From Balneolaceae bacterium (GTDB taxonomy: Bacteria > Bacteroidota > Rhodothermia > Balneolales > Cyclonatronaceae), in the NCBI GenBank assembly GCA_007694035.1, contig RECM01000133.1, positions 1 to 35,460 on the forward strand: 35,460 nucleotides of DNA. Direction: 5' to 3'. Each line of letters begins with the position of its first letter. Within the stretch, counting starts at the first letter, position 1. Under the pieces are notes generated by a model that saw only the letters and a program-made list of their open reading frames with translations, ran no database searches and had not been told where the DNA came from. Positions 1 to 35,460 of this stretch are shown here, in pieces. The translations under genes and the position numbers were made by a program.

Positions 1-47
1 GCAAAGCTGAGGGATATGATTACGAGAAGATTGAGACGGCCCTGTAG
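1..47 (+). CDS. 3' end of an unidentified gene (partial)
   Basis: The frame beginning at base 3 is open and reads K-A-E-G-Y-D-Y-E-K-I-E-T-A-L before TAG at 45-47. A good intrinsic terminator follows about 50 bp later, which supports a real gene end. Fourteen residues are too few to name the family. The gene converges on blh. Microbial rhodopsin genes are often near blh, so the upstream gene could be one, but nothing visible here shows that. Confidence 0.5.
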   Translation, partial: KAEGYDYEKIETAL

Positions 48-99
48 TGTAATCTCCAACAGATGTAAAATGGCCGGAGAATAACTTCCTTCCGGCGAT

Positions 100-138
100 A
101 AAGCCCGTTGTAAACAAACAGCGGGCTTTTATTTTATC
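100..138 (+). terminator. Rho-independent terminator of the upstream partial gene
   Basis: AAAGCCCG at 100-107 pairs perfectly with CGGGCTTT at 122-129 around a 14-base loop, and a T-rich run (TATTTTATC) follows. It lies about 50 bp past the stop of the partial gene and before the convergent end of blh. From 139 to 305 I see nothing but a weak 13-bp direct repeat starting TTACGCC at 223 and 236. Confidence 0.8.
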
Positions 139-305
139 AGGAAATACAGATAGTACAGTACGCAGTATGGCTACTAATCACTCATTGTCTGCAATACGGA
201 ATCCTGGCGGAACTGATACTATTTACGCCGGTCTCTTACGCCAGCTATCTATGGATGCATTTGTACGTGAACCCATTGAAGCAAGCTGCCGCGAATACGC
301 TTCTT

Positions 306-1238
306 TCAATCCGTCTTTCTGGCATACATACGATCTACAATGATCATATGAGGCAGGGTGAGCACACTGATCAGTATGAACAACAGCGAAATCATTTCAT
401 TGCCAACGGAAAATGTTCTCTGAACGAAGAACAGAACAGCAAGCCCGAAAAGGGATACCAGCGTGAAAGGAATGGCCATCCGGTAGAACGACCAGATTGT
501 CACGTGCCGGCCGTTATCCCTGAAAAAGGCGATCATCTCCTGCACATGGCCCATCGAGTGCCACAGGGCAAAATAGAGCGCAAATCCGATGAGCGGGTGT
601 GTAAGAACCAGAAGGGCTGTGAGCAGCAGACTGTCGCCCAAAAAGCGCAGACGTGAAACATTCAAGGCACCTGATGAAAGAACAAGGAGCACGAGTACAA
701 AATACTGTGCTATAGCTGTGATCAGTATAATCGTTGAATGATGGTAAAGGAACGAAAACCATTCCGGGCTCATCCGGATCGCCGCTTCTATGATGGGCAG
801 ACAGACGTATGGATCCGCAAAGATGATAGCGGCGATAATCATCAATCCCCTCGACCATGAAAAAAGTCCTGAGAACGGGGATCCCGTTTGCACAAGGGCA
901 ACCATATCGGCCTGTCCAAAATGATAAACCGAGATTAAAAGAAATAATATCATACCGGCAAGCGGATAAAAAAACCAAAGCAGCCCTACCAGCAGCATCA
1001 CCAGAAGATACGAACTGTAAAACAGAAGATGGTCGGTAAGCCGCTGCCGCATCCCGTACAGATCGGCGGCCACAACATGATCGACCGCGCCATGCGGAAT
1101 GCCGATCACAAAAACGGTGAAAAACAAAAACCATGGTGCAATCCATTCCATAGTTTCCGGGGCCAGAAACGACAGCCCTACGGCCAGAATCACACTTCCG
1201 GTCAGAATTATATTCAGTAATGGAACAGGGTGCCGCAT
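306..1238 (-). CDS. blh: Brp/Blh-family beta-carotene 15,15'-dioxygenase (retinal formation)
   Basis: This is an integral membrane enzyme of 310 residues expected to cleave beta-carotene into two retinals, the chromophore of microbial rhodopsins. The visible family signature is GIPHGAVDH (residues 46-54), YHFGQAD (105-111), ALWHSMGH (224-231) and LPHMIIVDRMY (295-305). The conserved histidines H49, H106, H227 and H297 are the likely iron ligands. The rest is a succession of hydrophobic helices, and the length is normal for the family. The ATG at 1238 starts with a normal first helix, but no clear Shine-Dalgarno site precedes it. It is transcribed alone, divergently from corA and convergently with the partial gene at the window edge. 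No rhodopsin or carotenoid gene is seen in the window. The perfect palindrome TATTCATGAATA (1258-1269) just upstream may be an operator. Confidence 0.9.
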   Translation of the reverse strand: MRHPVPLLNIILTGSVILAVGLSFLAPETMEWIAPWFLFFTVFVIGIPHGAVDHVVAADLYGMRQRLTDHLLFYSSYLLVMLLVGLLWFFYPLAGMILFLLISVYHFGQADMVALVQTGSPFSGLFSWSRGLMIIAAIIFADPYVCLPIIEAAIRMSPEWFSFLYHHSTIILITAIAQYFVLVLLVLSSGALNVSRLRFLGDSLLLTALLVLTHPLIGFALYFALWHSMGHVQEMIAFFRDNGRHVTIWSFYRMAIPFTLVSLFGLAVLFFVQRTFSVGNEMISLLFILISVLTLPHMIIVDRMYARKTD

Positions 1239-1571
1239 TGTTTGTGTCTGTTTACAATATTCATGAATAAATGATAAGCCAGATGGCCAGCCCGGGTTTT
1301 AACTGCTGTAACGACTCTACCGGACCAGATTGATAACCGTCCCGGGACGTGGCCTGGCTCAATAGCACTCACAGGTACGAACACGCTAACATCTTTAATG
1401 CCGCGATCGTTTGATTTCCCGCTGCATGATCAGCGCCCCGTAACCAACCGAAATTCTGATCCGGGCGGGAATTCTGACCGAAAATAGGTATCGTTACGTC
1501 ATATACCGGGCTTGATTCTGTTCATCCAGATCGGGATACTCTGTAAATATTGAATTAACGGTGATAAAATT
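1239..1571. promoter_or_regulatory. Divergent blh/corA intergenic region with palindromes
   Basis: This 333-bp gap must hold the promoters of both divergent genes. I see two perfect 12-bp palindromes, TATTCATGAATA (1258-1269, 19 bp before the blh start) and CGTCCCGGGACG (1338-1349). An 8-bp direct repeat AATTCTGA occurs at 1452 and 1470, an 18-bp spacing. No ORF, RNA gene or convincing TAnnTTTG promoter box could be supported. The regulatory role is inferred only from position. Confidence 0.4.
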
Positions 1572-2711
1572 ATGCCACGATTTATAAAAAAGTATAAAGA
1601 AAAGGTCGGGCTACCCCCCGGAACACTGATCCATCTCGGCAGGGACCGTTCAACAGAATCGAAAATTACCCTGTTCGATTACAGTGAGAAAGATATACGT
1701 GAGGCAGAAATTACAAATGTGGAAGACTGTTTCCCGTTCAGGGATACGGCAACGGTTACCTGGATCAATGTGGACGGAGTGCATCAGACAGATGTCATCG
1801 AAACATTGGGCACCCATTTCGGCATCCATCCCCTGGTACTCTCCGACATCGTGAACACACGCCAAAGGCCCAAGGTCGAAGACTACGACGACTACCTTTT
1901 CGTAGTTCTGAAGATGATTTACCACGTCAATCACGCCAATCAGCCAGGCAACGACACTGACCGGAACCACACTGACAGTAAGAGTGACATTAATTCGGGC
2001 ACCCGGCACAACGGTGAAATTACCGCAGAGCAGGTGAGCCTGATCATAGGTCCCAATTACGTGATTTCGTTCCAGGAAACCCCCGAAGACATTTTCGATC
2101 CGATCCGTAACCGGCTCAGAAGCAGTTCCGGGCGCATCCGGAAAAAAGGAGCCGATTACCTTGCATACGCCCTGATCGATACCATTGTCGACAACTATTT
2201 TGTAATCCTCGAAACCCAGGGTGAAAAGGTGGAAGATCTTGAGGTTGAGCTCCTGAAAAATCCAACCGAAAGCACTATGCTGGCCATCCACAGCCTGAAA
2301 AGAGATATGATTTCCCTGCGCCGGTCGGTCTGGCCGCTCCGGGAGGTAACAGGATTTCTGGAGCGTGGCGAATCGAAACTGATCCACAAAACCACACGGA
2401 TATATCTGCGCGATGTGTACGACCATACCATTCAGGTAATCGATAACATCGAAACATCCCGGGACATCCTGTCGGGCATGCTCGATATCTACCTGTCTAC
2501 ACTGAGCAACCGGACGAACAGCGTGATGAAGGTGCTTACGATCATCGCAACTATCTTTATGCCGCTCACTTTCATTGCCGGTGTTTACGGCATGAACTTC
2601 GACAATATGCCCGAACTGCACTGGTACTGGGGATATCCGCTGGTATTGCTGTTAATGACCGGAATCGCCGGATCGATGCTTCTCTTCTTCAGAAAGAAAA
2701 AGTGGATTTAA
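1572..2711 (+). CDS. corA: CorA-family magnesium/cobalt channel
   Basis: This inner-membrane divalent cation channel has 379 residues. The C-terminal pore module is diagnostic: TM1 at about 318-340 ends in YGMN (339-342, the family selectivity loop), followed by MPEL (346-349), TM2 at about 354-373 and a basic tail RKKKWI. The N-terminal half is the soluble cytoplasmic funnel. Family members form homopentamers that take up Mg2+ (and Co2+ or Ni2+). A polar insert rich in Asn, Asp, His and Thr at about residues 118-149 lengthens the soluble domain. It is encoded by imperfectly repeated DNA: AACGACACTGAC at 1950 and AACCACACTGAC at 1965. The ATG at 1572 gives a normal N-terminus without a clear ribosome site. 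A P-type cation ATPase follows on the same strand after 209 bp, so this is a small cation-transport neighbourhood rather than an obvious operon. Confidence 0.93.
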   Translation: MPRFIKKYKEKVGLPPGTLIHLGRDRSTESKITLFDYSEKDIREAEITNVEDCFPFRDTATVTWINVDGVHQTDVIETLGTHFGIHPLVLSDIVNTRQRPKVEDYDDYLFVVLKMIYHVNHANQPGNDTDRNHTDSKSDINSGTRHNGEITAEQVSLIIGPNYVISFQETPEDIFDPIRNRLRSSSGRIRKKGADYLAYALIDTIVDNYFVILETQGEKVEDLEVELLKNPTESTMLAIHSLKRDMISLRRSVWPLREVTGFLERGESKLIHKTTRIYLRDVYDHTIQVIDNIETSRDILSGMLDIYLSTLSNRTNSVMKVLTIIATIFMPLTFIAGVYGMNFDNMPELHWYWGYPLVLLLMTGIAGSMLLFFRKKKWI

Positions 2712-2822
2712 ACCCGTTAATTATGATGTCTGCAGCGATCATTATTAAATTAACACGTGGCCGGGGCATATGCCGGCAATTATTTTATAAGCAGCCCTGA
2801 AACCCTGATGACCTGTCATAAT

Positions 2823-2899
2823 CAGACACAGACACGGTCCCTAACATTATCGCAGATGCTGACGCTTAGACAGATACTAACGCTTACGCTGACGCAGAT
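2823..2899. repeat. Degenerate 6-bp tandem repeats in the corA-ATPase gap
   Basis: CAGACA occurs twice in tandem at 2823-2834. A run of eight degenerate 6-mers then occupies 2852-2899: GCAGAT, GCTGAC, GCTTAG, ACAGAT, ACTAAC, GCTTAC, GCTGAC, GCAGAT. The run is in the frame of the following ATPase gene but contains TAG, and a TAA lies between it and the start, so it is not part of that protein. The string GCTTACGCTG also occurs in the 30-bp repeat near 15.7 kb. Confidence 0.7.
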
Positions 2900-2920
2900 A
2901 CAAAAGAAAAATAATTACCC

Positions 2921-5614
2921 ATGACGGACATTGCGGAGAAAAAACCCGACACAAAATGGCATTCCATGGATGCCGCCGAAACGGTCAAAAAACTGGAATC
3001 CGATCACGAGAAAGGCCTTTCGGCGGATGAGGCCCGGCGAAGGCTTGAAGAATACGGGCGCAATGAACTCCCCAAAGGTAAAAAACGCAGCGCCTGGATG
3101 CGGCTTCTGGTGCAGTTTCACAACGTTCTGATCTACGTGCTCATAGTGGCGGCAGTTATCACCGCGCTGATGGATCACTGGATCGACACCTGGGTGATCC
3201 TGGCTGTGGTCGTCATCAACGCCGTTATCGGATTCCTTCAGGAGGGAAAAGCCGAAAGAGCCCTGGAGAGCATCCGGAAAATGCTTTCGCTGGAGGCGGT
3301 TGTTATTCGCGGTGGCGAAAAAACGACCGTCGACGCCGAAGAACTTGTGCCGGGCGATATCGTTCAGATCCAATCGGGCGATAAAATTCCCGCCGACATC
3401 CGGCTGGTCCGGTCGAAAGACCTCCGGATTGAGGAATCGCCGCTGACCGGCGAATCGGTGCCCGTCGAAAAAGAGACCAAACCCGTCGAAGAGAACGCTG
3501 TAATCGGCGACCGTTTTTCGATGACCTACTCCGGAACCGTGGTCACCTATGGCAAAGCAACCGGTGTTGTTACGGCCACCGGGGCCGATACCGAACTGGG
3601 CAAGATCAACCGGATGATTTCGGAGGTTGAGCAGATAACGACCCCCCTTCTGCAGCAGATCGAAAAATTTGGGAAGTGGCTTTCCGTCGTCATCCTGGCA
3701 GCCGCGGGCCTGTTCTACGCCTTCGGGTATTTTTTCAGGGATTACACACAGGCCGAGCTGTTCCTGGCAGTGATCGGCCTTGTGGTCGCCTCCATCCCCG
3801 AGGGGCTGCCGGCCATTATGACCATCACCCTTGCTACCGGCGTGCAGCGCATGGCCGCGCGGAACGCCATCATCCGCAGGCTGCCCTCCGTCGAAACCCT
3901 GGGATCGGTAAACGTAATCTGCTCCGACAAGACCGGTACCCTCACCCGAAACGAGATGACGGCCAAAACCATCATTACCGCCGACCGGGATTATGAGGTG
4001 GAAGGCACCGGATACGAACCGAAAGGCCACATCACCCGTGACGGCAGCGAGGTTGAGCCGGAAGAGGAACAGGTGCTCTGGCAGCTGCTTCGCACCATCC
4101 GCTGCAGCAACAATTCGGAGATCGGCAAGGACGACGAGGGGAACTGGAAGCTTACCGGATCGCCCACCGAGGGCGCCCTGCTCACCCTGAGCTACAAAGC
4201 CGGGCTTGAGGATTTCAAGCCTGAACGCATCGATACCATACCCTTCGAATCGGACCACAAATACATGGCCACGCTCAACAAGGTAGACGGGGATGTGTAT
4301 GTATTCATGACCGGGGCCCCGGAGAGGGTGCTCGAAATGTGCAACCGGCAGCTTACCTCAGATGGCGAAAAGGAGGTCGACACACAGTACTGGGAAGAGA
4401 AAATGGAGGAAGTGGCCGCCAAAGGTCAGCGCCTGCTCGGGGCCGCCTTCAGCAAGACCGATAAAAACAGGACGGAACTCGAGAAAGACGATCTCGAACA
4501 AAGGAAGGTATTTCTGGGAGTAATCGGCATTATCGATCCCCCGAGAGATGAGGTGATTGAAGCCGTTAAAGAGTGCAAAAGTGCCGGTGTTAAGGTGAAG
4601 ATGATCACCGGCGACCATGCCATAACGGCCAGGGCCATCGGAAAAGAGATCGGCATCGGCGATGGCGAGAAGGTAATGACCGGGCAACAACTCGAAGAAA
4701 TGAGCGACGAAGAGATGGAGGGTGTGGTCAGTGAATACGACGTGTATGCCCGCACCAGCCCGGAGCACAAACTGAGGCTGGTAACGGCCCTGCAGAAAAA
4801 CGGAAAACTGTGCGCCATGACCGGCGACGGGGTGAACGACGCGCCCGCGCTCAAAAAGGCCAACATAGGCATTGCCATGGGTATAAAGGGTACGGAAGTG
4901 ACCAAGGATGCATCCGAAATGGTACTGGCCGACGACAATTTTGCCACCATTGTACATGCCATCGAGGAAGGCCGCACAGTCTATGACAACATCCGCAAAG
5001 CGCTGCTGTTCATTCTGCCGACTAACGGGGCCGAAGCGCTGGTGCTGGTATCGGCCATCCTTCTGGGAATCGTGATGCCGATAACACCGGTTCAGATTCT
5101 CTGGATAAACATGGTTACGGCGGTAACCCTGGCACTGGCCCTCTCGTTCGAGCCGATGGAGATGAAAGTGATGGAGCGGCCACCGCGCAAATCGGACGAT
5201 CCCATTCTTGGCGGAGTATTTCTGTGGAGAATCCTTTTTGTGTCGGTACTGATCGGCAGTATCACCTTTCTGATTTTCAAATATGTTCAGTCTCTGGAGA
5301 TCGAAGAGGCCAGGACCATCGCGGTCAACACCCTGGTCGCGGGGCAGCTGTTCTACCTGTTCAACTGCCGCAGGATCGGGGCTCCGAGCCTCGGCAAAGG
5401 TTTTTTCAACAATAAATACGCTTTCATCGCCGCCGGGGTGCTGATTGTACTGCAGCTGATCTTTGTTTACGCGCCATTCATGAACCTGTTTTTCGAAACG
5501 GCCCCGATCGGTCTGTACTACTGGCTCTATCCGCTGGGCGCAGGTCTGGCTGTTTTTATTCTGGTGGAAGCGGAGAAGTACATCATCAGTAAATTATCCC
5601 GAGAAAAACGGTAA
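2921..5614 (+). CDS. Type II (Ca2+-like) cation-translocating P-type ATPase
   Basis: This inner-membrane pump of 897 residues couples ATP hydrolysis to cation export. The full catalytic set is present: TGES (176-179) in the actuator domain, PEGLPA (293-298) in M4, DKTGTLT with phosphorylated D336, and GDGVNDAP (635-642). An N-terminal cation-ATPase domain and the C-terminal M5-M10 group identify type IIA/PacL-like enzymes. Compared with the SERCA Ca2+ sites, E294 (M4), N702 and E705 (M5), N730 and T733 (M6) are kept. The M6 aspartate (SERCA D800) is A734, within WINMVTAVT. This pattern resembles CtpF-like bacterial pumps, so Ca2+ is likely but not certain. The start ATG at 2921 has no clear ribosome site. 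Substrate could also be Na+, K+ or Mn2+. Confidence 0.9.
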   Translation: MTDIAEKKPDTKWHSMDAAETVKKLESDHEKGLSADEARRRLEEYGRNELPKGKKRSAWMRLLVQFHNVLIYVLIVAAVITALMDHWIDTWVILAVVVINAVIGFLQEGKAERALESIRKMLSLEAVVIRGGEKTTVDAEELVPGDIVQIQSGDKIPADIRLVRSKDLRIEESPLTGESVPVEKETKPVEENAVIGDRFSMTYSGTVVTYGKATGVVTATGADTELGKINRMISEVEQITTPLLQQIEKFGKWLSVVILAAAGLFYAFGYFFRDYTQAELFLAVIGLVVASIPEGLPAIMTITLATGVQRMAARNAIIRRLPSVETLGSVNVICSDKTGTLTRNEMTAKTIITADRDYEVEGTGYEPKGHITRDGSEVEPEEEQVLWQLLRTIRCSNNSEIGKDDEGNWKLTGSPTEGALLTLSYKAGLEDFKPERIDTIPFESDHKYMATLNKVDGDVYVFMTGAPERVLEMCNRQLTSDGEKEVDTQYWEEKMEEVAAKGQRLLGAAFSKTDKNRTELEKDDLEQRKVFLGVIGIIDPPRDEVIEAVKECKSAGVKVKMITGDHAITARAIGKEIGIGDGEKVMTGQQLEEMSDEEMEGVVSEYDVYARTSPEHKLRLVTALQKNGKLCAMTGDGVNDAPALKKANIGIAMGIKGTEVTKDASEMVLADDNFATIVHAIEEGRTVYDNIRKALLFILPTNGAEALVLVSAILLGIVMPITPVQILWINMVTAVTLALALSFEPMEMKVMERPPRKSDDPILGGVFLWRILFVSVLIGSITFLIFKYVQSLEIEEARTIAVNTLVAGQLFYLFNCRRIGAPSLGKGFFNNKYAFIAAGVLIVLQLIFVYAPFMNLFFETAPIGLYYWLYPLGAGLAVFILVEAEKYIISKLSREKR

Positions 5615-5708
5615 CATGGCTCACCATATAGCGTATGCGTATGATCAATCGAATCCGGATCCGGGGATTTAACCTGTCTCAGGGAGCGTCCGTCACAAAA
5701 TATTCTGC

Positions 5709-6605
5709 ATGAACATCATCCTGAAAACGGAAAATCTCAGCAAGCGTTACGGCGCCATCCAGGCCCTCGACGGGCTGTCGCTGTCTATACCACGTGGATC
5801 TGTATACGGCATCCTGGGGCCGAACGGCAGCGGCAAGACCACCGCCCTCGGCATCATCCTTGGAGCCATCAGGGCCAACAGCGGAAGCTGGAGCTGGTTC
5901 GGTGATGAGCCCGGGCCGGAGCATCTGCGCAAGGTGGGATCCCTGCTTGAGAAACCGAACTTTCTGCCCTATCTGACGGGTGAGCGGAACCTGAAAATCG
6001 TTGCCGATATACGCGGTACAGGGTACGACTCCATTGAACCCGCCCTGGTTAAGACCGGCATCTACGACAGGCGCAAGAGCAACTTCCACACCTACTCGCT
6101 GGGTATGAAACAGAGGCTGGGCCTGGCCGCGGCCCTTCTGGGCGATCCGGAGGTGCTGGTACTCGACGAGCCCACCAACGGGCTGGATCCGCAGGGTATT
6201 TACGACGTGCGCCAGCTCATTATGGATGAGGCCCGATGCGGACGCACCGTAATACTGGCCAGCCATATTCTGGACGAGGTCGAAAAAGTGTGCACCCATG
6301 TGGCCGTACTGAGCAAGGGCAAGCTGCTCGCGCAGGGTACGACCGCCGAACTGCTGAAATCGGCTGATGTGATCGAGATCGCCGCAGATAACCTGGACAA
6401 GCTGCAGTCGGTGCTTGAAAAAAACACCCTTGTGAAGAAAATCGTCAGGAACGGAAACATACTGGAGCTAACGGTCGATCCGGCCACCCCGATGGAACGC
6501 ATTACGGAACCGGTTGCCCGGGCCGGGCTGAGTGCAACCCACCTGCTGCGCCGGGCAACAAAACTGGAATCCCGGTTCCTTGATCTTATAAAGGGGGACA
6601 ACTGA
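5709..6605 (+). CDS. ABC transporter ATP-binding protein
   Basis: This is the cytoplasmic ATPase subunit (298 residues) of an ABC-2 type exporter. All nucleotide-binding elements are visible: Walker A GPNGSGKT (37-44), signature SLGMKQR (130-136), Walker B VLVLDEP (149-155) followed by the D-loop GLD, and the switch histidine H186 in ASHILDE. The C-terminal 80 residues form the accessory domain typical of the CcmA/NatA/GldA-like branch. Its stop overlaps the permease start by one base (TGATG at 6603-6607), so the two are translationally coupled. A 94-bp gap separates it from the P-type ATPase. The substrate cannot be read from sequence. GldA-like gliding ATPases belong to the same broad family, but no gldF or gldG partner is here. 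Confidence 0.9.
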   Translation: MNIILKTENLSKRYGAIQALDGLSLSIPRGSVYGILGPNGSGKTTALGIILGAIRANSGSWSWFGDEPGPEHLRKVGSLLEKPNFLPYLTGERNLKIVADIRGTGYDSIEPALVKTGIYDRRKSNFHTYSLGMKQRLGLAAALLGDPEVLVLDEPTNGLDPQGIYDVRQLIMDEARCGRTVILASHILDEVEKVCTHVAVLSKGKLLAQGTTAELLKSADVIEIAADNLDKLQSVLEKNTLVKKIVRNGNILELTVDPATPMERITEPVARAGLSATHLLRRATKLESRFLDLIKGDN

Positions 6606-7375
6606 TGCGCCGCATACTCACCATAGAATACAACAAGCTGATCGGCTACAGAGCCTTCTGGGTACTGCCGGGCATTTATGCCATACTGATGCTGCTCTTT
6701 TTCCGGATTTTCACCAGGCTCGACATGATCCAGGTAAACGGGGAGCGGGTGCCCATCGAATCCATCCTGAGGATGGAAAAAGTGTGGCACTATCTCACCT
6801 GGTTCGCCGGATTTTTCCACTACCTGTTCATCGCGCTTATCATACTGCTGATCGGCAACGAAATGCGAAACGGCTTCTGGAGGATGGCGGTTACCTCGGG
6901 CCTGCGCCGGGTAGACCTGCTCACCGGCAAATGGCTGGTGATGGGAATTTTAAGTCTGTTCAGCACGGCCATAGTACTGCTGGTGGGCTACCTCGCTGCC
7001 GGGTTCGCCCCGGTCGATATCCCTGACACGGCCTTCCCCCTGCAGCTCGCAACCCTGTTCTTTCTGCAGGCCTTCTGCTACATACAATTCGGACTGACGG
7101 CAGGAATCTGGCTGGAGCGCACCGGGCTGGGTATTTTGCTCGTGCTGCTCTATGCGATGGCCGGCGAACCGCTAATCGGCTACTTTCTGCCGACCGCGAT
7201 CAAGGAGTGGCTGCCCCTGAATGTATTCGCGTCACTCATCCCGAACCCTGTGCTCGAAGATGTCGGGCTGGGAACCAGTGCAATTACGACCGGCCTGGCC
7301 TTGACAAGGTCGGCGGTCTGGCTGGCACTGCTCGGCGGCCTGGCCTGGTTGAAAGTCAGGAATACGGATCTGTGA
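6605..7375 (+). CDS. ABC-2 type transporter permease
   Basis: This 256-residue polytopic membrane protein has about six hydrophobic helices (around 17-40, 65-88, 108-130, 138-160, 165-190 and 230-250), as expected for an ABC-2 permease. Short basic segments on the cytoplasmic side (for example residues 87-102, with GLRRVD) fit the coupling region. It begins within the stop codon of the ATPase gene, so the two form a two-gene export operon. No substrate-specific motif is recognisable. Possible cargos of such pairs include drugs, lipids, Na+ or surface polymers, but none is favoured by the neighbours. Confidence 0.85.
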   Translation: MRRILTIEYNKLIGYRAFWVLPGIYAILMLLFFRIFTRLDMIQVNGERVPIESILRMEKVWHYLTWFAGFFHYLFIALIILLIGNEMRNGFWRMAVTSGLRRVDLLTGKWLVMGILSLFSTAIVLLVGYLAAGFAPVDIPDTAFPLQLATLFFLQAFCYIQFGLTAGIWLERTGLGILLVLLYAMAGEPLIGYFLPTAIKEWLPLNVFASLIPNPVLEDVGLGTSAITTGLALTRSAVWLALLGGLAWLKVRNTDL

Positions 7376-7446
7376 TACCACTGATTTTTAAAACAATATC
7401 CCGTTACTGAGCGTTATTAATATCATTTTTGTTTATACATTGTGAT

Positions 7447-7836
7447 ATGGTGAAATATATATCGGTGCTGTCGATCCTGCTGTTTGCAGCTGTGATGCCA
7501 TACGGCAGCACTGGCGGGGTCTTTCCTGACCATTCGCTGTACTCGATGCCGGTCGGCGATACGGTATCAGCGGATACACCAGACCAAATAACGGCTTCTC
7601 CCAAAAGCAAAACCGTTATCTCGTCCATTCACGGGCATCTCCCCTTACTGGCGGATATATCCAGGAATCAGTCTGTTTCAAACGCGGGTTACAATACAAA
7701 GGATATCAGAATTCCGGTTGTACCCGATGAAACACCCCTGCTTAAGGCAGCTTCCATTTACCTGCTGTATTCGGGCAGTATTGTACCGAACCTGACCGTG
7801 AGGGAATTGCTTTTCCCCTTTCACCATTTTCTCTGA
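7447..7836 (+). CDS. Small exported protein of unknown function
   Basis: I do not recognise the family. The product is about 129 residues. It begins MVKYISVLSILLFAAV, a typical signal peptide, followed by a Ser/Thr/Asp-rich region without clear motifs and a more hydrophobic end with the run ELLFPFHHFL at the C-terminus. I chose ATG at 7447 because the TTG at 7429 would only add six residues ahead of the signal peptide. It follows the ABC permease by 71 bp on the same strand and could be co-transcribed with it, but no function follows from that. Downstream, GTGGAC and GTCCAC form an imperfect hairpin around 7850-7885 without a T run. Confidence 0.5.
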   Translation: MVKYISVLSILLFAAVMPYGSTGGVFPDHSLYSMPVGDTVSADTPDQITASPKSKTVISSIHGHLPLLADISRNQSVSNAGYNTKDIRIPVVPDETPLLKAASIYLLYSGSIVPNLTVRELLFPFHHFL

Positions 7837-7965
7837 TCCCATCCTGCTGTGTGGACTGCCTTCCCCCCAATCGGGTGGTCCACGTTAAAAAACAATTCAT
7901 CAGCACCGAAACCCTGGTATTGCTGGTGATATACCATATCCCCAATTTTTAAACAGCATAATACG

Positions 7966-8523
7966 ATGGATAAAGAAATCTACACTATGGGCATCGCCCT
8001 GTTAATGGTGGCCTTGTTTTTTGTGCCGGTAATCTATTTTGAGATACGAAGCAGACGTTCTTCGAACAGCTTTATCAACAGGTTCAGGGAGCTGGCCCAA
8101 AAAAATCATGTGTCGCTTACACAGTTTGATTCATGGCGGGACCGCTACGCCATAGGGCTTGACCAATACCATTCTAAAATATTCTATCTCAACAGAAATG
8201 AGGCGGTTGAAGAATCGCTTCTGATTGACCTGCACGAGTTACATCAATGCAGGATTGTGAAAGATGAAACCAAAACCGGGTCGCCGAATAGCCCGGTTTT
8301 AGCCATCAGGCAGATAGATTTGGTCCTGACTTTTCAGAATCCGAAGAAACCGGTTAAAATAATGGCATTTTTTAGTGATAAGTCGGGAGATTCACTTAAA
8401 GATGAACTAAGAATGGCTGGAAAATGGTCTGGAATCATCAATTCCGGTGCAAAGGCACTAAAAAAGCCGGATAACAACCCGGTGAAAAAACCGTCCCGGC
8501 CAGTCGCTGCCGGAACCCGTTAA
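7966..8523 (+). CDS. Membrane-anchored protein of unknown function
   Basis: This 185-residue product has one N-terminal membrane helix at about residues 8-27, then a basic stop-transfer (EIRSRRSS), so the soluble part probably faces the cytoplasm. The soluble domain shows alternating beta-type segments (SLLIDLHELHQCRIV, IDLVLTF, PVKIMAFF), consistent with a small sensor or PH-like fold, and ends in a Lys/Pro-rich disordered tail. I see no catalytic motif and do not recognise the family. A terminator follows at 8541-8590, so it ends the transcription unit beginning with the ABC genes or the preceding small gene. Confidence 0.65.
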   Translation: MDKEIYTMGIALLMVALFFVPVIYFEIRSRRSSNSFINRFRELAQKNHVSLTQFDSWRDRYAIGLDQYHSKIFYLNRNEAVEESLLIDLHELHQCRIVKDETKTGSPNSPVLAIRQIDLVLTFQNPKKPVKIMAFFSDKSGDSLKDELRMAGKWSGIINSGAKALKKPDNNPVKKPSRPVAAGTR

Positions 8524-8540
8524 CCGTAGTTATAACAAAT

Positions 8541-8590
8541 AAAGGTGGTTTCGAAGAATGATTTAATATCCTTTTTCGTTACCACCTTTT
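8541..8590 (+). terminator. Probable terminator after the membrane-anchored protein gene
   Basis: AAAGGTGGT at 8541-8549 pairs perfectly with ACCACCTTT at 8581-8589, and CGAA/TTCG extends the stem after a small bulge. The loop is AT-rich. The T tail is short (CTTTT), so strength is uncertain. It starts 18 bp after the stop codon. Confidence 0.6.
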
Positions 8591-8641
8591 AGTATCGTCC
8601 CGTTAACATAACAAATTGTCAATCAGGGAATTACCAAATAT

Positions 8642-8746
8642 ATGTTTAAACATCTTATTACAACGAAAACCCCCAACATTCCATAACTTATCACGTAATC
8701 TGCTGTAAATGCATTTATTCAAATTTTTCATTTAACCTGCTGTAAA
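8642..8746. promoter_or_regulatory. Palindrome and direct repeats upstream of the MFS gene
   Basis: This AT-rich stretch between the terminator and the TTG start of the MFS gene contains the perfect palindrome ATGTTTAAACAT (8642-8653). It also has a 14-bp direct repeat with one mismatch, TAATCTGCTGTAAA (8696-8709) and TAACCTGCTGTAAA (8733-8746), spaced 37 bp apart. Both are candidate repressor or activator sites. No regulator gene is adjacent. Confidence 0.4.
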
Positions 8747-8784
8747 CATCAACGCAACCCCCCGTTCTCCTACCCGATATTATT

Positions 8785-10038
8785 TTGACGAGCCGTAAAT
8801 CATACGAACGAATCATTCTTTTCTCGCTTTGGCTGCTCATTTTTTCCGCCAGCAGTCAGATCATGATCATATCTCCGCTGTTGCCGGTGATTGGCGAGCA
8901 GCTGAGCATGCCGGAGGTATGGCAGGGGTGGCTGGTATCGGCATACGCGTTCATGGTGGGTTTTTTCGCCCTGATCGCCGGTCCGATAAGTGATAAGATC
9001 GGGCGCCGGCGCATGCTGCTGCTGGGCACGGCCGCTATGACGATTGCCCTTGCACTGCACAGCCTGGCATTTTCCTGGCAGGCCCTTATGGGGATGCGCC
9101 TGCTGACCGGTGTGGCGGGCGGCATACTGAGCGGGTCGGCGGTGTCGTATATCGGCGATTATTTTCCCTATGAGCGCCGGGGATGGGCCAACGGATGGAT
9201 CATGAGCGGGGCCGCTTCCGGACAGATTATCGGCATTCCCCTTGGTACCATTCTGGGTGAATATTTCGGTTTTCGCATCCCGTTTCTGATGTTCGCGGTA
9301 ACCATGGGGCTCACCTGGGTGCTGATACTTAAATACGTCCCACAGCCACCGGTTCAGAGGTCGCTGCATCCGGTAACCGTGAGGTCGGCCCTGACCGGTT
9401 ACTGGGCCATGCTGCGCAAATTAAAAGTATTTGCAGCTGTTATGGCCTTCTTCGCCATGTTTGTGAGTGTTGGCCTCTATGTAATCTATCTGCCCACCTG
9501 GCTCATGAACACCTTTTCCATATCGGGAAATGAAATCGCCCTTATGTTTATGATCGGCGGAATAGCAAACGTTATAACCGGCCCGCGCATGGGCAAGCTT
9601 TCCGACCAGATCGGCCGGCGCGGGCTCATTCTGTTCTCCTGTGTGGGGATTTCCATCATCATGTTTGGAACCACCTATATCATTCAGCAGTTCTGGATAG
9701 CCTATCCCCTCTTCTTTCTAACGATGATGCTGGTTGCAATGCGGGTAACACCCTTCCAGGCCCTACTTACCACTCTTGAGAGCGACGAAAAGCGCGGGAT
9801 GCTCATGAGCCTGAGCGCATCCATCGGCCAGGCCGGCTTCGGGCTGGGCGGCGCGCTCGCCGGGCTCACCTTCGCCGGTTACGGTTATGCCAGCAACACC
9901 ATGTTCGCCTCCTTATTCGCGATCACTGCCGCAATCATTATCTGGAAATACATCCCTGAGCCACCGATGAAAAAATCAAAAGCATTGACCACCAATACGT
10001 TAGATCCAAAATTCGTAATCGGGGGTGAAAGGGCGTAG
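8785..10038 (+). CDS. Major facilitator superfamily transporter
   Basis: This inner-membrane secondary transporter of 417 residues has about 12 hydrophobic helices. The MFS motif A is clear between helices 2 and 3: GPISDKIGRRR (66-76). The related GKLSDQIGRRG follows helix 8, showing the two-fold six-helix architecture. The product most resembles drug:H+ antiporter-type (DHA1) members, but substrate is not predictable. The frame has a TAA at 8743 and no ATG or GTG before the first helix. The next internal Met (residue 26) would cut helix 1 away, so a TTG start at 8785 is the best reading. No clear ribosome site precedes it, suggesting weak translation. Upstream repeats may control it. Confidence 0.85.
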   Translation: MTSRKSYERIILFSLWLLIFSASSQIMIISPLLPVIGEQLSMPEVWQGWLVSAYAFMVGFFALIAGPISDKIGRRRMLLLGTAAMTIALALHSLAFSWQALMGMRLLTGVAGGILSGSAVSYIGDYFPYERRGWANGWIMSGAASGQIIGIPLGTILGEYFGFRIPFLMFAVTMGLTWVLILKYVPQPPVQRSLHPVTVRSALTGYWAMLRKLKVFAAVMAFFAMFVSVGLYVIYLPTWLMNTFSISGNEIALMFMIGGIANVITGPRMGKLSDQIGRRGLILFSCVGISIIMFGTTYIIQQFWIAYPLFFLTMMLVAMRVTPFQALLTTLESDEKRGMLMSLSASIGQAGFGLGGALAGLTFAGYGYASNTMFASLFAITAAIIIWKYIPEPPMKKSKALTTNTLDPKFVIGGERA

Positions 10039-10078
10039 CTTCTTTTTTAATTTCTTCATATTTCCTTAACGTTGGCGG

Positions 10079-10516
10079 ATGAACACTGCCGAACCCCTAT
10101 ACTACCTGAACAGGCTGCACAAGATTCTGAACTGGAGCGATTCGAGAATTGAATTTTTCTACGGCATACCCTGGCTGTACCAGCTTGCGGTTGCGCTGAT
10201 GCTCTGGATAACCGTGATACTTACCCCTTATGTAATCTATCTGCTTTTCAGGCTTAAAAAATGGGGGTGGCTGGTGTATTTCTGTGTAATAACGGGTATC
10301 GGGCTGCTGGCCGGTGCTGCCGGATCGGGTTTTGGCCTGCAGTTCTATCTTTCAACAATTACGATAACACTACTGCTCGTTGTGTTTATGTGGTCGCTCC
10401 GGCTGCGGGTAAACGAATGGCGTGGTCTGGCGCAATTTGAACAGGAAATGCGCCGCGAGCGGCTGATGAAACAGAAGGCTGCACAAACGCAAAAATTCCA
10501 GCAGCGCCTCCAGTAA
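10079..10516 (+). CDS. Small membrane protein of unknown function
   Basis: This 145-residue protein has three hydrophobic helices (about 31-60, 62-85 and 90-108) and a charged amphipathic C-terminal tail (about 115-145) rich in Glu, Arg, Lys and Gln that is likely to form a cytoplasmic helix. I see no family motif. It follows the MFS gene by 40 bp on the same strand and may be co-transcribed, either as an accessory protein or an unrelated passenger. A short CTTATC/GATAAG hairpin lies just after its stop codon, but without a T run. Confidence 0.6.
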   Translation: MNTAEPLYYLNRLHKILNWSDSRIEFFYGIPWLYQLAVALMLWITVILTPYVIYLLFRLKKWGWLVYFCVITGIGLLAGAAGSGFGLQFYLSTITITLLLVVFMWSLRLRVNEWRGLAQFEQEMRRERLMKQKAAQTQKFQQRLQ

Positions 10517-10573
10517 TATCTGCTTATCATCAGATAAGTGACAGGCAGGCGGAGAATACTGTTAATAAATTCG

Positions 10574-11326
10574 CTATGCCGGATTAAATTTAACGATCTC
10601 CCCGACCGGGAATCTATCCGAAGTCACAAAACCCGCTATATGTGCCGCCACGTCGGCCGGCGGATTCAGATTGCCCTTTTCCTTCGCACGGATAAAACTC
10701 TCCACGGCTGGAAAATCCTCATATTTCTGCTTCCTGATCTCAGCCTGCATATCTGTTTCGGTACGGCCGGGGTTGTAGGCCATCACCTGCACGGGACTCT
10801 CCAGATCATCCTGTTCAACAGCGATGCATTTCATAAGCATATCGGTACCGGCCTTGGTGCTGCAGTAGTGGCTCCAGCCCGGATAGGGGTGGTTCGCCGC
10901 ACCCGATGAGATGTAGATGATCCGTTTGTCGCAGTCGAAACGGTTGAGGTGCTGAACAAAAGCGTGACTCAGCAGGGCCGGCGCCACGAAGTTAAGCTCC
11001 AGGTTGGTACGATAATCCGCTATGTCGTACTTGCCAAGCGGCCCCATTGGGCTCAGCGTTCCGGCATTGCTGATCAGCACCACTTTCCGGGTGTCGCCGG
11101 GCTTTATTCGCCCGAATATGCGGTCCATCAGTATTCCGATATTTTCCGTTTGTGTAAGATCAGCGCGGTAGGCATAGACCTCGCCACCTTCCCTGGCCAG
11201 TTCATCCTTCAGGTCATCCATTTCGCTGCGCGCCACAAGGTGAAGTACAGTACCCCTGTCGGCCAGTTTTTTGGCAAGATGATATCCAATTCCTTTTGTC
11301 GGCCCCGTAATAATAATGTGGTTCAT
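10574..11326 (-). CDS. Short-chain dehydrogenase/reductase
   Basis: This cytoplasmic NAD(P)-dependent oxidoreductase has 250 residues, a normal classical-SDR length. The nucleotide-binding TGPTKGIG occupies residues 7-14, the structural SNAG 86-89, the catalytic serine is in ISSG (around 140), and Y154 with K158 forms the YxxxK pair (YCSTK). PGRTETDM (186-193) is the usual post-catalytic PG motif. VARSE after the second strand puts Arg where NADP-preferring enzymes often have it. The nearest relatives by overall look are sepiapterin reductase or benzil reductase-like SDRs, but the substrate is uncertain. It lies alone on the minus strand, separated from the hydrolase gene by a 231-bp gap full of tandem repeats. 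Confidence 0.88.
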   Translation of the reverse strand: MNHIIITGPTKGIGYHLAKKLADRGTVLHLVARSEMDDLKDELAREGGEVYAYRADLTQTENIGILMDRIFGRIKPGDTRKVVLISNAGTLSPMGPLGKYDIADYRTNLELNFVAPALLSHAFVQHLNRFDCDKRIIYISSGAANHPYPGWSHYCSTKAGTDMLMKCIAVEQDDLESPVQVMAYNPGRTETDMQAEIRKQKYEDFPAVESFIRAKEKGNLNPPADVAAHIAGFVTSDRFPVGEIVKFNPA

Positions 11327-11361
11327 ACTAACTGTAAAAAATTTTAGCGTTCAAGTTTACG

Positions 11362-11395
11362 CGATCCTTATCTATACACGATCCTTACCTATATA
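11362..11395. repeat. 17-bp tandem repeat, two copies
   Basis: CGATCCTTATCTATACA (11362-11378) is followed directly by CGATCCTTACCTATATA (11379-11395), with two mismatches. It lies in the gap upstream of the SDR gene. Confidence 0.85.
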
Positions 11396-11482
11396 TGTAC
11401 CCATTCAAAATTAAAAACTCAAGCTTAATCACCGATATAAACAAATCACCCCACCACCACCAAATTCACGCCTCGCTCCTCA

Positions 11483-11524
11483 CGTCTCATGTCTTGTGTC
11501 TTGCGTCTCATGTCTTGTGTCTCA
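11483..11524. repeat. 21-bp tandem repeat, two copies
   Basis: Copy 1 (11483-11503) and copy 2 (11504-11524) share the first 19 bases, starting CGTCTCATGTCTTGTGTCT, and differ only in the last two. It is in the same gap as the 17-bp and 7-bp repeats. Confidence 0.9.
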
Positions 11525-11530
11525 TTACCC

Positions 11531-11551
11531 AATACTCAATACTCAATACTT
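11531..11551. repeat. 7-bp tandem repeat, three copies
   Basis: AATACTC, AATACTC and AATACTT follow one another at 11531, 11538 and 11545, just before the end of the hydrolase gene (11558). Confidence 0.85.
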
Positions 11552-11557
11552 CAGCCA

Positions 11558-12403
11558 TCAATCCCGCACAACCGCATCCTCACTATTGCCCAATACCGAA
11601 GTAAAAAAACGATCATAACCATCGGTATAAGCTCTGCCTGTCACGAAAAATCCGTCGTTGTGGCCGCCGCGCATTTCGAGGAACTGCCTGGGCCCGATCA
11701 CTGCATCATATAATTCCCGGCCGAAACGGTAGCTGATGAGCTCATCGTCGGGGCTGTGTGCGATCAGGACCGGACCCTCAAACTTTCTGAGATATTCAAT
11801 TGTGGGCAGTTTGTAGCGGGTGAGCAGGCCTACCGGAAAAACAGGATAATAGCCCCTGGCCACATCCGGCACGGAGGTAAAGGTGGATTCAAGCGCCAGA
11901 GCAGCGGCGGGTTTTTCGCTGGCCAGATATGCGGCAACCGACCCGCCCAGCGACCGCCCGAAGATAATCAGGGAATCGGGGGGTATTCCGCGCTCAAGTG
12001 TAAGGTAATCATATGCCGTAAGCGCGTCGGTATACAGCCCTTTTTCGTTTGGCCGGCCGGTGCTTTTGCCGTAACCACGGTAGTCGATGATGAACACATC
12101 CAGGCCCAGTTGATTAAACTGCCTGATGCTTTCAATCCTGCCGGAAATATTACCTGCATTGCCATGAAAAAACAGCAGCGTACCTCTTCGGTTTTCATGT
12201 GGTACATACCATCCGTGGAGCCGCTCCCCGTCCCCGGTCTGCAGATAGACATCTTCATAATCAAGCCCCGCCGCATCGGGATAGTATACCAGGGTCCGGG
12301 TCGGATAGAAAAGCAGTTTACCCTGGAAAATGTACAGAAAAGCACCCATGGCCAGGTAGATGCCGCCAAGGAAAAGAATAAGCCAAATGGCGCTTTTCAT
12401 CAT
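11558..12403 (-). CDS. Membrane-anchored alpha/beta hydrolase (ABHD13/Bem46-like)
   Basis: This 281-residue serine hydrolase has an N-terminal membrane anchor at about residues 5-26. The oxyanion-side motif HGNAGN (80-85), nucleophile elbow GRSLGG (149-154, Ser151), acid at D219/D220 in SPDDE and H248 in GGHNDGF complete a catalytic triad. The YPTR segment after the anchor (33-36) is characteristic of the ABHD13/Bem46 branch. Substrates in this branch are mostly unknown esters or thioesters. The start has two consecutive Met codons, of which the outer (12403) is used here. It lies 25 bp downstream of the 80-residue membrane protein gene on the minus strand, so the two are probably co-transcribed. 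Confidence 0.88.
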   Translation of the reverse strand: MMKSAIWLILFLGGIYLAMGAFLYIFQGKLLFYPTRTLVYYPDAAGLDYEDVYLQTGDGERLHGWYVPHENRRGTLLFFHGNAGNISGRIESIRQFNQLGLDVFIIDYRGYGKSTGRPNEKGLYTDALTAYDYLTLERGIPPDSLIIFGRSLGGSVAAYLASEKPAAALALESTFTSVPDVARGYYPVFPVGLLTRYKLPTIEYLRKFEGPVLIAHSPDDELISYRFGRELYDAVIGPRQFLEMRGGHNDGFFVTGRAYTDGYDRFFTSVLGNSEDAVVRD

Positions 12404-12428
12404 ATTTCAGACCTTAGGTTATAAAAAA

Positions 12429-12671
12429 TCAGAAATGGGTACTACCCTGATGATGGGTATCACCTTCACTTCTCCGGATGCCCTGCCTGCTCACACTCAC
12501 TCCGACAAATATATTCACAATACCGCTGAACAACAGGATAATGCCAACCACCTGCGATGCAATCCCGCTGACGGTTGTATCACCATAATTGGCAAAAAAA
12601 ATGAACAGGCCGGTAAAAATTACAATGACCCCCGTTGCCAGGAGAACATAATAGATGATCTGTTTTGACAT
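12429..12671 (-). CDS. Small two-helix membrane protein of unknown function
   Basis: This 80-residue protein has two hydrophobic helices (about 6-27 and 37-60) joined by a short polar loop (NYGDTTVSG), and a polar His-containing tail. The short Gly-rich helices suggest a small hairpin membrane protein, but no family is recognised. ATG at 12671 is the first possible start. It immediately precedes the membrane-anchored hydrolase gene on the same strand and may act with it, which is inference from spacing only. Confidence 0.6.
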   Translation of the reverse strand: MSKQIIYYVLLATGVIVIFTGLFIFFANYGDTTVSGIASQVVGIILLFSGIVNIFVGVSVSRQGIRRSEGDTHHQGSTHF

Positions 12672-12797
12672 AATCGTTTTATTTGGGGTGAATATTCACT
12701 TCTCAATTTAAACCAAAACTGACATTAAAAAATGATCCTGTTGCAATCCGCTTAAAATTCGGGCTCCGGCATACTACGGCGTCTTCAGGGTATCAGT

Positions 12798-13217
12798 TTA
12801 CGCCCCGATCACCTGAACAAATATGCGCCGGTCGCGCGGACGGTTATCATGGTCGATTACAATGATCTGCTGCCAAGTACCCAGAAGTACTTCGCCATTC
12901 GTAACCGGAACGGTAATGCCCGGTCCCATCATCGTGGCCCGGATATGTGAAAAACCGTTATCGTCGCCCCAGGTATCGCCATGCCGTGTAGGCATATCGT
13001 GGGGTGCGAATTGCTCGAGTTTGTCTTTCATGTCCTGCACCAGGGCGGGCTCATATTCGATAGTAGAGACCGAAGCCGTTGATCCTATTATGTGGATGTT
13101 CACAATCCCCTCGCTGATGCCGGCCTCGCGGACCGCCGTTTCAACCTGCCCGGTAATGTCGCAAATATCGGAAAAGCCACGGGTGCGGATGTTTATGTCA
13201 GAACCTTTTATAATCAT
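12798..13217 (-). CDS. yjbQ: YjbQ/UPF0047 family protein (secondary thiamine-phosphate synthase)
   Basis: This small cytoplasmic protein of 139 residues belongs to the UPF0047/YjbQ family, whose members can complement loss of thiamine-phosphate synthase. The diagnostic segment TWGDDNGFSHIRA, then MGPGITVPV, LGTWQQIIVID and the DNRPRDRR end, are all present, with the conserved histidine-containing active-site cluster. I chose ATG at 13217 rather than the upstream in-frame TTG at 13241, because GAGG lies about 7 bp before the ATG and the family starts at this point. The upstream region carries an 8-bp tandem repeat. Its physiological role in the family is still debated. Confidence 0.9.
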   Translation of the reverse strand: MIIKGSDINIRTRGFSDICDITGQVETAVREAGISEGIVNIHIIGSTASVSTIEYEPALVQDMKDKLEQFAPHDMPTRHGDTWGDDNGFSHIRATMMGPGITVPVTNGEVLLGTWQQIIVIDHDNRPRDRRIFVQVIGA

Positions 13218-13234
13218 GGTATGCCTCGAATTAG

Positions 13235-13266
13235 AGAACAATTGAACAATAGAACATTAGAACAAT
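13235..13266. repeat. 8-bp tandem repeat, four copies
   Basis: AGAACAAT, TGAACAAT, AGAACATT and AGAACAAT follow directly at 13235, 13243, 13251 and 13259. A decayed fifth copy (AGAATGTG) follows. The array sits just upstream of yjbQ, in its probable leader or promoter. Confidence 0.85.
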
Positions 13267-13536
13267 AGAATGTGGAAGTGGTCGGCGAAGTGATTTGGGA
13301 GGATTTCACTGCAGGCAACTTATTTTATCGTTAAACGGGCAACACTATACGGGTAGTGACAAATTTGTTACCTGTAGTGCAGGCCCGGGAGCCGGCATTA
13401 AGTTGAAGCGTCTGTAGGCTTTTTAGAAAGCCGCCAGAGCCTCCAAAACTCGAAAAACTCAGGCCCAAATACCCGTCCTGGCCATTATATCACAATTCCG
13501 GGAAAGTCTCCAACCCTGATCACATCCTGTTTACTG
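13267..13536. promoter_or_regulatory. yjbQ-thpR gap with a palindrome and a small hairpin
   Basis: No gene is seen here. GTGACAAATTTGTTAC at 13356-13371 is a near-perfect palindrome with an exact 10-bp core (ACAAATTTGT), about 140 bp upstream of yjbQ, and could be an operator. GGCTTT at 13417-13422 and AAAGCC at 13427-13432 form a small hairpin with loop TTAG. It has no T run on either strand, so it is not a convincing terminator for thpR. Confidence 0.35.
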
Positions 13537-14067
13537 TTACCCGCCTCCGTAAACTTCAACCATCCGGTATTCCGGGCCCTCGCGTCTGAGAATGCTTTCA
13601 TAGAGCACAAACTCGTCGATAGCGAATTCACCTGCGCTGAAGTCACTGTACTGATCCAGGAAATCGATGGCCGCCTTTTTTGCGCGGGGACGAGGCCGGG
13701 CAACCGTAATGTGGGGATGGAAACGGCGCTTTTCCGGCCCGTAACCGAGTGGGTTAAGGGCATCCTCGATCCGGTAGAAGAGGGCCTCTATCTGGCCGGC
13801 CGGCTCAACCCCGACCCACAGTACGGCAGGATTGCGCCGGTTTGGAAAGCAGCCTGTACCCGCAGCGGTGGCCGCGAACGGATTGAAGCTGACCGTTCGG
13901 AGTGCGTTGCGCAGTTCCTGCACCCTTTCGCGGCGGATTTCGCCCAGATAGCGCAGTGTGATGTGCAGATTTTCTTCAGATACTGTTTTTATGCCGCTGC
14001 TGTCAGGGATCGGTATCGCTTCACGGATATGATCCGGCAGTTGTACCGCTGTAAACAGACGAATCAT
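13537..14067 (-). CDS. thpR: RNA 2',3'-cyclic phosphodiesterase (2H/LigT family)
   Basis: This cytoplasmic 2H phosphoesterase of 176 residues has a normal length for ThpR. The two catalytic HxT/S motifs are HITL (35-38) and HITV (119-122), in the family contexts NLHITLRYLG and HPHITVAR. Family members hydrolyse 2',3'-cyclic phosphate RNA ends, and the enzyme was first known as a 2'-5' RNA ligase. Its ATG overlaps the end of acyP by four bases (14064-14067), so the two genes are translationally coupled. The C-terminus ends in GGG after a typical last strand. Confidence 0.92.
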   Translation of the reverse strand: MIRLFTAVQLPDHIREAIPIPDSSGIKTVSEENLHITLRYLGEIRRERVQELRNALRTVSFNPFAATAAGTGCFPNRRNPAVLWVGVEPAGQIEALFYRIEDALNPLGYGPEKRRFHPHITVARPRPRAKKAAIDFLDQYSDFSAGEFAIDEFVLYESILRREGPEYRMVEVYGGG

Positions 14068-14375
14068 CGCCTGATCCTGAAATCTTCATACTCCCCTGTC
14101 CACGGCAACCAGTTCAGTTCAACCAACTCCACACCGGAGGCCTGAGGCCCCTCTTTCAGCATGTCTGCCAGATCGGCGATCATATCGGTCGGTCCTTCAA
14201 CGTCCACCTCTACCCTCCCGTCGGCCATATTCCTTACCCATCCCTTCAGGCCGAGCCTGCGGGCATTTCGGAACGTAAAATAGCGGTAACCCACTCCCTG
14301 AACACTTCCTGTAACCGTCAATATAGCCCTCCGGAATGTTACCTCTTCTTCTGATTGTTTCATTTCTGCAGACAT
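14064..14375 (-). CDS. acyP: Acylphosphatase
   Basis: This small cytoplasmic enzyme of 103 residues hydrolyses acyl phosphates such as carbamoyl or acetyl phosphate. The phosphate-binding loop SVQGVGYR carries catalytic Arg31, and GWVRNMADG carries catalytic Asn49, matching R23 and N41 of the usual numbering with a short N-terminal extension. An internal Met5 could be the true start, as family members usually begin near the first strand. It is the first gene of the acyP-thpR pair and is divergent from the TerC-family gene. A strong hairpin at 14383-14403 lies just 8 bp before its start codon. Confidence 0.92.
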   Translation of the reverse strand: MSAEMKQSEEEVTFRRAILTVTGSVQGVGYRYFTFRNARRLGLKGWVRNMADGRVEVDVEGPTDMIADLADMLKEGPQASGVELVELNWLPWTGEYEDFRIRR

Positions 14376-14410
14376 TTTGTAAACGGGACTTCAGAAGTCC
14401 CGTATATTTG
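14376..14410 (+). promoter_or_regulatory. Candidate promoter of the TerC-family gene with an internal hairpin/operator
   Basis: TTTG at 14376-14379 and TATATTTG at 14403-14410 match the Bacteroidota -33 (TTTG) and -7 (TAnnTTTG) boxes. Spacing is 23 bp, somewhat longer than the usual 19 or so. Between them, ACGGGACT (14383-14390) and AGTCCCGT (14396-14403) form a perfect 8-bp inverted repeat around TCAGA. It could be an operator, or a hairpin at the acyP translation start on the other strand. The gene starts about 85 bp downstream. Confidence 0.5.
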
Positions 14411-14494
14411 GCTTCTGTAATATTTAACCCAGTCTGGCCCGCAGGCCATTAACCCTCGGTACGGCAACAATATACAAAAATTGGATTCTGTTCA

Positions 14495-15493
14495 ATGATC
14501 GACAATATCTGGCTTTGGATTGGTTTCAACGCATTCATTATACTGATGCTGCTGATCGATCTGGGAGTTTTTCACCGCGACAACCATGTGATCAGCATCC
14601 GCGAAGCCCTGGGCTGGACAGCAGTCTGGATTGCTCTGGCGCTGGTTTTCAACGTGGGTCTCTGGTATTACATGGGCACGGAGATCGCACTGAAGTTTCT
14701 GACCGGCTATCTGATCGAAAAATCGCTGAGCATGGACAATGTGTTCGTTTTCCTGCTCATTTTCACCTATTTCCGGGTTCCCGCCGAATACCAGCACAAG
14801 GTACTGTTTTGGGGAATTCTGGGGGCCCTGGTCTTCCGGGCCATATTCATCTTTGCCGGCGTTGCCCTCGTCACCAAATTCCACTGGATCATCTACGTAT
14901 TCGGCGCATTCCTTATTTACACCGGTTTAAAGATGATGTGGGAAAAAGACAAGGAGATACATCCCAAAAAAAACCCCGTACTGAGGCTCTTCGGACGGTT
15001 CATGCCCATATCAAAGCATTACCACGGCGACCGCTTTTTTGTACGGCGGCGCAAGCATCTTGTAGCCACTCCCCTTTTTGTGGTTCTGATTGTGGTTGAA
15101 ACCACTGATATCATCTTCGCTGTGGATTCCATACCCGCCATTATGGCCATAACCCTCGACCCGTTCATCATCTACAGTGCCAACGCTTTTGCCATACTCG
15201 GGCTGCGGGCGCTCTATTTCGCGCTTGCCGGAGTGATGCGCCTGTTCCACTATCTGCACTACGGCCTCTCCATCATACTCATATTTGTCGGGTTCAAAAT
15301 GGTGCTGGAGGATGTAATTACCATTCCCATTCTGATCGTACTTGCTGTGATCATTCTGCTTATCGGCGGGTCGATTGGCGCTTCTATCATCTGGCCAAAG
15401 AAGGACCTCTCCGGACTGCCGGTTCCGCCCGAGTTAATTGAAGACCAATCACCAGATCAGAATACTTCTGCAGGCCGGGAGATGCCGGATTAG
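14495..15493 (+). CDS. TerC/Alx family integral membrane protein (probable metal ion exporter)
   Basis: This inner-membrane protein of 332 residues belongs to the TerC/Alx/YkoY family. The signature acidic membrane motifs are present: EKSLSMDNVFVF (75-86, with D81 and N82) and ETTDIIFAVDS (202-212, with D205 and D211). Seven or so helices match the family. The central basic loop (about 150-190, KDKEIHPKK and RRRKH) lies between the two helix bundles, and the C-terminus is polar. Characterised relatives export Mn2+ or help metallate secreted enzymes; tellurite resistance is the historical name. I see no yybP-ykoY-like manganese riboswitch in the 119-bp leader, but there is a candidate promoter with a hairpin. 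Substrate in this organism is inferred. Confidence 0.88.
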   Translation: MIDNIWLWIGFNAFIILMLLIDLGVFHRDNHVISIREALGWTAVWIALALVFNVGLWYYMGTEIALKFLTGYLIEKSLSMDNVFVFLLIFTYFRVPAEYQHKVLFWGILGALVFRAIFIFAGVALVTKFHWIIYVFGAFLIYTGLKMMWEKDKEIHPKKNPVLRLFGRFMPISKHYHGDRFFVRRRKHLVATPLFVVLIVVETTDIIFAVDSIPAIMAITLDPFIIYSANAFAILGLRALYFALAGVMRLFHYLHYGLSIILIFVGFKMVLEDVITIPILIVLAVIILLIGGSIGASIIWPKKDLSGLPVPPELIEDQSPDQNTSAGREMPD

Positions 15494-15716
15494 AATAAAT
15501 AATCAGTTCGGTCCAGCCCGGCTCATCTCCTCAACACGCTGTTGGTACATATATTGGCCGCAAGATCACCTCAGTTCAGGCAGGTGAACCTAATTGCAGA
15601 ATACAACCCGGATTTTTTGTAAGGGATGGCCTCCGTTTTACTCTATTAGTCAGGTTTAATACTTCAAACATCAGAACCGGCCGGCCACACGTACTATTCA
15701 GCACCGCATCGGCTGT
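15494..15716. other. Intergenic region without recognisable gene
   Basis: Together with the repeat and leader that follow, this makes a 307-bp gap. I found no ORF, RNA gene or terminator in it. There is no T run after the TerC-family stop codon, so transcription may continue or end by Rho. Confidence 0.4.
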
Positions 15717-15776
15717 GCAGAATGCTTACGCTGGTGATGCCCCCGGGCAGAATGCTGATACTGGTGATGCCCCCGG
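15717..15776. repeat. 30-bp tandem repeat, two copies, before the lamin-tail protein gene
   Basis: Copy 1 (15717-15746) and copy 2 (15747-15776) both begin GCAGAATGCT and end ACTGGTGATGCCCCCGG or CGCTGGTGATGCCCCCGG. They differ only at a few bases in the middle (TTACG against GATAC). The array ends 24 bp before the TTG start and 15 bp before the AGGAG ribosome site of the next gene, so it may sit in its leader or promoter. Confidence 0.9.
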
Positions 15777-15800
15777 TCTGTACGATTAATCAGGAGAGTT

Positions 15801-18800
15801 TTGAAAAGTAGTACGGTTTATAGCCTGATAATGGCAATACTGACTGCAGCGCTGTCATTTATTGCAACAGTGCCAAGCCGGGCCCAGGTTGTGGTTGTTG
15901 ATGAGTCGTTTTCTGACGGAATAGCCCCCTCCTGGGGTGGGATAACGTCTCATTTCACTACAATTGACAACGGTGATGGCCCGCTTCTGCAACTTGACGG
16001 GGATTCAGATAACGGCGGTGTGTCGTGGCTTTCCATTCCGGTATTTGCCGCATACGGGAGCTGGGAATTTCATGTGATGCTCGACTTCGCCACATCCAAC
16101 AACAACCGGAGCTATGTTCATCTGATCAGCGATGATGAAAATCCGGATGAGGGTAACGGGTATGCCATCCGTATCGGGGAGAGCGGGTCGGCCAAACACT
16201 TCCGGCTTGTGCGTATCGATAATGGCCGGGAGGCAGGTGTAATAACCCATGGAGACCGGTTGATTGAGGCAGGCAAAGGTTATAACCTGAAAATCAGTCG
16301 CGGCAATAACGGAATATGGCAGATTTTCTCATCCGAAGGGCGGGGTACGCCCCCGCAGCCCGACGGTATGCCCGGTTTCGACCAGACCCATCAGGCTACC
16401 GGGTGGTTCATATTCAAAGCCATCTATACGGCTACACGGGCAAACCGGTTTTACTGGGGCGATCTGCGCATCTCGAAAAATCCGGCCTTTGTGATTCAGA
16501 CTGAACGGGCTGGTCCCGACCGGTTGAGGATTCACTACTCCGAGTCGGACCTTTCAGGCTCCGATGATCCGGCATCATACCGGATTCTCGCCGGGAGGGA
16601 TAACAACGGGACAGTTAACAATGGATCTGCCGCCGGAACAAGTCCCGGTCCAATGCCCATTACTGAATCTGCTGAACCCGGACAAATCCGGCCTGATTCC
16701 CCGTATAACAAACCAAAAGCGGATCATGCCGGCAATGTATTCACGCCAGTGGGTGTGCAAAAAATCACACCGTCGGTGGTGGAACTGGTTTTCCCGGAAA
16801 CCCTGCCGGGCGGCCCGGCAGACCTTGAACTTAGCGGCATCAGCGATTATTACGGGCAGGAACTGGCACATACCACCATCCGGATATTGCTGCACGACGC
16901 TCCCGGCAGTGGCAGCGTGGTGATCAACGAATATCTGTACGACGACAGCGGTGGCTTGCCCCAGTATGTGGAACTGTACAACCCCGGTCCCGGATGGTAC
17001 AATCTGAAGGGCTGGGAGCTACGCGACCGGGGGACGGCAACCAGAATAATCACGGAGAACGACCGAACGCTTGAACCCGGCGGGTATCTGGTTGTAACCA
17101 CCAATGCACAGGCGCTTCAGAACCGGTTCGGACCGGGGCCCTGGCTCCGGATGGATCGTTTCCCCTCACTGAACCGGGCAAGCAGTGATCAGGTGCGCCT
17201 GTTCGGCCCCGGCGGGGTTTTGATCGATTCACTTGAATATCAGCCAGGCCTGTTCAATGCCGGCGGCCGGTCGGTCGAGCGGCGGTCACCGCTGGTCAGT
17301 TCCGTCTACCCCGAAAACTGGGCCGTATCGGAAAATGTTAATGGCGGCACCCCGGGGCTGCCCAATACGGCCAGGCCGCCGGAATCACCGCCCGCGTTGC
17401 TGGAACTCCGGACACCCGATTCCGGAACAATTGTTCTGCATTTCAGCCGTCCGATGGACGGGCAGAGCATCCGTCCGGGCCAGGTTACCCTTTCGCCCGG
17501 CATACCTGTCGATTCGGTGCAGATGATATCGGCTGTGGAATTCCATATTCATCTTGGCGGTGCCATGGTCAATGCTGCAGAATACCGGTTCGACATGCAC
17601 TACGTAACCGACGTATTCGGTATTCCCGTGAATCCATACACCCACTCGTTCTTCTATTACCATATTGAGGAGGCCGTCTACCGGGATGTGATCGTAAATG
17701 AGATACTGTACAGGCCTGTTGACGGCGTGGTGCCAAGGTTTATCGAGCTGGTGAACCGCTCAGCAAAAAATATCGATCTTTCGGGCTGGACAATCGGGCG
17801 GAGTTCGGCCACAATCCGTATTCCCGACTCACCCGATCTGATTGTACGTCCGGGAGAAACCGCCGTCTTTTCAGCCGGGCCCGGGCTTGTTGAAATCCCA
17901 CCATCAGTGATACACATAACCCTCAATCTGCCCGGATTCAGCCGCTTTGGGGATGCCATTTTCCTGAAAAACAGGAATGAGGCCCTAATCGATACCCTCC
18001 GCTATCAGCCCTCATGGGGCGGTGACGCTGACGGACGGTCGCTTGAGCGGATCGACCCCGACGCTGCATCCAACGATCCGGCAAACTGGGTGTCTCACCC
18101 AACAGGCCACAGTGCAGGTTCAATTAACAGGAATTATAAACCCGATCTGATTCCGCCTGAAGTGGTGAAAGCTGTTGTCAGGGGTCCTGAAACAGCTGAA
18201 ATTCTGTTCTCTGAATTTCTGGACACATCCTTCCCACCCGTAATCAGGGCCGGCAGCGGAACAGTACAGATTCAGGATTTCAATCCCTTTCAATCGAACA
18301 GGATTACCATTTCGCTGCCACCCGGCATAACAGATCAGGAGATTATGATCGGGATACACCAGGCGGTTGATGTTGCCGGGAACAGCGCCGACGTGCTTGA
18401 ACTGCCACTCGCACGAAAACCCGCGCCGGGCGACCTTGTGATCAATGAAATCATGTACCAGCCCATACAGAACCGCTACGGCTCCTTTCCCGACCAGTCC
18501 CAATATGTGGAGTTTTTCAACCGGTCGGAAAGAACGGTCTCACTCGCGGGCATCCATCTTCACGATGAACCCGACAAAGACGGCCAGGTCCGTACCGTGG
18601 AGCCTGCTGGCCATGAAACCGCATGGCTCCCGCCCGGAGGTTACGGGTTGATCTATGCCGACACGGCCAAAGGTTTCGCGGAAACCTCACTATCGCGCTT
18701 TTTCGGGCTGGCCCGTCTACCCGTATGGCTGCAGGCCAGAAGGTCAACCCTGAACCTGACATCTGCCGGCAAAACGGTCTACCTGGCGGTGCAGAATGGC

Positions 18801-19319
18801 CTGGTACTCGATTCGGTTGCCTATTCTCCCGGCTGGCACAATGCCAATTTACACGATACAAGAGGTATCAGCCTGGAGCGCATACATCCGGGCGGGCCAT
18901 CTGATGACGCCCGCAACTGGAGCTCGAACGTGATGCCGGCAGGTGGCACACCGGGGGCACCTAACTCCATTCTTCAGCTCCCCGGCACCGATGAAACCAA
19001 CCGAGGGTTATCGGTTTCGCCGAATCCCTTCTCGCCCGACGGCGACGGGCACGACGATAATCTGTTTATCTCCTATAACCTCGATGGTCCGGACTATCTT
19101 GTCACCATTCTGGTCTATGACCGGTACGGGCGGCTGGTACGCCGGCTTGCCGACCGGGAAAGGGCGGGCTTTGAAGGCAGTTTCATCTGGGACGGCCTGA
19201 CCGACAACGGCATTTCCGGTCGAATCGGGATCTATGTCATCCTTTTCAACGCTCACGATCCGGTTAACGGGAAAAGCATTCAGATGAAACAGACAGCGGT
19301 TCTGGCGAGGCAACTGTAA
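15801..19319 (+). CDS. Large secreted protein with three lamin-tail domains and a CHU_C/FlgD-like C-terminus
   Basis: This exported protein of 1172 residues begins with a signal peptide (about 1-28, ending SRAQ). Residues 30-225 look like a concanavalin-type jelly-roll (DESFSDG, and a WYW-like FYWGDLRISKNP end). Three lamin-tail domains follow at about 371-490 (SVVINEYLYDD), 628-740 (VIVNEILYRP) and 877-1055 (LVINEIMYQP), separated by Ig-like modules starting PPALLELRTP and PPEVVKAVVRG. The end (1070-1172) is VSPNPFSPDGDGHDD, then VYDRYGRLVRR and FIWDGLTDNG. This is a FlgD-Ig/CHU_C module resembling type-B C-terminal signals of type IX secretion. A TTG at 15801 preceded by AGGAG (15792-15796) is the likely start, since the next Met (12) lies within the signal peptide. 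It is likely a surface or matrix protein. Confidence 0.85.
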   Translation: MKSSTVYSLIMAILTAALSFIATVPSRAQVVVVDESFSDGIAPSWGGITSHFTTIDNGDGPLLQLDGDSDNGGVSWLSIPVFAAYGSWEFHVMLDFATSNNNRSYVHLISDDENPDEGNGYAIRIGESGSAKHFRLVRIDNGREAGVITHGDRLIEAGKGYNLKISRGNNGIWQIFSSEGRGTPPQPDGMPGFDQTHQATGWFIFKAIYTATRANRFYWGDLRISKNPAFVIQTERAGPDRLRIHYSESDLSGSDDPASYRILAGRDNNGTVNNGSAAGTSPGPMPITESAEPGQIRPDSPYNKPKADHAGNVFTPVGVQKITPSVVELVFPETLPGGPADLELSGISDYYGQELAHTTIRILLHDAPGSGSVVINEYLYDDSGGLPQYVELYNPGPGWYNLKGWELRDRGTATRIITENDRTLEPGGYLVVTTNAQALQNRFGPGPWLRMDRFPSLNRASSDQVRLFGPGGVLIDSLEYQPGLFNAGGRSVERRSPLVSSVYPENWAVSENVNGGTPGLPNTARPPESPPALLELRTPDSGTIVLHFSRPMDGQSIRPGQVTLSPGIPVDSVQMISAVEFHIHLGGAMVNAAEYRFDMHYVTDVFGIPVNPYTHSFFYYHIEEAVYRDVIVNEILYRPVDGVVPRFIELVNRSAKNIDLSGWTIGRSSATIRIPDSPDLIVRPGETAVFSAGPGLVEIPPSVIHITLNLPGFSRFGDAIFLKNRNEALIDTLRYQPSWGGDADGRSLERIDPDAASNDPANWVSHPTGHSAGSINRNYKPDLIPPEVVKAVVRGPETAEILFSEFLDTSFPPVIRAGSGTVQIQDFNPFQSNRITISLPPGITDQEIMIGIHQAVDVAGNSADVLELPLARKPAPGDLVINEIMYQPIQNRYGSFPDQSQYVEFFNRSERTVSLAGIHLHDEPDKDGQVRTVEPAGHETAWLPPGGYGLIYADTAKGFAETSLSRFFGLARLPVWLQARRSTLNLTSAGKTVYLAVQNGLVLDSVAYSPGWHNANLHDTRGISLERIHPGGPSDDARNWSSNVMPAGGTPGAPNSILQLPGTDETNRGLSVSPNPFSPDGDGHDDNLFISYNLDGPDYLVTILVYDRYGRLVRRLADRERAGFEGSFIWDGLTDNGISGRIGIYVILFNAHDPVNGKSIQMKQTAVLARQL

Positions 19320-19364
19320 TGGGTGGTGGGTCAGGGCAATATCACTGTACATCCTGTTGAATGC

Positions 19365-19397
<33 letters not shown>

Positions 19398-19569
19398 GAA
19401 ACACGAAACGAACGACAGGTGAGCCCGGTTACTGTGTTCCATATTGGTTTTTTTCACGATGATAATATTTCAATCCGGGAATTGTGCTTCCGATTGTATA
19501 TCCGTTCTTTTACCTTAGCTTCCATCCAGACTGATTAATCACTATTTACCCGATCATCACAGATATAAC

Positions 19570-20385
19570 ATGAGTACAAGCCCCGAGTCGTCAATCGGCA
19601 TATTTGATTCCGGAATCGGCGGATTGACCGTTGTCAAAGCGGTCCGGAAAGCACTCCCCCGGGAAAATATTATCTACTTCGGTGATACGGCACGGGTGCC
19701 TTACGGTATCAAAAGTGTGGAGACTGTGAGGCAGTACGCCCTTCAGATCACCGATTTTCTGCTGAAGAAGAACGTTAAGCTGGTACTGATTGCCTGTAAT
19801 ACGGTATCCGCTGCCGCCCATGAAGAGGTGAAAACCCGGTGCGGAAAAATCCCGGCCCTTGGTGTGATTGAGGCAGGCTCACGTGCTGCCGTTGAGGCCG
19901 GCGGTAAATCGATCGGTGTTATCGGAACACTGGCCACTATCGGCTCGGGTGCCTACGACAAATCATTGACTGCACTTGATCCCGGAATCAGGGTTTTCAG
20001 CCGGGCATGCCCGATGCTTGTACCCCTCGCCGAAGAGGGCTGGACCGACAATGAAATCGCGACGCTGACCCTGCAAACCTATCTCAGCGACCTTAAGGGT
20101 AAAAATCTCGATTCACTCATCCTTGGATGTACCCACTATCCGCTGTTCCGCGATGGCATAGCAGAAATTCTCAATGGCACCACAACCCGGATTATTGATT
20201 CGGCTGATTCGATCGCCCGGATGGCAACTGAACTGCTTGAAAGTAAGAATATGATGAACAGTGAAGGCAGCCGACAGGGAAGTTTCGAGTGCTATGTAAG
20301 CGATAAACCTCAGCGTTTCCAGCAGCTGGCTGAACGATTCATGGGGGAAAAAATAAACCGGATAGAGATCGTGAACCTGATTTGA
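19570..20385 (+). CDS. murI: Glutamate racemase
   Basis: This cytoplasmic enzyme of 271 residues makes D-glutamate for peptidoglycan. The motifs are complete: IGIFDSGIGGLTV with D13 and S14, YFGDTARVPYG (36-46), the first catalytic cysteine C76 in ACNT, and the second, C187, in LGCTHYPL. The length is normal with the stop at 20383-20385. ATG at 19570 gives the usual short N-terminus. A TACCTTAG sequence at 19511-19518 is a weak -7-like box. After the UGA stop the frame stays open for 26 more codons and would encode a Pro/Ala/Val-rich tail. The stop context is UGA-C, which is a leaky context in well-studied systems. Confidence 0.95.
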   Translation: MSTSPESSIGIFDSGIGGLTVVKAVRKALPRENIIYFGDTARVPYGIKSVETVRQYALQITDFLLKKNVKLVLIACNTVSAAAHEEVKTRCGKIPALGVIEAGSRAAVEAGGKSIGVIGTLATIGSGAYDKSLTALDPGIRVFSRACPMLVPLAEEGWTDNEIATLTLQTYLSDLKGKNLDSLILGCTHYPLFRDGIAEILNGTTTRIIDSADSIARMATELLESKNMMNSEGSRQGSFECYVSDKPQRFQQLAERFMGEKINRIEIVNLI

Positions 20386-20400
20386 CAAACCTGTTTTCCG

Positions 20401-20460
20401 GCTCCGGCACCAGCACTGGCACCTCCTCATGAACCAGCTCCAGTACCTGCTCCGGTACCT
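20401..20460. repeat. 12-bp tandem repeat, five units, in frame with murI past its stop
   Basis: The five units are GCTCCGGCACCA, GCACTGGCACCT, CCTCATGAACCA, GCTCCAGTACCT and GCTCCGGTACCT, at 20401, 20413, 20425, 20437 and 20449. The unit is a multiple of three and lies in the murI frame. If the UGA at 20383 were read through, it would encode a tail ending PAPVPAPVPA, with TAA at 20464. No ribosome site or start codon precedes it, so an independent small gene is not supported. Confidence 0.85.
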
Positions 20461-20617
20461 GCTTAAATCAACATTTTAAACTTTTCATCAGTCATAATGA
20501 TCTGATTTGACTCCTTTTTTCGTATTGCAGACATAACGGGTTCTTTACAGCCGTGGTGAGAATTTTTGAGCGGTTGCAGGAATCTTCCTATACAAGCAGC
20601 AATACGACGGAGTTTTT

Positions 20618-22405
20618 ATGGGTAAGGAAACTTGGGGCAATAATCCGGTTTCAGCAGTTGTGAGAGTTGCAATACCGGTTCTTGCAGGTACAATCTCACT
20701 TTTTCTTATTGCTGTTCTGCCAGGAGCGGGTGTTGCTCAGGGTACCTTCGGCGATACAAACGTCAGGCTCTACACCCTCAGCGGCAATGTGAGCCTTCAA
20801 GGGCACGGGTACACCACCAATCGTTCTGTAAACCGGCGGGAACCACTCGGAGCACTCACAACAGCCAATCTGTCGTATTCGGTACTGGGATTCCGCTCGG
20901 GCCTGAGTTTTCGGTACAGTACCGACGACTCCCGGCTGCGACAGTCGATGAATGAGATTGGTTTTAGTGGTTCGTGGCGATGGATCAGCGTTGCGGCGGG
21001 CGACGTTTCGCCCAACCACTCCCGATTCGGCATGAGTGGTACCCGCATCCGGGGAGGTGAAATCCGACTCTCCCCCGGTCTGTTACGTTTCGAGGCCGGT
21101 GTGGGGCAGGCAAACCGGGCCGTCGACTTTGAAACCGGTACCGGACTTCGTCAGCCTTCATTCGAACGCTGGATTTATGCCACAAAAATTGGTTATGGCA
21201 GCACCTCCGGATCCTATTTCAACCTGTCAGGTCTGTACGGGCGGGATATAGCAGGTTCGATTCGTTTTCCCGACGATCCGGACCTGATGCCTCCGGGCAT
21301 ACCGGTACCGTCGCCTGCCGAGAATCTTTCCCTTACCCCCGACTTTCAGGTCAGCCTGTTCAACCGGGCATTCCGGCTGGGTGCTGAGACCACCTTCTCG
21401 GCTTTCAGCCGCGACACCCGCAGCCCTGCCCTCGACGCTTCCGACTCAGGTGCTCCGGGCTGGATCATCGATCTGTTCCGGCCCCGCGTCAGTACACGGG
21501 TCAGCTTCGCCGGCCAGGCCCATACCGAACTCAATATCGATCCGTTTCAGCTGCGGGTCGGTTATGAACGCATACAACCCGGCTTTGAAAGCATCGGCCA
21601 GCGGCAGATGCGCGACGATCAGCAATTGTGGACCTTCCAGCCACGTCTTTACCTGTTCGGCAACCGCTTCAGTATCGACTCTTCCGTGCGCATCGGGCGC
21701 GATAACCTGCTCGGGAACCGTCTTTTTACCCAGAAGCGGCAGGATATCTCACTGAACACCCGCACCCAGATCACCGGGTCGTTCTCGCTGGGTGCCGGCT
21801 TTTCACTTTTCGACAACCGCACCGAGGCCACCTCCGACAGCCCGGATGTTCCCGAGCTTTCACAGCGCCAGCTCTCCAGGATGTTCCAGCTTCAGCCTGT
21901 GCTGATGCTGTTTTCGGGCAATATATCGCACAGCATCGCAATGGCGGGTGTTTATCAGCAGCTGGATGCCCGGCTGCCTTCCAACTACCAGGAGCGCAAT
22001 TCGGGCAGCAGCACTATCACTTCCATGCTGACTTACACACTTGGGCTGCCTTCGGGACTATCGCTGAACTCGTCGCTGAACGGCCTCTGGGGCGAAGCGG
22101 CCGGCAGCGATTTTACAGCGTATGGCATCACCCTGGGTTCGGGGTTTTCATTTTTTGACCGTTCGTTAACGCTGAATTTATCGGGGGGCTACTCCCAGAA
22201 TTCATTCACCAGGCCCACCATGGAGGGCCCGGGTATTACCACGACCAGCAGACAGGTAAACGGCAATATAATGGCCAGCTACCGGATCACTACCACAAAT
22301 TCTCTTCGCCTCAACCTCCGCTCAATGAGCAATTTCGCCGATACAGGAGGTCCCCCGGCTTTTTCAGAATTCGATGTCCGGCTACAGTACCAGCACAACT
22401 TCTGA
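20618..22405 (+). CDS. Probable outer-membrane beta-barrel protein
   Basis: This 595-residue exported protein carries a long N-terminal signal sequence (about 1-41; hydrophobic core IPVLAGTISLFLIAVLPGAG, ending VAQG). The remainder is a series of amphipathic, alternating beta-strand segments with Gly, Ser, Arg and aromatic residues, few helices and no cysteine-rich domain. The last strand is VRLQYQHNF, ending in a C-terminal Phe, as in outer-membrane barrels recognised by BamA. The ATG is preceded by GGAG (20609-20612) with good spacing. It lies 35 bp before the giant gene, so the two are probably co-transcribed. By analogy with barrel-and-adhesin pairs (such as SprF with SprB) it may export or anchor the giant, which is inference. 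No named family was recognised. Confidence 0.7.
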   Translation: MGKETWGNNPVSAVVRVAIPVLAGTISLFLIAVLPGAGVAQGTFGDTNVRLYTLSGNVSLQGHGYTTNRSVNRREPLGALTTANLSYSVLGFRSGLSFRYSTDDSRLRQSMNEIGFSGSWRWISVAAGDVSPNHSRFGMSGTRIRGGEIRLSPGLLRFEAGVGQANRAVDFETGTGLRQPSFERWIYATKIGYGSTSGSYFNLSGLYGRDIAGSIRFPDDPDLMPPGIPVPSPAENLSLTPDFQVSLFNRAFRLGAETTFSAFSRDTRSPALDASDSGAPGWIIDLFRPRVSTRVSFAGQAHTELNIDPFQLRVGYERIQPGFESIGQRQMRDDQQLWTFQPRLYLFGNRFSIDSSVRIGRDNLLGNRLFTQKRQDISLNTRTQITGSFSLGAGFSLFDNRTEATSDSPDVPELSQRQLSRMFQLQPVLMLFSGNISHSIAMAGVYQQLDARLPSNYQERNSGSSTITSMLTYTLGLPSGLSLNSSLNGLWGEAAGSDFTAYGITLGSGFSFFDRSLTLNLSGGYSQNSFTRPTMEGPGITTTSRQVNGNIMASYRITTTNSLRLNLRSMSNFADTGGPPAFSEFDVRLQYQHNF

Positions 22406-22440
22406 GGAGACTACCAATTATTCACCGATCAGGAACAGAC

Positions 22441-25400
22441 ATGGGAAATTTTACCGCTAAAATCTGCAACAGGCATGAGTCAGCTCCCCAATCCCGCAAC
22501 TACCGGTTTGGGCGTTCAACCCGTCAGGTCATACGCTGCCTCACTGCCATCTTCCTGATATTTGTTTCGGGTCTATCCGGTGTCCGTGCGCAGACCACGG
22601 TTCAGGTAAACGTACTTGGTGTGCCTCCCGTGCTCACATCCCCCTTTGTTACCGAACTGGAGAGCAATTTCCGGACCGGTTTGTACCGGGTGCAGCTCAA
22701 TGTGATCAATGTGCAGGGTCAGCCGGTCGACATGGTTTTTCGAATCCAGGTCGTGAAAGACGGCCGGGTACTTGTCGAAGAAACATCCCGACCGGTGACT
22801 TATGAACCGGGAATCCACCTGCTCTCCCCCTTCTTTGAGCAGGTGCGATTCGAGCGAAGAGAACAGGATATCTTTGCCGACCTCGACCGGCAGGTCCGCA
22901 ATCAGGTGCTGCAATCCGGCGCCCTACCCGAGGGAAATTACATGCTGAACATCGAAGCTCAGCCCACCGTGACCGGACAGACATTTTCCGGTATCCCCGG
23001 TGTTTCCAATTTTCTGGTCCGTTACCCGCAGCCACCTCAGTTGCTTACCCCTCCCGACCGAAGTACGGTTGCCGTAGGTGTACCCATGTTTACATGGACA
23101 CCGGTGCTCGCTCCCGCCGGATCGCTCATGGAGTATGAGATTTTACTGGTACAGATGTTCGATGGTCAGAATCCCGGCGATGCCATTCTCAGCAACCGGG
23201 AACACGCCCGCGAAACCATCAGCAATATGACCATTCTGCCCTATACCGGCGAATTTCTTCCCCTCGAAAAAGGGAATACGTACGCATGGCAGGTCACGGC
23301 AACCGGATCGGTTCCAACCGATTTGGGCGATGCCGAACTTCCCGTGAAAAATGAGGGCCGCAGCGAAATCTATACGTTCACGTACAGCGACGACCTGTTT
23401 GGATCCGGCGATCTGGATCAGCTGTTGTCGATCAATCTGATTCCCGGGCTTGCCGTAATGACCGATCTTGAGCAGCTCGATATCACCGATTCGGGCACAT
23501 ATTACACGCTCAACGGCCCGGCAACGGTGCGTTTCAACTTCACGGAACTTGACGAGTCCATTACGGTGCGGTCTGCAGCCCAAAACCTGACCATTCTGAA
23601 GAGCGATCTGAACAATCCGGTGATTACCGGTGGTCGGGTCGACATCAGCATCGACCGGCTGAACCGACTTCTGCTGGGTGAGTCGACCATGCTGTCACTT
23701 TCGGGCATGCGTTACGAATTCGGGCTCGGCATCACGACCTCCGCCTCGATTGAGACACAGGCTTTTGGCCTGCTTGATGCGGCCGGTCAGCTCGACCTCA
23801 CTCCCGGCGGGTTACGCGGCACGCTTACGGCAACCGGGCAGGACCTGTTCCGGTTTGAGGGCGATCATCTGAGCCTCTCGGTAGATCAGGTGAGTGTAAC
23901 CCTGCCCGAGCAGCATTTCTCGGCCAGTGCGGGCATCAGCGTGCTGGGCATGCCGAGCCCCTGCCGGGCCTGGGGACTGGATCTTGACGATACCGTGATC
24001 AGCAGCAATTTCCAGTGCTTCCAGCCTTTCGGAGAGTCTCTCGGCGGAGATCCGGCCCGCGTCGACCTTCAATTTACGCAGATGAGCGGCTCCTTTATGG
24101 CCGATACAGACGACGGATCCCTGGAATATGAGATTGAAATGTCAGGGGCTGTCCGGCTGGATTATGCCAATACCGAACCCTGTGGAATGCGGCTCGCGGG
24201 TTCGATGGGCCACGACACTGCTCCCGAGTTCGACCTGTTCGGATCGACTTGCCGCATCCCCTCGCCCGAGCTGGATCTTGGCTTCGCCCGCATTGGTGTG
24301 CGCTCCATGGATGTGGACAGGTTTGCATACGACCCTGCAAGCGGCGGGTGGGATTTTGGATTCAGCATTGATCCCTACATAAAAATCCCGGTATTCGACA
24401 ACTGGACCCATGAGCCGGGGGAATCGGTGACCATAGACCGGCAGGGCGTGCATCTGCCAGCCATGAGTGTACCCGCAACCATGCTGCCCGAGTACCGCCA
24501 TTCGGGATTGAGGGTTAAGGTTACCAGCCTGTCATCCCAGGCATTCACCTTTCCCTGGTATGGATGGGACGGTTTGGGGGCCGGCCCCTGGCCGGTATCA
24601 TTCGGCGCGAACGCCTGGTTTGTCTCCGCCACCGAAATGCCGGCATGCCTGCGCACAATGAATTTTGAGATCACCGACGGCCGCATTCAGAACGACCGGC
24701 TCAGGGCATCGGCTGTGGTCAGCAGTCCGGATCCTGACGGGATAGCCTGCCCTATCGGCCCCGGCGGACAACACACACTGAAAATCGGTGGCATTCAGGC
24801 CGATCTGATGGCTGAATTCCAGCCCGAGGGGCCCGAACTGAGCGCCACGCTCGCCATGCAGAGCCTCATAGAATCGGGATATCCGGTTTCCTGCGCCGAA
24901 CAATCCGGTCCTGGCCAGCAGGCACGGGCACAGTTCCAGGATCAGACGATGGAACTGACCGGGAGGGGTTTCTCTGCCACCTTCAGCAATATCCATACCG
25001 GCTGCGACATGCGTATCGGGCCATTTTCGGCGAGTATCGGCAGTTCAACACTTCACATCGGATCCGACCGCGGCGTCTTTTCTGCCAGCCTGAGCGCTGA
25101 TGCCTCGCTGAAACTCAGCGAAACCGAATCTGTGAGTGGATCCTTCAGCTACGACCTGGTAAGCGGTGAATTTACCGGACTCGACTTCCGGCTCGATCAG
25201 CCTTTTATCTGGGCAGTGCCGCCCGACGATCCGGTACTCAGCTTCCGAATCAATGAGGCCGTGCTGAACCTCGACGGTTTTTCGGTCGACGGCCGGCAGC
25301 GGCTGTTGCTTGGTACCGACGAGATGGGCGTGACCTTCGATGAACTGGTGATCGACCTGAATACCAGCCGAATCACGTCGGGACGCATCCTGTTCGATCA

Positions 25401-28400
25401 GAGCTTCGGACTGATGGCCGGTTTCGAAGACGGGCTGGACTCACCCCGGTTCCGGGCTGTTCCGGAGGGATTCGATCCGGGGCAGGAACAGGGGCTGCAT
25501 TTCGAGCTCGGGGGACGCATTACCGCCGACACCGACGGCCTGAGGGCCGAGGGCACCGCATCCGCTTCACTCAGCGTTCAGGAGCTTACCTACAGCAACG
25601 CCGAGGTGCAATTTTCTGACAATTTCTCCATGAGCCTCATCCCCTTTGCCGTTAATTCCGGCTATGCCACCCTGCTGTGGGATGAGGTTGCAGTAGCTTT
25701 TCTGGATGCCTCCGGACTGAACCCCGTCATTTCGGGCCTGGCCGAAAACTTCCTGCCCGACCGCCTGCCCCTCCCATCACTTGATGCTGCCTGGCTGCAG
25801 CTGCGCGACAGTGAGGGAACCCTGCTGGTCGATATCCAGCAATTGCCTGAAAACCGGCTGCGATTGCTCACCCGGCCGGGCCAGCCGCTCGATCTCTACC
25901 TGCCCTTTCTGAATGCCGCCAATCCGCCGGTTGCCGCAGGTGTTAATCTGGAGGATGTAATTGTATCGACCAATCCGGGCCATTTCAGAGTGCTTTCCGG
26001 AATGGTATCGGTGGATGTGCCCCTGAACAACCCGGCTTTCGACCTGGAACAGTACGGGCTGCCCTTCATCCCCCGCAGCATCAACTACGGTTTTGTTGAG
26101 GCCGTGCAAGACCACGCCCTGCAGATTTACGGGGATGTGAAGTTGTTCGGAAGGCAGCTTACGGAACAGGGCGAAGCAGTGCTCAGGGTATTGACCGACG
26201 CAGGCATCATCGGTGAGTTCGATTTCGACAATCTTGATGTGTCCGTACCGTTTGTCGAACAACTCGATAAAATACTGCTCGAGATCGACCGGTTCAGCGG
26301 TGCGATCCAGCTGCCCAACGTGACGCAGACGCCGTCTTATCAGTTCAATATCGGGGGGCATTTCCGGATCAACGCGGCAAGCCCTGCAGCGGCCCTGGCC
26401 GAGATCGGCCTGAGCATGACTCCGGGCGGCATTTCCCTCGAATCGTTCCATCCTGTTGAACTGGGCGAACCGTTTCCGATCGTACTCGGTGGCTTCGACC
26501 TGAAAATCGATGCCATCACCTCCATCCCCGTGCTTCACTATGCCCCTGAGAGTGGCTGGGACTTTGCCGTCGACCTCGATGCCCATGCCGGGTTTGAGCT
26601 GCGCTCCGGCGACCGGTTCGAGCTTCCGTTGCAGGGCCTGATGCTCTCGAAAGATGCATTCTCGATACCCGCCCAGAATTTCAATACCGCATCGACGGGG
26701 CTGAGGCTTCCGGAGATCGATCTCGACGGCGTACTCATCCGGCCCCTTGCCATACGTTCAACCGCCGACATCAGCTTCAACTGGGTGGCGGGCGAGGTGC
26801 CCACGTTCAGTCCGGTGTTCGATTTCGAGCTGCAGCTGCCGGCCCTCGATGCCAGCGGCATCATCCCGCCCGAGGGTCTGTCGCTGGTGGATGTGACCTT
26901 TGCCGACGGTTACCTGAGCGGCGAGCTGCTCCCCTTCTCGCCACTTGGCGGAGCGCCCCTGAGCCTGGGCACCGAATCGTTAACGGCCGTCATACTCAGG
27001 GTCGAAGATATCTCCGGTATCCTCACCCCTCCCACCATCCCCGGCGATCCACAGATGATAGATATAATGATGTCGGGCACCATCGACGATTTTCCGATTT
27101 TCACCGGGGGCGATGCAGCCTGCCAGGTTCAGGGCAGCTGGAATTTCCGGATCGCTCAGGGTCACGGATTCGAGGGCCTTGTCGAAGATCTGTCGCCCTG
27201 TGGCAGCATCAGCCTGGGCCCGCTCGATCTGGGTTACCCGACCGCGTCGCTGGAATTGCAGTACACCGATGATGTGCAGAAAGCGCTGCTGAGCGGCGTG
27301 GCGCAGGTAAGCCTCGAGCACCCGAACCCGGGCAACCCGCCGGTACAGGCATCAGGTTCACTTACGGTCGACCTGATGACCGGCCGTGTGGATGATGGTG
27401 AAATTGCCATCAACCAGCCGTTCCGGCTCGAACTGCCCGCAACCGGCGGCAACCCGCTGCTGCCGTTTACAGTGAACAGCGCAATTCTGAACCGCGACGG
27501 GCTGCGGATGAATGCCGACGGGGAGCTGAGGGCCGGTGGCTCAACGCACACCGTCGCATTTAATAATTTGCTGCTGAGCCTGCCCGACTTTTCGATTGCG
27601 GGCGGCAGTGCCGTAGTACAGGGCGGCTTCGGCCTCGAGCTGGGGCTGAGTCCCCTCGACCTTGCCCTGATCGATTACAATGCCCCATTGCCCGACCGGA
27701 GTGCCCTGCGGTTTACCACTTCGGCAAGTGTGGTTCTGGATGCCAGCGGCCTGAACTATTCCGGTACAGGCAACGCACAGCTCGTGTTCAACGACGAAAC
27801 CTTCGGCGTGCTGAGGGTGGAGTTTCATGACGATTTCGCCATGAGCATTTATCAGCCGCGGGTGAGCCGTGGCCGGGCCGAATTTTACCTCGACCTCGAC
27901 GGGCCCGCAGCCGAGCCCATAGCCATACTCGATGTGACCGGCCTGAGCGTGGGTGGCGGCCTGATTGCCATGCTTCCCGACCGGATCGGTCTGCCCTCCG
28001 AAGATATCGCCTATGTGCAGATCAAGGACGCGGCCGGGGAGCCGCTGGTCAGTTTTACCGATAACGGCAGTGGCGGCTACACGGTTACATCCGGCGACCA
28101 GTTTTTACCGGTGGTTTTCCCGGCACTGCAATACAATGCCGCCCAGGCCCCTGAGGCCGGCATCCGTTTTACCCTGAACACCGACGGCACATTCAACCCC
28201 AACGGCGGCACGATCGAGATTTCGGGCAGTATGGACCTACAGCCGGTGCTGGGCATCCCCCTGTCGGTCGACAGTCTGGGGCTTGATTCGCAGAACGGGC
28301 TCACGGTGCGCCTGGCGGCCGACCTTCCGCCTGCCTTTGGCAATCAGCCGGTGAGGGCGCAGGCTACGGTAAACAGCAGCGGGTTTGTACAGGCTGTAGT

Positions 28401-31400
28401 TGAGGCCGGCACCTATGTGGACCAGTACAGCCCGGGCACAAACCTGATGTTCGAAAGCACTGTCGATGGATCACTGGGTGCATCCACCGAGGCCGTTCAT
28501 GTGGGGATTTACGGTGCCCGCATCATGATTGGGGCTGTTAACGAGATGATGGTCTCCGGCACCTTCAAAACCAGTTTTTTCGAGCATGAGAACCAGCTAC
28601 TTCCCCTCTTCTTCAAGGCCGGATACTCGGGTGGCCAGTGGCAGGCCGAGGCCGGGAACCCGCTGAACGCCGCCATACAAGTGGGTTTCGCCTCCATCTT
28701 GCTCGACGAGGAGGCACCGGTCGGGGTCAGCATCGCTTCCGACCGGCTCATCCTCTCCCTGAATGGCCGCGTCAATTTCAGCGAGGCGTTGGGTGAGGAC
28801 CTCGAATTCAGTTTTGAAAACCTTGAGGTGGGTGTCGAGAACCTGCAATCCGATCCCCGGCCCGTATTCCGCCTGGGTCAGGCCACCGCCCACCTTGGCA
28901 GTCAGACCTTCGATTTCTTCAACGGCACCCTCACCGGGACCATGAACGAGCCGTCGATTACCATATCCGGGCGCAGTATTTCTGCCGCCTCGTCGTCGGG
29001 GCAGCTAACCTTCATGGACCGAACGTTCGGGTATCAAAATATCGATGTTAGCAGCACCGGGAATTTCACCATCGGGTCGATCAGCAGCGGCAATGTGCAG
29101 ATCATCGGTGAGTACCTGGTACTTCAAAGCCTGGGCATGAGCGTCGAATCGGGCAGCGGGCTCGAACTGGATGCGACCTTCGGCTTTTTCGTGCCCGATC
29201 CGGTCGACCAGGAGGGGCAGGTCATCGTAAAGGTATCGCGCGAGGCCAATAACAGCATCAAGGTGGAAAGCGGATCGCCAAATATTGAACTGAATCAGAA
29301 GATAGCCATGGGCAGTCTTTTTGAATTCAAGCTAACCGGGTTCGATCTGGATCTGAATGTGCAGGATCTGAATCAGACTGCCCTGTATGCCAGCGGAGTG
29401 GTGTTGTATAACAACCAGGAACGCATATGGTTCGGTGAAGCCGGGAATCTTCGGGATAAACCTGGTATCGGCATCAAGCTCGATAATCCGAACCTTGTTT
29501 CGTACAATGCCACTGGCAAAGGGGAATTCAAAGTAGAAACGGGCCTTTTGAACGTTTATGTGAATGGCAATGCAGTTGCATCCGACAGTGAACAGTTCAG
29601 ACTGGTTCTTGGAGGTTCTGCTGAGCTGGACCTTCCCGGCGTGAGTGGCGATGTCGGGTATGAAGGCATGGTGGTGACCCGTGAAGGGATTGTCGAAAAA
29701 GGAAATTTCACCGGAGCAGCTGAATTTACGTTCATCGGTATCATGAAGCTGACAGTAGGAACTTTCCTGCACCGGGTAGAGGAGCAGCCTTTTACAATAC
29801 AGGTGGCCCCATTCATTGAAAAACCGACAGTCGATCAACCCGGTACCGTTGATCTTGATGTGGTTGAACTGCTCTGTTTTGGACCTTGCCCCGCTGTTCC
29901 TGGTACCGTATCGGATGTGGCACTGCGTATCTCCTTTGACGGTTCAGGCGAGGGCGATAACGGCAGTTTCTCAGCATTTGTAGATCGGATCATGTACTAT
30001 CGCACAGCCAACAACGACATCTCCCTATACATCGACAATGCCGGAATTTCTCTCAGCAGCATCGCCAGGATCAATGCTTCATTACACTACGAACAGAGCG
30101 GAGGCGACTTCCTGTTCCGGGCAGCCGGCTCGGCTCGGATTGCCGGAATAACTGCCATGATGGCGGGAAAATTCGCCAACGTTGGAGATGAGCTCAGTTT
30201 CGGGATTTTTGTTGCTGTAGGTGGAAGTACCGGAATACCCATTGCACCCGGTATTAACTTGACAGCGGTTGGCGGCGGTTTTTTCTACCGGCCTGTCAGT
30301 GAAGACATTGCATTCGTACAGGGTGCACTTAGTGACTTCGGTTACAAAAGGGTGAAAAAAGATCCTATCGAACTCGGTAATAATGTTAAGTTTGCGGCAA
30401 TGCTCTATGCAGAAGTTGGTATTGGTGCAGGTACCAAACACATACTATCGGGAAAGACGTTTATTATGGTAGCATCAGGGCTATTCTATATGGACGTTAG
30501 AGGTCATGTTTTGGGAATGGATGGAACCGGAACAATTGGTACAAAACTGGAGGGTTCCATGTTTGTGGAATTTAGAACAGATCCGTTTCTGCTAATCGCA
30601 GGTATTGGAATTGAAGTTAGAGTCAGAAGCGATGGCCGAATTGTTAAGGGAGATGCCGACATTACCTTTGCATTGGCCCGTGAGGGTGGAGAGCAAGGCT
30701 CAATGATATTTGCCTTGATGGGAAAGCTCGACATTAGCCTGGTATCATCTTTTAATGCTACTGCTGATATATTGGCCAGTAATGACGGATTTTACATCGA
30801 TGCTTCTTTGGGCCTGGACCTGCTGGACGGTATTCCTCTCGTCTCTGTGAGCGGTACCATTAAAGCTGCAGTCTGGTACATTCCCGGCCATGACAAAATG
30901 CCTTTCGGGGCCTACGGTACAGCTGAGATAAGTTTGACCCTGGTTATAACAGTTTCGGCCCAGGCTGCTGCTGCCTTCGTGAGGCGCGATACCGGTTTTG
31001 AGCTGTTTATTTCGGCAAAAGGCTGTATTGGAGCGTGGAAGTTTGAAAAATGTGCAGCCGCATGGTTCCTTATTTCACCCTCCGGTATTGATTGGGGCAG
31101 AGGTGCCGGCGCACATGGCGATATTTTGGCACAGGCAGAAGCGCTGAAAAATCAATTCCGGCAAAGCATAATGGATACTATAGCAGAGTTGAATAAGCTC
31201 AAGGAAGCCCTTGAGGCACTACCCCAACCTGAACTGACCTCGTTCTCGCCCGAAGAGCTGGCAAAAGCAGGAATATACCTGTACAGCCTCCCAACTGGTG
31301 CAAGATCGAATTGGGTACAAAAAATGCGCTCCAATGAATCCAATCTCACAGGTGTGGGATACTCTGAACTCGATAATCTGCTGGGCAGCGTGACGTCATC

Positions 31401-34400
31401 CAACCGCCCCGGTATCGTACTGGATATGTCGTATCTGACCGGAGCTGTTGATCCCTATCAGAATGCCATTGAGCACATTGACGAGGTTGTTGAAAGGTTG
31501 CAATCCAGCATCCTGCTGGCCATTGAATTTGACACAGAGGCGGAGGAATTGCTGGATGATGTCATAGCAAGTTTTGATCAAACGCCTGTTCAAAATTTCA
31601 CAAAAGGATCAATAAATGGTGGAACGATCAACCCCGGCAGCTTTACAGTGAATGATGACATAGCCTCGGAACAGGCTGAAAGTATGGAATCGTACAGAGC
31701 TGATATTCAAAGGCTTGAACAACAGTTTATAGAGGCCATTAGTACAGTTGAACAGAACGTTACAACCATGGCATCGCTACTGGGCCGGGATGATCCTCCG
31801 GGTGAGGTCATAAATATTGGAAACCTTCAAAATCAGATGATGGAATCGAACGTACTGGGTCTTGGTGGAACAACCAGTCAGCAACTGCCAAAATCTGTGA
31901 ATGCCATCAGCCAGATCTTTACCCATGCTCTGGAAACAACAGACAGGCGGTTTGCCATTGAAGCCAACTCTGTGTACCGGAAAGTAGTCTGGGCCATGCT
32001 GGGTGCAAATGCATTTTCATCCCGACAGCAAAGTCTGACTGCCGAGGCCGACAACGTTACCAATAGATTCCAAACGGCCTTCGACAGCAGAGCATCTGAT
32101 GCAACAAGCCATCTCAATACCTACTTCGAACGTCGCAATATCATGCACAGGTTGTTGGATGGACTACCATCAATCTACAATCAGAATTACAACTTCAGCA
32201 ATGCACATGAAACGGTCAGTTCTGAACACGATAGTTTGATGACCTATTTCAATAATCCGCTCAGTGGCAACCTTAATGCTGAAAACAGAAATAAAGTCCA
32301 GCAAAATAATCGTGACTTTTGGTTCAATATGCACAGAACCGGTTTGCAAGGTTACGCGAGTCGTGTTCTTATAACCGATGGTGAGAACACAAGCACATTC
32401 GATGATTTGGTAAAAAGACATCATAATCGCCGGAAAGCCCTGATTGACGCCCATATGAACACCACTGGACTCATCGACCAATACTATACCATCAAGTCAT
32501 CGGTTATGTCCAATTTGTACCATCTCATCGACACCTATTTGACCATGGGTGAATTCGGGGGGCTCGATAGTGAAACGTATGAACAATATGATCAACGACG
32601 TACTGAAATTGCCTCTTTAATGCAGCCTCCTGTAATTGGCAGCATGAGTATATCCGGGTCATTTACAGCCGGCAGCTATTTAAACACCGGAACTATCAGT
32701 TGGGATATTACCTATCCCGGCCGGGTATCCGAGACTGCAATCATGGTGCGGGAAACCAACTCACCGTCCCCCCTTTTCTCCGAAATGACCAGCTATTTCT
32801 CGGTAGGTACCCGAAGCTCTTTTGCCCACAGCACTTATAAAAATCGTTTTATGGATCCATTAATGACCAACAACCCGCTTGGCGTTTCTGCGCACAACAC
32901 CAACAATGTAACAGTTTCGCTTCGCGTGCGGGGAGAGTCGGGAGTCACCGGGTTCACCTCATCCACATTCAGTCTTCAGACAGGTGTGGGCGGAACGCAG
33001 ACGGCTACCACAACTGAGTTGGTATCGGTATCGGATACACCTCCCGGCAGACCAACAATTATTTTGTGGGATTATTACCGATTTGTTCAGACATCGGACC
33101 GCGGTTCTTTGTACTGGACTTCAGATGAAAACAGTATCCGCTTCAAAGTAAGAACAAATCAATCTACGAGTGATATTCAGCGGGTAGAATATGCTGTAGG
33201 TACTACGCAGGGTGGTACAGATGTTATAGACTGGTCCCCCTTTATAGCACCACGTACGCGGATATCGTCATCGTTTCCCAGGTACGATTATACCGGCAGA
33301 ACAGGATTTCTCCAGCTTCAAGAAGAAACGCCATATTACATCAGTGTGCGTGTCTATAGTAGCAATGATCTGGTAAGTCCGGTAGCAAACAGCTTACCGG
33401 TATATTTGGACACTATTGAGCCCACAAAACCCGGGAATCTGAGAATTGGCATTCAAATGCCGACGTACTGGTTTTTTGCTATGGGAGAAACTCCGTTGTT
33501 GCACCCATTGATCAACGAAATTCCATTGAATCCGATAGATCCGGAGACGACCGACAGACAGACACCAAATCATACTCTGTCATGGAACGCTGCCACTGAT
33601 AACGTTTCTGGAATCTGGAAATACGAGTACGCAATTACACAATCGGCTGAGCCAAATGATCATGATTTCAAAGAAGATCAGTTTACATCCAGTCTGTTGA
33701 AAAGCTTTTCTGGTTCATCGGAGAAATATGCCCACATAGTGGACTATATCACACCGGTTTATCTGCATGTACGATCTGTAAACAATGCTGGTCTCAGGAG
33801 CGACATTTCCAGTATCGGTCCGTATAAGCCAGCTGATATGACCCGGCCCACTGTCCCGGAATTTCGAACTTATGTGAGCTCCGGTACGGGGTTTTTACTG
33901 CCCAACGATATCGTTTGTGGCTTCATCACAAGAGAAGCTACAGATCCCGAGACAGGAATAACAGGATATCAATTTTCTATTGGCACATCACCCGGCGCTG
34001 ATGACGTTCGTCCATGGCCCGGTGCCGGTGACATTGATGCCTTCAGCAATGAATTCAAAATGAATACCAATAACGTGCCCAATCACTTGTGCATAAATAA
34101 AAGTGAATTCCCCGAGGGTCAGAACCTGTATTTGAACACCCGTGCATTGAACGGCCAGAATATGGCCTCCCGGGTTGTTAGCAGCGGACCGTTCCTGCTT
34201 GATTCAACCCCTCCGGTTATCGGCAGTGTGAATTTTGGGGAAACCACCATCCTCGAAAGCGATGGTCGAATTACTATAAACAACACACAGGACCCGGAGT
34301 CCGGAATCGTCAAAATTGAGTACAGAATCATCAACAATTCGACCAATCAGGTGGTCATCCCCTGGACTACAAACTACAATGCCGGGCCAAACAAATATAC

Positions 34401-34548
34401 CTTTAACAGGAATATTTATGTAAATAACCCTGGAACTGGAGGATTTTCGCCGTCTATTCATCGTGCCGAGGTAAGGGTGACCAACGCAATGGGACTACAG
34501 AGTATCTCTGGTGCAAATTTCTTCCGACCGATATCAATTGGTTGGTAA
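22441..34548 (+). CDS. Giant secreted modular protein with TANFOR-like N-terminus and C-terminal Ig/Fn3 repeats
   Basis: The product has 4035 residues and I cannot assign a function. After a signal peptide (hydrophobic core about 33-48, cut near VRAQ), residues 52-196 resemble the TANFOR domain of large Bacteroidota surface proteins (VQVNVLGVPPVLTS, and LPEGNYMLNIEA before PPQLLTPP). An Ig/Fn3-like module spans about 197-315. Residues 315-2480 are beta-rich with two long homologous units of about 735 residues. A Gly-rich module follows (about 2476-2890). About 2890-3390 is predicted helical, partly coiled-coil. From 3395 to the end come Ig/Fn3-like modules beginning near 3395, 3533, 3660, 3801 and 3923. 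Paired cysteines suggest disulfides, consistent with an extracytoplasmic location. It has no CHU_C or typical type IX C-terminal signal. AGGA (22431-22434) precedes the ATG. Similar overall to surface adhesins. Confidence 0.8.
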   Translation: MGNFTAKICNRHESAPQSRNYRFGRSTRQVIRCLTAIFLIFVSGLSGVRAQTTVQVNVLGVPPVLTSPFVTELESNFRTGLYRVQLNVINVQGQPVDMVFRIQVVKDGRVLVEETSRPVTYEPGIHLLSPFFEQVRFERREQDIFADLDRQVRNQVLQSGALPEGNYMLNIEAQPTVTGQTFSGIPGVSNFLVRYPQPPQLLTPPDRSTVAVGVPMFTWTPVLAPAGSLMEYEILLVQMFDGQNPGDAILSNREHARETISNMTILPYTGEFLPLEKGNTYAWQVTATGSVPTDLGDAELPVKNEGRSEIYTFTYSDDLFGSGDLDQLLSINLIPGLAVMTDLEQLDITDSGTYYTLNGPATVRFNFTELDESITVRSAAQNLTILKSDLNNPVITGGRVDISIDRLNRLLLGESTMLSLSGMRYEFGLGITTSASIETQAFGLLDAAGQLDLTPGGLRGTLTATGQDLFRFEGDHLSLSVDQVSVTLPEQHFSASAGISVLGMPSPCRAWGLDLDDTVISSNFQCFQPFGESLGGDPARVDLQFTQMSGSFMADTDDGSLEYEIEMSGAVRLDYANTEPCGMRLAGSMGHDTAPEFDLFGSTCRIPSPELDLGFARIGVRSMDVDRFAYDPASGGWDFGFSIDPYIKIPVFDNWTHEPGESVTIDRQGVHLPAMSVPATMLPEYRHSGLRVKVTSLSSQAFTFPWYGWDGLGAGPWPVSFGANAWFVSATEMPACLRTMNFEITDGRIQNDRLRASAVVSSPDPDGIACPIGPGGQHTLKIGGIQADLMAEFQPEGPELSATLAMQSLIESGYPVSCAEQSGPGQQARAQFQDQTMELTGRGFSATFSNIHTGCDMRIGPFSASIGSSTLHIGSDRGVFSASLSADASLKLSETESVSGSFSYDLVSGEFTGLDFRLDQPFIWAVPPDDPVLSFRINEAVLNLDGFSVDGRQRLLLGTDEMGVTFDELVIDLNTSRITSGRILFDQSFGLMAGFEDGLDSPRFRAVPEGFDPGQEQGLHFELGGRITADTDGLRAEGTASASLSVQELTYSNAEVQFSDNFSMSLIPFAVNSGYATLLWDEVAVAFLDASGLNPVISGLAENFLPDRLPLPSLDAAWLQLRDSEGTLLVDIQQLPENRLRLLTRPGQPLDLYLPFLNAANPPVAAGVNLEDVIVSTNPGHFRVLSGMVSVDVPLNNPAFDLEQYGLPFIPRSINYGFVEAVQDHALQIYGDVKLFGRQLTEQGEAVLRVLTDAGIIGEFDFDNLDVSVPFVEQLDKILLEIDRFSGAIQLPNVTQTPSYQFNIGGHFRINAASPAAALAEIGLSMTPGGISLESFHPVELGEPFPIVLGGFDLKIDAITSIPVLHYAPESGWDFAVDLDAHAGFELRSGDRFELPLQGLMLSKDAFSIPAQNFNTASTGLRLPEIDLDGVLIRPLAIRSTADISFNWVAGEVPTFSPVFDFELQLPALDASGIIPPEGLSLVDVTFADGYLSGELLPFSPLGGAPLSLGTESLTAVILRVEDISGILTPPTIPGDPQMIDIMMSGTIDDFPIFTGGDAACQVQGSWNFRIAQGHGFEGLVEDLSPCGSISLGPLDLGYPTASLELQYTDDVQKALLSGVAQVSLEHPNPGNPPVQASGSLTVDLMTGRVDDGEIAINQPFRLELPATGGNPLLPFTVNSAILNRDGLRMNADGELRAGGSTHTVAFNNLLLSLPDFSIAGGSAVVQGGFGLELGLSPLDLALIDYNAPLPDRSALRFTTSASVVLDASGLNYSGTGNAQLVFNDETFGVLRVEFHDDFAMSIYQPRVSRGRAEFYLDLDGPAAEPIAILDVTGLSVGGGLIAMLPDRIGLPSEDIAYVQIKDAAGEPLVSFTDNGSGGYTVTSGDQFLPVVFPALQYNAAQAPEAGIRFTLNTDGTFNPNGGTIEISGSMDLQPVLGIPLSVDSLGLDSQNGLTVRLAADLPPAFGNQPVRAQATVNSSGFVQAVVEAGTYVDQYSPGTNLMFESTVDGSLGASTEAVHVGIYGARIMIGAVNEMMVSGTFKTSFFEHENQLLPLFFKAGYSGGQWQAEAGNPLNAAIQVGFASILLDEEAPVGVSIASDRLILSLNGRVNFSEALGEDLEFSFENLEVGVENLQSDPRPVFRLGQATAHLGSQTFDFFNGTLTGTMNEPSITISGRSISAASSSGQLTFMDRTFGYQNIDVSSTGNFTIGSISSGNVQIIGEYLVLQSLGMSVESGSGLELDATFGFFVPDPVDQEGQVIVKVSREANNSIKVESGSPNIELNQKIAMGSLFEFKLTGFDLDLNVQDLNQTALYASGVVLYNNQERIWFGEAGNLRDKPGIGIKLDNPNLVSYNATGKGEFKVETGLLNVYVNGNAVASDSEQFRLVLGGSAELDLPGVSGDVGYEGMVVTREGIVEKGNFTGAAEFTFIGIMKLTVGTFLHRVEEQPFTIQVAPFIEKPTVDQPGTVDLDVVELLCFGPCPAVPGTVSDVALRISFDGSGEGDNGSFSAFVDRIMYYRTANNDISLYIDNAGISLSSIARINASLHYEQSGGDFLFRAAGSARIAGITAMMAGKFANVGDELSFGIFVAVGGSTGIPIAPGINLTAVGGGFFYRPVSEDIAFVQGALSDFGYKRVKKDPIELGNNVKFAAMLYAEVGIGAGTKHILSGKTFIMVASGLFYMDVRGHVLGMDGTGTIGTKLEGSMFVEFRTDPFLLIAGIGIEVRVRSDGRIVKGDADITFALAREGGEQGSMIFALMGKLDISLVSSFNATADILASNDGFYIDASLGLDLLDGIPLVSVSGTIKAAVWYIPGHDKMPFGAYGTAEISLTLVITVSAQAAAAFVRRDTGFELFISAKGCIGAWKFEKCAAAWFLISPSGIDWGRGAGAHGDILAQAEALKNQFRQSIMDTIAELNKLKEALEALPQPELTSFSPEELAKAGIYLYSLPTGARSNWVQKMRSNESNLTGVGYSELDNLLGSVTSSNRPGIVLDMSYLTGAVDPYQNAIEHIDEVVERLQSSILLAIEFDTEAEELLDDVIASFDQTPVQNFTKGSINGGTINPGSFTVNDDIASEQAESMESYRADIQRLEQQFIEAISTVEQNVTTMASLLGRDDPPGEVINIGNLQNQMMESNVLGLGGTTSQQLPKSVNAISQIFTHALETTDRRFAIEANSVYRKVVWAMLGANAFSSRQQSLTAEADNVTNRFQTAFDSRASDATSHLNTYFERRNIMHRLLDGLPSIYNQNYNFSNAHETVSSEHDSLMTYFNNPLSGNLNAENRNKVQQNNRDFWFNMHRTGLQGYASRVLITDGENTSTFDDLVKRHHNRRKALIDAHMNTTGLIDQYYTIKSSVMSNLYHLIDTYLTMGEFGGLDSETYEQYDQRRTEIASLMQPPVIGSMSISGSFTAGSYLNTGTISWDITYPGRVSETAIMVRETNSPSPLFSEMTSYFSVGTRSSFAHSTYKNRFMDPLMTNNPLGVSAHNTNNVTVSLRVRGESGVTGFTSSTFSLQTGVGGTQTATTTELVSVSDTPPGRPTIILWDYYRFVQTSDRGSLYWTSDENSIRFKVRTNQSTSDIQRVEYAVGTTQGGTDVIDWSPFIAPRTRISSSFPRYDYTGRTGFLQLQEETPYYISVRVYSSNDLVSPVANSLPVYLDTIEPTKPGNLRIGIQMPTYWFFAMGETPLLHPLINEIPLNPIDPETTDRQTPNHTLSWNAATDNVSGIWKYEYAITQSAEPNDHDFKEDQFTSSLLKSFSGSSEKYAHIVDYITPVYLHVRSVNNAGLRSDISSIGPYKPADMTRPTVPEFRTYVSSGTGFLLPNDIVCGFITREATDPETGITGYQFSIGTSPGADDVRPWPGAGDIDAFSNEFKMNTNNVPNHLCINKSEFPEGQNLYLNTRALNGQNMASRVVSSGPFLLDSTPPVIGSVNFGETTILESDGRITINNTQDPESGIVKIEYRIINNSTNQVVIPWTTNYNAGPNKYTFNRNIYVNNPGTGGFSPSIHRAEVRVTNAMGLQSISGANFFRPISIGW
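24331..26080 (+). repeat. Internal protein repeat unit 1 of the giant protein
   Basis: Translated, this part (about residues 631-1213) aligns with residues 1367-1950. Anchors in order are SGGWDF (W637), GCDMRIG (C855), LPDR with P1106, and SG followed by MVSVDV (G1187). The unit probably continues to about residue 1366, but its last part is harder to align by eye. Confidence 0.7.
26539..28290 (+). repeat. Internal protein repeat unit 2 of the giant protein
   Basis: The corresponding anchors are ESGWDF (W1373), PCGSISLG (C1587), LPDR with P1846, and SG followed by SMDLQP (G1929). Offsets from unit 1 are 736, 732, 740 and 742 residues, so the register is kept over nearly 600 residues. The DNA has diverged, so the duplication is old. 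Confidence 0.7.
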
Positions 34549-34584
34549 TCCCATATTTATTCCAACTTTATTTACCGATGCGTC

Positions 34585-35460
34585 ATGAAAATTGAGAATC
34601 CATACACTACCGGAAATTTTAATCCTCTGTTTGCCTTATCACTTACAATCGGTCTGTTGATCCTGCAAGCCATCCCGGCATGGTCACAGCCAGCCCTTTT
34701 GGGTGCCCTGTCGGCCGATGGTGAAGCGTACATCTATCACGACCATCGTATACAGCCCGGTTTCGGCTATCTGCTCTCGAGAACGGTCGACGGGCAGACT
34801 GAGGATCTGGTTACCGAACCGGCCCGGGCCGTGACCAATGGCAATGATCTGGTCTCCATTCTTGGGCCGTTGAGTACCGATCTGATGCACTTGATGGAAG
34901 TCACCTCGCCCCAGATGCTCTATCTCAGACTGACCGCAGACCCCGACCTGCTGACCATTCTCTCGCTTACCTTTCCCGAGGTGGCCATCGCCTTTGCACA
35001 GGTATTCATTGACACTGACCCAGTACCCGGTCGTGCTGCCGTTTACCGGTTCACCATCGTGGATTCAAATGGGAACCCTACGGGTATTGCCATTGAGGAA
35101 CGTCTCACCATCCGGGATTTTACCCCTACCACACCCGCGAACTTGTCGGCAAGCCACGAACAAAATCAGATCGAGGTGTTATGGGACTACCCCCGCCTCG
35201 ATTTCAGTGGCGACGATCGCATGATCCGATTCCGCCTTCTGGCAAAAATGGAAGGTGACGGACGGTTTTCCGCCACAGGTCCCGGCCTGATCATGCGGCA
35301 GAACGAGGTAACACGATACCGCGCCCATCTCCCCTACGACCCCACCCGCGAACGATTCGAGGTGATGGTTCAGGCCATCGACGTGACCGGCACTTTCATC
35401 GCGTTGTCCGATCCCATTACCGTTGAGACCGGCAAACTGGTCGTTCCGGCTTCGGCACTC
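34585..35460 (+). CDS. Secreted fibronectin type III protein (partial, runs off the window)
   Basis: An ATG at 34585 opens a frame of 292 codons that is still open at the last base. The upstream ATG at 34578 is out of frame and stops after five codons, so 34585 is the start. It begins MKIENPYTTG, then a hydrophobic core and IPAWSQ, a signal peptide cut near residue 34. Residues 36-178 form a mixed domain with no clear motif. A fibronectin type III module follows at about 180-285 (TPANLSASHEQNQIEVLWDY at its start, YRAHL and VMVQAID in the later strands). It is 36 bp from the giant gene and on the same strand, so it is likely part of the same operon. GC content is higher than in the 3' end of the giant. 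Confidence 0.75.
   Translation, partial: MKIENPYTTGNFNPLFALSLTIGLLILQAIPAWSQPALLGALSADGEAYIYHDHRIQPGFGYLLSRTVDGQTEDLVTEPARAVTNGNDLVSILGPLSTDLMHLMEVTSPQMLYLRLTADPDLLTILSLTFPEVAIAFAQVFIDTDPVPGRAAVYRFTIVDSNGNPTGIAIEERLTIRDFTPTTPANLSASHEQNQIEVLWDYPRLDFSGDDRMIRFRLLAKMEGDGRFSATGPGLIMRQNEVTRYRAHLPYDPTRERFEVMVQAIDVTGTFIALSDPITVETGKLVVPASAL

What the first reader, a model, noticed from the sequence alone, without database searches (positions are those of the whole stretch)
20618..35460. Candidate surface system: barrel, TANFOR-like giant and Fn3 protein in one tight cluster
Seen: three consecutive plus-strand genes, gaps of 35 and 36 bp, each with a signal peptide. The first looks like an outer-membrane beta-barrel ending in Phe, the second is a 4035-residue modular protein, the third has an Fn3 domain and runs off the window. 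Known: in Bacteroidota, giant surface adhesins are often paired with a dedicated barrel (SprF with SprB), and TANFOR proteins are large and surface-associated. Inferred: the three genes make an uncharacterised adhesin, matrix or surface-assembly system. The giant lacks a recognisable type IX C-terminal signal, which makes its export route an open question.
Basis: partly seen in the sequence, partly recalled or inferred. Interest (0 to 1): 0.85.

Follow-up and report, generated by a model that had tools for sequence, protein, structure and literature searches.

The report
Giant TANFOR protein with dedicated barrel
Three neighbouring genes encode an outer-membrane barrel, a 4035-residue surface-type protein and a helper protein, and the same trio recurs across the bacterial phylum Bacteroidota, which suggests that a known class of giant proteins and toxins has its own outer-membrane partner.

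Summary
The barrel, the giant and the truncated Fn3 gene lie where stated, with gaps of 35 and 36 bp. The trio is not a local oddity. In 396 Bacteroidota genomes, all 84 genomes with a strong relative of the barrel also carry a TANFOR-type N-terminus. Of 111 such barrels, 98 lie on the same strand within 20 kb of a TANFOR gene and 60 lie directly upstream of it. Barrel and TANFOR distance trees agree (Spearman 0.87, 41 pairs). TIGR02542 itself does not hit the giant, but a profile built only from this genome's giants recovers every independently found TANFOR protein (E 1e-52 to 1e-20). AlphaFold gives the barrel 26 strands (pLDDT 90). It is not PorP/SprF; neither this genome nor the six Rhodothermia relatives checked has any. 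The giant is all-beta with ~730-residue repeats, has no detectable T9SS signal and no toxin. Best reading: a conserved module in which a dedicated barrel exports or anchors its cognate TANFOR giant, with Fn3 and often TPR helpers. Pairing is well supported; the export or anchoring step is inferred. T9SS dependence stays open: all 103 TANFOR genomes have SprA. No mention of this barrel was found in the literature held.

The parts
20618..22405 (+). Partner outer-membrane beta-barrel, 595 aa with Sec signal peptide (about residues 1-40), ends in Phe; predicted 26 strands
   Evidence: five paralogues in the same genome
22441..34548 (+). Giant TANFOR-type protein, 4035 aa
   Evidence: collinear 3940-4150-aa homologues in the same order and class
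22441..22590 (+). Signal peptide of the giant (about residues 1-50, long n-region)
   Evidence: inferred from hydrophobicity only
22549..23391 (+). TANFOR-type N-terminal region with the following Fn3/Ig-like segment (about residues 37-317)
   Evidence: profile match coordinates; alignment A6; linkage to TIGR02542 proteins
23812..25992 (+). Beta-rich repeat unit 1 (about residues 458-1184)
   Evidence: profile-profile self-comparison
25990..28170 (+). Beta-rich repeat unit 2 (about residues 1184-1910)
   Evidence: AF2 covers 1780-2950
28168..29640 (+). Weaker third repeat-like stretch (about residues 1910-2400)
   Evidence: weaker probabilities
29968..31101 (+). Conserved core of about 20 long antiparallel strands (about residues 2510-2887); shorter TANFOR proteins appear to end at this point (by eye)
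31102..34545 (+). C-terminal extension: a helical stretch followed by Ig/Fn3-like segments; no toxin domain and no T9SS sorting signal found
   Evidence: a weak fn3 match in the paralogue; Ig/Fn3 nature inferred
34585..35460 (+). Fn3 protein, first 292 residues, with signal peptide; truncated by the contig end

Best explanation
The three genes are one copy of a conserved Bacteroidota module: a dedicated 26-stranded outer-membrane barrel, its cognate TANFOR-headed giant beta protein, and an exported Fn3 protein, often followed by an exported TPR protein. Proposed mechanism: Sec exports all of them. The TANFOR region at the mature N-terminus of the giant is recognised by its cognate barrel, which carries the giant to, or holds it at, the cell surface. 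Fn3 and TPR proteins assist assembly or tethering. In this clade the cargo is a long repetitive beta structure, probably adhesive or structural; in other Bacteroidota the same head can carry toxins. Shown by computation: gene order, conservation, homology of the head, co-evolution of barrel and head, barrel fold, no PorP/SprF match, no detectable sorting signal. Inferred: recognition of TANFOR by the barrel, passage or anchoring at the outer membrane, the function of the giant.
For: In the same 396 genomes, 84 of 84 genomes with a strong barrel have a TANFOR region (103 of 396 overall); 98 of 111 barrels lie on the same strand within 20 kb of a TANFOR gene and 60 directly upstream (naive P 7e-68). 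An Fn3-family gene lies within about 160 bp downstream of 24 of 38 TANFOR genes with long flanks. Tight trios in many families. Distance trees agree: Spearman 0.866, 0 of 2000 permutations, same nearest neighbour in 29 of 41. Own genome: six TANFOR starts, each next to a barrel-family gene. In a close MAG the site after murI holds a different barrel and giant that match together the C151 pair (88% and 85%) and not the C12 pair, so the two genes change as a unit. Barrel model pLDDT 89.7, 26 strands; nearest folds MtrB, FimD usher and LptD, all large outer-membrane conduits. No CTD in the giant.
Against: No interaction data. The mirror-tree signal includes shared ancestry; the test confined to own-genome paralogues is weak (rho 0.78, 9 of 120 permutations). 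All 103 TANFOR genomes carry SprA, so the type IX translocon may do the export and the barrel may only anchor. Some TANFOR genes have no barrel in view. Foldseek matches are architectural (TM 0.54, 10% identity). Barrel closure was not inspected in coordinates. The barrel profile was seeded partly from TANFOR neighbours.
Confidence: 0.6

Rival explanations
1. Type IX substrate with an unconventional signal: SprA moves the giant across the outer membrane and the 26-stranded barrel acts only afterwards as shuttle or anchor, the role that PorP/SprF plays for type B substrates, but with a different fold. (This and the next rival are the two sub-forms of the best explanation.)
For: SprA in 103 of 103 TANFOR genomes against 305 of 396 overall (naive P 1.4e-14). 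T9SS type A proteins lie in several of the clusters. Jana et al. proposed T9SS export of TANFOR proteins (PMC7073777). Dedicated barrel partners are established for type B substrates (PMC12618676).
Against: No type A or B sorting domain in the giant. Barrel not PorP/SprF, with 26 strands rather than a small barrel. The listed SprA-negative genomes fall almost all in one family, so co-occurrence is confounded by phylogeny.
Confidence: 0.4
2. Stand-alone export system working like two-partner secretion: the barrel is itself the translocon and the TANFOR region is the export address, independent of T9SS.
For: Barrel directly upstream of a giant with a conserved N-terminal head and variable cargo; large barrel resembling conduits; toxin cargo in some relatives (PMC7073777).
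Against: No POTRA or Omp85 domain and no TPS domain found; SprA always co-occurs in the sample.
Confidence: 0.35
3. The giant stays in the periplasm or at the inner face of the outer membrane as a long beta scaffold that feeds lipid or polysaccharide to the barrel, as Lpt or TamB-type systems do.
For: Strands of the modelled segment have one strongly hydrophobic face (2.62 against 1.46 in shuffles); weak local resemblance to LptD and ApoB.
Against: Foldseek TM below 0.2 for nearly all top hits and no TamB or chorein match; cleavable signal peptide; a relative carries a nuclease toxin domain that needs export.
Confidence: 0.12
4. A polymorphic toxin of the TANFOR class.
For: TANFOR-type head.
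Against: C-terminus is collinear among relatives, not swapped; no toxin domain; the next gene is an exported Fn3 protein, not an immunity gene.
Confidence: 0.05

Closest known systems
TANFOR-domain polymorphic toxins (TIGR02542; Jana, Salomon and Bosis 2020, PMC7073777)
   Same: Homologous N-terminal head after a signal peptide, Fn3-type neighbours, Bacteroidota range, T9SS in the genomes
   Different: No toxin and no immunity gene here, about two to four times longer than the toxin-type relatives seen here; TIGR02542 does not reach it; the paired barrel is not mentioned in that paper
SprB/SprF and other type B substrate with PorP/SprF shuttle pairs (PMC12618676)
   Same: A dedicated barrel encoded next to a large surface-type protein, cognate pairing
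   Different: Different barrel family and size (26 predicted strands), barrel usually upstream, no type B signal, no PorP/SprF in this genome
Two-partner secretion (FhaC/FhaB, CdiB/CdiA)
   Same: Works like it in layout: barrel upstream, conserved head, variable cargo including toxins in relatives
   Different: No POTRA, Omp85 or TPS domain; unrelated head; 26 rather than 16 strands
MtrB, FimD usher and LptD barrels
   Same: Best structural matches; large barrels that sheath or pass other molecules
   Different: No sequence homology detected, TM at most 0.54

Membership tests
TANFOR (TIGR02542) | Match to TIGR02542 above its cut-off (67 bits) | tested here: not met
   No match at E<=1, none in the own genome. 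No genome of 396 passes the cut-off; 12 have sub-threshold hits
TANFOR (TIGR02542) | Homology of the N-terminal region to TIGR02542-matching proteins | tested here: met
   Profile of own-genome giants hits all 15 independently found proteins, E 1e-52 to 1e-20
TANFOR polymorphic toxin | C-terminal toxin domain or adjacent toxin and immunity gene | tested here: not met
   No toxin domain; collinear C-terminus in relatives; next gene is Fn3 protein
PorP/SprF shuttle with type B substrate | Barrel matches PF11751/PorP_SprF | tested here: not met
   No match for the barrel family; own genome 0 hits, with positive controls in other Bacteroidota
PorP/SprF shuttle with type B substrate | Type B C-terminal sorting domain (TIGR04131) on the giant | tested here: not met
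   No match at E<=1
T9SS type A substrate | Por_Secre_tail (TIGR04183/PF18962) on the giant | tested here: not met
T9SS-linked system | SprA translocon gene in the genome | tested here: met
   own genome E=0
Two-partner secretion | POTRA/Omp85-type barrel and TPS domain | tested here: not met
   No Pfam match
Outer-membrane beta-barrel | Closed transmembrane barrel with C-terminal aromatic residue | tested here: inconclusive
   26 strands, pLDDT 89.7, best fold MtrB, final Phe; closure not inspected in coordinates

The most novel reading that the evidence does not exclude
A previously unrecognised protein-export or surface-display system of Bacteroidota in which a 26-stranded barrel is the dedicated outer-membrane conduit for TANFOR-headed giants and toxins, analogous to but unrelated to two-partner secretion.
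Probability: 0.35. Interest if true: 0.92.

Novelty: new variant of a known kind. Interest (0 to 1): 0.77.

Why it matters
How TANFOR toxins and giants cross the outer membrane was left open when they were described. A conserved, co-evolving barrel partner found in about a fifth of sampled Bacteroidota genomes gives a specific gene to delete and a specific complex to predict or solve, and defines two protein families (the barrel and the TANFOR-linked Fn3 protein) that the Pfam and NCBIfam scans here did not identify.

Tried and rejected
Pfam and NCBIfam on the trio: no informative family. PDB sequence search: nothing useful; weak HflC similarity at giant residues 104-152 judged a chance resemblance, not shared by the other three paralogous N-termini tested. 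Polymorphic-toxin reading rejected for this giant (no toxin, collinear C-terminus). SprF membership rejected. Direct BLAST found no internal repeats; profile comparison did. Foldseek of the giant segment against PDB and viral models: only local beta-sheet resemblance. The search for related loci with the diverse barrel alignment failed; with two close sequences it gave four MAG loci. One region request (L110) was an error and is unused. ORF calling failed in GC-rich L098, so its neighbourhood was not counted as a trio.

Full report
The window is a complete contig (C12) of a 4.0 Mb genome of 279 contigs. The three genes are as described: barrel 20618-22405, giant 22441-34548, third gene 34585 to the contig end, with gaps of 35 and 36 bp. 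All have Sec-type hydrophobic N-termini. The last 388 bp of the window overlap the end of contig C151 at 93.8% identity. That overlap suggests, but does not prove, that C151 continues the locus as Fn3, TPR protein, second barrel, second giant.

The genome holds several copies of the same unit: C12, C151, C72 (one whole and one cut), C270, plus partial ones on C82 and C223. On C72 and C270 a T9SS type A protein with cadherin/Ig domains adjoins the unit. A TPR protein of about 690 residues adjoins it on C151, C270 and C82.

TANFOR: TIGR02542 does not match the giant. A search of 396 Bacteroidota genomes with TIGR02542 found 15 sub-threshold proteins in 12 genomes. A profile built only from the N-termini of the giants of this genome found all 15 of those with E from 1e-52 to 1e-20 and no other protein in those loci. 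The giant's head is therefore homologous to the TANFOR region, beyond the reach of the curated model. The neighbourhoods of those TANFOR genes contain homologues of the barrel and of the Fn3 protein, which were not used to find them.

Conservation: the barrel and head profiles were run over the same 396 genomes. 103 genomes have the head. All 84 genomes with a strong barrel match are among them. 98 of 111 barrels have a head on the same strand within 20 kb, and in 60 the head follows directly. In 38 TANFOR genes with long flanks, 24 have the Fn3-family gene within about 160 bp downstream (counted). The usual order is barrel, giant, Fn3; in some lineages it is giant, Fn3, barrel. In the same family and order most giants fetched are 3940-4053 residues long and align end to end, and four of the fetched loci continue with the TPR gene. 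Barrel and head trees agree closely. In a Rhodothermaceae MAG the same site after murI carries a barrel and giant that both match the C151 pair, not the C12 pair.

Structure: the barrel model has 26 strands, mean pLDDT 89.7 and pTM 0.79 from 44 sequences. Its best structural match is MtrB, then the FimD usher, SlpA and LptD; these are matches of architecture. A few family members touch generic outer-membrane barrel families in Pfam. PF11751 finds many PorP/SprF proteins in flavobacterial and related genomes but none in this genome or in the six Rhodothermia carriers checked. Residues 1780-2950 of the giant are predicted all-beta (pLDDT 78, pTM 0.43) with about 20 long antiparallel strands in residues 2510-2887. 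No solved structure resembles the segment as a whole. Profile self-comparison shows repeat units of about 730 residues. Strands are strongly two-faced in hydrophobicity.

Export: neither type A nor type B sorting domains are found on the giant. SprA occurs in all 103 TANFOR genomes and in 305 of 396 overall. This agrees with the T9SS link proposed by Jana et al. (PMC7073777), but the SprA-negative genomes that were listed fall almost all in one family, so independence is limited. Cognate barrel partners are known for type B substrates (PMC12618676), which shows the principle but with an unrelated barrel. I therefore hold pairing of barrel and giant as well supported, surface export or anchoring as likely, and the choice between T9SS-coupled anchor and stand-alone conduit as open.

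Novelty: the TANFOR class and its Fn3 neighbours are known. The term occurs in one relevant paper in the library besides a passing mention, and that paper's main text does not mention a barrel. The partner barrel, its phylum-wide pairing and the toxin-free 4000-residue branch in Rhodothermia appear undescribed in the literature I could search, which lacks most subscription papers and preprints.

Noticed in passing
window 15801-19319 +: Protein of 1172 aa with three lamin-tail domains and a sub-threshold T9SS type B/CHU_C-like end; a likely separate T9SS substrate two genes upstream of the barrel.
   Followed up: partly
window 35073-35460 and L026 end: 388-bp terminal overlap at 93.8% between contigs C12 and C151, probably a strain-variable join.
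   Followed up: partly
L112 8614-14198: Close MAG with the same site after murI but the other (C151-type) barrel and giant: exchange or loss of a tandem copy as a unit.
   Followed up: partly
L056 12970-18150: Shorter TANFOR protein (1726 aa) with a C-terminal colicin/pyocin-type DNase domain, barrel-family gene nearby: the toxin branch uses the same barrel family.
   Followed up: partly
L051 1247-3703, L071: Flavobacterial members of the barrel family are about 818 aa, with an extra C-terminal extension of about 250 residues after the barrel.
   Followed up: no
L094, L095, L101 next to the barrel: What look like ECF-sigma-type genes and large kinase/TPR-like genes near the barrel, a possible regulator (judged by eye).
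   Followed up: no
L032 796-11966 (contig C223): Barrel-family gene of 710 aa and a TANFOR-like start next to two proteins of 1419 and 1587 aa without Pfam matches.
   Followed up: no
window giant residues 104-152: Weak similarity to HflC (E 0.0017), not shared by the other three paralogous N-termini tested; probably chance.
   Followed up: partly
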